A stretch of 64,000 bases of DNA from Chryseosolibacter histidinae (GTDB lineage: Bacteria; Bacteroidota; Bacteroidia; Cytophagales; Cyclobacteriaceae): contig NZ_JAHESF010000031.1 in NCBI RefSeq assembly GCF_018598225.1, forward strand, positions 1-64,000, written 5' to 3'. Numbering within the stretch: position 1 is the stretch's first letter; each line of letters opens with the position of its first letter. The notes below the pieces were generated by a model. The model was not told the DNA's origin. It worked only from the letters and a program-made list of their open reading frames with translations, and ran no database searches. Shown here piece after piece: positions 1-64,000 of this stretch. A program made the position numbers and the translations under genes.

Positions 1-1243
1 GCCCATGCTCGGCGCAGGCGCATTGATCGTAGGCTTCGTGGCAGGACTTTACCCGTCGTTCTACCTGTCGTCGTTCCGCCCTGCGCAGGTGCTCAAGGGA
101 AATGTTAGCCGTGGAAGCAAAAACGCCGCTACCCGAAGTGTGCTGGTGGTTTTTCAGTTCACAGTGTCTATCGTGCTCATCGCGGGTACCTTTGTGATCA
201 ACCGGCAGATGAATTACATCCTGACCAAAAAAACCGGATTTGATAAAGATCAGGTTTTACTGCTTCAGGGTGCACACACGCTGCAGGAACAGATCATTCC
301 ATTCAAGGCAGAGCTTTTGCGTGTGCCGGGCGTAAAAAGCGCTTCCATCAGCGGATTTCTGCCGGTAGCCCACACCAGTCGCAACGGCAGCCCTGTCTGG
401 CTCGAGGGGCAAACCAAAGAAGCATCGTCTGTGGGCTGCCAGCAATGGAGGGTTGACCATGATTATGCAGAGACATTGGGACTGAAGATCGTTGAAGGCA
501 GAGACTTTTCTTATGCCATTCGCTCCGACTCACAGGCCGTTGTGATCAACAGCACCCTTGCGAAAGCGCTGAATCTCAAAAACACTGTAGGTGCACGTGT
601 TACCAACGGCAGAAAAACCTATGACGTCATTGGTGTCATGGAAGATTTTCATTTCGAGTCGTTGAGGCAAAATATCGAGCCGCTGATGCTGGTGATTGGC
701 CGCAGCCCGCAGACCGTGTCGGTAAAGGTGAGCACTGCAGACATGCCGCGCCTCATCGAAGCGGTGTCGGAAGTATGGAAAACATTCTCGCCGAACCAGC
801 CCGTGCGGTATACTTTTCTTGATCAAAGTTATGCACGCATGTATGATGATGTAGACCGCGTGGGCAGGATCTTCAGCAGCTTTGCCGTGCTGGCCATCAT
901 CGTAGCCTGTCTTGGATTATTTGCGCTCTCTGCCTTTATGGTAGAACAGCGCAGCAAGGAGATCAGCATTCGCCTGGTGCTGGGAGCCTCCATCAACAAT
1001 ATCTTCAGCCTGCTCACCGTGAATTTCCTGAAGCTGGTTGTCATCTCGCTCGTCATAGCGGTACCCATATCGTTGTATATGGCGCAGGAATGGTTAAAAG
1101 ATTTTGCCTACAGAACGGAGATCGGCTGGGACATATTTGTGTTTGCCGGTGTTGTGTCGCTGCTCATCGCCGTGCTCACCATCAGCTATCAGTCTGTTCG
1201 CGCCGCGCTAATGGATCCTGTAAAAAGTCTGCGATCGGAGTAG
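1..1243 (+). CDS. ABC transporter permease, FtsX/MacB-like (3' part only)
   Basis: C-terminal ~413 residues of an inner-membrane ABC permease; the start lies left of the window and the frame runs from base 2. Visible in order: a membrane segment near the left edge, a second one (SVLVVFQFTVSIVLIAGTF), a periplasmic MacB-type core domain of ~210 residues, then three closely spaced membrane segments and the cytoplasmic coupling stretch QRSKEISIRLVLGAS that is typical of FtsX-like permeases. The protein ends in a basic tail, PVKSLRSE. The membrane segment ahead of the core domain suggests the common Bacteroidota arrangement of two FtsX modules in one ~800-residue chain. Substrate unknown; this family moves lipoproteins, peptides or drugs, or works in stress signalling. 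The stop codon is followed closely by an inverted repeat shared with the convergent gene. Confidence 0.85.
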   Translation, partial: PMLGAGALIVGFVAGLYPSFYLSSFRPAQVLKGNVSRGSKNAATRSVLVVFQFTVSIVLIAGTFVINRQMNYILTKKTGFDKDQVLLLQGAHTLQEQIIPFKAELLRVPGVKSASISGFLPVAHTSRNGSPVWLEGQTKEASSVGCQQWRVDHDYAETLGLKIVEGRDFSYAIRSDSQAVVINSTLAKALNLKNTVGARVTNGRKTYDVIGVMEDFHFESLRQNIEPLMLVIGRSPQTVSVKVSTADMPRLIEAVSEVWKTFSPNQPVRYTFLDQSYARMYDDVDRVGRIFSSFAVLAIIVACLGLFALSAFMVEQRSKEISIRLVLGASINNIFSLLTVNFLKLVVISLVIAVPISLYMAQEWLKDFAYRTEIGWDIFVFAGVVSLLIAVLTISYQSVRAALMDPVKSLRSE

Positions 1244-1257
1244 GATAGGAGGTACGA

Positions 1258-1314
1258 GGTACGAAATACGAGGTACGAGGTTAGTAGAGCATTGCGTACC
1301 TCGTATCTCGTACC
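1258..1314. repeat. Inverted repeat of the TACGAGG word family
   Basis: Arms at 1258-1277 and 1295-1314 pair at 19 of 20 positions around a 17-base loop. Each arm is itself semi-repetitive (GGTACGA..TACGAGGTACG). It sits between two convergent genes and has no T-run, so it is a possible bidirectional 3'-end hairpin. Related copies lie at 28317-28383 and, decayed, at 26053-26093. Confidence 0.85.
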
Positions 1315-1319
1315 TTGGA

Positions 1320-2753
1320 TTATAGCGGTTTCTTCTTCTGTGCCGCCATCTTTTCGTAGTTGGCGAGGAATCCCTCGATCTGTTCTACATCGAGTCTGCG
1401 GGCGATGATCTTCTTCTTGTCGTCCGTGATGTAAACCGTGGGGGTTGTCTCAGCATAGTAGAGATTCATGAAATGAGTTTTCAGGTAGCTCCGGGGGCCG
1501 TTCACGGTGATCCATGGCGTTTTCATTTCCTTGATAAAATCCTTCATCTCCTGCATGGCTGTATCGGTGGAGACAGCAAAAACTTCGAGGTTAAAACGTT
1601 TTTTATTGGCGTTGTAAAAAGTCACCAGCTTAGGTGTTTCTTCACGGCAGTGGCCGCAGCTTGGTTTGAAAAAGTAAACGATGGTGTATTTGTTCTTCAG
1701 GTCGTACAACGCTTTCGGCTGCAGGTTCTGGTCTTGCATCACCAGGTTGGGGGCCGCGGTTCCAATGGTGGCCCTCCTGAGCTTGTCGGCATACTCCTTC
1801 ATGTTCTGGATGGTTTTCTTGTCGAGCCAGTAGTCCATTTCACCGGAAGTGAAATATTTGTCGACAAGATTTACATACACCACATCCAGCCCCATGATGG
1901 TAGGGTTCTGATAGTTTACAACGCAATTCCAGACCAGGTATTTGTAAGTTTCCTGGTTCCTTTTAGCAATGGCTGCAAGGCTGTTGATCGCTTTTGTGAT
2001 GGTGTCAGGATGTTGTACAAAAAGACGGTCGAGATAATCTTTTACTTTTTCCGCATAGAAGACCTTGGGTGTGCGGAGCATGGCTTCGTCGCCCAGGTCA
2101 AAATTGTCGAAATAATGTTGCCGGTAATACCGGAACTGGAAGGTTGAATCAATGTTGCCGTTGGCTTTCTTAGGCGGATCGGGCACATGTACAGGGGTAT
2201 TCATTTTCAGCAACCGGGTGGTAAGTGTTTTCGGGTGCTGGCTGATGATCTGGTTGTTGTAGGTGTTGGCTTTGGTGTTGATCTTGTTCAGGCCTTCGCG
2301 TGCGGCTTTCTTCTGATCCTCGCTGAGGGTGCTGTCCTGAACTATTTTCACAAAAGGGTCGGCTTCTTTCTGAAGGGATGCAACGAACAGCATATTCTCG
2401 AAGAACAGCTTGTTGTCTTCATCACCTTTTACCACCATGTTTTTTATGAAGTCCTCCGTGGAAGTTTCCAGGCTAAAACGCTGGTTGGCGCTTACGATGA
2501 AGTCGAAGAGCCTGGCATTGTTCAGCACGAGGAAGTAAACGCCTTCTGCGAGGGGTGTGCGTCCTTCGAACAGGAATTCACCCTTGCTGTTCACTTTTGC
2601 GGTATCCTTAATGTAAGTACGTTCCTGCAAAAAGAAACCGAGATAGGCCGTGGTATCTTTCAGGCCTTGTACCTTGAAGCCGATCTTGTAGCCGGTTTGG
2701 GCAAAGAGACCTGAACTGATCAGGATCAAACATGTGATAGCCAGAATGCGCAT
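1320..2753 (-). CDS. TlpA/ResA-like thiol-disulfide oxidoreductase lipoprotein-type precursor
   Basis: 477-residue exported protein. An N-terminal signal peptide (MRILAITCLILISSGLFAQ) is followed by a DUF4369-like beta domain (~20-120), a helical DUF5106-like middle region (~120-330) and a C-terminal thioredoxin fold. The redox motif is CGHC at residues 366-369 (context FFKPSCGHCREE), and the cis-proline loop is visible as TTPTVYI. Proteins of this build act in the periplasm as disulfide reductases; many Bacteroidota carry several paralogues, so the specific partner cannot be named. No conserved lipobox Cys follows the signal, so a soluble periplasmic form is more likely than a lipoprotein. 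It faces the ABC permease gene tail-to-tail. Confidence 0.85.
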   Translation of the reverse strand: MRILAITCLILISSGLFAQTGYKIGFKVQGLKDTTAYLGFFLQERTYIKDTAKVNSKGEFLFEGRTPLAEGVYFLVLNNARLFDFIVSANQRFSLETSTEDFIKNMVVKGDEDNKLFFENMLFVASLQKEADPFVKIVQDSTLSEDQKKAAREGLNKINTKANTYNNQIISQHPKTLTTRLLKMNTPVHVPDPPKKANGNIDSTFQFRYYRQHYFDNFDLGDEAMLRTPKVFYAEKVKDYLDRLFVQHPDTITKAINSLAAIAKRNQETYKYLVWNCVVNYQNPTIMGLDVVYVNLVDKYFTSGEMDYWLDKKTIQNMKEYADKLRRATIGTAAPNLVMQDQNLQPKALYDLKNKYTIVYFFKPSCGHCREETPKLVTFYNANKKRFNLEVFAVSTDTAMQEMKDFIKEMKTPWITVNGPRSYLKTHFMNLYYAETTPTVYITDDKKKIIARRLDVEQIEGFLANYEKMAAQKKKPL

Positions 2754-2867
2754 GTGTTTTTTATCGGTTAAATACCTTTTATCCCACGAAGGTAAAAAGG
2801 CCCGGCCGGAAATTTAGCCGACGGTGTACCTTTTATACCGCGAACATTTGTTAAGAATTGTTAAATA

Positions 2868-2900
2868 ACAAAAAAAGAAGGCCACATGACTGCAGCCTTC
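2868..2900 (-). terminator. Rho-independent terminator of the suf operon
   Basis: Read on the minus strand: stem GAAGGC (2900-2895) pairs with GCCTTC (2882-2877) around a 12-base loop and runs straight into seven Ts. It lies ~30 bases after the stop of the bacilliredoxin gene and is the first such signal downstream of sufB, so it most likely ends the whole operon. Confidence 0.85.
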
Positions 2901-2930
2901 CCGATATCTGATGATGTCTAGGTCTGATGT

Positions 2931-3344
2931 TTAGCAATATTCGTCGAACACTTCAACGAGGTGAGCTCCGATCATCTGGGCGTTCCGTCCTTCAATGTGA
3001 TGGCGTTCCACAAAGTGTAACAGCTCACCGTCCTTGAACAGGGCAATAGAAGGTGAAGACGGAGGGTAAGGTAATGTAAATTCTCTCGCCTTTGAAACCG
3101 CATCCTTGTCTACTCCGGCAAACACGGTTGCCAGGTGGTCAGGCTTTTTAGCTGAATTCTGCAGGGCCCATTTTACACCGGGGCGCGCAGCACCTGCCGC
3201 ACAGCCGCAAACGGAATTGATCACCAGCAGCGTTGTACCTTTATGCTTGAGGTGGTCCTCAACGTCCTGGGAAGTTTTAAGTTCTGTAAACCCGGCACTT
3301 GTCAGATCGGCGCGCATCGGGGCTACTAATTGTTCAGGATACAT
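2931..3344 (-). CDS. BrxA/BrxB-family bacilliredoxin
   Basis: 137 residues, the usual family length. The diagnostic CxC pair is present as VCGCAAG (Cys46 and Cys48), along with family-typical stretches such as PYPPSSPSIALF and the conserved end HLVEVFDEYC. Known members (YphP/YqiW type) remove bacillithiol from mixed disulfides on proteins. It is the last gene of the suf operon, 33 bases after the SufT-like gene and just ahead of the operon terminator, which suggests a role in repairing thiolated Fe-S assembly components under oxidative stress (inference). Whether this organism makes bacillithiol cannot be judged from this window. Confidence 0.9.
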   Translation of the reverse strand: MYPEQLVAPMRADLTSAGFTELKTSQDVEDHLKHKGTTLLVINSVCGCAAGAARPGVKWALQNSAKKPDHLATVFAGVDKDAVSKAREFTLPYPPSSPSIALFKDGELLHFVERHHIEGRNAQMIGAHLVEVFDEYC

Positions 3345-3377
3345 AGTCGTTTATAAATTAACCAATTATATAACAAA

Positions 3378-3731
3378 TTATAAAAATCCTAGTTCCAGCT
3401 TTGCCGCTTCGCTCATCATGTCCTGAGAGTAGGGCGGGTCAAAGGTAATCTCCACTTTCACATCATTGATCCCCTCAATGGCTTTTATTTTTTGCTCGAC
3501 CTCGCCCGGTATTACTTCGGCCGAAGGGCAGGAGGGAGACGTCAGCGTCATGAGCACGTAAACATTGTTCACGGGGTACAGGTTGATCTCATAAATAAGC
3601 CCGAGCTCGTAAACATCCACGGGAATTTCAGGATCGTAGACTGTTTTAATGGCCTGGATCACCTTTTCCTTCAGGTCTGGCGCTGCCGCATCAGACGCTT
3701 TCTGTTCGATATTTTCTGCTGTTTCGCTCAT
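3378..3731 (-). CDS. SufT-like / MIP18-family (DUF59) Fe-S maturation protein
   Basis: 117 residues with a low-complexity acidic N-terminus (~1-20) followed by one DUF59 domain. Key motifs are DPEIPVDVYELGLIY (~33-47), the conserved Cys68 in SPSCPSAEVIP, and the terminal FDPPYSQDMMSEAAKLELG. Proteins of this family help deliver Fe-S clusters to client apoproteins. The start codon overlaps the end of sufE by four bases, so the two are translationally coupled. In Bacteroidota this gene regularly sits in suf operons, which supports the call. It could also be annotated simply as a metal-sulfur cluster assembly factor. Confidence 0.9.
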   Translation of the reverse strand: MSETAENIEQKASDAAAPDLKEKVIQAIKTVYDPEIPVDVYELGLIYEINLYPVNNVYVLMTLTSPSCPSAEVIPGEVEQKIKAIEGINDVKVEITFDPPYSQDMMSEAAKLELGFL

Positions 3732-4162
3732 GATTTTACTTCCATTTTAGTTTTGAAAGCCAGGGCATACAGTTTCATCTGTTTGATCATGGCCGCAAAG
3801 CCATTGGAACGTTGCGTGCCAATAAACCGTTCCATGCCGATCCGGCTCATGAAGTAGAGGTCTGCGTTCAGAACTGCTTCGGGTGTCTGCCCATTAAAGA
3901 TCCTGATCAGCAGGCTTACCAGTCCTTTTGTGATGGCTGTATTGCTGTCGGCTGTGAAGTGAAGTTTATCGTTTTCAAGCTTTGCCGTGAGCCATACTTT
4001 CGATTGGCAACCTTTTACGATGTTATCGTCAGTCTTCTCTGATTCCGGCATATCGGGCAGCTTCTGGCCCAGCTCCATGATGTAGAAGACGGTCATTTCC
4101 ATGTCTCCGTCAAGCAGGGAGAACTCGTTGATGATTTCGTCTTGTGTCTGGCTGATCGTCAT
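3728..4162 (-). CDS. sufE: Cysteine desulfuration protein SufE
   Basis: 144 residues. The sulfur-accepting cysteine is Cys52 in NIVKGCQSKVWL, the hallmark of SufE, and the C-terminal half has the family pattern ITKGLVSLLIRIFNGQTPEAV. SufE takes persulfide sulfur from SufS and passes it to the SufBCD scaffold in the cytosol. It overlaps the SufT-like gene downstream and the coiled-coil gene upstream by four bases each, so it is firmly inside the operon. Confidence 0.95.
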   Translation of the reverse strand: MTISQTQDEIINEFSLLDGDMEMTVFYIMELGQKLPDMPESEKTDDNIVKGCQSKVWLTAKLENDKLHFTADSNTAITKGLVSLLIRIFNGQTPEAVLNADLYFMSRIGMERFIGTQRSNGFAAMIKQMKLYALAFKTKMEVKS

Positions 4163-4497
4163 TTGTAGACCACCTTTTCAAGTTTTGTTACCCTGTTGCC
4201 GAGGTCGGCGATCTGCTCCACTTTTTCAGCAAGCTTAAAGATCGCTCTTGTGTTTTCCACGGTTTGAAGATTCAGCTTTACCATTTGGTCTTCAATCCGG
4301 TCGGTTCTTTTTTCGAGGTTTCCCAGCTTGGTTTCCACGTTGTCCAGTCTGGAGTCCATAACGTCAAGCCTGGCAACAATACGGTCCTGGCCTTTGAGGG
4401 ATTCAGCCAATAGCTCGAGGATCTTTTCTTCGTTTTTCATGGTGGAGTTGGTTTGGTAAGAAATGATTTCTTTCATGATCCCTGCCCGTTTGTCCAT
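4159..4497 (-). CDS. Small coiled-coil protein in the suf operon (copy 2)
   Basis: 112 residues from the upstream ATG; an internal ATG at 4440 (MKNEEKILELLAES) matches the start of the neighbouring paralogue and may be the true start, giving 93 residues. The rest is one continuous heptad pattern (LDVMDSRLDNVETKLGNLEK), so a parallel coiled coil is expected. No catalytic motif, signal or membrane segment. It shares the core KLNLQTxENTRAIFKL and the MKNExKILELLA head with the gene immediately upstream; the two are a tandem duplication separated by two bases. The four-base overlap with sufE suggests translational coupling. Function unknown; an oligomerising scaffold or SMC-like fragment is possible. 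Confidence 0.75.
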   Translation of the reverse strand: MDKRAGIMKEIISYQTNSTMKNEEKILELLAESLKGQDRIVARLDVMDSRLDNVETKLGNLEKRTDRIEDQMVKLNLQTVENTRAIFKLAEKVEQIADLGNRVTKLEKVVYK

Positions 4498-4499
4498 GT

Positions 4500-4814
4500 T
4501 TACTTAAGAACTATGTTCTCCAGTTTTGAAATTCGTTTCTCATGATCCACCAGTAGCTCTACCTTGTCTGATAGCTTGAAGATGGCGCGTGTATTTTCCG
4601 ATGTCTGTAAGTTAAGCTTGACTATTTCGGAGTTAACCCGGGTCATTCCCGCGTTAAGCTTGCTTATTTCCGACTTCACATTGCTGAGGTCTTCTTTCAC
4701 AGTGCGAAGCTCTTCAACCATATGGTCTTGTTTCAGGGCCATGTCGGCCAGCAATTCGAGGATCTTTCCTTCGTTTTTCATGGTGGAGTGGGTCTTGTTT
4801 ACTATCAATTTCAT
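4500..4814 (-). CDS. Small coiled-coil protein in the suf operon (copy 1)
   Basis: 104 residues from ATG at 4814; the conserved MKNEGKILELLADM start lies at 4781. Heptad-rich throughout (LRTVKEDLSNVKSEISKLN), highly charged, no signal or membrane segment. It is a paralogue of the next gene: the last ~60 residues align without gaps around VKLNLQTSENTRAIFKL. It lies 40 bases after sufS and two bases before its paralogue. I do not recognise the family. Position and duplication suggest a conserved accessory role in the operon, but nothing in the sequence proves involvement in Fe-S biogenesis. Confidence 0.75.
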   Translation of the reverse strand: MKLIVNKTHSTMKNEGKILELLADMALKQDHMVEELRTVKEDLSNVKSEISKLNAGMTRVNSEIVKLNLQTSENTRAIFKLSDKVELLVDHEKRISKLENIVLK

Positions 4815-4854
4815 GCTACTTGTGATTTTTTTCGGGACCGAAATCCTTTGACGA

Positions 4855-6105
4855 TCACTTCATGAAATTAATAATTCTTTCCAATCCCTCAACCAGCTGG
4901 TCGATTTCCTTCTTTGTGTTATAAACCGAAAACGAGGCCCTTACAGTTCCTTCAATGCCCAGGCATTCCATCAGCGGCTGCGTGCAGTGATGACCCGTAC
5001 GCACCGCAATGCCACGCGCATCCAGCATTTGCCCGATGTCGAAAGGATGAATACCCTGAACGGTAAATGATAAAACACCAACCTTGTCTTTCGCCTGCCC
5101 GATCACTTTTACACCTTTCAGCTTGGAGACACGCTCCGTGGCATATACCAACAGCTCGTGCTCATGCGCAGCAATGTTCTCCTTGCCGAGCTCGTTGATG
5201 AATTCCATCGCATGACGGAATGCCACCACATCGGCTATGTTAGGTGTTCCAGCTTCGAACTTGTAGGGGAGATCGTTGTAAGTAGTTTTTTCAAAGGTCA
5301 CTTCCTTGATCATCTCGCCACCGCCCTGGTAGGGAGGCATCTTCTCGAGCAGCGCGCGTTTGCCATACAGGATCCCTGTGCCGGTGGGACCGAACATTTT
5401 GTGCGATGAGAGGCAGTAGAAATCACAGTCGAGGTCCTGAACGTCGATGGGAAGATGCGCGCCGGCCTGTGCGCCGTCGATCAGAATCACCGCGCCAGCC
5501 TCGTGTGCCAGCCGGATGATCTCTTTCACCGGGTTGATCGTGCCCAAACTGTTTGAAGCATGGTTCACGGCAACAATCCTGGTCCTGGGTGACAACAGGG
5601 TCTTGTAAGCTTCCAGGTTCAGCACACCGTCCTGGCTTACAGGAATTATTTTCAGCTTGGCCTTCTTCTCCTCACATACCAGCTGCCATGGTACAATGTT
5701 GGAATGATGCTCCAGGTTAGAGATGATGATCTCATCGCCCTCCTTGACAAAAGCTCTTCCGTACGTGGCGGCCACCAGGTTGATGCTTTCGGTAACACCA
5801 CGGGTGAAGATGATCTCTTCTGCCGAGGGTGCGTTGATGAAAACCTTGGCGGTATGACGCGTTTCTTCAAACGCTTTGGTTGCCTTCTCTGCCAGCGTAT
5901 GAATGCCTCTGTGAATGTTGGCGTTGTAGCCTGTGTAGTATCCCACCAGTGCATCGATTACCCGCTTTGGCTTCTGGTTGGTTGCTGCGTTATCGAAATA
6001 AACCAGGTCGCGACCGTTTACCTGCTGATGGAGCACCGGGAATTCGGCCCGGAGCTTTTCCACGTTAAGGGCAGCGGTTGCTGTTGCGGGTGATGAAGTA
6101 GCCAT
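4855..6105 (-). CDS. sufS: Cysteine desulfurase SufS (class II)
   Basis: 416 residues, the normal length. PLP-binding Lys236 sits in LSSHKMFGPTG and the catalytic Cys374 in RTGHHCTQP, the short-loop arrangement of group II desulfurases. Other landmarks are YFDNAATNQKP near residue 36 and LEHHSNIVPW at ~131. The enzyme converts cysteine to alanine and hands the sulfur, as a persulfide, to SufE encoded three genes downstream. A ~10-residue Ala/Thr-rich head (MATSSPATATAAL) precedes the family start. The gene begins two bases after the sufD stop, so the genes are probably co-translated. Confidence 0.96.
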   Translation of the reverse strand: MATSSPATATAALNVEKLRAEFPVLHQQVNGRDLVYFDNAATNQKPKRVIDALVGYYTGYNANIHRGIHTLAEKATKAFEETRHTAKVFINAPSAEEIIFTRGVTESINLVAATYGRAFVKEGDEIIISNLEHHSNIVPWQLVCEEKKAKLKIIPVSQDGVLNLEAYKTLLSPRTRIVAVNHASNSLGTINPVKEIIRLAHEAGAVILIDGAQAGAHLPIDVQDLDCDFYCLSSHKMFGPTGTGILYGKRALLEKMPPYQGGGEMIKEVTFEKTTYNDLPYKFEAGTPNIADVVAFRHAMEFINELGKENIAAHEHELLVYATERVSKLKGVKVIGQAKDKVGVLSFTVQGIHPFDIGQMLDARGIAVRTGHHCTQPLMECLGIEGTVRASFSVYNTKKEIDQLVEGLERIINFMK

Positions 6106-6107
6106 AC

Positions 6108-7415
6108 TTAAAAGTTTTTATGAAGGCGGTCACTGATAACCGAATCGAGGTAGTCTTTCAGCTGCGGATGTTTTACATAATCGAGCACTTCACCCGCGAA
6201 GGCGTACAGCATCATGGCGCGGGCGGTGTCTTTGTTGATGCCCCTCGACTGCAGGTAGAACAGCGCTTCCTCGTCGAGCTGACCGGTGGTACATCCATGC
6301 GAGCACTTGACGTCGTCAGCCCAGATCTCGAGCTGAGGTTTGGTGTTCACTGTAGCCTTATCCGTGAGCAGAATATTGCGGTTGGCCTGGAATGCATTTG
6401 TTTTCTGAGCGTTTGGCCGCACGAATATTTTGCCATTGAAAATACCTTTGGAGCTCTCATCCATGATGCCCTTATACAGCTCGTTGCTGAACGAATTCGG
6501 CTTCTTGTGGTCAACCACGGTATGGTTATCGGCCAGTGTATCGCTGTTAAGCAGGTACAAGCCGTACATGTGCGATTCAATGCCCTCGCCATCCAGCGCC
6601 AGGTGCAGATTATTTCTGAAAAATTTACCCTGCAGGGTGAATGTGAACGTATTCACGCGGCTGGAGTTCTTCTGGAAGATCTCCGTGATGTTGTGCTGGA
6701 ACCGGTTATTGAGATCGTGCTGTATGGAGTACAGGTCGAGCCCCGCATTCTCATCCACAAAAACTTCCGTTACCAGGTTCGTAAAATGATTGGCGCTGCC
6801 GGTTGAATCGAACTTCTCCACCACGGTAGCCTGGCTGTTTTTTCCGGCTACGATCAGATTGCGGTTAACCACAATATTTTCGCCGGCAGTAGCATTGCTG
6901 ATATAGTAAATGATCACCGGAGTTTCCACAACCTTGTTATCAGGCACATGGATGAATATTCCCTGGTTCCAGGCAGCCGTGTTCCAGGCGGCCAGTGAAT
7001 TGTTTCTGATGTCGAGGTATTTTGCAAAGTGCTGCGTTGCCACCGGATTTTTAGCAGCCAGCGCTTCGCCCAGCGACTGAATTTTTATCTCTGTTTCAGG
7101 AGAGATCACCCGGCTGTGCGCTTGTGAAAAAACGCCATCGATCATGACGATCACATTCGCATCAACACCGGGAATAAAAAATCTTTTTATATCGGCCAGC
7201 GGTCCGGATGCAGGGGAGGCAGCGAAGCTGAAATTTTTCTCAAGGTAACGCGCGATCGGCGTGTGCTTGTATTCTTCGTGCTTAGGTGCCGGCAGGCCCA
7301 GCTCCTGGAAAATCTGCAGGGCTTCGTTTCGCAGCGGGTCGGCCTTGACATTGATCTTTTGCTGAACTGCGGATACGATTTGTCCGGTAAGGTTATCTGT
7401 AGTAGTCACGCTCAT
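6108..7415 (-). CDS. sufD: Fe-S cluster assembly protein SufD
   Basis: 435 residues. The C-terminal SufBD core is clear, with the motif KCSHGCTTGQLDEEALFYLQ around residue 370 and the conserved histidine loop in GIESHMYGLYL. The N-terminal ~100 residues are helical with PAPKHEEYKHTP, typical of SufD. SufD joins SufB and the ATPase SufC in the cytosolic SufBC2D scaffold on which clusters are built. Only 12 bases separate it from sufC. Compared with SufB it lacks the CTAPxRDENQ motif, which separates the two paralogues. Confidence 0.95.
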   Translation of the reverse strand: MSVTTTDNLTGQIVSAVQQKINVKADPLRNEALQIFQELGLPAPKHEEYKHTPIARYLEKNFSFAASPASGPLADIKRFFIPGVDANVIVMIDGVFSQAHSRVISPETEIKIQSLGEALAAKNPVATQHFAKYLDIRNNSLAAWNTAAWNQGIFIHVPDNKVVETPVIIYYISNATAGENIVVNRNLIVAGKNSQATVVEKFDSTGSANHFTNLVTEVFVDENAGLDLYSIQHDLNNRFQHNITEIFQKNSSRVNTFTFTLQGKFFRNNLHLALDGEGIESHMYGLYLLNSDTLADNHTVVDHKKPNSFSNELYKGIMDESSKGIFNGKIFVRPNAQKTNAFQANRNILLTDKATVNTKPQLEIWADDVKCSHGCTTGQLDEEALFYLQSRGINKDTARAMMLYAFAGEVLDYVKHPQLKDYLDSVISDRLHKNF

Positions 7416-7427
7416 GGCTTCAACAGG

Positions 7428-8183
<756 letters not shown>

Positions 8184-8229
8184 ATTCCTATCTCCAACTT
8201 TAAACTTTAAATCTTAAACTTCTAACTGT

Positions 8230-9675
8230 TTACCCCACGCTTCCTTCAAGGGTCAATGCCAGCAGCTTCTGTGCTTCCACGGCAAATTCCATCGGCAGCT
8301 GATTCAATACTTCTTTTGCATACCCGTTCACGATGAGGGCAACGGCCGATTCTTCGTCGATGCCGCGTTGTAAACAATAGAAGATCTGGTCTTCGCCGAT
8401 CTTCGAAGTAGTTGCTTCGTGCTCGATCTTGGCCGATTTGTTTTCAACGTCGATATAAGGGAACGTGTGGGCGCCGCATTTGTCACCCATCAGCAGCGAA
8501 TCGCACTGTGAGAAGTTGCGTGCTCCTTCGGCGCGTTTCATGATGTGAACCTGGCCGCGGTAGCTGTTCTGTGAATGACCGGCCGAGATACCTTTTGATA
8601 CGATCCTCGATTTGGTATTCCTGCCAATGTGGATCATTTTCGTTCCGGTATCAGCCTGCTGGTAATTGTTGGTTACTGCTACTGAATAGAATTCGCCCAC
8701 AGAGTTGTCGCCTTTCAGCACACAGGAAGGATATTTCCAGGTGATGGCCGAGCCAGTCTCAACCTGCGTCCATGAAATCTTGGAGCCATCGCCGGCACAA
8801 AGGCCACGTTTGGTTACAAAGTTGTAAATGCCGCCTTTGCCTTCTTTATCGCCGGGATACCAGTTCTGCACCGTTGAGTATTTCACCTGCGCATCTTTCA
8901 TGGCATAGATCTCTACCACGGCAGCGTGCAGCTGATTCTCATCGCGCTGGGGAGCGGTGCAGCCTTCGAGGTAACTGACGTATGAGCCTTCGTCGGCAAC
9001 GATCAGCGTCCTTTCAAACTGTCCGGTGTTCGCGGCATTGATCCTGAAGTAGGTTGAAAGCTCCATCGGGCAACGCACACCTTTCGGTATGTAGCAGAAG
9101 GAACCGTCAGTGAATACGGCTGAGTTCAGGGCAGCGAAATAGTTATCATTTACGGGCACTACAGAGCCCATGTATTTCTTAATGAGATCAGGATGTTTTT
9201 GAACGGCTTCGCTGAAGGAACAGAAGATGATCCCCAGCTCGCCGAGTGTTTCCTTGAAAGTGGTAGCTACGGAAACGCTGTCGATCACAGCATCAACGGC
9301 CACACCTGTCAGCCGCTTTTGTTCAGTCAGGCTGATGCCCAGCTTTTCAAAGGTTTTGATCAGCTCTGGATCTACGTCTTCCAGGCTTTTTGCCTTCGCG
9401 CTTTGCTTGGGCGCTGAATAGTAGATCACATCCTGGTAGTTGATGGGAGGATAAGTAACATTGGGCCATTTAGGCTCTTTCATTTTGGTCCATTGCCTAT
9501 AGGCGCTCAAACGCCACTCAAGGAGCCATTCAGGCTCGTTTTTCTTGGCCGATATGAAACGGATAATGTCCTCATTGAGACCTTTCGGAGCCGATTCGGT
9601 TTCAATGTTGGTGGTCCATCCGTGCTCATATTCCTTGGATGTTAATTCCTCTAAAACCTGATTGTCTTTACTCAT
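8230..9675 (-). CDS. sufB: Fe-S cluster assembly protein SufB
   Basis: 481 residues, the usual size. Diagnostic stretches are [20 protein letters not shown] (~190-210), the cluster-scaffold motif [19 protein letters not shown] (~238-256) and the C-terminal [19 protein letters not shown]. SufB is the main scaffold subunit receiving sulfur from SufE. It is the first gene of the operon; its ATG at 9675 lies just downstream of a perfect inverted repeat and ~36 bases from a consensus -7 box, supporting this start. Confidence 0.97.
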
Positions 9676-9678
9676 TCG

Positions 9679-9694
9679 TAGTCTATTTAGACTA
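9679..9694 (-). promoter_or_regulatory. Perfect palindrome in the suf leader, candidate operator
   Basis: TAGTCTATTTAGACTA: two 7-base arms with a 2-base spacer, between the -7 box and the sufB start (3 bases upstream of the ATG). The placement suits a repressor site or a leader hairpin hiding the start codon. No regulator identity can be read; an Rrf2/IscR-like or Fur-like protein would be plausible for a suf operon. Confidence 0.5.
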
Positions 9695-9710
9695 ATTTTA
9701 AATTAACTTA

Positions 9711-9718
9711 CAAAGCTA
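9711..9718 (-). promoter_or_regulatory. -7 box of the suf operon promoter
   Basis: On the minus strand TAGCTTTG matches the Bacteroidota -7 consensus TAnnTTTG exactly. Expected transcription start is near 9704, giving a leader of about 30 bases to sufB. No good -33 TTG is seen at the usual distance, so the promoter may be activator-dependent. Confidence 0.5.
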
Positions 9719-9858
9719 TAACAAAATGCTGATTTTAAGGTTCTCCCGGCCCTGTATTTACCAATAGAACTTTTCGAAATCGTTATAGACCACCTCTATA
9801 ATCAGTACTAAAACCAGTTTTCTCATGCAGCCGTTTCAGCGGGCGTCTTTTTATTGAT

Positions 9859-10326
9859 TCATTGAATCAGATTCAGGCTGCGGTCGAGGCTTTCTTCCAG
9901 CGAGATCATGGTCTCCGTTCGTTCGATGCCCTCAACCTGCTGTATTTTATCGTGAAGCACCTGTTTGAGATGGTTAGTGTCTTTGCAATGGATTTTCACA
10001 AACATGCTGTAATTGCCGGTTGTATAGTGGATGTTGGTCACTTCCGGAATGGCTTTGAGGGTGGCCATTACCTGGTCGTAAAGCGCACTTTTCTGTAAAA
10101 AAATGCCGATAAAGGCGGTGATATCATATCCAAGCTTGGCGTAATTGACCTTGAGGGTGGTTTTTTCTACGATACCTGCTTCCTCCATCTTATTCATGCG
10201 CACGTGTACGGTTCCGCCTGAAACAAAGGCTTTTTTGGCAACTTCTGTATAAGGCTTTTTGGCATCCTGCATCAAGATCTCAAGGATCTTCAGGTCGACA
10301 TTGTCAACTTTCAAATTTTCGGCCAT
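9859..10326 (-). CDS. Lrp/AsnC-family transcriptional regulator
   Basis: 155 residues starting at MAENLKVDN. An N-terminal winged HTH (~5-60; LKILEILMQDAKKPYTEVAK, then SGGTVHVRMNKMEEAGIV) is followed by an Lrp-type RAM ligand domain (~70-150; TNIHYTTGNYSMFVKIHCKD). An in-frame TTG 30 bases upstream was not used as the start, because the perfect -7 box lies on top of it. Lrp-type proteins form oligomers that sense amino acids. It lies just upstream of the suf operon on the same strand and divergent from the RNA array; targets are unknown, but a palindrome over its own promoter suggests autoregulation. Confidence 0.9.
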   Translation of the reverse strand: MAENLKVDNVDLKILEILMQDAKKPYTEVAKKAFVSGGTVHVRMNKMEEAGIVEKTTLKVNYAKLGYDITAFIGIFLQKSALYDQVMATLKAIPEVTNIHYTTGNYSMFVKIHCKDTNHLKQVLHDKIQQVEGIERTETMISLEESLDRSLNLIQ

Positions 10327-10345
10327 GACGAAATCTGGTTTTTGT

Positions 10346-10365
10346 TTAGTATTCAAAAATACTAA
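10346..10365 (-). promoter_or_regulatory. lrp-type gene promoter with overlapping palindrome
   Basis: The minus strand carries TATTTTTG (10361-10354), an exact TAnnTTTG box, about 28 bases upstream of the chosen ATG. The box is embedded in a perfect inverted repeat: TTAGTATT (10346-10353), 4-base spacer, AATACTAA (10358-10365). A repressor bound here would block the polymerase; self-repression by the Lrp protein is the simplest reading. Confidence 0.5.
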
Positions 10366-10402
10366 TAATAATTAAAAAATATACAATTATTAGGTGGATT
10401 TA

Positions 10403-10434
10403 TTGTTCCAATAGGTAGTGTTGATGTTACTTTG
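10403..10434 (+). promoter_or_regulatory. Candidate promoter of the tRNA-like array
   Basis: TTG at 10403-10405, 21 bases, then TTACTTTG at 10427-10434 (one mismatch to TAnnTTTG). Expected start of transcription ~10441, about 55 bases before the first repeated module. It is divergent from the lrp-type promoter. Confidence 0.35.
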
Positions 10435-10495
10435 TTAAAGATTTTACAATCAACCGGACGCAAACGGCAGCCGGGATTCAAAAAAATTGAAATAT

Positions 10496-10540
10496 TGATG
10501 GGTGTGGGTCCCGGTCGCTCGGGGTAACAGACACATCCTA
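10496..10540 (+). ncRNA. 5' half copy A of a tRNA-like element (degenerate)
   Basis: TGATGGG followed by GTGTGG, a CCCG..CGGG palindrome at 10510-10523 and CAGACACA aligns with the 5' acceptor strand plus D-arm of the complete elements downstream, but no anticodon arm or 3' half follows. It differs most from the other copies and may be decaying. Confidence 0.45.
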
Positions 10541-10555
10541 GACACCGAAATAAAT

Positions 10556-10600
10556 TGTAGGGTGTTGATCCCGATGGCTATCGGGATGGCAGACACAACC
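10556..10600 (+). ncRNA. 5' half copy B of a tRNA-like element with palindromic D-loop
   Basis: Carries the 5' acceptor strand TGTAGGG (10556-10562) and D-arm sequence GTTGA...TGGCAGACA. Where the full copy has AAT, this one has a perfect palindrome, ATCCCGAT (10568-10575), GGCT, ATCGGGAT (10580-10587). No anticodon arm or 3' acceptor strand follows; instead 24 AT-rich bases lead to the full copy U1, whose 5' end is nearly identical. Confidence 0.6.
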
Positions 10601-10623
10601 TCTCAAATTGAAAGATAATAAAT

Positions 10624-10780
10624 TGTAGGGTGTTGAAATTGGCAGACAAGCCCTCCGGTCTCGAGGGTGGAGAGCACGGGATAAAGCATGCGCCCCGATC
10701 CTAGTACCGATTAAGCTACCGGACAGGGATCAGGTCATACCTAACCGCTCCGTGGAGGTTCGACCCCTTCCCCTACAGCA
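10624..10780 (+). ncRNA. tRNA-like RNA U1 with ~86-base variable region
   Basis: Full tRNA topology: acceptor TGTAGGG (10624-10630) pairs with CCCTACA (10771-10777). The D-stem is TTG/CAA with a loop AAATTGGCAGA like that of tRNA-Leu. Anticodon stem CCCTC/GAGGG (10651-10655, 10663-10667) holds the 7-base loop CGGTCTC. T-stem GGAGG/CCTTC holds the loop TTCGACC. Discriminator G at 10778, then CA. The region between anticodon and T arms is ~86 bases, closed by GGAG/CTCC and containing a further 8-position hairpin (10694-10734) with one mismatch. U33 is replaced by G and the nominal anticodon would be GTC. Far outside normal tRNA length (155 against ~75-95), so translation use is doubtful. Confidence 0.7.
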
Positions 10781-10851
10781 ATTTTCCCGGCTTCATATCC
10801 GGGGCAAAGTCTCGGAACAGATGGTTTCAAGACCTCATCAACAATATTCAT

Positions 10852-10896
10852 TGTAGGGTGGTGATCCCGATGGTTATCGGGATGGCAGACATACCG
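10852..10896 (+). ncRNA. 5' half copy D of a tRNA-like element with palindromic D-loop
   Basis: TGTAGGG (10852-10858), GTGGTGA, perfect palindrome ATCCCGAT (10864-10871) GGTT ATCGGGAT (10876-10883), then TGGCAGACATACC. It shares the GTGGTGA...CATACC variant with full copy U2 immediately downstream, as half copy B shares its variant with U1. No 3' half. Confidence 0.6.
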
Positions 10897-10920
10897 CCTG
10901 GTAAAGTGAAAACATAAAAT

Positions 10921-11070
10921 TGTAGGGTGGTGAAATTGGCAGACATACCCTCCTGTCTCGGGGGTGGGGAGCAAGGGATAAACGCAGGATAACGGATTGA
11001 CCACTAAATGTTCTTTTTCTGTCCTGTAGCTAACTTCCCCGTGGAGGTTCGAGCCCTCCCTCTACAGCCA
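10921..11070 (+). ncRNA. tRNA-like RNA U2 with ~83-base variable region and encoded CCA
   Basis: Acceptor TGTAGGG (10921-10927) pairs with CTCTACA (11060-11066, one G-U). D-stem GTG/CAT with loop AAATTGGCAGA; anticodon stem CCCTC/GGGGG with loop CTGTCTC (U33 present, nominal anticodon GTC). The long variable arm is closed by GGGGAG/CTTCCCC and contains a CAGGA/TCCTG hairpin. T-stem GGAGG/CCTCC is perfect with loop TTCGAGC. Discriminator G is followed by an encoded CCA (11068-11070). Changes relative to U1 keep the stems paired (D-stem, T-stem, variable stem), which argues for selection on structure. Confidence 0.7.
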
Positions 11071-11074
11071 TGAA

Positions 11075-11125
11075 GTCCCGGTTTTCGGGACATGATTTAT
11101 GACCAGATAGACGACCTGGTTTTTA
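11075..11125 (+). terminator. Two hairpins between tRNA-like copies, the second terminator-like
   Basis: GTCCCG/CGGGAC with loop GTTTT at 11075-11091, then ACCAG/CTGGT (11102-11106, 11116-11120) followed by a T-run. The second stem is only 5 bp, so it is at best a weak terminator or an RNA-processing landmark between U2 and U3. Confidence 0.4.
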
Positions 11126-11129
11126 TAAT

Positions 11130-11295
11130 TGTAGGATTGTTGCCCGATAGCTCATCGGGATGGAGACAAGCCCTTCTTTGTATCAGAAGGGTGGAGATGA
11201 GGAATAAAGTAAATTCCTGATCCTGATACACTAAACTACCAGGATCAGGTTTTACCTAACCACTCTGCGAAGGTTCGACCCCTTCTCCTACAGCA
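11130..11295 (+). ncRNA. tRNA-like RNA U3 with palindromic D-loop insert and long variable region
   Basis: Acceptor TGTAGGA (11130-11136) pairs with TCCTACA (11286-11292): both strands changed relative to U1 and pairing is kept. D-stem TTG/CAA encloses a 24-base loop holding the palindrome CCCGAT AGCTC ATCGGG. The anticodon arm is a perfect 7-bp stem CCCTTCT/AGAAGGG with loop TTGTATC (nominal anticodon GTA). The variable region has a perfect 9-bp hairpin, CTGATCCTG (11217-11225) with CAGGATCAG (11240-11248). T-stem GAAGG/CCTTC, loop TTCGACC. Discriminator G, then CA. It has no preceding half copy, but carries the palindrome itself. Confidence 0.7.
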
Positions 11296-11326
11296 GCTCA
11301 GTTTAGGTTAATGAGTTATTAGAGCT

Positions 11327-11374
11327 ACCCACTTTGTTATGATAGGGATCTGACGAAGTGGGTTTATTTTTTTA
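11327..11374 (+). terminator. Strong terminator after the tRNA-like array
   Basis: Stem ACCCACTT (11327-11334) with AAGTGGGT (11356-11363), 21-base loop, then TTATTTTTTT. Plus-strand orientation shows that the array is transcribed in this direction and probably as one unit. Confidence 0.8.
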
Positions 11375-11456
11375 CGGCTTTTTCCCCCGCCTATTGATTT
11401 GCTGGCAAACAATCGTTTGCTTTGAACTGACTAATTCATGCATTAATCTGCACCTT

Positions 11457-13136
11457 ATGAAAGATTTTCCCTGGTATAAGAGTTATCCGGCAGGCGTCCC
11501 CAATGAAGTAAAGTTGTATGAATACAATTCTGTAACGGAGATCTTCGACGAGAGCTGTAAAAAATACAAAGACAAAATTGCATTCGAGAACATGGGCGCC
11601 ACACTCACCTTCGCACAGGTGGATGAGCTGGCCCGGAACTTTGCCGCCTATCTTCAGCAGGATCTTAAACTTCAGAAGGGAGAGCGCATCGCCATACAGA
11701 TGCCCAACCTGCTGCAGTTTCCCATCGCATTTCTCGGAGCCCTTCGCGCAGGCCTCATCGTTGTGAACACAAACCCGTTATACACACCGCGCGAAATGGA
11801 GCACCAGTTCAAGGATTCCGGTGCCGTTGCCATTGTGATCGTAGCCAACTTCGCCAGTAACCTTGAAAAGATCATTCAACATACACAGATCAGGCACGTG
11901 ATCGTCACGCAGCTTGGCGATATGCTGGGAGGTTTCAAAGGTGCGCTTGTGAATTTTGTAGTGAAGAACGTGAAGAAGATGGTTCCTGCGTACAACCTCC
12001 CTGGCGCGATCTCCTTCAAACATGCGCTGAAGAAGGGCGCAGGCCTGCAGCTTCAGAAGCCCACAGTATCAGTCAATGACCTGGTGGTGCTGCAATATAC
12101 CGGTGGCACTACCGGCATATCCAAAGGAGCGCAGCTGTCGCACGGCAACCTCATCGCGCACAACGCCATGATCCGCTACTGGTTTCAGCCATACATGCGG
12201 GCTGACAAGGAAGATATCATCATCACGGCCATTCCCATGTATCACATTTTTGCACTCACCGTCAACGGACTGCTGATGTTCAGCACCGGTGTGAAAAATG
12301 TGATGATCACCAATCCGCGCGACATGAAGGGATTTGTAAAAGAATTGAAGAAGCACAAGTTCACGATCATGACCGGTGTGAACACACTCTTCAACGGACT
12401 GCTGAACACACCCGGTTTCAAAGAGCTTGATTTCTCTCACCTCAAAGGTGCCGTAGGTGGCGCCATGGCCGTTCAGGATGTGGTGGCCAAACGCTGGAGA
12501 GAAGTGACCGGCTCACCGCTGTTAGAAGGTTACGGACTGAGCGAAACTTCTCCCGTGTTGTGCTGCAATCCGCTCGATGGCAAACACAGACCAGGCACCA
12601 TCGGTATCCCCATGCCCAGTACTGAAGTGGGCATCTTCGACGACAACGGCAACCAGGTGCCACAGGGAGAGAGCGGCGAGATCTGTGCACGCGGACCGCA
12701 GGTGATGTCAGGCTACTGGAATAAAGACAACACCGGCGTCTTCTTCCCCGGCGGATGGTTCAGGACCGGCGACATCGGACAGATGGATAAAGATGGATTC
12801 TTCAAGATCGTGGATCGCAAAAAAGATATGATCAAGGTTTCGGGCTTTAATGTTTTCCCGAACGAGATCGAGAACGTGATCGCGGGACATCCTAAAGTGC
12901 TGGAAGTAGCAGCGATCGGTGTTCCGGATGCCAAGTCAGGTGAAGTGATCAAGGTCTTCATTGTGAAACGCGACCAGAGCCTTACGCAGGAAGAGATCCT
13001 GAAATTCTGCCACGAGAACCTCACCAACTACAAGGTGCCCAAACATGTGGAGTTCAGAAAAGAGCTTCCGAAGACCAATGTGGGCAAAATACTCAGGCGT
13101 GCCCTGAAAGAGCAGGAGTCCGTGGCCGCTGCCTGA
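11457..13136 (+). CDS. Long-chain fatty acid--CoA ligase (FadD-like)
   Basis: 559 residues from ATG 11457 (MKDFPWYKSYPAG). The open frame extends 99 bases further up, but that stretch crosses the array terminator, so it was not used. Adenylate-forming enzyme: P-loop-like YTGGTTGISKGAQLSH (~200), GYGLSETSPV (~350), GWFRTGDIG and DRKKDMIKVSGFNVFP (~450), and the C-terminal catalytic lysine in KTNVGKILRR. It activates fatty acids with ATP and CoA for beta-oxidation or lipid synthesis, probably at the inner membrane face. Chain-length preference cannot be judged. The TolB-like gene follows after 36 bases on the same strand. Confidence 0.93.
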   Translation: MKDFPWYKSYPAGVPNEVKLYEYNSVTEIFDESCKKYKDKIAFENMGATLTFAQVDELARNFAAYLQQDLKLQKGERIAIQMPNLLQFPIAFLGALRAGLIVVNTNPLYTPREMEHQFKDSGAVAIVIVANFASNLEKIIQHTQIRHVIVTQLGDMLGGFKGALVNFVVKNVKKMVPAYNLPGAISFKHALKKGAGLQLQKPTVSVNDLVVLQYTGGTTGISKGAQLSHGNLIAHNAMIRYWFQPYMRADKEDIIITAIPMYHIFALTVNGLLMFSTGVKNVMITNPRDMKGFVKELKKHKFTIMTGVNTLFNGLLNTPGFKELDFSHLKGAVGGAMAVQDVVAKRWREVTGSPLLEGYGLSETSPVLCCNPLDGKHRPGTIGIPMPSTEVGIFDDNGNQVPQGESGEICARGPQVMSGYWNKDNTGVFFPGGWFRTGDIGQMDKDGFFKIVDRKKDMIKVSGFNVFPNEIENVIAGHPKVLEVAAIGVPDAKSGEVIKVFIVKRDQSLTQEEILKFCHENLTNYKVPKHVEFRKELPKTNVGKILRRALKEQESVAAA

Positions 13137-13172
13137 TTTTAATGTATCTTCGCCGCAAAGTTTATTGACCCC

Positions 13173-14237
13173 ATGCTGAAGAAATTCCTGTTCGTTATCC
13201 CCGCTTTATTTGTTGCCAGCCTCTATGCTCAGGAGGCACCGTTGCAGTATTCGGAAGAAAAGCACCTGGCTAACATGCGCCAGCTTACGTTTGGCGGCGA
13301 CAACGCTGAAGCCTACTGGAGCTTTGATAATTCGAAACTCGTGTTCCAGTCCAACAACCCGGCGTGGGGACTCAAATGTGATCAGATCTTTTTTACTTCC
13401 ATAGCGGGCGACGACCTGGCCAACAAAAAACCACAGATGCTCAGCACCGGGCAGGGGAGGACCACCTGCGCGTACTTTCTTCCCGGAGACAAGACCATTG
13501 TGTATGCTTCAACTCACCTCGGCGGTGCGGAGTGTCCCAGAGAACCTGAACGCAAACCCGGGGGCAAATACCTGTGGCCCATTTACGACACGTACGATAT
13601 TTTTGTAGCCGACCTCAAAGGCAAGATCCGTAAACAGCTGACGAAAGAAAAGGGCTACGATGCCGAAGCCACAGTTTCGCCCAAAGGTGACAAGATCGTT
13701 TTCACCTCCACACGCAATGGCGATCTCGACCTGTACACCATGAACATCGATGGCTCCGACGTGAAGCAGATCACGCACGAGCTGGGCTACGATGGCGGTG
13801 CATTCTTCTCTCCCGACGGATCGAAGATCGTTTTTCGCGCCTCACGCCCCAAAACGGAAGAGCAGAAGAAAGAATATCGCGATTACCTGGCACAAGGCCT
13901 TGTGGCACCTACCGAAATGGAGATCTTCATTTGCAACGCAGATGGCTCTGGCCTGAAACAGATCACAACATTGGGAAAAGCCAACTGGGCGCCGTTCTAT
14001 CACCCTTCCGGGAAGAAGATACTATTCTCCTCCAACCATAAAGGCACACGCGGTTTTCAGTTCAACATCTTCATGATCAACGAAGACGGCTCCGGCCTCG
14101 AACAGATCACGTACGACGGTGTATTCGATTCATTTCCCATGTTCTCATATGATGGGAAGAAGCTCGTTTTCTCCTCCAATCGCAACAACGGCGGCACCAG
14201 GAACACCAATTTGTTTGTAGCGGACTGGGTGGAGTGA
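13173..14237 (+). CDS. Exported TolB-like PD40 beta-propeller protein
   Basis: 354 residues. Signal peptide MLKKFLFVIPALFVASLYAQ, then about five WD40-like PD40 units, for example ATVSPKGDKIVFTSTRNGD, AFFSPDGSKIVFRASR and PMFSYDGKKLVFSSNRN, each followed by LYTMNIDGSDVKQIT-like strands. Such repeats form a periplasmic six- or seven-bladed propeller resembling the C-terminal part of TolB. No N-terminal TolB domain and no enzymatic domain is present, so a binding role is likely. Upstream, TATCTTCG at 13145-13152 is a one-mismatch -7 box. After the stop there is a stretch with TTGACA/AATTGACA words, a half copy of an intergenic repeat family. Confidence 0.85.
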   Translation: MLKKFLFVIPALFVASLYAQEAPLQYSEEKHLANMRQLTFGGDNAEAYWSFDNSKLVFQSNNPAWGLKCDQIFFTSIAGDDLANKKPQMLSTGQGRTTCAYFLPGDKTIVYASTHLGGAECPREPERKPGGKYLWPIYDTYDIFVADLKGKIRKQLTKEKGYDAEATVSPKGDKIVFTSTRNGDLDLYTMNIDGSDVKQITHELGYDGGAFFSPDGSKIVFRASRPKTEEQKKEYRDYLAQGLVAPTEMEIFICNADGSGLKQITTLGKANWAPFYHPSGKKILFSSNHKGTRGFQFNIFMINEDGSGLEQITYDGVFDSFPMFSYDGKKLVFSSNRNNGGTRNTNLFVADWVE

Positions 14238-14342
14238 TTGGTTGACAGTTGACAAAAAATACAATTGACAAAAGTTCGTTACCTTTACCTGGTGCATGGC
14301 TAACTCCAATGCCAAACGCCTAATTCCTTAATGCCTTAAATT

Positions 14343-14777
14343 ATGATCGGATTTTTCGAACACCAGTACCTCACTTACAAGAAGAACCACATCAAGAACC
14401 TGATGGCGCTGGCCAAGATCGATGGTCATGTGCACCAGAAAGAAGAGAAACTTTTGTACAAGATCGGGAAGCGTTACGGCCTGAAGGAGCGGCAGGTGAA
14501 AGAGCTGATCGAGAGCAAGGAGAAGTACAAGATAAACGTGCCTGACAACCATAACGATAAAATGAACCTGCTGTATGATCTGCTGCTGATGATCTATGCA
14601 GATGATATCGTTGAAAAACAGGAGATCGAGTTCTTCGAGGAAGCCGTTAAGAAATTCGGCATGAAAAAGGAGACTGTTAAATGGCTGATCAATATTTTCA
14701 GGAAAGGCGCCCCTCCCCGGGGAGAAGAATGGGATGAGATCAAGAAAGAGGCGAAAGAGAAGTATTTAGCGAAGTAG
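14343..14777 (+). CDS. TerB-like helical protein
   Basis: 144 residues, all helical and charged. The pattern IKNLMALAKIDGHVHQKEEKLL followed by YGLKERQVKELI and LLYDLLLMIYADDIVEKQEIEFFEEAVKKFG is the two-half TerB arrangement, where acidic residues (AKIDGHV, YADDIVE) form a metal/Ca-binding loop in known structures. Despite the tellurite-resistance name, single TerB proteins in genomes like this have no known substrate. No signal or membrane segment. It converges on the transporter gene; between them is a large inverted repeat. Confidence 0.75.
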   Translation: MIGFFEHQYLTYKKNHIKNLMALAKIDGHVHQKEEKLLYKIGKRYGLKERQVKELIESKEKYKINVPDNHNDKMNLLYDLLLMIYADDIVEKQEIEFFEEAVKKFGMKKETVKWLINIFRKGAPPRGEEWDEIKKEAKEKYLAK

Positions 14778-14786
14778 TAATCAATC

Positions 14787-14887
14787 GGTCCACGGTCGAC
14801 AGTCCACGGACCACAGCCGTGCAGTATTGCATCTACTTGTGGATTTACTCCGCATGCCGGTGGACCGTCGTCTGTGGACAGTGGACC
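14787..14887. repeat. Inverted repeat of the GTCCACGGTCGAC word family
   Basis: Left arm 14787-14815, right arm 14859-14887; about 23 of 29 positions pair. Both arms are built of GTCCACGG/GTCGACAG-like words. Directly after it ATTGATTCG (14901-14909) and CGAATCAAT (14919-14927) form a separate perfect 9-bp hairpin. Located between convergent genes. Relatives at 41349-41491, 37311-37340 and 26112-26152. Confidence 0.8.
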
Positions 14888-14940
14888 TCATCCCAACTTG
14901 ATTGATTCGAAGAAACTCCGAATCAATACTCCCTTTCGTT

Positions 14941-16323
14941 TCAGAGATTAATTGCGTCGAGTCCCCAGAACTTATCGATAATGATGAGCACTGACAGCAC
15001 ACCCAGCAACAGGGGACAGATCCAGGTGATGGTAAAATTGATGTAAGCCTGCGCGAATGATCCCGGGAAACCGGGGTTGCCCTGGGTGAGCTCCGCATTC
15101 ATGTTGAAGAGCTTCCATCGCCCGATAATAAAAATGCACATGAGACATCCGCCGATGGTGAGTGTGATGTCGGTGAGATCCGCCACAAAGGTCAGGAAGT
15201 CGCGTTCCTTATAGAACATCAGTTTGTTCAGCGCCGGTACCGCACCAAAGCTCATTAAGCTGGGCAGGCCAATCAGAAAGATGACGCCACAGAGCACCCA
15301 CACTACTTTTTTGCGGGGCCACTTTTTCTCATCCACAAAGTAGGCTACGGGCAGCTCCAGCAGCGAGATGCAGGAGGGAAGGGCGGCGAAGCACAACAAC
15401 AGGAAAAATGCGCTCCCCACAATTCTGCCGATGACGGGACCCATGCCCTGGAAGATCTCAGGCATCACCATGAAGACCAGTGCCGGACCTTCTGCCGGAG
15501 ATTGCCCCGCGGAAAACACCAGCGGAAACACCATGAGTCCTGCCAGGAAAGCCACGATGGTATCGGCCCACGTTACCACAGACGAAGCATAAACGATGTC
15601 TTCAGATTTCTTAACGTACGACCCATACGTAATGAGACCACCGATGCCCAGCGAAAGTGTAAAGAAGGAAAGCCTCAACGCATCGAATACGGTTTGGGCA
15701 GTGATCTCGCTGAAGTCGGGAATAAGATAAAAGCGGATCCCTGCCATAGCGTTGGGCAACGTAAGACTGTAGATGATAAGGCCTAACAGGATCAGGAACA
15801 GGGAAGGCATCAGGATCCGGTTTGCAGTCTCGATGCCTTTCTGAATGCCCCTGACCACAGCCCATCCCGTGAGCGCTAAAAATCCCAGGGCATAGAAAAA
15901 GTTATGTCCGATGTTGTTGACGAACTCCCTGAAAAAGGCGCCGTAGTCATTCGCTTCAAGCAAAGGTCCGAACGCCGTCTCGATAAAGTATCCGAAAGCC
16001 CATCCGGCGACAACATTGTAATACGAGAGGATAAAAATACCGCTGACCACACCGAAGAGGCCGAGCAGGCCCCATTTTTTTCCACCCAGCTTGGTGTAGG
16101 CGCCGTAGGCATCGGTGCCAGCAGCGCGGCCGATAGCGATCTCACCGACCATCACGGGGAAGCAGAACAGGAATATGCAGAGCAGATAAATGAACAGGAA
16201 AACCGCGCCGCCGTTCTGTCCTGCCAGGTATGGAAAGCGCCAGATGTTGCTTAAGCCTATGGCCGATCCGGTGGCAGCCAGGATAAAGCCGAGGCGCCCG
16301 GAAAAATTTCCGCGGTTAGACAT
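14941..16323 (-). CDS. Sodium-dependent transporter, NSS (SNF) family
   Basis: 460 residues with 11-12 predicted membrane segments. The first carries the family signature RLGFILAATGSAIGLSNIWRFP, with the unwound Na+/substrate site AIGLSNIW, followed by YLAGQNGGAVFLFIYL. Bacterial NSS proteins (LeuT, TnaT, MhsT type) take up amino acids with Na+. Tryptophan or tyrosine uptake would fit nearby aromatic catabolism genes, but they are >8 kb away and this is speculation. The protein ends in a short hydrophilic tail after the last helix. Divergent from the gene at 16508. Confidence 0.92.
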   Translation of the reverse strand: MSNRGNFSGRLGFILAATGSAIGLSNIWRFPYLAGQNGGAVFLFIYLLCIFLFCFPVMVGEIAIGRAAGTDAYGAYTKLGGKKWGLLGLFGVVSGIFILSYYNVVAGWAFGYFIETAFGPLLEANDYGAFFREFVNNIGHNFFYALGFLALTGWAVVRGIQKGIETANRILMPSLFLILLGLIIYSLTLPNAMAGIRFYLIPDFSEITAQTVFDALRLSFFTLSLGIGGLITYGSYVKKSEDIVYASSVVTWADTIVAFLAGLMVFPLVFSAGQSPAEGPALVFMVMPEIFQGMGPVIGRIVGSAFFLLLCFAALPSCISLLELPVAYFVDEKKWPRKKVVWVLCGVIFLIGLPSLMSFGAVPALNKLMFYKERDFLTFVADLTDITLTIGGCLMCIFIIGRWKLFNMNAELTQGNPGFPGSFAQAYINFTITWICPLLLGVLSVLIIIDKFWGLDAINL

Positions 16324-16507
16324 TCAGAATGAAGTTGTTACGTTTTTATCAAGCGGAAAAGTAGAGCTTAAACTATAATTATCAAAAAACAGTTAGAGAT
16401 ATAGCGGTGAGCGATTGCCGTTTTGAAGGTTACCAAAATTTATTACACGCATAAAAGGTAAATAGAATCAATTCCCTAAATTAACCACGTTATCGTTAGG
16501 AAGGCTT

Positions 16508-17944
16508 ATGGATGAATTCAGGAAACTAACAACACAGGAAAAAGCCCTTCGGATCAACCTCAGCAAAGCCATTTATGGATCGTTTGCAGAGATCGGCGCG
16601 GGCCAGGAAGTTGCAGCCAACTTTTTTAAAGTAGGAGGAGCCTCCGGAACAGTTGCCAAAACCATTTCAGCCTACGATATGAAGTTCAGCGACGCCATCT
16701 ACGGCGTGTGCGACAGGTATGTATGCGAAGACCGCCTTTCCGGGATGCTCGATCATGAGTATGTGTTGCTGGCAGAGCGACTTCCGCATCGCATTGAAAC
16801 AACCCGCTTTTTCGCCTTTGCCGATACCGTAGAGATCCTCAACTATGAGCGCACCAACCAGGGACACGGCTGGATGGGCCTGCGATTTCAGCTTACACCC
16901 AAGAGCGAACCCAACGAATGTGTCATCCACGTCAAGATGCAGGATAACGACCCGTTGCAGCAGCAGTTTGCGCTGGGTATTATCGGCGTGAATATGATCT
17001 ACGGCTGTATGTTTGTGAGCGACCCGGAAGAGTTGCTCATGTCGTTACTGGACGGACTTACTGCACGAAGGATCGAGATCGATATGTTCAGACTCTCCGG
17101 CCCCGATTTTAAACATGTTGATAACCGCCTGATGGCCTTGAAGCTGGTGAAGAACGGCCTCACAAAAGCGGCCATGTTCGGGCCTTCCGGCGATGTGATG
17201 CAGCCTTCAGATGAGCTTTACAAAAAGCACGTGCTGGTGCTGCGCGGCAGGTTCCGCCCCGTAACACATGTCAACGTAGACATGCTGCTGACCTCCAGGA
17301 GACATTTCAAACACGAACCCGACGTAGACCGTAATAAGATCGTGCTCGTATCGGAGCTCACGCTGAATGACCTAAGCCCGGATGGCAAAATAGACGAGAA
17401 AGACTTTTTGCATCGTGCCGACATCATCTGCTCGCTGGGGCAGAACGTGCTCATCTCCAACTATTTCGAGCACTATCGCCTGGTGGACTACCTCTCACGG
17501 ATCACCAAGGGAAAGAAGATCGGCATCACCATGGGCATCTATGCGTTGCAAAAAGTGTTCGAAGAGAAAACCTACGAGAACCTGCGCGGAGGTATCCTTG
17601 AATGTTTTGCGTCGCTGTTCGGCAGCAACGTGAAGCTCTACATTTACCCAGCGCTGCGAAAAGATTCCAATGAGCTGTTCACCCTCAAAGATTTTGAAAA
17701 GGAGCTTCCGGATAACCTGAAAAATCTCTTCCGTTACCTGATGGATAACAACAAGCTCGAAGACATCAACGACGCTTACGTGAAGCATCTTCACATCATC
17801 TCAGACAATGTGTTGGCCATGATCAGAAAGGGAGAGCCCGGCTGGGAAAAATTTGTGCCGCATAAAGTGGAGGAGGCCATCAAAGAGCACGGACTGTTCG
17901 ATTATCCTTACGCTACGGAAGCGAAGCAGATCAATGCAGCTTGA
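16508..17944 (+). CDS. Conserved cytosolic protein of unknown function
   Basis: 478 residues. I recognise it as a conserved protein that databases often label 'TonB-dependent receptor', but no signal peptide, plug domain or beta-barrel pattern is visible, so that name is not supported. Landmarks are EKALRINLSKAIYGSFAEIGAGQEVAANFF near the N-terminus, GASGTVAKTISAYDMKFSDAIYG, VHVKMQDNDPLQQQFALGIIGVN (~140) and LLISRR-like HVNVDMLLTSRRHFKHEPD (~258). The mix of alpha and beta elements looks like a soluble globular protein. No catalytic motif recognised. Monocistronic, with a 184-base divergent promoter region shared with the NSS transporter. Confidence 0.7.
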   Translation: MDEFRKLTTQEKALRINLSKAIYGSFAEIGAGQEVAANFFKVGGASGTVAKTISAYDMKFSDAIYGVCDRYVCEDRLSGMLDHEYVLLAERLPHRIETTRFFAFADTVEILNYERTNQGHGWMGLRFQLTPKSEPNECVIHVKMQDNDPLQQQFALGIIGVNMIYGCMFVSDPEELLMSLLDGLTARRIEIDMFRLSGPDFKHVDNRLMALKLVKNGLTKAAMFGPSGDVMQPSDELYKKHVLVLRGRFRPVTHVNVDMLLTSRRHFKHEPDVDRNKIVLVSELTLNDLSPDGKIDEKDFLHRADIICSLGQNVLISNYFEHYRLVDYLSRITKGKKIGITMGIYALQKVFEEKTYENLRGGILECFASLFGSNVKLYIYPALRKDSNELFTLKDFEKELPDNLKNLFRYLMDNNKLEDINDAYVKHLHIISDNVLAMIRKGEPGWEKFVPHKVEEAIKEHGLFDYPYATEAKQINAA

Positions 17945-18040
17945 TAATGATCAATGTTCAATTGGTCAATTGATAGCCCTGTAACACCACTCCTTTGCCG
18001 GTTTTTTCTAATTTGCATGAGGTCAAGCTAAAGAAGCAGC

Positions 18041-19210
18041 ATGTTCACCGTCATCATACTGGGCCTGAGTGCTGGAAGCGTTTTTCTACTCTCTTTTATT
18101 TGTTTGGTAAATCCGGGCAAGGCTAACGGCATCGCTAACCGTTGGCTCAGCGCGTTCCTGTTTTGCTTCGGGCTTACACTTCTGGCCGACATCGCGTATA
18201 CCCTTAAACTTGACACACAGTATGTGCGTCTGACGTTGCTTTCGGAGATCACGCGGTTTGCCATGGCCCCTGCGTTGTACCTGAGCGTGTCATACTTCAC
18301 GGCTGCAGACAGAAAATTCAGAAAAGCAGATTTGTGGCACTTCGTACCCTGCTTACTTTTCGCGATCAATTGTTTGCCGGCGTTAGCTCCGGGCTTTTCC
18401 GGTCCGTTGCTGCTGAACCGCGCTGCTGTATCGTTTCCTGTGATGGCGCCGTATATACGCAACTTTATGTTCCTGGTGATCAAGCTCCAGGTAATCATTT
18501 ATTGGATTGGTGCTTACACAAGGTTGATTCGCCATCGGAAGAATGTACGTCTCATATATTCATCGCCGGCGCCAGTAGAGCTTCAGTGGCTGAAATATTT
18601 TCTGCTGGGCCTCCTGTTCATGGTACTGTTGTGGTTCAATGAAGTGTTTTTTCACTTTGCGTGGATGGAAAGCTACAGCCCGCTGGGTTACCTCACAGCC
18701 ATCTACTTCATCAGCTACTTCGCCCTACACCAGCGTGAGATCTATGCGTTTCCTGCCCGCGCGGTCGAAGATATAGGCGAGATCATTCGTGAAAGTAATT
18801 ACAAGGCCAGGCAGGAACGGGTGGCGGCAGACAAAATTGAGGCATTGAAAACCCGGCTTGTGCTGATAATGGAAACTGAAAAGTGCTTCCTCGATCCGGA
18901 GCTGGGCTTACCGGCGCTGGCAGAGAGAATGGACCTGTCTTCTCATGAGCTGTCGTATGTGCTTAACAACGGGTTCGGCAGTACTTTCTTTGATTTTGTG
19001 AATGGTTACAGGGTTGAGCAGGCCAAGATGCTGCTGCAAAGCGATCGGCACCGGCACCTGAGCATGATAGGCATTGCCTATGAGGCAGGCTTTAATTCCA
19101 AAACAACCTTCAACACCACTTTTAAAAAAGTAACAGGATTATCACCCACAGCGTTTAAAAAGGCCGCTGCAACAGGCGAGGGGCTTCAGCATAGTCCTTC
19201 GATAACCTGA
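18041..19210 (+). CDS. AraC-family regulator with membrane-embedded N-terminus
   Basis: 389 residues. The first ~235 hold about seven hydrophobic segments (starting VIILGLSAGSVFLLSFICLV), followed by a short linker and a C-terminal AraC-type double HTH (~290-385; LSSHELSYVLNNGFGSTFFDFVNGYRV and IAYEAGFNSKTTFNTTFKKVTG). This 7TM-HTH architecture is frequent in Bacteroidota and suggests a membrane-bound transcription factor that senses a ligand or membrane state. The gene 91 bases downstream on the same strand, a membrane protein, is the best candidate partner or target. Confidence 0.88.
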   Translation: MFTVIILGLSAGSVFLLSFICLVNPGKANGIANRWLSAFLFCFGLTLLADIAYTLKLDTQYVRLTLLSEITRFAMAPALYLSVSYFTAADRKFRKADLWHFVPCLLFAINCLPALAPGFSGPLLLNRAAVSFPVMAPYIRNFMFLVIKLQVIIYWIGAYTRLIRHRKNVRLIYSSPAPVELQWLKYFLLGLLFMVLLWFNEVFFHFAWMESYSPLGYLTAIYFISYFALHQREIYAFPARAVEDIGEIIRESNYKARQERVAADKIEALKTRLVLIMETEKCFLDPELGLPALAERMDLSSHELSYVLNNGFGSTFFDFVNGYRVEQAKMLLQSDRHRHLSMIGIAYEAGFNSKTTFNTTFKKVTGLSPTAFKKAAATGEGLQHSPSIT

Positions 19211-19300
19211 AAAATCTTCCAAAACACGTTCCGTTGTATCCCGTGGAACACCGGGTGCGGGCATGCTTCTTACTTTTCGGCCATACTTATTTCAAATGTT

Positions 19301-20380
19301 ATGAAAGATATGGCTACAATTCCCCTGCACCACAAGATCCTGTCATGCCTGCTGGCTGGCGTGGTAAGCGGGTTTAGTTTTCACCGCATCGCCAACAGGT
19401 TCGCCGCTCACTGGATACCTCCAGCTATCATGGCCCTGCTTGGACTGATGCTTATTGCAGGTGCATTGCTGTATGTTCCTGTATGGCAGCGACGGGAAAA
19501 TCGACAAACAATAGATTCTGTATCTACCCTTGCTTTCTGGCAGGGTGTGATCAGGTTTGCGCTGGCCTTCGACCTGTCCATGTTTGGCTGGCAGAAGATC
19601 GCCGGTGGATTCCAGTTCTTTACGCCCATGGCCATGCTCGATGAACCCTTCAGCACCTTGTCGCTGGAGTGGCTCACCTGGAGTTATTTCGGGCGATCGT
19701 ATCCGATGATCGTATCCGTCGCCATTTTTCAGATCGCCGGTGCCTACCTGCTGCTTTTCCGCAGAACGCGGCTGATCGGCATTTTCATCCTTCTGCCGGT
19801 GCTGCTGAATATTTTGTTGATCGATATTTTTTACAAACTTCATCCATGGGTGGCTATTCACGCTGTTGTTCTGATAACCGCTATTGTGTACCTGTTGCTA
19901 TCGGAGTACGACCGGCTGAGGGCGTTTTTTCTAAGCAGGGACGGAGGAGATCTTCCTGTGGTCAGGTTGAAAGGCAGTACCAAGAATGTTTTGCGGATCG
20001 CGTTGGTGATAACGCCCATGCTACTGATCATACCCTATAAAATTCGTAACAGGACGCCTGAGATCATGGGCAAGTATGTTGTTCAAAAGATCAGCATCAA
20101 CAATGAAGACAGAACTGCTGACATGTACTGCGATAGTGTGCTGACCGTTGTTTACTTCGACGTGGCCAATGAATGTGTTTTTGAATTTCGCGATTACCGT
20201 CAAAGAACATTCGGATCATTTGACCATCAGTCGCAGGGGCAGTTGCAGATATCATGGAGACATCCGCAAGGCATTTCGCCAATGGAAGGCACACTTTCTC
20301 TTGCTGGCGGGCGGAGATGGAAACTCTCCGGAAAAACGGGCAACGATCTCTTCGAAGCTGATCTCGAGAAAGTTAAATAA
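19301..20380 (+). CDS. Polytopic membrane protein with C-terminal extracytoplasmic domain (DoxX-like)
   Basis: 359 residues. Six or seven hydrophobic segments in the first ~235 residues, including FALAFDLSMFGWQKIAGGFQFF, which resembles the DoxX/MauE-type core, then a ~110-residue soluble domain of beta strands (IMGKYVVQKISINNEDRTAD..GQLQISWRHPQG). The soluble part resembles a small lipocalin-like barrel, but this is a weak impression. A second ATG three codons in is an equally good start. Follows the membrane-bound AraC-type regulator. Function unknown. Confidence 0.65.
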   Translation: MKDMATIPLHHKILSCLLAGVVSGFSFHRIANRFAAHWIPPAIMALLGLMLIAGALLYVPVWQRRENRQTIDSVSTLAFWQGVIRFALAFDLSMFGWQKIAGGFQFFTPMAMLDEPFSTLSLEWLTWSYFGRSYPMIVSVAIFQIAGAYLLLFRRTRLIGIFILLPVLLNILLIDIFYKLHPWVAIHAVVLITAIVYLLLSEYDRLRAFFLSRDGGDLPVVRLKGSTKNVLRIALVITPMLLIIPYKIRNRTPEIMGKYVVQKISINNEDRTADMYCDSVLTVVYFDVANECVFEFRDYRQRTFGSFDHQSQGQLQISWRHPQGISPMEGTLSLAGGRRWKLSGKTGNDLFEADLEKVK

Positions 20381-20541
20381 CAGTAGGCAGTAGGCAACTT
20401 CAATAGCTTTCAGCTATTGAACAGTAGGCAATAGGCGTGAATAAATATCATGTTCGGTCTCTATTCTGGATTTGGCAACGGTTACTTGTAAATTTCCCGT
20501 ATCTTTTGCCTACTGCCCTTTGCCTACTGCCTACTTTTGCC
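20381..20541. repeat. Inverted repeat of the CAGTAGGCA word family with nested hairpin
   Basis: GGCAGTAGGCAA (20386-20397) pairs exactly with 20506-20517, and a second right copy lies at 20519-20531. A perfect hairpin CAATAGCT TTC AGCTATTG (20401-20419) interrupts the left arm. The right arm runs past 20524 and therefore encodes the stop codon and last residues of the minus-strand AGCS gene. Half copies occur at 26012-26040 and at the tryptophan dioxygenase stop (30648). Confidence 0.75.
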
Positions 20542-21930
20542 TCTTACTTCTTTTTCAAAATAAGTTTTCGCTACACGCATAACCTTCGGTGCCAGCTCTA
20601 TAGCGGAGATCATCGTGGGAATGGCCATCAACGCAAAAGCGATGTCGATGACGTTCAGCACCAGATCCATGGAGGCAATGGCGCCGAGCGTGATGGTGGC
20701 CAGGTAGAAGTAATCGTACCACACGCTTTTTTCGTAGCCGATGAGGAATGACAATGCCTTTCTGCCGTAATAGCTGTAAGAGAACAACGCACTCACAGCA
20801 AACACCACAGTACACAGGAGCAGTACAACGTTACCACCATTCGGAAGCGCGGCACTGTAGGCAAGCGACGTGAGCGTGATGCCATTGGCGCCAGGCGTTT
20901 GCCATACATCGGTTACCAGTATCGCGAAAGCTGTCAATGAGCAGGAGATCAGCGTATCGATCACGGGACTCAGCATCGAGATCAGACCTTCACGCACCGG
21001 CTCCGTGCTTTTCGCCGCGCTCATGGCCATGGGAGCGGTGCCAATACCAGCCTCGTTGGAGAACGTAGACCTTCTTACACCCAGCATGATAATACCGCCC
21101 AGCACACCACCCAAAAACGGATCGCCGTGATAATGTTCTGCGGCAAATGCATCGGTGAAAACCAGGCCCACATAGTAGGGGATACGGTCTGCAAAGCTGA
21201 TCAGGATGATCATCACTGAAACAAAGTGAAGAACGATCATGACAGGAACCAGTCGTCCGGCCCAGTTACCAATGCGTTGAATGCCCCCAACGATCACGAT
21301 GGAGCAGAACGCCGCAAGGCATACACCGATGATGAGCTTGGTAAGACTGACAGATGAATCTCCCACCGTAAAGAAAGCCTCTTCAAACCCCAGAGGTTTC
21401 AGCCCGATGTCGAGAAGCGCTTGCACGAGCTGGTTGGCCTGGAAGATGGGCAGTGATCCCATCATGGCGCAAAGGCAGAAGAGCACCGCGAGTGGTTGCC
21501 ATTGTTTTCCAAGCGCTTCGCGGATCACGTACATCGGACCGCCCTGCAGCTCGCCCGTGGAGTCTTTGCCGCGGTACATGCTGGCCAGCGCGCTGGTGAA
21601 GAAGTTCGTGGACATACCGATAAGTGACGTAACCCACATCCAGAAGAGTGCGCCGGGGCCTCCCAGTGCGATCGCTGCGGCCACGCCGGAGAGATTGCCT
21701 ATACCCACCGTTGAGGCCAGGGCTGTTGACAAGGCCTTATAAGCGGAGATCTGACCCGGAGCGTTGGGATCATCTTTTTTACGGAGCAACCCAATGGCGT
21801 GAAAGAAATATTTGTATTGAATGAAGCGTGAGTAGAACAGGAAGTATAATCCGCCTCCGATAATGAGAAATAATACCGGCCACCAGACAAGACCAGCAGT
21901 AGCGGCAAGGAACTTATTGAGTGATTGCAA
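20524..21930 (-). CDS. Sodium:alanine symporter (AGCS family)
   Basis: 468 residues with ~11 membrane segments. Family motifs are STVGIGNLSGVAAAIALGGPG (~70-90), GELQGGPMYVIREALGK (~125) and FSNEAGIGTAPMAMSAA (~290). It imports alanine or glycine with Na+ or H+ across the inner membrane. The start is a TTG at 21930; a stop codon lies in frame 21 bases further up and no ATG intervenes, so the TTG is the only fitting start. The last codons (KSRQ, stop) lie inside an intergenic repeat arm, suggesting the natural C-terminus was replaced when the repeat arose. Confidence 0.92.
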   Translation of the reverse strand: MQSLNKFLAATAGLVWWPVLFLIIGGGLYFLFYSRFIQYKYFFHAIGLLRKKDDPNAPGQISAYKALSTALASTVGIGNLSGVAAAIALGGPGALFWMWVTSLIGMSTNFFTSALASMYRGKDSTGELQGGPMYVIREALGKQWQPLAVLFCLCAMMGSLPIFQANQLVQALLDIGLKPLGFEEAFFTVGDSSVSLTKLIIGVCLAAFCSIVIVGGIQRIGNWAGRLVPVMIVLHFVSVMIILISFADRIPYYVGLVFTDAFAAEHYHGDPFLGGVLGGIIMLGVRRSTFSNEAGIGTAPMAMSAAKSTEPVREGLISMLSPVIDTLISCSLTAFAILVTDVWQTPGANGITLTSLAYSAALPNGGNVVLLLCTVVFAVSALFSYSYYGRKALSFLIGYEKSVWYDYFYLATITLGAIASMDLVLNVIDIAFALMAIPTMISAIELAPKVMRVAKTYFEKEVRGKSRQ

Positions 21931-21971
21931 GAGATCTAGCTTAAAGTGCTAATGTAGGGAATATTGTCCAT

Positions 21972-22051
21972 GGTCCATAGTCGATGGTCCATGGACGTTC
22001 ATGCGATGTCACACTGCTCTGCGATGGACTATAGACCATCGACTATCGACC
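21972..22051. repeat. Inverted repeat of the GGTCCATAGTCGATGG word family
   Basis: Left arm 21972-21992 and right arm 22031-22051 pair at ~19 of 21 positions. The right arm extends over the stop codon (22043-22045) and last codons of the DinB-like gene. The word resembles the GTCCACGGTCGAC family with CG to AT replacements. Confidence 0.75.
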
Positions 22052-22498
22052 GATAAGTCGTCTATGGTAATTGATCTGCCCCAGATGATATCCCAAATGA
22101 GCCAGCAAATGGGTCAGGAAGAACACCGTGGTCATCGGGTAACCCAACACTTCTTCGGGGTACATCTGCCGGATCGATTCGTCATCCAGCTTCCTGAGTG
22201 TGGCCGACACCACAAGTTTGGTCTTCTGTATTTCGTTGAGAAGTTGTGCCCTGGAAACGTCACGCGCAGAAAACTCCAGGGGACGGTTTCGCTGGTAGCC
22301 CGAATGACCCAGCTGTTCGCCAATATATTGCTGAAGATTGCCACAGAGGTGCAGGCATAAATTTCCTCCCGGGTTCTTGATATCACCTTCAAGTTTCCAG
22401 ACAGAAGCTTCATCCGGGTACTGTTTGATCTCCGCCTCGAGCTTGTCGAGCTCCCGTTCAAACAGAAAAACGAATGATTCGATGAGTGTATTTTTCAT
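22043..22498 (-). CDS. DinB/DUF1572-like four-helix protein
   Basis: 151 residues, helical. The pattern matches the DinB-like superfamily of small metal-binding four-helix bundles: an N-terminal helix (FVFLFERELDKLEAEIKQY), GNLCLHLCGNLQQYIG around residue 46, and HLLAHLGYHLGQINYHRRL at the end, giving histidines at the usual three metal-site positions. Members include bacillithiol-dependent transferases and many uncharacterised enzymes. It is six bases downstream of the phosphoglucomutase gene on the same strand. Its final codons and stop are inside an inverted repeat arm. Confidence 0.75.
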   Translation of the reverse strand: MKNTLIESFVFLFERELDKLEAEIKQYPDEASVWKLEGDIKNPGGNLCLHLCGNLQQYIGEQLGHSGYQRNRPLEFSARDVSRAQLLNEIQKTKLVVSATLRKLDDESIRQMYPEEVLGYPMTTVFFLTHLLAHLGYHLGQINYHRRLIGR

Positions 22499-22504
22499 AG
22501 TCCC

Positions 22505-24235
22505 TCAGGCCAGCAGCTCGCGCTCGATGCCTTTGATCTTCTCTTCCAGCTGCCTGTTCACCTGCTCGAAATCGCGGGCTGAATTGAGTTTTGTGTTTAC
22601 GCTGATGTAGAATTTTATTTTCGGTTCTGTTCCCGAGGGCCGCACAGAGACCTTGCTTCCGTCTTCCAGGTAAAACTGCAGCACATCCGATTTCGGGAAC
22701 GACAATGATGTTTCTTTTTTGCTGATCAGGTCTGTCTCTTTCAGGGTCTTGTAATCCAGCAGCCTGGTTACGCGGCTTCCATTGATCTGTGCCGGCGGAT
22801 TGTTCCTGAACTTCTCCATCATGGCCTTGATCTCCTGCTCACCCTGCTGGCCTTTGCGCACCAGGTTCACAAGGCCTTCCTTATAGAACCCGAATTCCAC
22901 ATACATATCGATCAGCCAGTCGTACATCGACTTGTTCTCGTCGGTGGCATTGGCGGCCATGGCAGCGAAGAACGCGCAGGCGGATACTGCGTCCTTGTCG
23001 CGCACAAAATCGCCCACCATATAACCATAACTTTCCTCACCTGCAGCGATGAAACGTTTTTTGCCTTCCAGCTTGCCCATCAGCTCTGCAATGTATTTGA
23101 ATCCCGTAAGGGTGTTGTAGCATTCCACACCGAGGCGTTCGGCCATCGCATCCACAAGCTCCGTGGTAACAATGGTTTTGGCAATGTAAGTGTTGCCGGT
23201 ATTTTTCAGATTCTTCATGATGAAGTACATCATCAGACTAAAGGCCTGGTTCCCGTTCAGCAGAATAAACTCGCCGTCGGCCTTACGAACACCGATGCCC
23301 ACGCGGTCGGTGTCAGGATCTGTAGCCATCACCATCGTTGCGCCGGCAGCTTTTCCTTTTTTGATCACCAGCTCCATGGCAGACTGCTCTTCCGGGTTGG
23401 GCGATTGCACCGTGGGGAAATTGCCATCAGGTGTCTTTTGCTCTTCCACAACCTGGATATTGGCAAAGCCGATCTGCTTCAGGCATTCCGGTACCATGGT
23501 GATGCCGGCACCGTGAAGACTGGAGTACACCAGGGGAATGTTCTTGTGACGTGCGATGGTCTCCTTATTCGGGATGAGCTTCTTCACTTCCTCGTAATAG
23601 GCAGCCTCCACTTCAGACCCGATGTTATGGATCAGTGCCTTATTTGCGTTGAACTTCACCTGCTCAAACGAGGTGATCCTGTTCACTTCTTCAATGATAT
23701 TTTTGTCGTGCGGCGGGACAACCTGCGCGCCACCGGCCCAGTACGCTTTATAACCATTGTACTCTTTGGGATTGTGTGATGCCGTGATCACAATACCGGA
23801 GTGACATTTCAGATAACGAATGGCAAATGAGAGCAGGGGAGTGGGCCTCAGCTCGGCGAAAACATGCACGTGGATGCCGTTGGCCGAGAGCACATTGGCT
23901 GTGACCTCCGTAAAGAACCGGCTGTTGTTACGGCTGTCATGCGCAATGGCCACTTCTATACGTTCGCCGGGATAAGTTTTCAGCAGGTAGTTGGCCAGGC
24001 CCTGTGTGGCGATGCCAACGGTGTACTGGTTCATGCAGTTTGAGCCGGCGCCCATAACACCGCGAAGCCCGCCCGTACCGAACTCGAGGTCCTTGTAAAA
24101 GCTGTCGATCAGCTCTTTGGTGTCAGGCTTTTCCAGCAATGATCTTACCAGTGCCTTTGTTTCGCTATCGATCGCAGGGCTGTTGATCCAGCTTTTGGCT
24201 TTTGTCTGAACCTGTTCTAAAAGTGCTTCGGCCAT
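22505..24235 (-). CDS. Phosphoglucomutase / phosphomannomutase
   Basis: 576 residues from the ATG at 24235 (MAEALLEQVQTKAK); a 45-base in-frame extension upstream has no family similarity. All four alpha-D-phosphohexomutase domains are present. The phosphoserine loop is ITASHNPKEYNGYKAYW (~135-155), the metal loop ATDPDTDRVGI (~290), the sugar loop GEESYGYMVGDFVRDKD (~385), and the phosphate loop RPSGTEPKIKFY (~535). It interconverts hexose 1- and 6-phosphates for glycogen, nucleotide-sugar and envelope synthesis. Substrate preference between glucose and mannose cannot be fixed from the motifs alone; length and C-terminus fit the PgcA-type enzymes. Confidence 0.92.
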   Translation of the reverse strand: MAEALLEQVQTKAKSWINSPAIDSETKALVRSLLEKPDTKELIDSFYKDLEFGTGGLRGVMGAGSNCMNQYTVGIATQGLANYLLKTYPGERIEVAIAHDSRNNSRFFTEVTANVLSANGIHVHVFAELRPTPLLSFAIRYLKCHSGIVITASHNPKEYNGYKAYWAGGAQVVPPHDKNIIEEVNRITSFEQVKFNANKALIHNIGSEVEAAYYEEVKKLIPNKETIARHKNIPLVYSSLHGAGITMVPECLKQIGFANIQVVEEQKTPDGNFPTVQSPNPEEQSAMELVIKKGKAAGATMVMATDPDTDRVGIGVRKADGEFILLNGNQAFSLMMYFIMKNLKNTGNTYIAKTIVTTELVDAMAERLGVECYNTLTGFKYIAELMGKLEGKKRFIAAGEESYGYMVGDFVRDKDAVSACAFFAAMAANATDENKSMYDWLIDMYVEFGFYKEGLVNLVRKGQQGEQEIKAMMEKFRNNPPAQINGSRVTRLLDYKTLKETDLISKKETSLSFPKSDVLQFYLEDGSKVSVRPSGTEPKIKFYISVNTKLNSARDFEQVNRQLEEKIKGIERELLA

Positions 24236-24256
24236 ATGTCTGTTATTTGAGGTCGT

Positions 24257-24292
24257 AAAAAAATAAAAAAGCCGGGTCAATACAAACCCGGC
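24257..24292 (-). terminator. Rho-independent terminator after the HPPD gene
   Basis: On the minus strand: GCCGGGT (24292-24286), 8-base loop, ACCCGGC (24277-24271), followed by TTTTTTATTTTTT. GC-rich 7-bp stem with a long T-run, 22 bases after the HPPD stop codon. Confidence 0.9.
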
Positions 24293-24313
24293 CGATGAAA
24301 GTATGTTGAGATA

Positions 24314-25408
24314 TTATAAATTTCCACGCAAAGCCTGCTCACGTTCAATGGATTCGAAAAGCGCTTTGAAATTTCCCTTGCCGAAAGATTTTGCACCATT
24401 GCGTTCGATGATCTCGAAAAACAGGGTTGGCCTGTCCTGAACAGGTTTTGTAAAGATCTGGAGCAGGTAGCCTTCTTCATCGCGGTCGATCAGGATATTC
24501 AGTTTTTTAAGTTCTTTGAGGTCTTCGTCTATCTTCCCGACACGATCCAGAATATCTTCATAGTAGTTATCTGGCACATATAAAAATTCCATGCCACGCC
24601 GGCGCAGCTCACCCACCGTGTGAATGATGTCATCAGTGGCAATGGCGATGTGCTGTACACCGGGGCCGTGATAAAAATCGAGGTACTCTTCGATCTGCGA
24701 TTTTTTCTTTCCCTCCGCCGGCTCATTGATAGGGAATTTGATATAACCATTTCCATTCGATACCACTTTCGACATCAGCGCGCTGTATTCTGTGGAGATG
24801 TCTTTATCGTCAAAAGTTACAAGCAGGTTGAAGCCCATTACTTTTTCATAGAAACCTACCCATTCGTTCATTTTTCCCAGCTCCACGTTGCCTACACAAT
24901 GATCGACATACTTCAGGCCGATGGATTCGATCTTCGCGTTGGTTTTGCGGGGCTTGTAGCCGGGAAGGAAGGGGCCCTTGTAATTTTTTCTTTCCACAAA
25001 AGTATGGATGGTGTCTCCGTACGTTTTGATCGATGACATCACCACTTCGCCAAATTCATCCTTGCTCACCTGGGGCTCATGGGCGGCTTCGGCTCCGCGC
25101 GATGTTGTTTCATAAAAGGATTTGCGCGCATCGTCTACCCAGAGGGCGAGAACCTTTACGCCGTCGCCATGTTTCTGCACGTGCCTGGCGATCTCCGAAT
25201 CTTTCTGCAGCGACGTAGTAAGCACCAGTCTGATCTTGTTCTGCTGCAGCACATACGAAGCACGGTCGCGCACACCGGTTTCAGGCCCTGCATAAGCGAT
25301 GAGCTCAAAGCCCATACAATGCTGATAGAATAATGCCGACTGTTTGGCATTGCCGACATATAATTCGATGTGGTCAGTGCCGTTGATGGGCAGAAAATCT
25401 TCTTTCAT
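24314..25408 (-). CDS. hppD: 4-hydroxyphenylpyruvate dioxygenase
   Basis: 364 residues, two vicinal-oxygen-chelate domains. The iron facial triad of the C-terminal domain is visible as His in VDHCVGNV (~168), His in GVQHIAIAT (~248) and Glu in TLFFEIIERNG (~327). The C-terminal gating helix region GAKSFGKGNFKALFESIE is the hallmark of HPPD. It converts 4-hydroxyphenylpyruvate to homogentisate, the entry step of tyrosine breakdown (or pigment and quinone precursors). No homogentisate dioxygenase is in the window. Single gene with its own terminator. Confidence 0.95.
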   Translation of the reverse strand: MKEDFLPINGTDHIELYVGNAKQSALFYQHCMGFELIAYAGPETGVRDRASYVLQQNKIRLVLTTSLQKDSEIARHVQKHGDGVKVLALWVDDARKSFYETTSRGAEAAHEPQVSKDEFGEVVMSSIKTYGDTIHTFVERKNYKGPFLPGYKPRKTNAKIESIGLKYVDHCVGNVELGKMNEWVGFYEKVMGFNLLVTFDDKDISTEYSALMSKVVSNGNGYIKFPINEPAEGKKKSQIEEYLDFYHGPGVQHIAIATDDIIHTVGELRRRGMEFLYVPDNYYEDILDRVGKIDEDLKELKKLNILIDRDEEGYLLQIFTKPVQDRPTLFFEIIERNGAKSFGKGNFKALFESIEREQALRGNL

Positions 25409-25651
25409 ATTGTAGTGTTTGCATGTAAAATTAGAGCTTGTACCGCAATGAAAGAAGCGTTAAAAAGGAACTTCTGTGAAAAGCGGAGCCGTGAATTTTT
25501 ATTTCCTCGTACCGGGATTTTCGACGACAGAACAAAATTTTATACCTTCAGAACGGACGGAAATCGCCGGATGCAGCCGTATTTCTGATGAAGCTCAAAG
25601 AGTTTTTTTGTAATTCCGCGAATTCTTTAATCTTTACGAAAAAATGCACTT

Positions 25652-26011
25652 ATGGACGTTAAAGCACTCGACAAAGCCCTCCAGGAGATCTTGAAAAAAC
25701 GTGAAGAACTGGCCAAAATAGATTATAACAACCCTAAGTACGACGACCTCGAAGAGCAGCTTCACGACCTCGAAGACGAATTTCAGGACGAGTACGGAGA
25801 ATACATGGAGGAGGCATTCCAGAACGTTCATGACGACCTCTGCCCTGACAACGACGTGCTGATGCCGATTGCCTACCTCGGCAAAGGTGTACCCGTAGAA
25901 GTTGATAAGTTCGCAGGAAAAGATACCAAGTTGATCCTCGTACCCGGCCCCACCCGCATCATCCTCGCCATCGGCAAAGACAAGCAGGAAGTGGTGTGGA
26001 GCGCGAAGTAA
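25652..26011 (+). CDS. Small acidic hypothetical protein
   Basis: 119 residues with no family I recognise. The N-terminal half is strongly acidic and helical (YDDLEEQLHDLEDEFQDEYGEYMEEAF), likely a coiled coil. The C-terminal half is beta-rich (PIAYLGKGVPVEVDKFAGKDTKLILVPGPTRIILAI). No signal or membrane segment, so probably cytosolic. Codon use resembles its neighbours. The stop is followed at once by remnants of three different intergenic repeat families. The 242 bases upstream, between this gene and hppD, show no feature beyond presumed divergent promoters. Confidence 0.65.
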   Translation: MDVKALDKALQEILKKREELAKIDYNNPKYDDLEEQLHDLEDEFQDEYGEYMEEAFQNVHDDLCPDNDVLMPIAYLGKGVPVEVDKFAGKDTKLILVPGPTRIILAIGKDKQEVVWSAK

Positions 26012-26152
26012 CAGTAGGCAATTGACAATAGGCAGTAGGCAAAATACTGCCCATGGTTAACAATCGTACTTCGTAAATCGTACCTCGTACCTTCAAAGAA
26101 CGTAGCACCCTATGGCTGTGGACTGTCGACTGTCCCGACCGTGGACTCCTAA
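26012..26152. repeat. Composite block of three intergenic repeat-word families
   Basis: In order: CAGTAGGCA/TTGACAAT words (26012-26046), TACGAGG-family words on the opposite strand (26053-26093), and GTGGACTGTCGAC words (26112-26152). Only half arms of each family are present, so no single long hairpin forms. It lies between the convergent hypothetical gene and trpS and looks like stacked remnants. Confidence 0.6.
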
Positions 26153-27120
26153 ACAAATCCAAGTTTCTTCCTCACCCTCGCCAACACTTGCTGGGCGATC
26201 ACCCTGGCTTTTGCTTCTCCCTGCTCGAGTTTTTTATCGAGCGCTTCCGGGTTGCTCATGTAGAAATTGAAAGCTTCACGTTCAGTTTTGTATTTCTGAA
26301 GGATCAGCTCGTAGAGTTCCTGTTTCGCATGTCCATAACCGAAATTACCCGCCAGGTATTTGTTCCGGAGGTTGGTCTTCTGCTCGTCGGTGGCCAACAG
26401 GCTGTAGATGGCGTAAACGTTATCCTTGTCCGGATCTTTCGGTGCTTCCAGCGGTGTGCTGTCCGTGACAATGGACATCACCTGCTTGCGCAGCTCTTTG
26501 TCTGGTAAAAATATGTCGAGGATATTGCCGTACGATTTGCTCATCTTCTGGCCATCCGTTCCGGGAATGGTCATCACTTCTTCGGAGATGCGCGCTTCAG
26601 GGATCACAAAAGTTTCGCCGTATTGGTTGTTGAAGGTCGTGGCGATGTCGCGTGCGATCTCCAGGTGCTGCCGCTGGTCTTTGCCAACCGGTACATAGTT
26701 AGCGTCATACAGGATGATGTCGGCCGTCATCAGCACCGGGTAGGTGAACAGGCCAACGTTCACATCCGATAGTTTTTCGGACTTATCCTTGAACGAGGTG
26801 GCGTTGGCAAGCATCGGATAGGGCGCCATACAACTGAGGTACCACGTAAGCTCGCAGACCTCCGGAATTCGCGATTGCCGGTAAAGGAAATTCTTTTCGA
26901 TATCAAAGCCGAATGCGAGCCACGCTGCCGCTACCGCCCTTACATTGTTTACACGGATCTCCGCATCCTTGATGGTGGTGAGGGAATGGAGGTCGGCAAT
27001 GAAAAAGAACGAGTCGTTGCCGGGTTGCTGCGAAAGTTTGATCGCGGGAATGATAGCCCCCAGTAAATTTCCCAGGTGTGGTCTTCCGCTGCTTTGAATG
27101 CCAGTTAGAATTCTTGCCAT
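26149..27120 (-). CDS. trpS: Tryptophan--tRNA ligase
   Basis: 323 residues from ATG 27120 (MARILTGIQSSGRPHLGN). The ORF continues 48 bases up but adds only a hydrophobic leader without family similarity. Class I synthetase signatures are HLGN (HIGH-equivalent) at ~15 and KMSKSYGN (KMSKS) near 190. Other conserved parts are FFIADLHSLT and YDANYVPVGKDQRQHLEIAR. It charges tRNA-Trp in the cytosol. Length fits bacterial TrpRS. It ends in a basic tail (ARVRKKLGFV) with the stop next to a repeat block. Confidence 0.96.
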   Translation of the reverse strand: MARILTGIQSSGRPHLGNLLGAIIPAIKLSQQPGNDSFFFIADLHSLTTIKDAEIRVNNVRAVAAAWLAFGFDIEKNFLYRQSRIPEVCELTWYLSCMAPYPMLANATSFKDKSEKLSDVNVGLFTYPVLMTADIILYDANYVPVGKDQRQHLEIARDIATTFNNQYGETFVIPEARISEEVMTIPGTDGQKMSKSYGNILDIFLPDKELRKQVMSIVTDSTPLEAPKDPDKDNVYAIYSLLATDEQKTNLRNKYLAGNFGYGHAKQELYELILQKYKTEREAFNFYMSNPEALDKKLEQGEAKARVIAQQVLARVRKKLGFV

Positions 27121-27199
27121 ATCGGACACAAAGAAAAGAAAATGTTGCAAACAAAAGGATTTAGGCACACCTATGAAATTAATTGAATCGGGAATTCGT

Positions 27200-27207
27200 T
27201 AATTTTG
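27200..27207 (+). promoter_or_regulatory. -7 box for the DUF1573 gene
   Basis: TAATTTTG matches TAnnTTTG exactly, 25 bases upstream of the ATG at 27233. The -33 element is not obvious. Confidence 0.4.
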
Positions 27208-27232
27208 CATCCGGTCAAACAGACAATCCAGC

Positions 27233-28312
27233 ATGAAAAAAGTAGTAGTCACCCTCATTTTTGCAGCATTTGCCATTGCCGCTGTCGCCCAGCAAGCCAG
27301 ACAACTCCAGTTCAAGGAAGAGACACACGATTTTGGCACCGTAGCAGAAGACAAGGGTCCCGTAACCCATGAGTTTGTTTTTACCAACAACAGCTCAAGG
27401 CCGGTTAAAATACTCACTGTGCAGGCCTCCTGCGGCTGTACCACGCCCGGATGGTCTAAAGAACCTGTTGACCCGGGCAAAACGGGATTTATCCAGGCCA
27501 GCTATAATCCCAAAGGAAGGCCGGGATTTTTTAACAAATCATTAACAGTTACTACTGACCTCGATGCCAATCCTGTTGTGCTCTATATCAAAGGCCAGGT
27601 TTCCAGCGAGGGCAAAGCGAACAATGCGGATTTCCTGATCACCAACGGCGCGCTGAAATTCAAGACCTCATCTTTCAACATGGGAAAGGTCTTTCTGAAA
27701 GATGAGTTCGCGGTGCGTGAGTTCCCGATACTCAACGGCGGCGCTAAACAGATCACCTTCACCGCACCCGTTGTGAGTCCCAAATACATCAAGGCAGACG
27801 TTGAGCCTAAAACGCTCGCTCCCGGAGAAAAGGCTACGCTCAAGATCAGCTATAATGGCAAGCTCAAGAATCAATACGGATTCCAGTCAGACAACATCGA
27901 GCTTCACACCAGCGACGAGGTGAATCCTGTTAAATCTTTTTCAGTGTTTGCTACGCTTGAAGATTACTTCCCTGAGCTTACGCCTGAAGAAATTGCCAAG
28001 GCGCCCCAGCTGCGCATGAATACCAGCACCATGGATTTTGGCCGGATCAAAGGTAATACACCAACAGTCCGCGAGATCCAGGTCGTCAATGCCGGTAAAA
28101 AAGAGCTTACACTTCGTTCGCTGCAAGGCAATTGCACCTGCGTTACCGCAAGCGCTTCCAAAACTTCTATCAAGCCTGGTGACTCCAGCACGATCAAAGT
28201 TGCCTTCGATCCGCAAGACCGGTCAGGCACCCAGCAGAAAGCTGTGACGATCTATTCCAACGATCCAAGAAATCCCGTTCAACGATTTACTTTCACTGCT
28301 TACGTGGAATAA
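27233..28312 (+). CDS. Exported DUF1573 repeat protein
   Basis: 359 residues. Signal peptide MKKVVVTLIFAAFAIAAVAQ followed by three Ig-like/DUF1573 domains of ~110 residues. The first and third carry the family pattern VQASCGCTTPGWSKEPVDPG and LQGNCTCVTASASKTSIKPG, each followed by a strand set ending in VTxTTDLDANP or YSNDPRNPVQ. The middle domain lacks the Cys pair. DUF1573 proteins resemble ASH/PapD-like folds and are secreted or periplasmic. Function unknown. It has a consensus -7 box upstream, and ends just before the TACGAGG inverted repeat. Confidence 0.85.
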   Translation: MKKVVVTLIFAAFAIAAVAQQARQLQFKEETHDFGTVAEDKGPVTHEFVFTNNSSRPVKILTVQASCGCTTPGWSKEPVDPGKTGFIQASYNPKGRPGFFNKSLTVTTDLDANPVVLYIKGQVSSEGKANNADFLITNGALKFKTSSFNMGKVFLKDEFAVREFPILNGGAKQITFTAPVVSPKYIKADVEPKTLAPGEKATLKISYNGKLKNQYGFQSDNIELHTSDEVNPVKSFSVFATLEDYFPELTPEEIAKAPQLRMNTSTMDFGRIKGNTPTVREIQVVNAGKKELTLRSLQGNCTCVTASASKTSIKPGDSSTIKVAFDPQDRSGTQQKAVTIYSNDPRNPVQRFTFTAYVE

Positions 28313-28316
28313 GTAA

Positions 28317-28383
28317 GTACGAGATACGAAGTACGAGGTACGTGAACACTGTATTTACGTACTTCGTACCTCGTATTTCGTAC
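28317..28383. repeat. Inverted repeat of the TACGAGG word family (second copy)
   Basis: Arms 28317-28343 and 28357-28383 pair at 24 of 27 positions with a 13-base loop. The third strand-like run (TACCTCCTATCTCGTACC) continues to 28398. Same word as at 1258-1314, again between convergent genes. Confidence 0.85.
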
Positions 28384-28401
28384 CTCCTATCTCGTACCTT
28401 T

Positions 28402-29625
28402 TCACACAAACGCCGGTATTCCCGTAATATGATTCCCCAATATCAAAAGGTGGATATCATGTGTTCCTTCGTAAGTGACCACTGATTCCAGGTTCATCTG
28501 GTGACGCATGATCGGGTATTCGCCGGTGATGCCCATGCCGCCATGGATCTGTCTTGCCTCGCGCGCTATCTCCAGGGCTATGTGCACACTGTTGCGTTTT
28601 GCTGCGGAGATCTGCACGGTGGTGGCTTTTCCTTCATTCATCAGTGTCCCCAGGCGCCATACCATCAACTGTGCCTTGGTGATCTCGGTAAGCATCTCTG
28701 CAAGCTTCTTCTGCACCAGCTGGAAGGAAGCGATCGGCTTGCCGAACTGGATCCTTTCACTGGCATACCGGCGGGCCGATTCGTAGCAGTCCATCGCGGC
28801 ACCCAGCGCTCCCCAGGCAATACCGTAACGGGCAGAATCAAGGCACATCAGCGGAGCGCCAAGGCCATCTTTACCAGGCAGCAGGTTTTCTTTCGGTACT
28901 TTAACATTGTCGAATACCAGCTCTCCGGTGGTGCTGGCGCGCAGCGACCATTTGCCATGCGTTTCAGGCGTGGTAAATCCTTCCATGCCCCGCTCAACGA
29001 TCAGGCCGTGGATCCTTCCTGCTTCGTTTTTAGCCCACACCACGGCCACATCGGCACGCGGTGAATTGGAGATCCACATTTTGGCGCCGTTGAGCAGATA
29101 GTGATCGCCCTTATCTTTGAAATTGGTCACCATGCCCGAGGGATTGGAACCGTGATCCGGCTCCGTCAGCCCGAAACATCCCAGCCATTCGCCGGAGGCC
29201 AGCTTCGGAAGATATTTTTTCCGCTGCTGCTCGTTGCCAAATTTGTAAATCGGGTACATCACCAGCGATCCCTGCACAGAGGCCGTAGAGCGCATGCCGG
29301 AATCACCGCGTTCGATCTCCTGCATGATCAGGCCGTAGGAGATATAGTCCAGTCCGCCGCCACCGTACTGGGTAGGGATCGTCGGGCCAAAAGCACCGAT
29401 ATCGCCGAATTTTTTTACGATCTCGTACGGAAAATGAGCGCGTTGCGCCCAGTCTTCGATGTAGGGTGAGATCTCGCGTTTTACAAAATCCCTGATCGAG
29501 CTTCTGATCAGCTTATGCTCTTCCGTCAGCAGGTCATCTACCGCGTAAAGATCAGGGTGATCGTACAGGTCCTGTTTTAACGATTTCTTTCCCTTCGTTT
29601 CAGTGGTGGGCGTATGGTTGGGCAT
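28402..29625 (-). CDS. Acyl-CoA dehydrogenase, glutaryl-CoA dehydrogenase type
   Basis: 407 residues from ATG 29625 (MPNHTPTTETKG); an in-frame TTG at 29643 lies almost at the expected transcription start and was rejected. FAD and substrate regions are clear: GCFGLTEPDHGSNPSGM (~145), KMWISNSPRADV, ARYGIAWGALGA, and the C-terminal RQIHGGMGITGEYPIMRH with catalytic Glu in VTYEGTHDIH (~390). The MRSTASVQGSLVMYPIY stretch and TYEGTHDIH point to glutaryl-CoA dehydrogenase, which makes crotonyl-CoA in lysine and tryptophan breakdown. Other short-chain acyl-CoA substrates remain possible. Divergent from tryptophan 2,3-dioxygenase. Confidence 0.88.
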   Translation of the reverse strand: MPNHTPTTETKGKKSLKQDLYDHPDLYAVDDLLTEEHKLIRSSIRDFVKREISPYIEDWAQRAHFPYEIVKKFGDIGAFGPTIPTQYGGGGLDYISYGLIMQEIERGDSGMRSTASVQGSLVMYPIYKFGNEQQRKKYLPKLASGEWLGCFGLTEPDHGSNPSGMVTNFKDKGDHYLLNGAKMWISNSPRADVAVVWAKNEAGRIHGLIVERGMEGFTTPETHGKWSLRASTTGELVFDNVKVPKENLLPGKDGLGAPLMCLDSARYGIAWGALGAAMDCYESARRYASERIQFGKPIASFQLVQKKLAEMLTEITKAQLMVWRLGTLMNEGKATTVQISAAKRNSVHIALEIAREARQIHGGMGITGEYPIMRHQMNLESVVTYEGTHDIHLLILGNHITGIPAFV

Positions 29626-29654
29626 AGTATTTAGATTATTCAATTAACTTCGGG

Positions 29655-29662
29655 CAAATTTA
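29655..29662 (-). promoter_or_regulatory. -7 box for the glutaryl-CoA dehydrogenase gene
   Basis: Minus-strand TAAATTTG matches TAnnTTTG exactly and predicts a transcript start near 29648, about 23 bases before the ATG at 29625. This decided the start. Confidence 0.45.
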
Positions 29663-29690
29663 CACAAGTAATTCACTTTATTGATCAGTA

Positions 29691-30653
29691 ATGGCAGATA
29701 ACCCGGTAGACGAAAACCTTCTGAACCAGCTTAAAAAACTACAGGCCAAGTATGATTATCTGGGCCAGGACCTGTCTTCATACCTCGATGGGCTTTTGTA
29801 TTCCGATTACCTTACGTATTGGGATTATGTGCACGTTGACACACTGCTGAGCCTCCAGAACCCCAAGACGAGTTTCCCCGATGAAAAGGTGTTTATCATC
29901 TATCACCAGATCACGGAGCTGTATTTTAAGCTGGTGATGCTGGAGATTGAGCAGATCTCCACGCGCCAGAATATCGATGAAAAGTTTTTCATCGAAAGAA
30001 TAGACCGCATGATCCGTTATTTTCAGAACCTTGAAAACTCGTTCGCCATCATGGTTGATGGTATGGAGAAAGAACAGTTCCTTAAATTCCGGATGGCCCT
30101 GCTGCCGGCGAGTGGCTTTCAGTCGGCCCAATACAGGTTCATCGAGATCGGCTCAACCGACATGATCAACCTGGTGGCGGCACATGAACGGAACGCCCTT
30201 GAGAATGCGGATATCGCCGCTATGCTCGATAAGATCTATTGGAAAAGTGGTGCAACTGACCTCGCCACGGGAAAGAAGACCCTGACTTTACAACAATTCG
30301 AAAATAGGTACATGGCCGAATTTCACGAAGCGGGCATAAAATACCTCGATAAAAATCTGAGACATGTCTATCGCACTAATTTCTTAAACTCTCCCCGGCG
30401 CGATGAGATCGTACGGAAGCTGAGGGAGTATGATACGCTGGTCAATGTATTCTGGCCGCTGGCGCACCTCAAATCGGCAGCCACTTACCTGAAAAGAGAT
30501 CCGGAAGATGTGAAGGCTACAGGCGGCACCAACTGGCAGAAATACCTTCCGCCAAGATTCCAACGGCGGATGTTCTTTCCCGAATTATGGTCTGAAGAAG
30601 AGAAGCAGGAGTGGGGAATAGCTGCCGTGAAAAAGTTGATGATGCAACAGTAG
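29691..30653 (+). CDS. Tryptophan 2,3-dioxygenase
   Basis: 320 residues, all helical. Family landmarks are YHQITELYFKLVMLEIEQI (~73-92), the substrate-site run LLPASGFQSAQYRFIEI (~140-156), and the C-terminal VKATGGTNWQKYLPP with RRMFFPELW. It opens the tryptophan ring to N-formylkynurenine using haem and oxygen in the cytosol. The N-terminus YLGQDLSSYLDGLLYSDYLTYWDYVHVDTLLSLQ fits the family. The stop codon falls inside a CAGTAGGCA word (30648-30656), a half copy of an intergenic repeat. Divergent from the glutaryl-CoA dehydrogenase gene, which acts later in one tryptophan route. Confidence 0.93.
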   Translation: MADNPVDENLLNQLKKLQAKYDYLGQDLSSYLDGLLYSDYLTYWDYVHVDTLLSLQNPKTSFPDEKVFIIYHQITELYFKLVMLEIEQISTRQNIDEKFFIERIDRMIRYFQNLENSFAIMVDGMEKEQFLKFRMALLPASGFQSAQYRFIEIGSTDMINLVAAHERNALENADIAAMLDKIYWKSGATDLATGKKTLTLQQFENRYMAEFHEAGIKYLDKNLRHVYRTNFLNSPRRDEIVRKLREYDTLVNVFWPLAHLKSAATYLKRDPEDVKATGGTNWQKYLPPRFQRRMFFPELWSEEEKQEWGIAAVKKLMMQQ

Positions 30654-30730
30654 GCAAGTGGCAAATGAACAGCAGACAACAGTTAGTTTATTGTCGCTTG
30701 TGTGTTATCTTCTAAGCGGGAATGAGTTGT

Positions 30731-30919
30731 TTAAGATTTTGCGCTGCTGAAGACGTAGCTTTCTGTTTTAAGCTGGTGGGGCTCCATCTTTTTTGAGTTC
30801 TTGGCCTCGTCCAGTTCGCGCTGTTCTTTGATGGTTTGACGCAGTAACGCAATCAGGGGTATGATCGTCGCTGCGAACAACCCACCGATGACTATATATG
30901 ATATGATGTCGTAGATCAT
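30731..30919 (-). CDS. Small single-pass membrane protein
   Basis: 62 residues: one N-terminal hydrophobic segment (IISYIVIGGLFAATIIPLIALL) and a charged cytosolic tail (RQTIKEQRELDEAKNSKKM). Its ATG overlaps the TGA of the preceding gene by four bases (ATGA), which supports both as real, translationally coupled genes. No family recognised. Confidence 0.6.
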   Translation of the reverse strand: MIYDIISYIVIGGLFAATIIPLIALLRQTIKEQRELDEAKNSKKMEPHQLKTESYVFSSAKS

Positions 30920-31146
30920 AATTTGTTGATTAGGTCTTGTGTTACTTTATACCTTTTAAAGGTTATTACCCAGCAAATAATTGCAAGAATCATTCCGATG
31001 GCTGCCAGGATCACATCCCTGGCATGAGTCAGTCCTGTAATAATCAACGATAATGCTCCGCCGCCGGTTGCGATCATAAGAACAACGATCAATTTAATGA
31101 TCTCAGTGTTGAACTTGATCTGTTCTTTAACACGATCTATGTTCAT
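30916..31146 (-). CDS. Small two-pass membrane protein
   Basis: 76 residues with two hydrophobic segments (LIVVLMIATGGGALSLIITGL and VILAAIGMILAIICWVITF) flanked by charged ends (MNIDRVKEQIKF, KRYKVTQDLINKL). It forms a two-gene operon with the next small membrane protein through an ATGA overlap. I do not recognise the family; a small membrane complex is plausible. The 128 bases up to the divergent MORN gene carry no obvious signal. Confidence 0.6.
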   Translation of the reverse strand: MNIDRVKEQIKFNTEIIKLIVVLMIATGGGALSLIITGLTHARDVILAAIGMILAIICWVITFKRYKVTQDLINKL

Positions 31147-31274
31147 TTTTAGAGAGAGTACTTAAACTAATCTAAACTACCATTTTTTTAAGCCCTTGTC
31201 AAGGAAAAAGCACGGGGGCATGACCGTGATCAGAGTTTAAATCAAAATTCCTGGATAAATCGTAATTTTACCCA

Positions 31275-33083
31275 ATGACTGCCTGCAGGTTGTACGGTTA
31301 CAAAGTTACGCTCATGGGAATCCTGTGGGCTATTGCGCCTGCATTGTTTGGCCAGAGCTTTACCCGGCAAACTTATCACGACCTGGAAAAGAAGCACCTC
31401 AAGGAAACCTACCAGGTAAAAGACACTATTCGAAACATCGCTCACGGCCGGTATATCTCGTACTATCTCAACGGCAATGTTGAATCAAAAGGCCATTTCA
31501 CCAACAATGAGACCACTGGTGTGTGGGAATTCTTTTATGAGACCGGCAACCTCAAGATGAGGGGTATCCTCAGGCAAAATGCCAACTATGGCCGGTGGGA
31601 GTATTTTTACGAAAGCGGCCAGAAGAGTATGGAGGGAACCATCAACGGAAAGAACCGCGACGGCGAATGGAAAATGTATTACGAGAATGGCCAGGTGAGG
31701 GAGATCGGTGAATACAGCAACAACAAGCGCGTGGGTTTATGGAACTCGTATTTTGAAGACGGTGTGCTGAAGGGCGAGATCGATTATGCCGATGACTTCG
31801 GAACGTTCACGGAATATTATCACTCGGGCAAGATCCTGGCAACAGGCCCCAAGAATGGAACAAAGCAGGTTGGCCACTGGCGTCTCTTTGCGGAAGATGG
31901 AACACTTGAATCCGAGGGCGACTATCAGAATGGAAAACGTCATGGTGACTGGGTGAATTTTTTTCCTGGCGGACAGGTTGCCTCCAAAGGGAAATACGAG
32001 AACGACCAACCCACCGGCAAATGGGAGTATTACTTTGAAGACGGAAAAGTTTCATCGTCTGGCGAATACATTGGCGGTGTCAAGAGCGGAAGCTGGAGAA
32101 CCATGAACGAAGACGGAAGTCTGAAAAGCGAGGCGAACCTTATAAAAGGTACAGGCGAGTATCGGGAGTACTACGCTTCCGGCAAGCTGAAGGTGAAGGG
32201 AAAGATCGTGAATGGAAAAAAAGACGGCAGGTGGGAATACTTTTATGAAGACGGAAAGCTGGAGGGTGCCTGTGATTTCACCAATGACAAGGGCACGTAC
32301 TTCGGTTATTTTCCCAATGGCACACTGGGTACGAAAGGCGCTATTGAAGGTGATCAGAAAACAGGAACGTGGGAGCTGTATGAGAATGATGGGAAGTTGT
32401 CTGGATATTATCGTCCCTTCTATGACAACCGCAAGCTGGCCAAGGAGATCACGGCCATGGTCACATCCAGGAAGGCTACAAAATCCGGATCCAATGCCAA
32501 ACGCCTTACCCACTTTGATGCACGGTTCAATGAGTTCCGGGGTGTGATCATCGGAGGGAATCCCATGATGACCTTTGCGGGAAGATTTCCTTTCGGCGTG
32601 GAGTTCTATCTTCAGGAACGCCTGGGCCACGAGTTCGAATTCATCGGAATACGGAACCCGTTCTTCCAGCTTGACCTGAACATCCCCGCAGGACAAAAAT
32701 TCGAACGCGGTTATGCCATCGCCATCAAGCAGAAACTTTACAATGAAATAAAGACAGGCATGTGGTACTTCGGTCACGAGATCCGGTTCACCAACTTCGG
32801 ACATTTCATCAATCAGCAGATATCCTCAACATCCACGGAAGTGTTTACATTCAGCGCCGTGGAGCAAAAGATAGAATGGGGGCCTTTGCTAGGCTATCGC
32901 ATTATGCAACACAACAACACACGGGGCTACACCATCGATGCCTTCGTGTCTGCCGATATCGGCTATCGTGGCTTTGACGTTGATCCGAATTTTGCTTCAT
33001 TTTTTGACGACATCAATCAGTCGAGACTGTCCACCAGCTTTCATTTTGGATTGAATTTCGGAAAGGTTTTTTCTTTCCGGTAG
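31275..33083 (+). CDS. MORN/YwqK-repeat protein with C-terminal outer-membrane domain
   Basis: 602 residues. A signal-like head (MGILWAIAPALFGQS from residue 14) is followed by ~15 MORN-type units of ~23 residues in the region ~50-400, such as GVWEFFYETGNLKMRG and GKWEYYFEDGKVSSSGEY. The last ~190 residues lack repeats and alternate strands (GVIIGGNPMMTFAGRFPFGVEFY, IDAFVSADIGYRGFD) ending in FHFGLNFGKVFSFR, resembling a small outer-membrane barrel. YwqK-type repeats are often annotated as antitoxins in databases, but nothing here suggests a toxin-antitoxin pair. Function unknown; surface display is likely. Confidence 0.75.
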   Translation: MTACRLYGYKVTLMGILWAIAPALFGQSFTRQTYHDLEKKHLKETYQVKDTIRNIAHGRYISYYLNGNVESKGHFTNNETTGVWEFFYETGNLKMRGILRQNANYGRWEYFYESGQKSMEGTINGKNRDGEWKMYYENGQVREIGEYSNNKRVGLWNSYFEDGVLKGEIDYADDFGTFTEYYHSGKILATGPKNGTKQVGHWRLFAEDGTLESEGDYQNGKRHGDWVNFFPGGQVASKGKYENDQPTGKWEYYFEDGKVSSSGEYIGGVKSGSWRTMNEDGSLKSEANLIKGTGEYREYYASGKLKVKGKIVNGKKDGRWEYFYEDGKLEGACDFTNDKGTYFGYFPNGTLGTKGAIEGDQKTGTWELYENDGKLSGYYRPFYDNRKLAKEITAMVTSRKATKSGSNAKRLTHFDARFNEFRGVIIGGNPMMTFAGRFPFGVEFYLQERLGHEFEFIGIRNPFFQLDLNIPAGQKFERGYAIAIKQKLYNEIKTGMWYFGHEIRFTNFGHFINQQISSTSTEVFTFSAVEQKIEWGPLLGYRIMQHNNTRGYTIDAFVSADIGYRGFDVDPNFASFFDDINQSRLSTSFHFGLNFGKVFSFR

Positions 33084-33085
33084 AG

Positions 33086-33116
33086 AGTCGTCAGACGACT
33101 GCGCGCGGCCGGCGCA
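33086..33116. repeat. Short palindromes after the MORN gene
   Basis: AGTCGTC A GACGACT (33086-33100) followed by TGCGC ... GCGCA (33100-33116), both perfect. Placed three bases after the stop codon; no T-run. Confidence 0.55.
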
Positions 33117-33164
33117 CAGCTAGTGGTCCAACGACTAAAAAATTTAAAGGATAAATACCTTTCT

Positions 33165-34757
33165 ATGCGTACAGTTGAACTTACACTCTGGCCCGAAGAG
33201 GCCTTTAATGATCAGTTATTTCCTGCCATCCTCTACGAGAAGCTTGGGCTGAAGAATGATGGCAGTGTTTATGTGAATCCCGTCAAGCGCTCCATCGATG
33301 CGCGTGGAAGAAAAGTTATCGTCAGATTTCTTTGTGAGGTCATCCGGTCCCCTGAAAAAAAGCCGGCCCTGCCGTTGCGGCAATACGATGATGTGAGCAG
33401 GAAGCCCGCAGTGGTGGTTGTAGGAAGCGGTCCCGCAGGCTTGTTTGCAGCGCTCAGGCTCATTGAAACGGGGCTTAAGCCCATTGTACTGGAACGTGGC
33501 AAGGATGTGCAGGCACGCCGGAGAGACCTCGCCGCCATTAACAAAGATCAGGTGGTGAACCCTGACTCGAACTACTGTTTTGGCGAAGGCGGTGCGGGAA
33601 CCTACTCCGACGGAAAGCTCTATACACGGTCAAAGAAACGCGGCGACATCAAAAGGATCCTCGAGATCATGGTGGCCCACGGAGCCACGGAAAAGATCCT
33701 TTTCGACGCGCACCCGCACATTGGCACCAACAAGCTCCCCAAACTAGTGGCGGCCCTGAGGGAGACCATCCTGCAAGCCGGTGGCGAAGTGCGATTTGAC
33801 ACGAGGGTGGTTGACCTGATGATCACCGACAGCACCATCAGGGGGGTAGTGACCCAGCAGGGCGATAAGATCGAAGGTGAAGCCGTGATCCTTGCCACGG
33901 GGCACTCGGCACGTGATATATTCGCATTGCTGCATCAGAAAAATATTCTCATCGAACCCAAACCGTTTGCCCTGGGTGTTCGCGCAGAACATTCGCAAAA
34001 CATGATTGACAGGATCCAGTACCATTGCGAGATCGACCGCGGTCCATGGCTTCCGGCATCCTCCTATGCCCTGGTTCACCAGGCTGTGCTGCAAGGGAAG
34101 GAGCGGGGTGTGTTCTCTTTCTGCATGTGCCCTGGAGGTTTCATCGTGCCCGCAGCCACAGCCCCAGGAGAAGTAGTGGTCAACGGCATGAGTCCGTCGC
34201 GCCGGGACTCCAAATTCGCCAACTCAGGCATCGTAGTGGCGGTGGACGAGCACGACTACAAACCGTTTATGAAACATGGTGCGCTGGCAGCCATGTACTT
34301 TCAGGCCGACATCGAACAGCGGGCATGTGCGGTGGCCGGTGGAACGCAGCACGCACCTGCCCAGCGATTGATGGATTTTGCAAATGGAAAAGTATCGGCG
34401 AGCCTGCTGGAGACTTCCTATCAACCCGGGCTGACGTCTGTTGATATGCGGGAGGTACTGCCTCCTTTTCTCGTGGAGGCATTGCGGCAGGGCTTTAAAG
34501 CTTTCGGGAAAAAGATGCCGGGATATCTCTCTAACGAAGCACAGATCGTCGGGGTGGAAAGTCGTACTTCTTCTCCTGTCAAAGTTCCCCGGGACAAGGA
34601 CACGTTGGAACATCCCCAGATCAAAAGATTATTCCCCTGTGGCGAAGGAGCAGGCTACGCGGGTGGTATCGTGTCGGCAGCGATGGATGGAGAACGGTGT
34701 GCTGAAGCAGTGGCAAAAACGCATTTCCCGCAGATCACGCGGATGAGCGCAGAATAA
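33165..34757 (+). CDS. FAD-dependent dehydrogenase (COG2509-like)
   Basis: 530 residues from ATG 33165 (MRTVELTLWPEEAF); a GTG 42 bases up is in frame but falls in the intergenic palindrome region. After an ~75-residue N-terminal domain, the dinucleotide-binding motif VVVVGSGPAGLFAALRLIE lies at ~84-102, with FGEGGAGTYSDGKLYTR (~140) and the C-terminal FAD contact LFPCGEGAGYAGGIVSAAMDG (~490). These match uncharacterised NAD(P)/FAD dehydrogenases of the COG2509 group; substrate unknown. The last nine codons are also the left arm of a 29-base inverted repeat, so the C-terminus (QITRMSAE) may be repeat-derived. Confidence 0.85.
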   Translation: MRTVELTLWPEEAFNDQLFPAILYEKLGLKNDGSVYVNPVKRSIDARGRKVIVRFLCEVIRSPEKKPALPLRQYDDVSRKPAVVVVGSGPAGLFAALRLIETGLKPIVLERGKDVQARRRDLAAINKDQVVNPDSNYCFGEGGAGTYSDGKLYTRSKKRGDIKRILEIMVAHGATEKILFDAHPHIGTNKLPKLVAALRETILQAGGEVRFDTRVVDLMITDSTIRGVVTQQGDKIEGEAVILATGHSARDIFALLHQKNILIEPKPFALGVRAEHSQNMIDRIQYHCEIDRGPWLPASSYALVHQAVLQGKERGVFSFCMCPGGFIVPAATAPGEVVVNGMSPSRRDSKFANSGIVVAVDEHDYKPFMKHGALAAMYFQADIEQRACAVAGGTQHAPAQRLMDFANGKVSASLLETSYQPGLTSVDMREVLPPFLVEALRQGFKAFGKKMPGYLSNEAQIVGVESRTSSPVKVPRDKDTLEHPQIKRLFPCGEGAGYAGGIVSAAMDGERCAEAVAKTHFPQITRMSAE

Positions 34758-34797
34758 TACAGAAGAGCTCTGCGTTGATCTGCGTGATCTGCGGGAA
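34725..34797. repeat. Inverted repeat of the CGCAGATCA word family, partly coding
   Basis: Arms 34725-34753 and 34769-34797 pair at 26 of 29 positions with a 15-base loop that contains the stop codon of the flavoprotein gene (34755-34757). The arms consist of repeated GCAGATCACGC words. Located between convergent genes. Confidence 0.85.
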
Positions 34798-34802
34798 ACA
34801 AA

Positions 34803-36716
34803 TTACGGTTTCAGCCAGGAATCGCGGAGCGCAAGCTGCTCGGCAGTAGCCTCCGGGTTGAAGGCCAGCATGTGCCTCCTGGAAAGCTCTACCTGGGTTA
34901 CGGGAGCCGACAGCTCAGTCTCTTTCATCTGGCCCGTGGAATCTTTTCTGAGCACGGTATAGGATAATGTCTTGCTTGTAGGTAGTGACATCACCTGCTT
35001 TTGGATAAACGCACTGAGGTCAGGTCCCAGGTCAGGGATGGTCTCACCATTGATCTTCACCAGTACATCGCCAGCTTCAAATCCAATGGCCTTACCCATA
35101 GCATTGAGGTTGGCGGCAGAGGCGATCTGTAATCTGGGTTTGTTGTCGATCTGCGTTACACCGATATCAGAGTTGCCGATGCCGAGTGTGTAGTCCATAA
35201 ATTTTTCCTCTTCCTTATAAAGCACACCAACGTTGTTGAGCACTTCCGCCAGGGGCAGCATTTCGGTGCCTTTGACGTACCGGTTAAAGAAATCGCCGAT
35301 CTCCGGATAGGTCATGCGGGTGATCTCCTGGAAGAGCTCGTCATCTTTAAAAGCTTTGCTCTTTCCGAATTTCTTCGAAAGGTCCATCATCAGGTTGCGC
35401 AGGCCATACTTGCCGCCTGACAATTGCCTGAGTTTGATGTCGAGGCAAAGGCCGATGAGCGCGCCTTTCTGGTATACGTTGTAGTACTGGTCGTGATATT
35501 TGTCAAGGGTGAACTTGCTGATATCTGTAAAAGGCACATCGTTCTTGAACTGGTCGCTGGTGAGCATCTTTTCTTGCAGCACCTCGAGATATTCTTCCGG
35601 AGAGATGAGGCCGTATTTCACCTGCACATTGCCTGCAAAATATTCCGTAACACCTTCGTACATCCAGAGGTGTTGCGACATTTTGGGATCGTTGAAATCG
35701 AAATTATCGATCTCTTCAGAGTGTACGGTGAGGGGTGTCACGATGTGGAAAAACTCGTGTGCGGCAAAATCGCGGAGCTGCTGGTTCATCTGGTCTATTG
35801 TCATCTCAGGCATGTAGTACAGCGATGAATATGAATGCTCCAGCGCGCCGTAGCTCATTACGGGCTGATCGGTGAAATAGAAAATGAAAGCGTATTTATC
35901 AACGGGCAGTTTGCCGCCGAGGTATTCGTTCTGGGCCATCAGCACTTCGCGGATGCTGGCGGCGATCTCTTTAGCCGTAACTTTCCCGGTAGGAGAGTAG
36001 GACCCGATGAGCACCTCGGTATTGGCCACCTTGATCACAGCAGTGTCGGGTTTGCTGTACATCAGCGGAGAATCGATGAGCTGGTCGTAGTCAACGGCTT
36101 TGTAGACATCCACTACCTTGTTGTTGTCGTTCGAGGTTTTTTCGAGCTTGAGTGAGCCGGGAGACTTGCCTGTTTGTACGGGTATCAGCCCCGTGGAGCC
36201 ATACATGTCTTTTGTCCTTACCACGTTGAACTGGAAAGGCTCTTCTTTTTTGCCATCGATGTATCCGAAGAAACCGCTGGTGTTGAGAATGAAATTTTTG
36301 TTCGCTTCGATGTTCGTTCCTGCGGGCCAGAATATTTCAGGGCCTTCCACTTTGGTGTCGAACGAGTCGTCTACCCAATAGCTGATCTTGGCCAGTTTTT
36401 TCGCGTCCTTGATCTTCCAGGTATTTTCATCCACTTTTTCAACCGGGAGGTTTTTTCCTTTCTTATCAACGGCGGTCAGGTCTTTCACATACCGGCCATA
36501 ATCGGCAATGGCATACGTTCCGGGTACGATTTTAGGAAGGTAGAACGTGATCTCATTGGAGGAAACAGAAGGCGGCGTGAGCTCTACATAAACCCTGTCG
36601 TCGACCACTCTGGTGAGGTCAACAGTATATCGGTATCCGTCGTCTTTTTTCGATTGTCCCGATACGAAGGCCGATGTCAGGAGAAAGGCAACGGCCAATA
36701 CTGAACGTATGTGCAT
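34803..36716 (-). CDS. M61-family (glycyl aminopeptidase-like) metallopeptidase
   Basis: 637 residues, exported: signal peptide MHIRSVLAVAFLLTSAFVSG. An N-terminal beta domain (~25-190) precedes a gluzincin catalytic domain with the zinc motif HEFFH (in FAAHEFFHIVTP, ~316) and a distal Glu in the YEGVTEYFAG stretch (~352). A C-terminal PDZ-like domain (~510-600) includes AIGFEAGDVLVKINGE. M61 enzymes remove N-terminal residues, often glycine or alanine, from peptides, usually in the periplasm. Length and order match the family. Divergent from the CoA-binding gene. Confidence 0.9.
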   Translation of the reverse strand: MHIRSVLAVAFLLTSAFVSGQSKKDDGYRYTVDLTRVVDDRVYVELTPPSVSSNEITFYLPKIVPGTYAIADYGRYVKDLTAVDKKGKNLPVEKVDENTWKIKDAKKLAKISYWVDDSFDTKVEGPEIFWPAGTNIEANKNFILNTSGFFGYIDGKKEEPFQFNVVRTKDMYGSTGLIPVQTGKSPGSLKLEKTSNDNNKVVDVYKAVDYDQLIDSPLMYSKPDTAVIKVANTEVLIGSYSPTGKVTAKEIAASIREVLMAQNEYLGGKLPVDKYAFIFYFTDQPVMSYGALEHSYSSLYYMPEMTIDQMNQQLRDFAAHEFFHIVTPLTVHSEEIDNFDFNDPKMSQHLWMYEGVTEYFAGNVQVKYGLISPEEYLEVLQEKMLTSDQFKNDVPFTDISKFTLDKYHDQYYNVYQKGALIGLCLDIKLRQLSGGKYGLRNLMMDLSKKFGKSKAFKDDELFQEITRMTYPEIGDFFNRYVKGTEMLPLAEVLNNVGVLYKEEEKFMDYTLGIGNSDIGVTQIDNKPRLQIASAANLNAMGKAIGFEAGDVLVKINGETIPDLGPDLSAFIQKQVMSLPTSKTLSYTVLRKDSTGQMKETELSAPVTQVELSRRHMLAFNPEATAEQLALRDSWLKP

Positions 36717-36805
36717 AGTTTTATAAGATTAGGGAACGAAGTTAGTTTTATTTTGTTCGTTAATTAACATTTAATTTGCTGAAAAGCCTAAATACTGAAA
36801 AATAC

Positions 36806-37171
36806 GTGAAGAAAACCGTCATTATAGGAGCAACAACAAACCCATCCCGCTACGCCTTTCTCGCGGCGAAGATGCTCACTTCATACAATCATGAGATCGT
36901 TCCTGTAGGGATCAAGGAAGGGGCCGTATCAGGAAAGGAGATCCTCGATATCTTTCAAAAACCTTCCGTACCCGGAGTGGATACAGTGACGTTGTATATC
37001 GGACCACACCGGCAGCCTGAGTATTATGATTACATTCTGGGCCTCAAACCAAAACGGATCATCTTCAACCCCGGAACAGAGAACCCGGAATTTGAAAGCA
37101 TGGCCGAAGCGAAAGGTATAGAAACCGTGGAAGGCTGTACGCTGGTGATGTTACGCAGTGGCCAATATTGA
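36806..37171 (+). CDS. CoA-binding protein (YccU-type)
   Basis: 121 residues from the GTG at 36806 (read as MKKTVIIGATTNPSRY); a TTG 30 bases up is in frame but adds residues outside the family. One Rossmann-like CoA-binding domain: TVIIGATTNPSRYAFLAAKML, HEIVPVGIKEG, and FNPGTENPEFES with the terminal EGCTLVMLRSGQY. Related proteins bind CoA and are stand-alone versions of the succinyl-CoA synthetase alpha domain. The cellular role is unknown. Cytosolic, single gene. Confidence 0.85.
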   Translation: MKKTVIIGATTNPSRYAFLAAKMLTSYNHEIVPVGIKEGAVSGKEILDIFQKPSVPGVDTVTLYIGPHRQPEYYDYILGLKPKRIIFNPGTENPEFESMAEAKGIETVEGCTLVMLRSGQY

Positions 37172-37310
37172 CCAAGGATTTATTTGATTTACCTGATTTG
37201 CAGGATGGTCTACAGACCATTGTGATTGATGACCGACTCGCGTGGCAAAGATGGCCTCCGATGCTCTCTATGAAAATTTATCCACCGACTGACGGCCTTG
37301 CACCACACTG

Positions 37311-37340
37311 CCGTGGACTGTCGACCGTGGACCGTGGACT
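37311..37340. repeat. Single arm of the GTGGACTGTCGAC word family
   Basis: Three tandem CCGTGGAC-like words with GTCGAC, immediately before the minus-strand gene at 37344. No matching second arm is found; upstream only the palindrome ATGGTCTACAGACCAT (37205-37220) is seen. The 172-base region otherwise shows nothing. Confidence 0.55.
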
Positions 37341-37343
37341 ATT

Positions 37344-37817
37344 TCATCCTTCTTTCTTCAGCACGCCTACCAGCAGTATCTTCCAGGCATTTTTGTCTTT
37401 GTCTTTTTCAAGCACACGGATCTCCACCTGTTCGGGGCCGCGTACCCCATCCGTTATGAGGCGTTGCTTGAAGCGTGCATAGGCGCCGTTGCCGTATACT
37501 TTTATTTCCTGCCATGTTCTTTCGATATTGATGTTCGCCGGCTTGGAGGTGACGAAATAATCGGTGAAGCCAACCTCGATGGCATTCCATCCTTCGAAAT
37601 AGTTGATGCCTGAAGTGTCGGCATATGACCAGTAGGCCGATGGTGTATGAACCCAACTCTCCATCCATTTTTTGTAGTCAATATCGAAGAAGGCTTTCGT
37701 TTCCTGTTCAATAACAGTTTTAATGGCATCCACGTCACTTACTTTGTTCGTCTTTTGGCCCTGTGCCGCCAGCACCATGAGCAAACAAAGACTGAAAATT
37801 AGGCTCGCTTTTTTCAT
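37344..37817 (-). CDS. Exported SnoaL/NTF2-like protein
   Basis: 157 residues: signal peptide MKKASLIFSLCLLMVLAAQGQ, then one ~125-residue alpha+beta domain with the NTF2-like pattern of an N-terminal helix (DAIKTVIEQETKAFFDIDYKKWMESW) and strands ARFKQRLITDGVRGPEQVEIRVLEK. DUF4440/SnoaL-like proteins bind small molecules or act as isomerases; no catalytic residues can be named here. Monocistronic. The 213 bases upstream, up to the large surface protein gene, show nothing recognisable. Confidence 0.7.
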   Translation of the reverse strand: MKKASLIFSLCLLMVLAAQGQKTNKVSDVDAIKTVIEQETKAFFDIDYKKWMESWVHTPSAYWSYADTSGINYFEGWNAIEVGFTDYFVTSKPANINIERTWQEIKVYGNGAYARFKQRLITDGVRGPEQVEIRVLEKDKDKNAWKILLVGVLKKEG

Positions 37818-38030
37818 AAACTCGGACGGTTAATGGTATAATTCAATATAATGAAAAAAAGCCGCATTTCAATCGATTTCGGAGCCCAATTTCAAATCAC
37901 CGGCAACGTGTTCCTACCATTAACATGCATAAGGATATAGGAAACTACCAGGTTCTCTGTAAGAGGGCCCGGTAGGTCTGCGTAAAATCTGGAGAAGGAT
38001 AATGCAGGCCTGAACAGGCCCGGTACAACT

Positions 38031-41000
38031 TTATTTCAGCAGGGAAATGCTTCCGGTCTTCACCCTGCTTTCTTCGTCGCAGCGGATCACGTAATAATAT
38101 ACGCCACCCGGAAGTTTGCTTCCCTTAAACGTTCCGTCCCAATTGTTGTTGTAAGGTTTGGCCTCGAAGACCTTCGCACCCTTGTCATTGTAAATGGTTA
38201 CGCCACACTCAGGGAAGCTCTCGATGTCCTGGACGGTCCAGAAGGGGTTCACCGTATCGTCGTTGGGGGAGAAGTAGTTCTTCGGTTTGATCTGGTCCAG
38301 CACAGAGGTACCTAATACGCGGATGGAAACAGTGGCTTCGCCCTTGCACCCGTTGATGTCTGTACCTATCACCTTGTAGGTAATATCTTGTAAGGGCGTG
38401 GCCACGGGATTGGCGATGGTAGAGTCGTTGAGCGAAAGCCCCGGGCGCCACAGATAGTTTTGAAGGCCAGTGCCTGAAAGCATGCTGAACTGCCCCACAG
38501 TGATTACCGAAGGTTGTGCCGTTGCTGTTACCGTTGGTGCCGCAACCGGCGTAAGGGCCTGAGAGGCTTCAAGGATACAGCCCGTGCTGTTGGTTACGCT
38601 GACGGAGTAGGTCTTTGCCTCATTGACAATAATAAAAGGTGTAGTCTCTCCGGTACTCCAGGCGTAAGCTGTAAAGGCATCACCTGACGCCACCAGCCTG
38701 AGCGTGTCGCCGGCGCACAGATTGAAGCTGTTGCGCGGATTGGTGATGGTGACCGGCGGCGCACTGACAATGGCAACCTGTTTTGTTTCTTCGTTAGGAC
38801 ATATGCCATCCTGGTAAGTTACCTTGAGCTTTACCTGATAGGTGGCCGGTTGCGTATAGGTGTGCACCGGGCTTGCATCAGACGCCGTCGCGGTATTATC
38901 GCCGAAGGTCCAGGTATAGACTGGTGTTGTCTGTGGATCAACAATGGATTGATTGGTGAACGTTATTGCCTGCCTTATGCAACCCGATACGGTTGATGGC
39001 GTGAAGGCTGCATCCGGAATGGCCACGGCGGTGATCGTCACCTTGGGTGTTTCCACTGGCGCGCATCCGGGATGCGTAGAGGCAACCGATGCATAATATT
39101 GTCCTGAGGCAGTTGCGCCATAACTTCCCGAGGTCTGGCCGGCGATCTGTCCCTGGGTTTGTTCAAACCACTTGTACGTGAATCCTGAGGTCAATACCGG
39201 TGATACGCTCAGCGTTTTTGTACTGCCCTGGCAGAGCAGCTCGGAGCCGCTGAAGGTAACGGTGAATTTCGGATTGTTGATCCCTTCCACGATGGTAGAG
39301 TCTACTTTCGCCACGCATCCGTCCTTGATGAGTTCAACAACATAAAGTCCGGCATTGGCAATGGCAAAGTTGCTGATGGAAGGCTGTCGCGCGCCAGACG
39401 TAAAACCATTGGGGCCTGTCCACTTGTAACCCGATGCGCCGAGATCTTTTACAGTAAGGCTCAGTGTATTCTCCGTGCATACGGGCGTGTTGCTGTTGGC
39501 CTCCGGATCGCCGGGTGTGAGGCCCGCACCGGGTGCTGTTACCGTGATGTTCACAACAGCTGAAGTTTCTGCACAGGCTCCTCCCTCTGAGGTAGCTGTT
39601 ACCGTATAGGTACCACTGGCAGTAATGTCTAGTGACGGATCAGTGCCGGCAACAGGTGCCCCCGCGTTTTGCCAGCTGTAGGTAACGCCACCGCCTGTAG
39701 TGGAGGTCAGCTCCAGGGCAAACCCATTGCAGATGGTTAGCGGGCCTGCAGGAGAAACCACGGGTACGAAGCACGTTGCGTTTCTGAATACGGAGATCTG
39801 CGATACGGCCTGGCCGTCTTTGTCAACGCTGGTGTATATGATGTCGGGTTTGGCGTCGCCATCGATGTCGCCGATCTTCACATGCCGGCTCACAAAATCC
39901 GTGGCGAGGGTTACGGTTGAGAAGTTCAGCGCACCAGGTGTGCTGTTGTTGTTAAGGATGGTCAGTGATTTGACATCGACCGAGCCCGTAACGATGTCGG
40001 TTTTTCCGTCACCGTCGAGGTCTCCGAAATCAAGTCCGGAAGGGAATTGACTGGCGCCGAAAGGAACGGGGGTTCCGAACGCGATCTGTGACGTTGTACT
40101 TTGGTTGAGCAGGATCACAACATCCGATCCCAGAAAACGGGTGGCTGCAATATCGGGTTTGCGGTCGCCATCAAGGTCGCCAACACGGAGGTTGATCACC
40201 GACCCGCTCATGTTGATGGTAGTGATATCAGAGAAGTTGAAGGTGCCGGGAGTACTTTTATTCTGGCAGATATAGATGTTGCTCACGGCGGTATTGAACT
40301 TGCTGGTGACGATCTCCGGCAGGCCATCGCCATTCAGATCCTTGAGCTCCAGGGCATCGGTGCTAGGCACATCCGTAACGGTGAATGTTACCGGTGTTCC
40401 GAAGGTGATGGCTCCGCCCGCGGTGCTTTTGTTAGGGAGGATGGTGACAACATTGCTTCCTTTGTCGGTGACAACCACTTCAGGTTTCCCGTCAAGGTCG
40501 AGATCCGCAATGGCTACCTTCTTCACTTTTCTACCCGCAAGCGAGATAAAATACAGGGAAGTGAAATTCATGGTGCCCTGATTCCTGAGAATATAAATGC
40601 GATTGCCGTCAGCGCCTTCCGATACAGCCATGTCAGGTTTGCCATCACCGTTCAGATCGCCGCAGGCAACGTGCAGCGACTTGGCGTTGATCAGCGTTGA
40701 TGTACCGCCCAGGCTGATGGTACCCGTGGTGCTGTTGTTTTGAAAAACAGCCATCTGGTTTGATTTATCACTGGCTGTAGCTACATCAACTTTGTTGTCG
40801 CCATTCAGATCGCTGAGGTAAAGGTCATAAAGCCCGCTCTCCGCCTGAACGTGAGGACCTTCAATGAAATTGGCAGCGGTCAATCCATGCCGGCCACCGA
40901 ATTTCAGGCCGAACTGCAAAGGCGAGTACCCCGTAAGTCCTGTGGTAGTGTTGGTGACGGAAATATTATCGTAAGTAGCGCCCGCGGGTACACGCACCTG

Positions 41001-41219
41001 CAGGATCTGGTTAGAGACTTCTTTGATCTCACCCGTCGCGGCACCGAAAAATACTTTCAGCTTGGTGGCGTCACTTCCAAAATCGCTGCCCCTGAGGGTG
41101 ACTACCTCCCTGAGCGCTCCGTTCTCCTTGTCTGCTGAAAGCACTATAGGTTTTTGCGCTGCGGCGTTCAGCGTTGCACACAAAGCAATGACTGTTAAGA
41201 ATTTAACTGTTTTCTGCAT
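38031..41219 (-). CDS. T9SS surface protein: IPT, FG-GAP propeller, Ig/PKD domains, type B CTD
   Basis: 1062 residues. Signal peptide MQKTVKFLTVIALCATLNAAAQ, an IPT/TIG domain (~25-105), then seven FG-GAP/VCBS units with calcium motifs such as DLNGDGKPDMAVSE and DIDGDAKPDIIYTS (~125-480), a seven-blade propeller. Ig-like domains follow (~490-730) and a PKD domain (YTWTFGDNTATASDASPVHTY, ~775). The C-terminus is a gliding-motility-type CTD (KNYFSPNDDTVNPFW ... GVYYYVIRC, ~970-1062), the type B signal for export by the type IX system. Likely adhesin or polysaccharide-binding protein; the ligand is unknown. The barrel gene upstream on the same strand may be co-transcribed. Confidence 0.9.
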   Translation of the reverse strand: MQKTVKFLTVIALCATLNAAAQKPIVLSADKENGALREVVTLRGSDFGSDATKLKVFFGAATGEIKEVSNQILQVRVPAGATYDNISVTNTTTGLTGYSPLQFGLKFGGRHGLTAANFIEGPHVQAESGLYDLYLSDLNGDNKVDVATASDKSNQMAVFQNNSTTGTISLGGTSTLINAKSLHVACGDLNGDGKPDMAVSEGADGNRIYILRNQGTMNFTSLYFISLAGRKVKKVAIADLDLDGKPEVVVTDKGSNVVTILPNKSTAGGAITFGTPVTFTVTDVPSTDALELKDLNGDGLPEIVTSKFNTAVSNIYICQNKSTPGTFNFSDITTINMSGSVINLRVGDLDGDRKPDIAATRFLGSDVVILLNQSTTSQIAFGTPVPFGASQFPSGLDFGDLDGDGKTDIVTGSVDVKSLTILNNNSTPGALNFSTVTLATDFVSRHVKIGDIDGDAKPDIIYTSVDKDGQAVSQISVFRNATCFVPVVSPAGPLTICNGFALELTSTTGGGVTYSWQNAGAPVAGTDPSLDITASGTYTVTATSEGGACAETSAVVNITVTAPGAGLTPGDPEANSNTPVCTENTLSLTVKDLGASGYKWTGPNGFTSGARQPSISNFAIANAGLYVVELIKDGCVAKVDSTIVEGINNPKFTVTFSGSELLCQGSTKTLSVSPVLTSGFTYKWFEQTQGQIAGQTSGSYGATASGQYYASVASTHPGCAPVETPKVTITAVAIPDAAFTPSTVSGCIRQAITFTNQSIVDPQTTPVYTWTFGDNTATASDASPVHTYTQPATYQVKLKVTYQDGICPNEETKQVAIVSAPPVTITNPRNSFNLCAGDTLRLVASGDAFTAYAWSTGETTPFIIVNEAKTYSVSVTNSTGCILEASQALTPVAAPTVTATAQPSVITVGQFSMLSGTGLQNYLWRPGLSLNDSTIANPVATPLQDITYKVIGTDINGCKGEATVSIRVLGTSVLDQIKPKNYFSPNDDTVNPFWTVQDIESFPECGVTIYNDKGAKVFEAKPYNNNWDGTFKGSKLPGGVYYYVIRCDEESRVKTGSISLLK

Positions 41220-41348
41220 GGATTGTTGGCCTTCAGGCTTTAAGCCTATAAATCAGGGTAAATCTACTGTTTGTAACCGGATGTTACATCAATTAAGATC
41301 GCAAGGAAATGATTTTAATGACGTGGGGCAAGGTTAAAATAGTCAACG

Positions 41349-41491
41349 GTCCACAGTCGACAGTCCACGGCAGGGGCGTGTTGTATCGCTTGCCGGACTT
41401 TTGGGTCACACTTTACACTCCGACTATTTAAACAATTTCTTTGGCTTTGTAACCGGTTCCAACTGTGGACCGTGGTCTGTCGTCCGTGGAC
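41349..41491. repeat. Inverted repeat of the GTCCACGGTCGAC word family (large loop)
   Basis: Arms 41349-41370 and 41470-41491 pair at 19 of 22 positions with a ~99-base loop. Right arm ends 6 bases before the stop of the minus-strand barrel gene. Same family as 14787-14887. Confidence 0.7.
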
Positions 41492-41497
41492 TCATGC

Positions 41498-42355
41498 TTA
41501 CAGTCTACGCTTCTTGAAGTCGCTCTTGCCGCGCTTGCGCACTTTCTTATCGAGGTTGTGCTCGAGCAGGTACATGACAGAGAACCGGAGCCCCATGTTG
41601 CGTGCTTTGAGGTTGTCGTCGTACTTCGCCGGTACGGTAAAATCGGCTACCCCTGTGCCCAGCCAGGTGTGTCCCAGTTCGAAACGCAGGTCAACCATGA
41701 TCTTCTGCTTGCCAATAGGCTCCAGCAGGAGTCCGCCGCCGATGTTGACGCCGAGTTGAAAACGCCTTACGCCATCAGCGTATACGATCGATGATTCGTC
41801 GTCAGCTTCCGGCGGTTTTTTCCCGAACTTGAGTTTATAATCCAGGTTTGCGTCAGGTCCACCGAATTCTGTGAGGTCATAATGGGAGATGTTACCTTTC
41901 CCGCTCAGCCAGTAGCTGAAGTTTGGTCCGATGCCTGCGTACCACTTAAAATTACGTACGTTCTTCAATTTCAGATGTCCTTTGAAGTGAACGTTGTAAA
42001 TGATCGGGATCTCTATATATTGGTAGATGGTCCTGTCGCGCAGCTCATCCTGCTCGGCTACCGTGTGGTCCTTATCGTTCACTGTTATTCTTCCCTTTCT
42101 GGAATAGATCAGCTCTGTATTAAGAAAGAACCGGTCTTTCATCTTAAAGGCTGCAACAAAGCCTGCATTCCACCCCAGTACGGGACGCACATTGGTCCTG
42201 TATCTTACCCCGGAATCCTCATAACGCACCCACGACATGTTGAGTCCGCTTTTGATCCCTGTCTGAACCACCTGTGCACGGGCCTGACTGACAGATAATA
42301 AGCCTGTGATCACCAGCACACAACATTTTACAGGAATAACTCTCTTACACCACAT
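41498..42355 (-). CDS. PorT-like outer-membrane beta-barrel protein
   Basis: 285 residues from ATG 42355; the 60-base extension upstream is not signal-like. Signal peptide CCVLVITGLLSVSQARAQ, then alternating amphipathic strands (GIKSGLNMSWVRYED, FFLNTELIYSRKGRI, QYIEIPIIYNVHFK, FKWYAGIGPNFSYWL, LGVNIGGGLLLEP, NMGLRFSVMYLLEH), fitting an 8-strand barrel of the PorT/outer-membrane-beta-barrel type. A 20-residue very basic tail (KKVRKRGKSDFKKRRL) follows the last strand, which is unusual for a barrel and might stay in the periplasm. PorT itself is a type IX component, but many paralogues exist; equivalence is not claimed. Confidence 0.75.
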   Translation of the reverse strand: MWCKRVIPVKCCVLVITGLLSVSQARAQVVQTGIKSGLNMSWVRYEDSGVRYRTNVRPVLGWNAGFVAAFKMKDRFFLNTELIYSRKGRITVNDKDHTVAEQDELRDRTIYQYIEIPIIYNVHFKGHLKLKNVRNFKWYAGIGPNFSYWLSGKGNISHYDLTEFGGPDANLDYKLKFGKKPPEADDESSIVYADGVRRFQLGVNIGGGLLLEPIGKQKIMVDLRFELGHTWLGTGVADFTVPAKYDDNLKARNMGLRFSVMYLLEHNLDKKVRKRGKSDFKKRRL

Positions 42356-42819
42356 TATATTTAATTTGTAGATTGCCGGTCGCCAACGTAGCATATCGAC
42401 GTTGTATTCTTGCAATTGAACGATACAAAAGTTACAACAAATCTGATATGCACGTCAAACATAATGCAGGAATTCCAAAATTGATAATCATTGCAAATCT
42501 TAAATTCTTCGATGCTATTTTTTAATTTTTACCGGATGTCAATTCATTTTTTGTCCCAAAACAGTACAAATTTCTCCCATAATGAGACGCGCGATACCGG
42601 AACTGCCGCCCGGTTCCGGATAATTCCAATGCAAAAACAGTTTGGTCCGAACGGTACACTCTTTGACCGATAGTTTAGTTGGGTTAGTATATTTACACGG
42701 GTTTTTGTGTTTTTTACGACCCTGTGTTACCAAAGCACAACCAGTTATATTAAACGTTTAGTAGAATTTTACCATAACCGAAAGAGCCCATAGCCCCGAG
42801 GCTGTGAGCGTAACCTTAG
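42356..42819 (+). other. Leader region upstream of the giant adhesin gene
   Basis: 464 AT-rich bases without a convincing gene. A perfect 7-bp hairpin, CCGGAAC/GTTCCGG, lies at 42597-42619. A possible promoter is TTTG (42662-42665) and TATATTTA (42688-42695; one mismatch to TAnnTTTG, spacing 22). If used, the leader would be ~120 bases, unusually long for this genome. Confidence 0.35.
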
Positions 42820-45800
42820 ATGCCTGATATGAAAAAAGTTTTGCTGTTAGCACTTTTTCTTGGTTCTTACACATTCACCCTGGCGCAAGCGACCGAGTCC
42901 AACTGTGCCAACGGTGTGGACGACGATAACGATGGGTTTATCGATTGTTTTGATGGAGATTGTGCCAATAACAACGTCTGCGACGGTACTTACACCGGTA
43001 ATGACAAACTTTGTCAGCTTCCCAAGCCTCCGGGATCTGATTTTGCAATGTTGCTTAAGAATACGTCCACAGACTGGGTTTCCACTACCCACGGAAGGTT
43101 TGTGATCGGTGATATGGACCGCGACGGTACCCCTGACGTGGTAACAGCGCATTATGGATATGATAAAGTATTCGTTCTTGATGGCAAAACGCTGGCGGTA
43201 AAATTCTCGGGAGACACCAGGTATGATAACCCGGAGCGTTACGACATTACGATCGGTAATATCAATAACGACAACTGCGCGGAGATCTATGTAGCCGAGC
43301 AGAATGACGGTGATTTCTATATATCAAAATTCGACTGTAAGGCCGTGCGCCAGTGGACCAAGAAGGTGAAGGGAAGGCCTTATACCATGGCCCTCGCTGA
43401 CTTAAACCAGGATGGCAAGTCTGAGCTTTATTACCGCAACGAGATCATGGATGCCGAGACCGGTACGATCCTGGTGCAGGGCACCGGCGACTGGAATGAA
43501 GTTGATGCTGGCTCAGTGGCGGTAGATATCTTGCCTGACAATGCCTGTACACGCTGCGACGGCCTCGAGCTTGTGGCGGGTGGTGTGATCTACGGCGTTA
43601 ACGTAGGTAATGGTACAGCCAATAATGGTAGCGTCAGCATCGAGAAAAAATTCAACGATCTGCCGGGCCTCGGTGGTATTAAATATTTTCCCAAAGGCAT
43701 TGATTTCTCGAACGATAACAATTTCGTCAACAGTATGACGTCTGTTGCGGACTATGACCTGGACGGCAACCTCGACGTGCTTATGAGCGGTGCTTCCAGC
43801 AACAGCCCGCAAAGCTCCGTTACAGCCTTCTACTGGAATGTGTCCAAGAACACATTCAAGACTTACAAGCCGAAACAATCCGATGGTAACGGTTGGAAGT
43901 ATGGTATGGGGCGTATCAACATTGCCGACATCGATGGCAACGGGCAAATGAATGCCGCCTTCGTATCGGGTAGCCGCCTCTTCGTACTGGACGAGAATTT
44001 GAACGTGCTCAAGATCAAGAGCAAGGCAGGGGTAGACAGTGCAGACTGGATCATCGAGATCGAAGAGCAGTCGTCGGGTTTCACGAGCACGACGGTATTC
44101 GACTTTAATAATGATGGCGCGTCAGAGATCGTATATCGTGACGAGGATTACCTTTACATCTTCAACGGTAAGACCGGTAAGCCTTCTCCGCCGATCACCT
44201 GTATCTCTCAGACCACCAACGACTATCCGGTGGTTGCAGACGTTGATGCAGACGGTGCCACGGAAATATGCGTGATCTGTCGGGCCGATGGTCAAACGAC
44301 GTCGAACGCGGGTGTGATCCGAACGTATAAATCGTCACTCGAACCATGGGTTTCCGCGCGAAAGGTCTGGAACCAGCACGCGTACTTTAACGTGAACGTC
44401 AATGATGACCTCACCATCCCCAAGATCCAGCAGAAACATCACCTTGTCTTTTCGGAGAACGTTTGTACCCCTGGTAAGAACAGGGCCCTGAACTCATTCC
44501 TTAACCAGTCGGCGATCCTTGACTCAAAGGGTTGTAAGACCATGGCTTCGGCTGACGTTTCTTTTATAGCCAATCCACAGCTCATGAACGTTACGGCACC
44601 AACGTGTCCGAACCAGAATTTTACGGTATCGTTCACGATCAAGAACACGGGTGACCTGGTGCTCAATGGCAACCTTCCAATCACGTTCTACAGCGGCGAT
44701 CCCCGGGTAGCAGGGGCAGTTAAACTGAACACGGTCCAGATTCCGCTGGCCAATTTCGCGGTTGGCGCCACGCTGCAACAAAATAACATCACGGTGAACG
44801 GTACCGGAAAGACCTTCACCCTATACGCCGTGCTGAACGATGCGGGCACGTCGATCCCGATTGCACTTCCCAATACGAACTTCACGGAATGTAATTACAT
44901 CAACAACGTTGTCTCGGCGCAGGTCAACCCTGCCACCTTCCCGCTCACTACGGCGGTAACTGACCACATCCAGTGCGGTGGTGCACCGACTGCAGCAAAC
45001 GGTTCGGCCCAGGCGTATAAGCTCGAGGGCGGTAGCCAGGTGACTGTAGGTTACACATTCTATTGGTTCAACGGTGGCACTGTTGGCGACACTACGACGG
45101 CCGTATATAAAGGAGCTGTGCGCAGTCCGCTTACCAACGGCACATATTCTGTTGTAGCCTATCACAAGGCGTTCCGTTGCGGCTCGGCGCCGGCGGTTGT
45201 CAATGTTGGCGTATCGAACCGCAACATCAGCGCTACCATCAACATCGATCACGCTTATACAAACTGTAATGCGCCTGATGGCAAGCTTACGGTAACACCC
45301 GATGGCGGTCTGCCCGTGTCAAACTTTACGTATGAGTGGTATGAAGGTACCGGTACAGGTACGGGCACTAAACTGTCTGTGACCAATGTGCTGACGGGAG
45401 CGAAAGGACTTACTTACTCTGTAGTTGTAACGGAGATTGCTTCAGGTTGTAAAACACTTGAATCGGAAACTGTTCCTGATCAGACTGCCCAATTCACGGT
45501 GAGCGCCAATGCGACGCTGGCAAACTGTAACCCGCTGAACTCGGGAAGCGCGTCTGCCAATGTGGGCGGTGTTACGGCAGGATATGAATTCAGATGGTAT
45601 AACGGTAACACGGTAAAGACATCGCCTGACTTTACAGGTATAACGTACTCGTCGCTTACGGCGGGTAACTATACCGTTGTGGCGAAAAACCTTGCCACGG
45701 GTTGTATTTCAGGACCTTTCATTCAGCCTGTAGGCTCTGTGGCGGGTGTTACCACGTCCATCACAAGCTTCACGCCGCAGACTGCCTGTGTGGGCAAGAA

Positions 45801-48800
45801 CGGTACGGCTATCGCTGCTGTTACGGGCGGAGCCGCCACGTTCAAGTGGTACAAGGGAAGTAATACGCTGGCGGTCAATGAAGTTCTGCCGGCTCCGGGA
45901 GCAAATCTCACCGGTGCTGCGGCAGGTACCTATACCGTGCTGGCCACGAACAATGCAACCGGATGTCAGGATACGGAAGAGGTTACTATCGTAGATAATA
46001 TAGTGTATCCTGCTGCCACGCCTACACCGACGCCGCAGACAAACTGTTTCCCGGCTAACGGACAGGTTACAACAACAGCCACCAATGGTCCGCACATATT
46101 CTATTGGTTCGATGGAAACGTGGGCACGCCTGATACTACGGCTGCCGCGGGACAGGTTGACTTTAAGGGACAAACTTATACCGGAAGGGCCGCAGGTTTC
46201 TATACGGTTGTAGCGGTGAACAAGACCACGAAATGTCCTTCACCGGCCGTTCCGGTTCAGGTGGTGAACAACACAGCAGCGATCACAGCAACACCTACAC
46301 CGGTGCACAACACAAGCTGTCTTTTGGCATCGCCCAACGGTGGCGCTTCTGCTACTGCGTCAGGCGCGCCTTCAGGAAGTTATAAATTCCGCTGGTTTAC
46401 CGGTGGCGACACTACCAGCTTCATTGTTCAGAACAATACCCTCACCAACAGGGCTCCCGGCACATATACCGTGAAGGCGATCAGCCTGGTAACAGGATGT
46501 TTCGGCACCCAGGTTGTGACCGTGAATAATATCAGCGCGAAGCCGGTATTATCGCTCAATAAAACAGACAACACGGTATGTACGGCGTCCGCTGGATATA
46601 CGGGCTCTGTCACTGCCAGCTTCTCTTCCAATCCGAATTCGCTGCCTGCGCATACTTATACTTACGCATGGACGAAGAACGGAAGTGGCATCGGGGGAAC
46701 CACCGCGTCACAAACTGGATTGAATGGCGCAACGTACGCGGTAACTGTTACCAACCAGACACTGAATTGTACTTCTGACCCGGCATCGATCGCCGTAGTG
46801 GATGTACCGGCCCTGCCTGTGCTGGTGACCTCTTCAACCGGTTCTACGAACTGTATCCCCGGTGCAGGTGGCAGCAAGATCAACGGAAGCGCTCAACTGA
46901 CCTCTATAGACGGAACTGGCATCGCCAGCGTAACCGGATATACCTTCCAGTGGCATACGGGTACGGGAACAGGGTCACCTATTTCGGTGGCCACGAATCC
47001 CACAGCCAATAGCTCCAAACTTGATAAAGTACAAGGAGGTACAACCAATAACTTTACGGTGCTGGTAACGAAGACCTCAACAGGTTGCAGCAATACGGCA
47101 ACGGTGCTGGTAGCGGACGCAAGCGTGAAGCCTGTGCTGACACTGAAGAATACCCCGAACTCGATCTGTGATGCAACCATCGCAGGTACATCCAAAGATG
47201 GTACGGTGTCACGCGACACTTATACCTATGCAGGTACTTACACAGGTACCCAAACATTGATCTATAACTGGTATGACGGAACCACTACAGGTGCACCCCA
47301 TACACCTGCTACAACGAATCATCCGACGGCAAGCATCACGCAGCTGGCTGCCGGGTTCTACAGCGGCACTGTAACGATCGACGAGCTTGGCTGTACCTCG
47401 GCACTCGCCACCACAGAAGTGAAAGATGTGGTAGCGCTGCCTGTGATCGTAACGCAGCCTACGCCTTCAACGAACTGTACGACCGGTACTGGCCTTGAAA
47501 ATGGAGCTGCTGAAGTGACCAAGCTCAATGGTGCAAACGTGACTGCGGCTACACCCGGGTTCACCTATGCGTGGTTTACGGGTGCAGGCACAGGTACTCC
47601 GAGCACGAAACCTACCGCCAACCAGATCAAACTTGACAAAATTCAGGGTGGTGCCACCAACAATTATACGGTAGAAGTTACCCAACTGTCTAACGGATGT
47701 AAGAACACCGCTACGGTATTGGTGACCGATGGCAGTGTGAAGCCTGTACTGACATTGACGAATACACCTAACTCGATCTGTGACGCGACGATTGCCGGAA
47801 CGCCTAAAAACGGAACGGTATCGCGTAATACTTATACTTATACAGGTGCTTATGCAGGAACTCAGACGCTGGTTTACAACTGGTATGACGGAACAACCAC
47901 TGCCATGGCGCATACACCTGCGACAACGAACCATCCGACCGCAAGCATCAATCAGCTTCCCGCTGCATTTTACAGTGCTACGGTAACGATCAATGAGCTT
48001 GGCTGTACCTCGGCGCTTGCCACCACAGAAGTGAAAGATGTGGTTTCTCTGCCTGTGATCGTAACGAAAGCTACGCCATCAACAAACTGTACGGTTGGCA
48101 CAGGCCTTGAAAACGGAGCCGCTGAAGTGACCAAGCTCAATGGCGCGAATGTGACCGCGGCTACACCTGGCTTTACGTATGCCTGGTTTACCGGCTCAGG
48201 CACAGGAACACCAAGCCCGAAGCCTACCGCCAACCAGATCAAGCTGAACCTGATCCAGGGTGGTGCTACTAACAATTATACTGTAGAGGTTACACAACTG
48301 TCTAACGGATGTAAGAACACGGCTACCGTGCTGGTGACCGATGGCAGCGTGAAGCCTACACTTACGTTGAAGAACACCTCGAACTCGATCTGTGATGCGA
48401 CTATCGCCGGCACACCTAAAAATGGTACGGTAACACAGAACACATACAACTATACCGGTGCTTATACGGGCGCAATGACCCTGACCTACAACTGGTACGA
48501 TGGAACCACCACCGCTGTGGCGCATACACCTGCAACGACGGTGCCTCCTACAATAGGCATTACGCAGCTCGGTGCCGGATTCTACAGCGCTACAGTAACG
48601 ATCAACGAGCTTGGCTGTACCTCGGCGCTTGCTACAAGAGAAGTGAAAGATGCGGTTGCGCTGCCTGTGATCGAAACACTGGCAACGCCTTCAACGAACT
48701 GTACGATGGGTGCCGCCTTTGAAAATGGTGCCGCTGCCGTGACCAAGCTCAACGGTGTGAATGTGACTGGACCCACAACAGCTGGATTTACCTATAAATG

Positions 48801-51800
48801 GTTTGATGGCACTGGTACTGCCGTTGCAAGCACAAAACCTACCGCTGGCCAGAGCAAGCTGAACCTGATCCAGGGCGGCCCTACAAATAATTACACCGTA
48901 GAAGTTACGCGACTGTCTAACGGATGTAAGAACACGGCTACCGTGCTGGTGACGGATGCGAGCGTGAAGCCTGTGCTGACGTTAAAGAACACGCCGAACT
49001 CGATCTGTGATGCGGCTATCGCGGGTACTTCTAAAAATGGTACTGTATCTCAGGATACCTACAGCTATACCGGTGGTTATACGGGTACGATGACCCTGAC
49101 CTACAACTGGTACGATGGAACCACCACCGCCGTGGCGCACGCACCTGCAACAACAACACCTCCTACAACAGGTATTGTTAATCTTGCTGCCGGCTTCTAC
49201 AGCGGTACTGTAACGATCAATCAGCTTGGCTGTACGTCGGCGCTGGTTACAACCGAAGTGCAGGACGTTGTTGCTTTGCCTGTGATCGAAACACTGGCGA
49301 CACCTTCAACGAACTGTACGATGGGTGCTGCCTTTGAGAACGGCGCGGCGGAAGTGACCAAGCTGAACGGCGCGAACGTAACTGCTGCAACCCCGGGATT
49401 TACCTACGCATGGTTTACCGGTATCGGTACTGGAACACCTAACCCGAAACCTACGGCCAACCAGATCAAGCTTGACAAGATCCAGGGCGGCGCTACGAAT
49501 AATTACACGGTAGAAGTTACACGACTGTCTAACGGATGTAAAAATACTGCTACGGTACTGGTGACGGATGGAAGTGTGAAGCCTACGCTTACACTGAAGA
49601 TGACACCGAACACAATTTGTGATCCGATGGTGGCTGGCGTTCCCGGTAATATTGAGAATGGTACAGCCAGCGTAGACCAGCTTGCATATGCCGGCGCCTA
49701 TACAGGCACGAAAACTTATAATTATAACTGGTATGATGGACAGACAACGGCAGTACCTCACGCTGCCGCAGTCACCGCTACCAACATCACCAGCCTTGAT
49801 GCCAAATTCTATAGCGCTACGGCTACCATCACAGAGCTGGGTTGTACATCAGACCTGGCCAGCGTAGAAGTGAAGGATAATCTCAAGCTGCCCACACTTT
49901 CGCTCAGCATGACCGCTTCTACCAACTGTGCCGGTGGAACGGACAACGGAACAGCCACTGTGGCCGTTACCAACACCGCCGGGGGAGAGACCTATTCTTA
50001 TGACTGGCGCAAGGGCCCTCTGGTGACGAGCCCTGCAGTGCCCGCTACCACCCCTGGTATCACAGGACAGGAAGGCAACGAAAACTATACGGTTCTGGTG
50101 ACCATCAACCAGACCGGTTGTAAAGATTCAGGTACGATCCTGATCCAGGACAACAGCAAGAAACCTGTTATCGGCCCGTTGGCAAAGACAGACAATACAC
50201 ATTGCACCACACCGAATGGTACTGCCTTTGTCGATGAGACCACCAATCCTATTACCTATCACGGAACTGCGTTAGCAAGTTATACAGGCTTTAATTTAGT
50301 ATGGACAGGTGGCCCTATGGCCGCCACAGTTGGCCCGGTTGACCAATACAACAACCTTCCTGCAGGTACTTATACCTTGCAGGTTACAGCAGTGACCAAC
50401 CCGTCTAACGGCAACAATGACCAGTGCGTGTCAGATCCGAGAACTGTTACGCTGGTTGATAACCTTGTATATCCGGTAGTGAACACGTCCATCCTTGCGC
50501 AGCAGACCACGTGCTCAGGAACACCTAACGGACAGGTTGAAGCCACAACAACAAGCACTGGTACCATTACATTCGACTGGTATGCAGGCTTAGGTGTTGG
50601 TGCTGTCGGAACTGAACTGCCAGAAGTGGCACTGGTTGACGGAAGAACTACGCCCGTGCTTGCCAGCGGAGACTACACCGTGCTTGCCATCAATAGCGGT
50701 ACACAGTGTAAAACCACCAAGTCTGTTTTTGTGCCGGATAACATCACGTTGCCGGTAATAGCAACCCTGACGGAAGCAGGTGCTGTGACATTCTGTAGCG
50801 CCCCTAACGGCCAGTTGACGGCAACACCTGTGGGCCTCACCAGCACCGCTAACGGAGACTTTACGATCTTCTACCTGAATCAGAATACCAGTGATCCCGT
50901 GACGGTGAAGACGCACGCAGATCACACGCAGTTCACCACCACAGCAGGTTTTTCACAGTTCAACCTGAAACCTGGTTTCTATTCTTCTATGGTACGTGAC
51001 GAGATCACAAAATGTGAGTCTCAGGTTGCCACCGTACGCATCAACGACATGACCGTTGCAGCTACGATCACCATTGACGCTGTTAAGGCAGCTACTTTCT
51101 GTGCCAATACCGATGGAAATATCGACGTTACGATTACTGGACCGATGGGCGCTACCTATGATGTCTTCTGGCACAAAGGTGGCCCTACCAACACTGGTCC
51201 TTTTGACTACATTACTGGTACTACGCAACCGAAGCCTGTCTTCGGAGGCGGTGCGGTGCCTGCTCCGGTTTCAGCAGCGCCTCCCGGCCTTGTAGATCCT
51301 CCTGATATGTGGGATCTCCGCGACGGTGCCTACTCTATTGAGGTGATCGACCAGACAACCGGATGTGGTGCTTTCAGAACGGAATTTGTGCCTTTCCAGA
51401 ACGCGCCAGTTATCAATATTGTAAAGCGAAATTCTACTGTATGTGATCCTCTGGCAGGAAATGGAGAGATTGAACTGCAGGTCGATCCTTCGGCGGTTGC
51501 CGGACCAAAACAATACTCTTATCTTCTTTGGACCGGGTCAAGTGGCACGGCTACTATGCCGCAGGTTGCAGGGGAGAACTGTAATGACGGCGTGGATAAT
51601 GACGGAGACGGAGATGTAGACACTGATGACTCGAAGTGTAAAATAAGCTATCAGGGTAATCCTGATTATGACCTTACGTTTGCCGGTCTCAATCCCGGGG
51701 GTTACACCATAGAGATCATTGACCACAGTGCATGCTCTGTATTCACTACAGCGTTGATCGATGTGGATGCGTTAAGCCCGATCGTTACCATCAACAGCGT

Positions 51801-54800
51801 AACAGCCAATACGGCATGTGTGGATGGATCTGCCGATGGATCAGTGAGCATCACCATCACCAAAGACCCGCTTGACCTTACAACCGCTGCTCCGAATTAC
51901 CGGATCACCGGTGTGACCTCTGCGCTGGCTACTCCAGCGACAACACCCGCCCTTTTCCCAGTGGCCATGCCGACGGCAACCGCCAGGGATCTGTTCAGGG
52001 ATGCGCAGTTCGGTTTTGGCTTCGATGGTGGTTTCGGTGCAGCCATGTACCAGATCTCTGTTGAGGAAGTCAACAGCGGATGTACCATCGACAAGTTTGT
52101 GAACATTCCTGACCAGCCAGTGATGCCTACCATTACAGTGGCCGTTACAGATGATACCTTCTGTGCGCCGAAGTCAAACGGTAGTGTGAACATCACAGCA
52201 GTAGGCCCGGCCACGGTAAATGATTACCAGTACTCATGGTATAATAATGCAACATTGCCCGCACCGATCTATCAGGCTAACGAAGCCGGTGGCGGAAGGG
52301 TGTTCGATGCTACAAAAGCAGGTTATGTTGCCGGTGTCATGGGACAGGGCAGAGGCAATCAGAATTATTATGTAAGGTCTACAAGGCTTGCCGGTCCTGC
52401 CGGAACCAAAGGTGTGGGATGTAATTCTCCCGCCATCGGTGTGGTAGTTCAGGATAAGCACGTAGCGCCTGTTCCGGTGCTCACGTCCAGCCCGAACACG
52501 TCATGTGATCCGTTGATCGGTGAAGGCAGCATTTCCATTGAAACTACTACTGTATCGCCTCAGGCTGCAGTTCAGAATTCATTGTATACTTACAGCATCA
52601 TGCCCGCTGTAGTGGCACCGCTTACCAACAGAAATGGTTCGCTGTTCAAGCATTACACCGCGCTTACGCACAATGGTGGTGCGGCTTATACCGTAACAAC
52701 GGAAAATCAGGAGAATGCCTGTCGTACCGACAATGCCATCTCGGTGCTGGATGCTAAGTACGCGCTTGCCATTACAGCCCACACTGTCAATGATAAACTG
52801 GTATGTAACCTCGATGGCGATATCGCGGCGACGGAAATTACCATCGACAGAACCCTGACCTCACAGGCAGCGGAGGTGTTCAATGCGTCATCCGCTACGA
52901 CGATCAATGCAGGTTTTGCATTCAGATGGTTCAAAGGCACACCCGGAACATTTACATCCGGAGCGCCTTTGCAAGACGGAGCCGGTGTACCCGCACTCAT
53001 TACCGGGACGTCGTTGAACGTTGGTACCGGTGGGGGTAACTATCCCGATGCTCCTGCTACCGGTGGTGCAGGCACGTACTATGTAGTAGGCCGCCGTATC
53101 TCAGCAGCGGGCATCTTCGGTGCAAACTGTGAGACCACGCCTTTAAGGGTAGAGATCCTTGACAAGAGCGCCGACCCGGTGATCACGCTGACGCCGTTCA
53201 GCAACACGTCATGTGACCCGGCGTTGTTTGAAGGAGAGATCGATGTCGATATTACAGATGCCTCGCCGGTGACACCTCCTCCGGGTGGATTTACCTTCGG
53301 CTACGCATGGACTGCCTCGGCTGGTGTTACGCCTCCCGGTCCGACCGCGGGTAATGATGGTACTGACAATCATTTCAACGGTCTTGAAGAAGGTACTTAT
53401 GATCTTACAGCAACCAACGCCCAGACAGGCTGCGTTTCTGTAGCACATACCACCATCATTAAGAATGCCACGCCGATCTTTACGCAGGTTATCGATGTTG
53501 ATCCACAGTTGTTCTGCTATAACAGCGGAAGCATCGAAGTGAAGAGTGTGGGCTATGAAGACAGGGCTGGCTTGCCACAGAATGCTCCGCTGGTTGATTT
53601 TGAATTCACATGGACCAGGAATGCGGCAACGGTAGGAAACACAGCTCCGTTATTGGATTCCGCCAACTATGGTGGTATCAGCGCGGATGCCAATTACTTT
53701 GTGGTGGCCAAGCGCATTGCCAACGGCCCGGGCAAGGATTGCTCATCAGCGCCGATAAGACTTGAGATCAAAGATGAGAGCAAGAACCCGAACGTGGTGC
53801 TCACGCCGCTCAGCAACACCTCATGTCATGCAACCGCATTTGAAGGTCAGATCACGGTGAAGGTTACGGATAGCTCGCCGTTCCCGACTACCGTTCCTCC
53901 TACAACGGTATTCAGCTACACGTATGCATGGACCAGCGCAACGCCTCCGCCGGCGATGCCCAATGTATTCAACGGAAACGACAATGTGTTCACGAACCTT
54001 AAGGATAATAATTACCAGCTGCTCGTTACCAATAACGAAACAGGCTGTGTGCATACAGAGAGCACGGACATCCTCAAGAACACAACACCGATCTTCGTTC
54101 AGAATGTGGACATCGATCCGCAGTTGTTCTGCTATAACAGCGGTAGCCTTGAAGTGAAAGGTGTAACCTTCCAGGACAGGGCGGGAGCGTTGCAAAATGC
54201 TCCGCTGGCAGATTTCAATTTTGCATGGACCAGGAGTGCTGTGGCAGTAGGAAACACAGCTGCGTTATTGGATTCCGCCAACTATGGTGGTATCAGCGCA
54301 GACGCCAACTACTTTGTGGTGGCCAAACGTATGGCAAACGGCCCCGGCAGGGATTGTGAATCTGCACCGCTGCAGCTTGAGATCAAGGACGAGAGCATAA
54401 ACCCGAACGTGGTGCTCACGCCGCTCAGCAACACCTCATGTCACGCGACCGCATTTGAAGGTCAGATCACGGTGAAGGTTACAGATGCCTCGCCGTTCCC
54501 GACCACCGTTCCCGCTACAACAGTGTTCAGCTACACGTATGCATGGACCAGCGCAACGCCTCCGCCGGCGATGCCGAATGTGTTCGACGGAAACGACAAT
54601 GTGTTCACGAACCTCAGGGATAACAATTACCAGCTGCTCGTTACCAATAACGAAACAGGCTGTGTGCATACAGAGAGTACTGACATCCTTAAGAACACAA
54701 CACCGATCTTCGTTCAGAATGTGGACATCGATCCGCAGCTGTTCTGCTATAACAGCGGTAGCCTTGAAGTGAAAGGTGTAACCTTCCAGGACAGGGCGGG

Positions 54801-57800
54801 AGCGCTGCAAAATGCTCCGCTGGCAGATTTCAATTTTGCATGGACCAGGAGTGCTGTGGCAGTAGGAAACACAGCTGCGTTATTGGATTCCGCCAACTAT
54901 GGTGGGATCAGCGCAGACGCCAACTACTTTGTGGTGGCCAAACGTATGGCAAACGGCCCTGGCAGGGATTGTGAATCAGCACCGTTGAAGCTTGAGATCA
55001 AAGACGAAAGCAAAAAACCGAACGTGCTGCTCACGCCTTTCAGCAACACCTCGTGTCACGCGACAGCATTTGAAGGTGAGATCAAGGTGAAGGTTACAGA
55101 TGCCTCGCCGTTCCCGACCACCGTTCCGGCTACAACCGTGTTCAGCTACACGTATGCATGGACCAGCGCGACGCCTCCGCCAGCGATGCCCAATGTATTC
55201 GACGGAAACGACAATGTGTTCACGAACCTCAAGGATAACAATTATCAATTGGCGGTTACCAATAATGAGACGGGTTGCGTGTTTACAGCAAATACCACCA
55301 TCATCAAGAACGCCACGCCGATCTTTACACAGGTTACCGATGCCGACGCGCAACTGGTTTGCTATAACAGTGGAAGCCTTGAAGTGAAGAGTGTGAGCTA
55401 TGAAGACAGGGCAGGGGCGATGCAGAATGCTCCGCTGGCTGACTTCAGTTTTGCATGGACCAGGAATGGCGCCACCGTAGGAAATGCAGCTGCATTATTG
55501 GATTCTACGAACTATAGTGGTATCAGTGCGGACGCCAACTACTTTGTTGTGGCCAAACGTATCGCCAACGGCCCTGGCCGGGATTGCGAATCAGCACCTT
55601 TGCGACTTGAGATCAAAGACGAGAGCAAAAACCCGAACATCGTGCTGACACCGTTCAGCAATACCTCGTGCGCTCTTATGACATTTGAAGGAGAGATCGA
55701 CGTGGACGTGACGGATGCTTCGTCGTTCCCGACCACCGTTCCTGCTACGACAGTATTTACTTATGCCTACAACTGGACAGGAAGCGTGATGACGCCTACG
55801 GGTGGAGGTCCTGCCTATAACGGTGTAAACAACCATTTTAATGGCCTGAGGCATGGTATTTACAAGCTTGAAGTGACCAACAATCAGACAGGCTGTATCA
55901 GCAATGCACAAACAGAAGTGGTAGAAAATACAACACCGATCTTCGTTCAGGATGTAGACCCTGATGCGCAGCTGTTCTGCGTGGCCAGCGGAAGCCTGGA
56001 AGTGAAACAGATCAGGTTTGTTGACCGCGCGGGTGCTCCCCAGACCATCAACACGCCTGTAGGTTTGGGAGACTTTACCTTTACCTGGTTCAGGGGTGGA
56101 ACTTTAGGTGGCAACCAGGTGCTCACCGGTGCGTCCAGGTTACTTGATTCAACAAATTATGCTACCGTGGGCGCCGACCCTGACTACTATGTTGTGGCCA
56201 GACGTAACGCCAACGGCCCGGGCCTCAACTGTGCCTCCGCACCTTTCAGGGTGGAAATTCCGGATGGAAGAAAATACCCGGTGGTGACGTTGACCACAAC
56301 CCCGAACACGGTTTGTGATAACAATTACCTTGGAAGCTTGGAAGTTGATATTGTGGACCAATCCACAGTGCCTGGCAGCCCTGTTGGTACCCCTTATGAC
56401 TACGACTTTGCATGGACTTCAACTCCTGCGGCAGCATCGGCTACGCTGGGCGTCGGACCTTTCAGCGGCGTGAACAATATGTTCAACAACCTGCAGCACG
56501 CTACTTATAATTTAGTGGCGACCAACAGAGACAGCAAATGTGCATCTGTAATGGTTCAGGCTGTGATCCAGCAGATCCTGCCCACGGTTGAGATCAAAGC
56601 TGTTAACAAGCTCGATCAGACAGATTGTGCACCTGTGAATGGAAGCATCACGATCAACGCCGCCAGCGCTACGCATATGAGCTTGCCTGGTATCTACACG
56701 TTCGCGTGGAGCGATGCAGGTGGTTTGATCACGCCTCAACCGGTGGCGCCGAATAACCACATCCTCAATGGCAGGGCAGCAGGCACCTATTCTATACAAG
56801 GTACCAAGTCTGGTGGCCCCGGCTCAGGCTGTATAACACCGCCTTTCCCGGTAGTGATCGAAGACAAGACCGTAAAACCGGCCATCAACCTGAGCTCTAT
56901 CGCGAACTTTGCCTGCGTGGCGCCTTTCAACGGCAGCATCTCTGCTACCGTAACAGAAGGTCTCACCACCGGCACAGCAGGTTATACTTATGAATGGTTC
57001 TCCGGCACAACCACCGGCGGAGCTCCTCTTGGCGGACCCAGCACAACCCTCACGGGCCTCAACGCACGCCTGCAGGGAGACTATGCCGTGCGTGTAGTAG
57101 ACATCAACTCACCTAACAGCGGATGTGATAACGTTGCTACGCTGCCGATCCTCTTTAACCCTACGGACCTCTTTAGCAATATTGAGGCAACGGCGCAGAC
57201 CTTGTGTGCTCCTTCGCAGAACGGACAACTCGAGGTGCAGCTGATCAAGGAAACCGTAGACGGTGCAACCACCGACTTCGATGTGAAGAACAATGCTGCT
57301 CACAAAGCAAGGTTCTCCTTCCAGTGGTTTGACGAAACTCAGGCTCCGCTTACCGGTGTGGTGAATGGCTCGGCCGGCGGAAACGTGTTGCCGAACCGGG
57401 AAGCTGGCGAGTACTTCGTTCAGATCACCAACAACGTGGGCTGTACATCACTCTTCAGCCGTTCAGTAGTGGAAGACAAAAACTCTTATCCTACGATCAG
57501 CCTGGATAACTTTGTCAATCCGAAGCTTTGTGTGTTGCCGGAAACTCCGGGTGAGCTCATTGTCTTTGCAGACGGCACGCAAGACCTGACCAACTATACT
57601 TTTGAATGGTTCGAAGGTCCGGATGAAACAGGAACGCCTGTGACGGTCGCTTTCCCGAATACACTTGACAACATCTTCTATAATGATCCGCAGGAGTATA
57701 CGGTAAGGGTAACGAACAATCTTACCCATTGCCCGAGCATTGCAACCTACAAGTTTGCTACGGATACGCTCGACATCAGGGTGGTTGCTTCTGCTGTGCC

Positions 57801-59088
57801 GCTGTCGAACTGCTTGACTAACAATGGAAGACTGTTTGCCGCGCCGCTTGAGGGAAGCACCAGCCTGTACGCCTACGAGTGGTACGCCGGCGCAACCGTG
57901 AGCGGACCGATCCAGTTCACTACCAACGATGTTACCAATGCCCCGATGGGTGTTTATACAGTGATCGCCAGAGACCTGAACCACAACTTCTGTGTGTCGG
58001 TGCCGGAAACTACGGAGGTCACGGACGGACGGATCTATCCTCCGGTGGTGATCGAGCAGAAAAACCCGCTTACGTACTGTGACCCGGCGCGTCCTAACGG
58101 TGTGGCCAGGGCTACCGTGAACGGCACGATCGTCGGTTACTCATTCGATTGGTTCCTTGGCGCCACCGCAGCGGGAGGTACACCATTCTATAACGGAGCC
58201 GAAGTTGACGGACTGCGCGCTGTGACCTACACCGCACAGGCTACAGACGTGGTGACAGGTTGCGTGGGAGAGAAGAGCATCCTGATCGAAAATGTGCCTG
58301 TAAAAGTGCCTTCGCCGTCAGTGGTGATACTGTCTCACCTTACGCGATGCGTGCCTCCTCCGGATGGAGCATTGCAGGCGAACGTGAACGGAAATACGGT
58401 TGATTACACCATCCAGTGGTACAACGGTTCGTCGCTGAAAGCCGTGCCCGATGCCAATGGCGAATTCTACCGCGATCTCGACCAGGGGCCTTACACGACA
58501 ACCGCTACGGATATTGTTTCGGGCTGCGTGTCGGCTCCTGTGATCACCCAGGTGTTGCCGCTGATGAAGAACCCGGAATTTGATATCACCACCGTTCCTA
58601 CGCATTGCGAAGCCAATATTGGTGAAGCTAAGTTCGAGCTGCTGAACGATGTGCAGATCAAGTCGGTGGAGTGGGATATCAACGGTGTTATGCAAAACAC
58701 GCAGATCGCCACCGCGCTTCCGAAAGGATCGTTCACCCTGACCCTGACCACGTCGCAGGATTGTAAGATCACGAAAGACTTCGAGATCCTGCCAGAGATC
58801 CTCGTGTTCAACGGTATCTCGCAAAACGGTGACGGTCAGAATGATTTCTTCGAGATATCCTGTATCGGTGACTTCCCGAACAACTCGGTGAAGATCTTCA
58901 ACCGTGCCGGAACACTGGTGTACCAGTCGAAGGGATACAACAACGCCGACATTGTGTTCAGCGGAACCTCCAACGAAGGCCTGAGCCTCATGGGCAGAGA
59001 GCTTCCTGAAGGAACATACTTCTATATCATTGATAAAGGAAATGGTTCGAAACCGAAAACTGGTTATCTTGAGCTTTTAAGAAAATAG
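42820..59088 (+). CDS. Giant SprB-like T9SS surface adhesin (5422 residues)
   Basis: Signal peptide (from MKKVLLLALFLG; ATG 42829 is an equal start), then a MopE-like metal motif NCANGVDDDNDGFIDCFDG (~28-46), a calcium-loop FG-GAP propeller (~80-500; DMDRDGTPDVV, DYDLDGNLDVL), a CARDB-like domain (~570-705), and some 45 Ig-like ~100-residue units, each with a conserved Cys pair. Two tandem blocks stand out: five ~204-residue double units (~1340-2360) and five ~205-residue double units (~3448-4480). A second MopE-like motif, CNDGVDNDGDGDVDTDDSKC, is at ~2921. The last ~90 residues are a gliding-type CTD (FNGISQNGDGQNDFFEIS..PEGTYFYII). Like SprB of Flavobacterium, it is followed after seven bases by a PorP/SprF gene. 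Role in gliding or attachment is inference. Confidence 0.9.
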   Translation: MPDMKKVLLLALFLGSYTFTLAQATESNCANGVDDDNDGFIDCFDGDCANNNVCDGTYTGNDKLCQLPKPPGSDFAMLLKNTSTDWVSTTHGRFVIGDMDRDGTPDVVTAHYGYDKVFVLDGKTLAVKFSGDTRYDNPERYDITIGNINNDNCAEIYVAEQNDGDFYISKFDCKAVRQWTKKVKGRPYTMALADLNQDGKSELYYRNEIMDAETGTILVQGTGDWNEVDAGSVAVDILPDNACTRCDGLELVAGGVIYGVNVGNGTANNGSVSIEKKFNDLPGLGGIKYFPKGIDFSNDNNFVNSMTSVADYDLDGNLDVLMSGASSNSPQSSVTAFYWNVSKNTFKTYKPKQSDGNGWKYGMGRINIADIDGNGQMNAAFVSGSRLFVLDENLNVLKIKSKAGVDSADWIIEIEEQSSGFTSTTVFDFNNDGASEIVYRDEDYLYIFNGKTGKPSPPITCISQTTNDYPVVADVDADGATEICVICRADGQTTSNAGVIRTYKSSLEPWVSARKVWNQHAYFNVNVNDDLTIPKIQQKHHLVFSENVCTPGKNRALNSFLNQSAILDSKGCKTMASADVSFIANPQLMNVTAPTCPNQNFTVSFTIKNTGDLVLNGNLPITFYSGDPRVAGAVKLNTVQIPLANFAVGATLQQNNITVNGTGKTFTLYAVLNDAGTSIPIALPNTNFTECNYINNVVSAQVNPATFPLTTAVTDHIQCGGAPTAANGSAQAYKLEGGSQVTVGYTFYWFNGGTVGDTTTAVYKGAVRSPLTNGTYSVVAYHKAFRCGSAPAVVNVGVSNRNISATINIDHAYTNCNAPDGKLTVTPDGGLPVSNFTYEWYEGTGTGTGTKLSVTNVLTGAKGLTYSVVVTEIASGCKTLESETVPDQTAQFTVSANATLANCNPLNSGSASANVGGVTAGYEFRWYNGNTVKTSPDFTGITYSSLTAGNYTVVAKNLATGCISGPFIQPVGSVAGVTTSITSFTPQTACVGKNGTAIAAVTGGAATFKWYKGSNTLAVNEVLPAPGANLTGAAAGTYTVLATNNATGCQDTEEVTIVDNIVYPAATPTPTPQTNCFPANGQVTTTATNGPHIFYWFDGNVGTPDTTAAAGQVDFKGQTYTGRAAGFYTVVAVNKTTKCPSPAVPVQVVNNTAAITATPTPVHNTSCLLASPNGGASATASGAPSGSYKFRWFTGGDTTSFIVQNNTLTNRAPGTYTVKAISLVTGCFGTQVVTVNNISAKPVLSLNKTDNTVCTASAGYTGSVTASFSSNPNSLPAHTYTYAWTKNGSGIGGTTASQTGLNGATYAVTVTNQTLNCTSDPASIAVVDVPALPVLVTSSTGSTNCIPGAGGSKINGSAQLTSIDGTGIASVTGYTFQWHTGTGTGSPISVATNPTANSSKLDKVQGGTTNNFTVLVTKTSTGCSNTATVLVADASVKPVLTLKNTPNSICDATIAGTSKDGTVSRDTYTYAGTYTGTQTLIYNWYDGTTTGAPHTPATTNHPTASITQLAAGFYSGTVTIDELGCTSALATTEVKDVVALPVIVTQPTPSTNCTTGTGLENGAAEVTKLNGANVTAATPGFTYAWFTGAGTGTPSTKPTANQIKLDKIQGGATNNYTVEVTQLSNGCKNTATVLVTDGSVKPVLTLTNTPNSICDATIAGTPKNGTVSRNTYTYTGAYAGTQTLVYNWYDGTTTAMAHTPATTNHPTASINQLPAAFYSATVTINELGCTSALATTEVKDVVSLPVIVTKATPSTNCTVGTGLENGAAEVTKLNGANVTAATPGFTYAWFTGSGTGTPSPKPTANQIKLNLIQGGATNNYTVEVTQLSNGCKNTATVLVTDGSVKPTLTLKNTSNSICDATIAGTPKNGTVTQNTYNYTGAYTGAMTLTYNWYDGTTTAVAHTPATTVPPTIGITQLGAGFYSATVTINELGCTSALATREVKDAVALPVIETLATPSTNCTMGAAFENGAAAVTKLNGVNVTGPTTAGFTYKWFDGTGTAVASTKPTAGQSKLNLIQGGPTNNYTVEVTRLSNGCKNTATVLVTDASVKPVLTLKNTPNSICDAAIAGTSKNGTVSQDTYSYTGGYTGTMTLTYNWYDGTTTAVAHAPATTTPPTTGIVNLAAGFYSGTVTINQLGCTSALVTTEVQDVVALPVIETLATPSTNCTMGAAFENGAAEVTKLNGANVTAATPGFTYAWFTGIGTGTPNPKPTANQIKLDKIQGGATNNYTVEVTRLSNGCKNTATVLVTDGSVKPTLTLKMTPNTICDPMVAGVPGNIENGTASVDQLAYAGAYTGTKTYNYNWYDGQTTAVPHAAAVTATNITSLDAKFYSATATITELGCTSDLASVEVKDNLKLPTLSLSMTASTNCAGGTDNGTATVAVTNTAGGETYSYDWRKGPLVTSPAVPATTPGITGQEGNENYTVLVTINQTGCKDSGTILIQDNSKKPVIGPLAKTDNTHCTTPNGTAFVDETTNPITYHGTALASYTGFNLVWTGGPMAATVGPVDQYNNLPAGTYTLQVTAVTNPSNGNNDQCVSDPRTVTLVDNLVYPVVNTSILAQQTTCSGTPNGQVEATTTSTGTITFDWYAGLGVGAVGTELPEVALVDGRTTPVLASGDYTVLAINSGTQCKTTKSVFVPDNITLPVIATLTEAGAVTFCSAPNGQLTATPVGLTSTANGDFTIFYLNQNTSDPVTVKTHADHTQFTTTAGFSQFNLKPGFYSSMVRDEITKCESQVATVRINDMTVAATITIDAVKAATFCANTDGNIDVTITGPMGATYDVFWHKGGPTNTGPFDYITGTTQPKPVFGGGAVPAPVSAAPPGLVDPPDMWDLRDGAYSIEVIDQTTGCGAFRTEFVPFQNAPVINIVKRNSTVCDPLAGNGEIELQVDPSAVAGPKQYSYLLWTGSSGTATMPQVAGENCNDGVDNDGDGDVDTDDSKCKISYQGNPDYDLTFAGLNPGGYTIEIIDHSACSVFTTALIDVDALSPIVTINSVTANTACVDGSADGSVSITITKDPLDLTTAAPNYRITGVTSALATPATTPALFPVAMPTATARDLFRDAQFGFGFDGGFGAAMYQISVEEVNSGCTIDKFVNIPDQPVMPTITVAVTDDTFCAPKSNGSVNITAVGPATVNDYQYSWYNNATLPAPIYQANEAGGGRVFDATKAGYVAGVMGQGRGNQNYYVRSTRLAGPAGTKGVGCNSPAIGVVVQDKHVAPVPVLTSSPNTSCDPLIGEGSISIETTTVSPQAAVQNSLYTYSIMPAVVAPLTNRNGSLFKHYTALTHNGGAAYTVTTENQENACRTDNAISVLDAKYALAITAHTVNDKLVCNLDGDIAATEITIDRTLTSQAAEVFNASSATTINAGFAFRWFKGTPGTFTSGAPLQDGAGVPALITGTSLNVGTGGGNYPDAPATGGAGTYYVVGRRISAAGIFGANCETTPLRVEILDKSADPVITLTPFSNTSCDPALFEGEIDVDITDASPVTPPPGGFTFGYAWTASAGVTPPGPTAGNDGTDNHFNGLEEGTYDLTATNAQTGCVSVAHTTIIKNATPIFTQVIDVDPQLFCYNSGSIEVKSVGYEDRAGLPQNAPLVDFEFTWTRNAATVGNTAPLLDSANYGGISADANYFVVAKRIANGPGKDCSSAPIRLEIKDESKNPNVVLTPLSNTSCHATAFEGQITVKVTDSSPFPTTVPPTTVFSYTYAWTSATPPPAMPNVFNGNDNVFTNLKDNNYQLLVTNNETGCVHTESTDILKNTTPIFVQNVDIDPQLFCYNSGSLEVKGVTFQDRAGALQNAPLADFNFAWTRSAVAVGNTAALLDSANYGGISADANYFVVAKRMANGPGRDCESAPLQLEIKDESINPNVVLTPLSNTSCHATAFEGQITVKVTDASPFPTTVPATTVFSYTYAWTSATPPPAMPNVFDGNDNVFTNLRDNNYQLLVTNNETGCVHTESTDILKNTTPIFVQNVDIDPQLFCYNSGSLEVKGVTFQDRAGALQNAPLADFNFAWTRSAVAVGNTAALLDSANYGGISADANYFVVAKRMANGPGRDCESAPLKLEIKDESKKPNVLLTPFSNTSCHATAFEGEIKVKVTDASPFPTTVPATTVFSYTYAWTSATPPPAMPNVFDGNDNVFTNLKDNNYQLAVTNNETGCVFTANTTIIKNATPIFTQVTDADAQLVCYNSGSLEVKSVSYEDRAGAMQNAPLADFSFAWTRNGATVGNAAALLDSTNYSGISADANYFVVAKRIANGPGRDCESAPLRLEIKDESKNPNIVLTPFSNTSCALMTFEGEIDVDVTDASSFPTTVPATTVFTYAYNWTGSVMTPTGGGPAYNGVNNHFNGLRHGIYKLEVTNNQTGCISNAQTEVVENTTPIFVQDVDPDAQLFCVASGSLEVKQIRFVDRAGAPQTINTPVGLGDFTFTWFRGGTLGGNQVLTGASRLLDSTNYATVGADPDYYVVARRNANGPGLNCASAPFRVEIPDGRKYPVVTLTTTPNTVCDNNYLGSLEVDIVDQSTVPGSPVGTPYDYDFAWTSTPAAASATLGVGPFSGVNNMFNNLQHATYNLVATNRDSKCASVMVQAVIQQILPTVEIKAVNKLDQTDCAPVNGSITINAASATHMSLPGIYTFAWSDAGGLITPQPVAPNNHILNGRAAGTYSIQGTKSGGPGSGCITPPFPVVIEDKTVKPAINLSSIANFACVAPFNGSISATVTEGLTTGTAGYTYEWFSGTTTGGAPLGGPSTTLTGLNARLQGDYAVRVVDINSPNSGCDNVATLPILFNPTDLFSNIEATAQTLCAPSQNGQLEVQLIKETVDGATTDFDVKNNAAHKARFSFQWFDETQAPLTGVVNGSAGGNVLPNREAGEYFVQITNNVGCTSLFSRSVVEDKNSYPTISLDNFVNPKLCVLPETPGELIVFADGTQDLTNYTFEWFEGPDETGTPVTVAFPNTLDNIFYNDPQEYTVRVTNNLTHCPSIATYKFATDTLDIRVVASAVPLSNCLTNNGRLFAAPLEGSTSLYAYEWYAGATVSGPIQFTTNDVTNAPMGVYTVIARDLNHNFCVSVPETTEVTDGRIYPPVVIEQKNPLTYCDPARPNGVARATVNGTIVGYSFDWFLGATAAGGTPFYNGAEVDGLRAVTYTAQATDVVTGCVGEKSILIENVPVKVPSPSVVILSHLTRCVPPPDGALQANVNGNTVDYTIQWYNGSSLKAVPDANGEFYRDLDQGPYTTTATDIVSGCVSAPVITQVLPLMKNPEFDITTVPTHCEANIGEAKFELLNDVQIKSVEWDINGVMQNTQIATALPKGSFTLTLTTSQDCKITKDFEILPEILVFNGISQNGDGQNDFFEISCIGDFPNNSVKIFNRAGTLVYQSKGYNNADIVFSGTSNEGLSLMGRELPEGTYFYIIDKGNGSKPKTGYLELLRK
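46850..49900 (+). repeat. In-frame tandem block 1 of the adhesin gene, ~612-base period
   Basis: The marker AACTCGATCTGTGA occurs at 47158, 47770, 48382 and 48997, with a diverged copy at 49609: steps of 612, 612, 615 and 612 bases. Each unit encodes two Ig-like domains, ~204 residues. Units are similar but clearly diverged, more so than block 2. Confidence 0.85.
53161..56262 (+). repeat. In-frame tandem block 2 of the adhesin gene, 615-base period
   Basis: Unit starts at 53161, 53773, 54388, 55003 and 55618 (steps 612, 615, 615, 615; next related unit at 56263). The second halves of units 2 and 3 (54100-54330 against 54715-54945) are almost base-for-base identical, including silent sites. 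Confidence 0.9.
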
Positions 59089-59095
59089 GGGAAAT

Positions 59096-60040
59096 ATGAT
59101 GCGGTTACGGACCGGGATAATTATTATAGGAATGATCGTTTTGCTGCCCCTCGGCCTGAGGGCGCAGCAAAGCATCGTTTACTCTCAGTATCTGTTCAAC
59201 GGCCTGCTGATCAATCCTGCGTATGCAGGCAGCCACGTTCAGTTCAGCGGCACACTGACTTACCGGAACCAGTGGGTGAACTTTCCCGGTGCGCCGGAGA
59301 CCACCACGCTGGGCATCCATAACTCTTTCCGAAAGGGCAGGGTAGGTGCCGGACTCCTGGTGACGAGCGATCGCATCGGAAGCTACAGCAACAACGGTCT
59401 GTTCGGGAATTATGCTTACGCCATCAGGGTGCCAGGAGGAGGCGTTTTCTCCATGGGAGTCTCTGCGGGATTCAACAATTTCAAGGCTGACTTCGAAGAG
59501 CTGACCCTGAAACAGGGACAGGATCCGATCTTTAACGTGTTCATGAATGAGTTCAAGCCAAACTTCGGCGGTGGACTTTTCTATTACGACAAGAAGGTGT
59601 TTGCCGGATTCTCTGTGCCGACCATCCTGACCCATGCAAAATTGTTCAGCGGAAACCTGGAGCAATTAAGAACGCCCCGGTTCTATTATCTGAACGTGGG
59701 TGTAAAGATGCCGCTGGATCCACGCACAGAAAGGGTAATGCTTCAGCCCTCCGTCCTCGTACGCGCGCAGGAAGGAACCCCCTTGAGCGTGGACTTCAAC
59801 CTCAACGTGGTCTTCGATCAGCTGATCAGCATCGGTACGTCTTACCGCTCCGGTGATGGCGCCATCCTGTTGCTGAACTACAAGCTCAGCGAAAAATTCT
59901 ATGTGGGATATTCGTACGACTGGACTACGTCCGACATCCGCCGTTTTTCGAAAGGATCACACGAGATCATGCTCAATTTCCGCACCCGCATCAGAAAACT
60001 GCACGGGAACATAGAGTGTCCTAACGTTTATAGCCATTAA
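59096..60040 (+). CDS. PorP/SprF-family type IX secretion membrane protein
   Basis: 314 residues. Signal peptide (IIIIGMIVLLPLGLRAQ) followed by the family opening QQSIVYSQYLFNGLLINPAYAGS and YRNQWVNFPGAPETTTLGIH, then outer-membrane strands through the C-terminal IMLNFRTRIRKL. PorP/SprF proteins are needed for export or anchoring of proteins with type B CTDs. The start lies seven bases after the adhesin stop, with AGGGGA in front of the ATG, so the two are one operon, the same order as sprB-sprF in Flavobacterium johnsoniae. Confidence 0.93.
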   Translation: MMRLRTGIIIIGMIVLLPLGLRAQQSIVYSQYLFNGLLINPAYAGSHVQFSGTLTYRNQWVNFPGAPETTTLGIHNSFRKGRVGAGLLVTSDRIGSYSNNGLFGNYAYAIRVPGGGVFSMGVSAGFNNFKADFEELTLKQGQDPIFNVFMNEFKPNFGGGLFYYDKKVFAGFSVPTILTHAKLFSGNLEQLRTPRFYYLNVGVKMPLDPRTERVMLQPSVLVRAQEGTPLSVDFNLNVVFDQLISIGTSYRSGDGAILLLNYKLSEKFYVGYSYDWTTSDIRRFSKGSHEIMLNFRTRIRKLHGNIECPNVYSH

Positions 60041-60051
60041 GAATAATTGGC

Positions 60052-60134
60052 AGTTGACAACGGGGCAATTGACAATGGCTTACGCTTTGTCAATTGCCCT
60101 GATGGCTTCCATCAGGATTTGTCAATTGTCAACT
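60052..60134. repeat. Nested inverted repeat of the TTGACAATTG word family
   Basis: Outer arms AGTTGACAA (60052-60060) and TTGTCAACT (60126-60134); inner arms 60063-60075 and 60087-60099 pair exactly over 13 bases. A separate perfect hairpin CCTGATGG CTT CCATCAGG (60098-60116) is inserted in the right side. Half copies of the word occur near 14241-14275 and 17947-17972. Confidence 0.75.
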
Positions 60135-60203
60135 TCCTTTCCATCCCGGGAAAATTTCTCCATTTAGGCTTTAAGATCGGGTGTAAAGTTATTTAATAAC
60201 CGC

Positions 60204-60211
60204 TACCTTTG
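60204..60211 (+). promoter_or_regulatory. -7 box for the second PorP/SprF gene
   Basis: TACCTTTG matches TAnnTTTG exactly; transcription would start near 60218. An in-frame TTG at 60209 lies inside the box, so the ATG at 60266 was chosen as start. Confidence 0.45.
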
Positions 60212-60265
60212 CCCGTTCCAGTTAATTTGACTAATCTGCACATTGCTGAACCACTACGCGTTGGA

Positions 60266-61882
60266 ATGAACTCACGATTGAAGCTATTCTGGCTCCTTAA
60301 GACGAATATTTTTATTCTTTTTATCGCTTTTTCTGCTTCTGCGCAGGAGAATGTGATGTTCTTCGTCAACCCGTACGCCTTTAACCCCTCGTATGCCGGG
60401 GTTGAGGGACGCCCGTCTTTTTACCTGACCTACAGGAGGCAATGGATGAATGTGGAGGGCAGTCCACAGGTAGGAACCCTCAGCTTCCATACCCCGATGA
60501 AAAAGTTCGTGAGCATGGGAGCCAGCATCATCAATGATAAACGGGGCCTTTTTAACACTACTTCCGGGCTCGTATCAGGCGCTTATACGGTAACGCTGGG
60601 CGACTTTAAATCGCTCAGATTTGGCCTTTCCGCGGGCGCTGGCGTGAGCTCGATCGACTTATCAGCCGTAGACGATGCCAACGATCCGGCCCTTGCCAAT
60701 GGCACTAATTCGTTCCTGCAGGGAAATGCAGGTATATCACTCCATATCAAGTCATTTCATGGGGGTATTGCATTGCCCGCCATTTTTGAGCGCCCTTATG
60801 TTTCAGGGGGCACCTCCGCCTTTAAGCCCACGCAGTCTGTAGTGCTTCACGCCTCAAACCGGTTTTACTGGTACAAGAACAAACACATGCTGGAGCCACA
60901 CGTGGTTTACCGCCTCAACACCGGAATACCATCACAGCTCGAAGCTGCCCTTGTATATCACGTGAACAATGTGGTATGGGCGGGCGCATCTTATAAGCAA
61001 CATATGGGAAGCTCTGCCTTTGCGGGATTTCATTTCAACAAGGTATTCGGCATAGGTTATGGCTATACGTTCAAAATGGAGAGCGGAAGTGATCTGAACA
61101 GTCCTTCGCATGAGCTGCAGCTCACCTTGCTGCTGGGCGCGAGGCGAAAGGATATTCCTTTCTATTCATTTGTGGATACCGATAAGGAAAAACGCCTTCA
61201 GCATCATAAGTACACTTCGGCCAGCGAGGCCATTGCCCAGAACAAGGCCAACAAGCCTGCGGTAAAAGAAGAGCATCCGCCTGTAAAAGAGCAGAATCAC
61301 CAGGCACGTTTGCCGGAGACGGTGGCCAAAAAGCCCGTGGAGCCAGCCAAGAAACCTGCGGAGCAGCCTGTAAAAACAGAAACTACACCGGTGAAGACTC
61401 CGGAAAAGAAACCCGAAGTGGTGCAGCAGCCTGTTAAGCAAACGCAGTCGCCGAAACCGAAGCTGGGGGAAATGCCTCATGTGCACGATACCCTGCACCC
61501 GGCGCACCAGGAGGAAAAAGAAAAGATCGCCAGGCTCGAGACCCACGCTGCGAACCCTACCGAGCAGCATGATGAGCATGTAGACTTTCACCCGCATGCC
61601 GAACGCCACGAGTTTGTGAAGCGCGGTAACCACAGCGAAGAGCTCGACCTCGGAGATTATGTGATCGCCGGCGTATTCCGCTCCAAGATCAACGCCGAAC
61701 ACTTCTCGCAAGGATTGAACGGCCACGGCTTCAAGACCGACCACGGCCACCTTACCGAGAAGAACCTGTGGTACGTCTACCTTGCCCACACCGATAACAT
61801 CGAAAAAGCAAAAGCGGAACGAGACAAGTATCGAAAGATGAAGATCTTCCGCGATGCATGGCTGTTAACGGTACACCACTAA
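60266..61882 (+). CDS. PorP/SprF-like protein fused to a C-terminal SPOR domain
   Basis: 538 residues. Signal peptide (IFILFIAFSASAQ), then the PorP/SprF barrel with its opening ENVMFFVNPYAFNPSYAGVEG and YRRQWMNVEGSPQVGTLSFH (~30-310). A ~90-residue Pro/Lys/Glu/Val-rich linker follows (~330-420; KPVEPAKKPAEQPVKTETTP), then a His-rich stretch, and last a SPOR-like domain (~460-535; YVIAGVFRSKINAEHFSQGL .. LWYVYLAHTDNIEKAKAE). SPOR domains bind peptidoglycan stripped of peptides, so this protein may tie the outer-membrane partner to the cell wall. It probably belongs to the adhesin locus, but has its own promoter. Confidence 0.88.
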   Translation: MNSRLKLFWLLKTNIFILFIAFSASAQENVMFFVNPYAFNPSYAGVEGRPSFYLTYRRQWMNVEGSPQVGTLSFHTPMKKFVSMGASIINDKRGLFNTTSGLVSGAYTVTLGDFKSLRFGLSAGAGVSSIDLSAVDDANDPALANGTNSFLQGNAGISLHIKSFHGGIALPAIFERPYVSGGTSAFKPTQSVVLHASNRFYWYKNKHMLEPHVVYRLNTGIPSQLEAALVYHVNNVVWAGASYKQHMGSSAFAGFHFNKVFGIGYGYTFKMESGSDLNSPSHELQLTLLLGARRKDIPFYSFVDTDKEKRLQHHKYTSASEAIAQNKANKPAVKEEHPPVKEQNHQARLPETVAKKPVEPAKKPAEQPVKTETTPVKTPEKKPEVVQQPVKQTQSPKPKLGEMPHVHDTLHPAHQEEKEKIARLETHAANPTEQHDEHVDFHPHAERHEFVKRGNHSEELDLGDYVIAGVFRSKINAEHFSQGLNGHGFKTDHGHLTEKNLWYVYLAHTDNIEKAKAERDKYRKMKIFRDAWLLTVHH

Positions 61883-61885
61883 ATT

Positions 61886-62011
61886 GTTGCCAGTTGCCGG
61901 TTACCAGTTACCGGTTCGTTTCGGTGTTACGTCATCACGACTGAGTCTTTGATCTTACAATCGAAGGTCAACCGTTAAATCGTAGCCTGCTCTCAACCGG
62001 CAACTGGCAAC
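61886..62011. repeat. Inverted repeat of the GGTTGCCAGTT word family
   Basis: GTTGCCAGTTGCCGGTT (61886-61902) pairs exactly with 61995-62011 over 17 bases; both sides carry a further GGTTACC word. Between convergent genes; the 92-base loop has no gene. Confidence 0.8.
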
Positions 62012-62021
62012 CGGTAACCAT

Positions 62022-63425
62022 TCATTCCTCCGTAATGTGCACATACACATCCTTTGCCCTCAAAGCTTCTGCCTTTGCCGGTAGCAGCTTCAGCACAGCG
62101 TCGTTCCAGGGGTTGTTCACCATGGCCAGGATCTTGAGTCTGGGATAATCGAAGATGGCTTCGGGCACCTCCGTGATGTAGTTGTGAGAGATATCGAGCT
62201 CTTCAAGGGCCGTAAGCCGCAACAGTGAACCAGGAAACACTTTCAGGTAATTGTTATTCACGCGCAGATACCGGAGGCTGCTCATGTTGCCGATCCTTTC
62301 CGGTAACGTCCCCAGGCGGTTGTCCCACGCGTAAAGCCCTTCGAGGTGACGCAGCGTGTCGATATTCTCCGGCAGCGCAACCATATTGTTATGCGAGAGA
62401 TACAACGTTGCCAGGTTGCTCCACTGGCAGAACGCGGGATCGAGCTGTTCGATGCGGTTGTGAAAAAGATCGATCTCCTTCAGCGTACGCAGGTTATACG
62501 CTCCCTTTGGCACCGATGTGAGCTGATTGCTGTAAAATGAAAGCTGCTCCAGTTTTTTGAGCTTTCCGATGGCCGCATCAACGCTGGCGATCTTGTTGGA
62601 ATTGAAGTTCAGCTTTTTGAGGTTCGGGCACTTCCTGACAGAGGCGGGCACATGCACGATCTGGTTCTCATGCAGCGAGAGCCGTTCGAGGTACGGATGT
62701 TTTTTAATACGGTCTTTTAAAGTAAGCGCATTACGCTGCAGGCTCAGCTCGGTCAGTTTTTTGTTGTGCCGGGCCCCGTTGGGGAAACGTATGAGTCCGT
62801 TCTCTTCCAGGTCGAGCCTGGTAAGCGCTTTGAAGTTCTTGTATGACCGCGGTAATCCCGCCGGGTTGCCGTTGGTGATGGTAAGCGAGGTCACCGTGTT
62901 GTTGTCCGCCAACCGCAGCGGTTTTTGAGCGTGGTTTTGATAGATATAAATGGCCTTCAGCCTCGGCAGGGTGTTGAGCTTTTCGGGCAATGCATCCACG
63001 GAAGTGCCGATAAGCTCCAGCACCTCGAGCGCTGTACACTTCCAGAGCACCTCCGGGATCTCACGCTTGTTATAAACACATACTTTAGTGATACCACTGA
63101 AATCGGTAACACGAAGCAGACTGTCGGTCACTATGAAATCACGGCCCGGCCGGTAGATGGTCTTGAAGATAATGGCCTCCTCATAAAGCTTACCCTGCAA
63201 TGTCATGAGGCTGTCGAACTTCTTTTGCCGCATCGGCTTTCGTTTCAGCTCTGCATCGATGTTATCTTGGATCGCGATCAGCTGCAGCGAGTCGGCGGCA
63301 GAGCGAAAAACGCGCACCCTTACCTCACCATACAGCTGCCCCTGCGCTTGTATTTTACCGGAGCAGAAGAAGGTGAGAAAAGTCAAAAAAATGACCGCTG
63401 AAAAATGCCGTTTTATTGTCATCAT
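62022..63425 (-). CDS. Exported leucine-rich-repeat protein
   Basis: 467 residues. Signal peptide MMTIKRHFSAVIFLTFLTFFCSG, an N-terminal helical region with the MRQKKFDSLMTLQGKLYEEA stretch (~25-110), then ~13 LRRs of 22-23 residues (~115-440), for example LEELDISHNYITEVPEAI and LATLYLSHNNMVALPENI. The xxLPxx spacing is that of the bacterial LPX/RI-like class. Such proteins mediate protein-protein contacts on the cell surface. No enzyme domain and no type IX CTD, so it is probably periplasmic or anchored by another route. Divergent from gyrB. Confidence 0.85.
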   Translation of the reverse strand: MMTIKRHFSAVIFLTFLTFFCSGKIQAQGQLYGEVRVRVFRSAADSLQLIAIQDNIDAELKRKPMRQKKFDSLMTLQGKLYEEAIIFKTIYRPGRDFIVTDSLLRVTDFSGITKVCVYNKREIPEVLWKCTALEVLELIGTSVDALPEKLNTLPRLKAIYIYQNHAQKPLRLADNNTVTSLTITNGNPAGLPRSYKNFKALTRLDLEENGLIRFPNGARHNKKLTELSLQRNALTLKDRIKKHPYLERLSLHENQIVHVPASVRKCPNLKKLNFNSNKIASVDAAIGKLKKLEQLSFYSNQLTSVPKGAYNLRTLKEIDLFHNRIEQLDPAFCQWSNLATLYLSHNNMVALPENIDTLRHLEGLYAWDNRLGTLPERIGNMSSLRYLRVNNNYLKVFPGSLLRLTALEELDISHNYITEVPEAIFDYPRLKILAMVNNPWNDAVLKLLPAKAEALRAKDVYVHITEE

Positions 63426-63542
63426 GCATTAAAACTAAGGATTTAGTTAATATCTGCAAAACGTGTCAGGATCAGTTGAGAAACAGCATAAAATAATTGA
63501 GTTTTTTCACTGGAAAAATGCTGTTTAGGCGCTAAAAAGCTT

Positions 63543-63550
63543 TATTTTTG
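63543..63550 (+). promoter_or_regulatory. -7 box for gyrB
   Basis: TATTTTTG matches TAnnTTTG exactly and predicts a transcript start near 63557, 13 bases before the gyrB ATG. Confidence 0.5.
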
Positions 63551-63560
63551 ACGGTTTTAA

Positions 63561-64000
<440 letters not shown>

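Follow-up and report, generated by a model that had tools for sequence, protein, structure and literature searches.

The window, a stretch of 64,000 nucleotides from Chryseosolibacter histidinae (contig NZ_JAHESF010000031.1), carries at positions 10494–11300 three tRNA-like RNAs of 149–166 nt, two of them intact and the third diverged, together with three 5'-half copies. Every full copy displays a 7-bp acceptor stem, a D-arm, an anticodon arm, a TTCGA T-arm, the discriminator G73 and an encoded C74, while the variable arm is very long and holds a conserved internal loop, GGAUAAA / CUAAC. Copy 1 (+ strand) extends from position −1 at 10623 to C74 at 10779 and scores 121.7 bits with model R1; U1 is at 10624, the anticodon loop CGGTCTC at 10656–10662 (G34–C36 at 10658–10660) and G73 at 10778. 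Similarly, copy 2 (10920–11068, + strand; 120.4 bits) places U1 at 10921, the anticodon loop CTGTCTC at 10953–10959 (GUC at 10955–10957), G73 at 11067 and C74 at 11068. Its variable arm contains an insert of the TTGACCACTAA type, and a DNA search returned a 150-nt relative, 96% identical, from a genome of the same genus. The R1 scores of both copies are partly so by construction, because both were included in the R1 training alignment. Copy 3 (11129–11294, + strand; 57 bits with R1) has a palindrome within the D-loop, an acceptor pair A7:U66 and the loop TTGTATC in a 7-bp anticodon stem; G73 and C74 are retained. Thus, the three complete copies of the original prediction resolve into two canonical RNAs, while the third is diverged and has lost the GUC anticodon. 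The most diverged 5'-half copy (10494–10548, + strand) consists, as read from its sequence, of the acceptor 5' strand and a D-arm with a hairpin. The other two (10552–10612 and 10852–10912, both + strand) lie directly upstream of copies 1 and 2, respectively, and carry a REP-like palindrome in the D-loop and the direct repeats D3/D4. None of these three half copies had been listed before. Downstream, a probable intrinsic terminator (11327–11363, + strand) is formed by an 8-bp inverted repeat (11327–11334 with 11356–11363) around a 21-nt loop, followed by TTATTTTTTT. The terminator proposed to frame the array corresponds to this inverted repeat with its T run; a terminator scan allowing loops of 3–8 did not list it. 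The promoter-like site proposed at the other end is weak, with three sigma-70-like sites found and 2.2 ± 1.4 expected.

Divergent from the array lies a gene for an AsnC-type regulator (9859–10326, − strand), whose ATG at 10326 is 298 bases from U1 of copy 1 and whose reading frame is also open from a TTG at 10356. The protein matches Pfam AsnC_trans_reg with 68.4 bits; its best NCBIfam family is AsnC (172.3 bits, under the equivalog cut-off of 227; Lrp, 47.9) and its best solved structure is the regulatory protein AsnC 2cg4 (E 6.6e-36). At 27 of 42 loci an AsnC-type homologue lies next to the RNA and divergent from it; at the other 15 none adjoins it. In a second set of 72 R1-scored loci, which has some genomes in common with the first and leaves out L117, L118, L161 and L191, such a homologue is found in 51 of the 65 loci with enough flank and is missing from 14, the flank being too short in 7. 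The idea that in the absence of the RNA AsnC sits beside asnA or asnB was contradicted at 33 of 34 loci: with the window's protein as query and a flank of about 5 kb (less at one locus), a homologue was near AsnA/AsnB genes at a single locus, 31 of the 34 loci being in RNA-less genomes. Neither the AsnC-type regulator nor the link to GatCAB and asparagine described below was part of the original prediction.

The tRNA-like RNA array is real, as confirmed by strong comparative evidence. In alignment A1, an unfitted MAFFT alignment of 30 sequences, 98.8% of 750 cells are paired and two-sided changes number 35, against 12.8 ± 2.6 in shuffles; none of 500 shuffles reaches this count and no slid control exceeds 6. 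These compensatory changes bear out the selected tRNA-like structure claimed for the locus, and the covariation beyond chance that had been set as a check was found. Free-energy folding of copies 1 and 2 was no better than shuffles (z = −0.61 and +0.97; copy 3, −4.02) and was dropped as evidence. An idea that the inserts hold antisense D-arm-like stretches, judged from reading the sequence alone, was also dropped.

Homologues in related genomes, the other check set in advance, are common: among 98 genomes of relatives, including the window's own, 74 have a DNA match, presence being any match at E 1e-3. In a separate sample of 98 genomes of the class the RNA is present in 37, as defined by a best E below 1e-18, a cut-off within the gap from 1.1e-21 to 2.5e-13 that would miss diverged copies such as copy 3. 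Outside the class it occurs in 3 of 297 sampled genomes. At least 120 stretches matched in genome_contigs, of which 80 were scored with R1 together with one viral contig; five pattern hits outside Bacteroidota (L120, L140, L143, L183 and L193) gave no R1 match. Two looser patterns retrieved 78 viral stretches with one clear copy, L317, the remaining nine viral hits scoring at most 40.1 bits. The plasmid collection contained no match to the RNA, and a plasmid-borne element was rejected on this ground. At gathering scores Rfam 15, tRNA and tmRNA included, returned no match on the window, and the six matches with an E of 10 or less were unrelated. ARAGORN made no call in the window or in the loci of 29 relatives, and no description of the family was found among the open PMC papers listed. 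The view that no described family fits is thereby upheld: this is a widespread Bacteroidota RNA family outside Rfam that appears to be new.

Half copies, D-loop palindromes and the 10 DNA matches found in each of three of the 98 relatives would suit a repeat descended from tRNA-Leu, selfish or decayed, that REP-like elements have spread, a reading that is hardly credible against the compensatory changes, the invariant identity positions, the AsnC-type neighbour conserved across many families and the single locus in the window's own genome. Bacterial Y RNAs (Yrl), partners of Ro60 orthologues, are likewise noncoding tRNA mimics, and an extra long arm and a TROVE-domain gene in this genome fit such a role. 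In contrast, the present RNA has a complete acceptor stem with discriminator and shows no co-occurrence with a Ro60 gene: TROVE is found in 13 of the 98 relatives versus 74 for the RNA, and this genome's TROVE hit lies on another contig. The Y RNA idea was rejected on these counts and has next to no likelihood. The resemblance to bacterial tRNA-Leu comprises the class II cloverleaf and a D-loop near that of the genome's own tRNA-Leu (GAAATTGGTAGACAC), and weaker model hits are mostly 85–88 nt, the size of tRNA-Leu, a likeness by length alone; the RNA differs from tRNA-Leu in its acceptor end, G73, its anticodon loop and the insert of its long arm.

Identity nucleotides were counted over 92 distinct copies from 64 loci, none retrieved by a loop pattern; the copies are not independent events and exclude copy 3 of the window, which the counting pattern did not catch. 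This pattern left free the anticodon loop, the acceptor letters and positions 73 and 74; most stem pairs, the T-loop TTCGA, U8G9, part of the D-loop and AAA/TAA in the arm were demanded by it and are therefore not independent evidence. A wider pool of 195 entries, 193 of them different over the stretch U1–C74, was set aside because some of its loci had come from a pattern that included GTCTCG and thereby predetermined the loop; the recount left the likelihood of the readings unchanged. U1:A72, G2:C71, U3:A70, U35, C36, C38, G73 and C74 are each found in 92 of 92 copies, and G34 in 88. Passages of PMC9976931 give G73, G34, U35, C36 and C38 as bacterial aspartate determinants, with G2–C71 as a minor one; these five occur in 92, 88, 92, 92 and 92 copies, respectively, and the set is incomplete in copy 3 of the window. 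Far from lacking a clear identity, as had been stated, the RNA spells aspartate with its anticodon loop, G73 and G2:C71. Two aspartate features are missing: position 10 is G in 9 of 92 copies, and the G1–C72 given for bacterial tRNA-Asp in the same passages is replaced by U1–A72 in all 92. In passages of PMC4206432, U1–A72 of tRNA-Asn is the pair read by bacterial GatCAB.

The anticodon loop is, to judge by its letters, unsuited to decoding. All 92 copies have a pyrimidine at position 37 and none a purine, and position 33 varies (U in 67, G in 17, C in 4 and A in 4), whereas the genome's ordinary tRNAs have purine 37 in 48 of 48 and U33 in 47 of 48, as counted in the distinct ARAGORN tRNAs around 30 of its 53 tRNA hits. 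The ordinary tRNAs whose sequences were listed likewise encode the discriminator and C74, with the remainder of CCA mostly not encoded. A long-armed isoacceptor of tRNA-Asp, active in decoding, would account for the GUC anticodon, G73, the full cloverleaf and U33 where it occurs. Such a tRNA is very improbable: an ordinary tRNA-Asp(GUC) is already present in the genome, U1:A72 would expose the Asp-RNA to amidation, and the RNA tracks GatB and the absence of AsnB. An ordinary tRNA was rejected on the lack of an ARAGORN call, pyrimidine 37 and variable 33, and the doubt expressed earlier about ordinary decoding was justified by the pyrimidine at 37 and the 25 of 92 copies with a base other than U at 33.

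The distribution of the RNA follows that of GatB, the GatCAB subunit that was searched in the class genomes. All 37 RNA-positive class genomes carry GatB and all 57 GatB-less genomes lack the RNA; four (G071, G138, G249 and G295) have GatB without it. In families f23 and f24 the genomes without the RNA (three and two) are those without GatB, and much of the group with neither belongs to one family, f26. Among the 98 relatives, 73 have both, 1 the RNA only, 13 GatB only and 11 neither. Fisher's test, which ignores phylogeny, gives p = 7.5e-23 for the class and 2.3e-7 for the relatives. Outside the class, GatB occurs in 281 of the 297 sampled genomes, the RNA in 3. The synthetase searches covered 80 of the 98 class genomes, the other 18 all lacking both RNA and GatB. 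AsnRS is present in 37 of 37 RNA-positive genomes and GlnRS in 34, and GatCAB should therefore mostly not be needed for translation there; in G365, G088 and G478, where GlnRS is under the cut-off or absent, GatCAB may thus serve Gln-tRNA.

E. coli-type AsnB is over the cut-off in 0 of 37 RNA-positive genomes versus 32 of 39 that lack both RNA and GatB, and in the class sample the RNA and this enzyme are mutually exclusive. AsnA is found in 3 of 37 (G365, G088 and G257) versus 8 of 39, and one or the other enzyme in 3 of 37 versus 34 of 39; of the five remaining genomes of the latter group, G114, G142 and G211 have neither over the cut-off and G150 and G446 fall just under it. A hit to the broad AsnB family is over the cut-off in 32 of 37 RNA-positive genomes (all except G059, G069, G087, G245 and G361), and these paralogues might make asparagine.

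Because of the aspartate marks, the co-occurrence with GatCAB and the usual absence of AsnA and E. coli-type AsnB, the RNA is a probable scaffold for making asparagine, and we consider it likely that it is a dedicated, non-decoding tRNA-like carrier for RNA-dependent asparagine biosynthesis. The divergent AsnC-type regulator would set expression of the array by the asparagine level, and the transcript would be matured like a tRNA, with G73, the encoded C74 and CA added. AspRS would then load aspartate by reading GUC, C38, G73 and G2:C71; against this step, AspRS is a class II enzyme and may run into the long variable arm. GatCAB would in turn read U1:A72 and amidate Asp-RNA to Asn-RNA, from which asparagine would be set free for AsnRS. 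Asparagine would be kept out of aspartate codons because the loop, with its pyrimidine 37 and variable 33, is unfit for decoding. At a guess, the GGAUAAA / CUAAC loop of the arm might bar the ribosome, dock an enzyme or aid release.

The RNA could instead act as a regulatory decoy or sensor: by binding AspRS, GatCAB or both, it would signal aspartate or asparagine status, or adjust the flux of a tRNA-Asn-based pathway, without being a bulk substrate. The identity nucleotides, the GatB link and the AsnC-type neighbour would be equally expected, and the presence of just two intact copies in this genome agrees with such a role. The regulated pathway would, however, need an AspRS that charges tRNA-Asn, whereas in the AspRS of 13 RNA-positive genomes the His of the solved Asp/Asn-type enzyme 4wj3 is replaced by K, F or L, at a position that we take to mark relaxed specificity. 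In addition, the acceptor end and C74 are retained as in ordinary tRNAs in all 92 copies, and we regard a decoy or sensor as unlikely.

The proposed biosynthetic carrier has partial counterparts in known systems. In E. coli, asnC and asnA are arranged divergently. Passages of PMC8707732 describe asnA as activated by AsnC, with asparagine lowering the activation. Here, too, a divergent AsnC-type regulator adjoins the proposed asparagine-making gene, but that neighbour is an RNA array and not a synthetase gene, and its regulation is predicted. tRNA-dependent asparagine biosynthesis, as outlined in passages of PMC4206432 for Bdellovibrio and others, employs a non-discriminating AspRS and GatCAB on tRNA-Asn. 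The parallels are the GatCAB retained despite AsnRS and GlnRS and the U1–A72 carrier. A lack of AsnA/AsnB may be a further one, although AsnA occurs here in the three genomes named and broad AsnB-family members in most. In contrast to that pathway, the carrier would be an RNA in its own right, tRNA-like and bearing an Asp anticodon but unfit for decoding, so that a discriminating AspRS would do, and the asparagine would need release. As a tRNA-like RNA that would serve outside decoding, it also resembles the staphylococcal cell-wall tRNA-Gly, a non-proteinogenic tRNA, although such tRNAs are near-normal ones with another task. More tentatively, and with the balance somewhat against it, a noncoding RNA may have replaced a protein enzyme in central metabolism: derived from tRNA-Leu, it would have gained aspartate charging and the GatCAB signal, lost decoding and become a reusable carrier for free asparagine. 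Its GGAUAAA/CUAAC core would scaffold an AspRS–GatCAB complex or speed asparagine release, and its gene, also phage-borne, would occupy the regulatory slot of E. coli asnA. If the carrier role is true, the making of asparagine on RNA, until now known for tRNA-Asn itself, has an RNA of its own that takes no part in decoding. This would explain both a specific AspRS in organisms that still make asparagine on RNA and the retention of GatCAB in many Bacteroidota having AsnRS as well as GlnRS.

The array occupies the gap between the minus-strand gene of an AsnC-type regulator (9859–10326) and a plus-strand ORF (11358–13136) that, read by eye, resembles an AMP-binding ligase and is putatively one. 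Copies 1 (10623–10779) and 2 (10920–11068) of the tRNA-like RNA are canonical for the family, the GUC anticodon is gone from copy 3 (11129–11294), and three 5'-half copies start at about 10494, 10552 and 10852. A REP-like palindrome, CCCGATNGCTATCGGG, lies in the D-loop of the half copies at 10552–10612 and 10852–10912 and, in altered form, of copy 3; it recurs genome-wide, and a full copy in locus L014 carries a similar one. ARAGORN and Rfam at their thresholds gave no match to the array, while the six matches of a permissive Rfam scan were all unrelated. The genome search found no second array in the window's genome, and the covariance model R1, whose training set includes copies 1 and 2, gave five matches there at E 1e-6, three of them window copies 1–3. 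The remaining 43 matches of the genome search, as opposed to those of R1, are mostly 18–27-base pieces of the D-loop palindrome (40 of 85 candidates scored). A TROVE-domain (Ro60-like) gene is found on a different contig of this genome (G000:C42:81474-82160).

The tRNA-like RNA belongs to a widespread family: a DNA search matched 74 of 98 genomes, the window's own counted. Among its named hosts are Pedobacter, Dyadobacter, Chitinophaga, Niabella, Segetibacter, Algoriphagus, Echinicola, Indibacter, Marivirga, Marinoscillum, Neolewinella and Aquirufa, as well as one Ignavibacteriales MAG; among the open PMC papers listed by literature searches, none describing the family was found. A typical copy reads CUGUAGGGUGUUGAAAUUGGCAGACAAGCCCUCCUGUCUCGGGGGUGGAGA...GGAUAAA-[hairpin]-CUAACYGCUCCGUGGAGGUUCGAAUCCUUCUCCUACAGC. 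The hairpin insert varies in size, the smallest having just a few bases around a tetraloop and the largest being long hairpins. The 92 distinct copies measure 108–197 nt from U1 to G73. For 30 copies in an unfitted alignment, cloverleaf pairs drawn by hand hold in 98.8% of the cells, and both sides have changed in 7 of the 25 pairs, values that none of 500 shuffles attained. Among the matches listed from the R1 scan across the phylum (395 genomes), full-length copies score at least 78 bits and shorter matches, mostly of tRNA-Leu size (85–88 nt), at most 60 bits; window copy 3, with 57 bits, departs from this split, and a diverged copy in locus L082 has 74.3 bits. In a common insert type (loci L020, L021, L024, L025, L030, L032, L033 and L037) a conserved stem bears a GAGCTC palindrome in its loop, which could permit a kissing dimer, and another type retains TTGACCACTAA. 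L028/L093 holds six tandem copies at intervals of about 190 bases, four of the six being almost identical.

Letters were counted over the 92 distinct copies, which come from 64 loci retrieved without a loop pattern. In the anticodon loop, [C/U]-N-G-U-C-[U/C]-C, U35, C36 and C38 are invariant and G34 occurs in 88 copies; G73, C74, G2:C71 and U3:A70 are likewise invariant. The anticodon stem varies with pairing mostly retained, as at 29:41, which is C:G in 80 copies, G:C in four, U:A in one and mismatched in seven. The strong aspartate determinants named in a 2023 review (PMC9976931) are G73, G34, U35, C36 and C38; the review also tabulates G10 for bacterial Asp, and position 10 is G in only 9 of the 92 copies. 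It further describes G1-C72 and G2-C71 as strictly conserved in bacterial tRNA-Asp, whereas the first pair of the tRNA-like RNA is U1:A72 in all 92 copies, the pair read on tRNA-Asn by bacterial GatCAB (PMC4206432). All 92 copies have a pyrimidine at position 37, and 25 have a base other than U at position 33; the ordinary tRNAs of the window's genome, 48 of which were read around 30 of 53 tRNA hits, have a purine at 37 in every case and U33 in 47. Both they and the tRNA-like RNA encode the discriminator and C74, the ordinary tRNAs mostly without the remaining CCA and the tRNA-like RNA in the same way. With its identity letters, U1:A72, pyrimidine 37 and variable 33, the tRNA-like RNA looks fit for aspartylation and amidation and unfit for decoding.

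Phage and viral copies retain both GUC and U1:A72. One lies within a tRNA cluster of a 636-kb phage genome (L046:8007-8151 and L117:825-969), adjoining a class II tRNA synthetase gene and with the anticodon stem UCUCC/GGAGA; an IMG/VR contig carries the same sequence at this site. A further copy, on the minus strand, is close to the end of an IMG/VR contig of 4.7 kb (L317:44-203), with a T-rich terminator immediately after it.

The regulator beside the array is classed as AsnC-like rather than Lrp-like because it scores 172.3 bits with the NCBIfam AsnC model (below the 227 cut-off) versus 47.9 with Lrp, and its closest solved structure is the regulatory protein AsnC 2cg4 (E 6.6e-36). Of 42 loci (the window, one phage and 40 stretches from 37 genomes), 27 have a homologue in divergent orientation to the RNA; among 65 loci with sufficient flank, an overlapping set, 51 do. 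A wider SUF context is common to 14 of the 27 and absent in the rest. The AsnC of E. coli is an activator of asnA, and its effect is weakened by asparagine (PMC8707732). An AsnC homologue lies near AsnA/AsnB genes at 1 of 34 loci only, in the RNA-less genome G446 (L296, around 4622-5178), where it stands 122 bp upstream of an AsnB-like gene and divergent from it. The idea that AsnC is placed beside AsnA/AsnB where the RNA is missing thus has only this one supporting case.

Among 98 genomes of the class, 37 have both the RNA and GatB, four GatB only (G071, G138, G249 and G295), 57 neither and none the RNA only. This match is not merely one deep split, because within families f23 (G099, G218, G450) and f24 (G114, G211) the RNA-less genomes are exactly the GatB-less ones. 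Of 98 closer relatives, 73 carry both, 13 GatB only, 11 neither and one the RNA only; this last genome (G056) is 89% complete. Outside the class GatB is found in 281 of 297 sampled genomes and the RNA in three of a single genus (G367, G375 and G432), all with GatB. Five enzyme families were scored in 80 of the 98 class genomes. AsnRS is over the cut-off in all 80 and GlnRS in 75 (missing in G365, G088, G478, G071 and G138), while E. coli-type AsnB exceeds it in 32, every one lacking both RNA and GatB. AsnA is present in 12 (three with the RNA, G071 and eight lacking both), and the broad AsnB family matches in all 80, over the cut-off in 72, with five of the other eight being RNA carriers. So in most genomes with the RNA, GatCAB is unneeded for Gln-tRNA or Asn-tRNA and the usual asparagine synthetases, AsnA and E. 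coli-type AsnB, appear to be missing; from gene patterns of this kind PMC4206432 infers that asparagine is made in a tRNA-dependent way. Within the samples and cut-offs given, the family, its aspartate identity, non-decoding loop and AsnC-type neighbour, the link to GatB and the missing E. coli-type AsnB are computed facts. The tRNA-like RNA is, we think, quite likely charged, amidated and a source of asparagine.

The class genome G295 has GatB but lacks AsnA, and neither an E. coli-type AsnB above the cut-off nor the RNA was found in it. In this genome GatB and a second AspRS form one fusion protein of 1116 aa, whose gene shares an operon with GatA (L282:4929-9676). The AspRS part most resembles the Asp/Asn ligase 4wj3, with which it has in common the His of RDHG, a position we take to mark relaxed specificity. 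The residue is Leu in the solved 1eqr and 1efw, presumably the E. coli and Thermus enzymes, and K, F or L in the AspRS of 13 genomes with the RNA. Judged by sequence, the AspRS half resembles the relaxed Asp/Asn type, and the fusion seems to be another way of meeting the same need. In G249, a member of that genus, GatB scores similarly.
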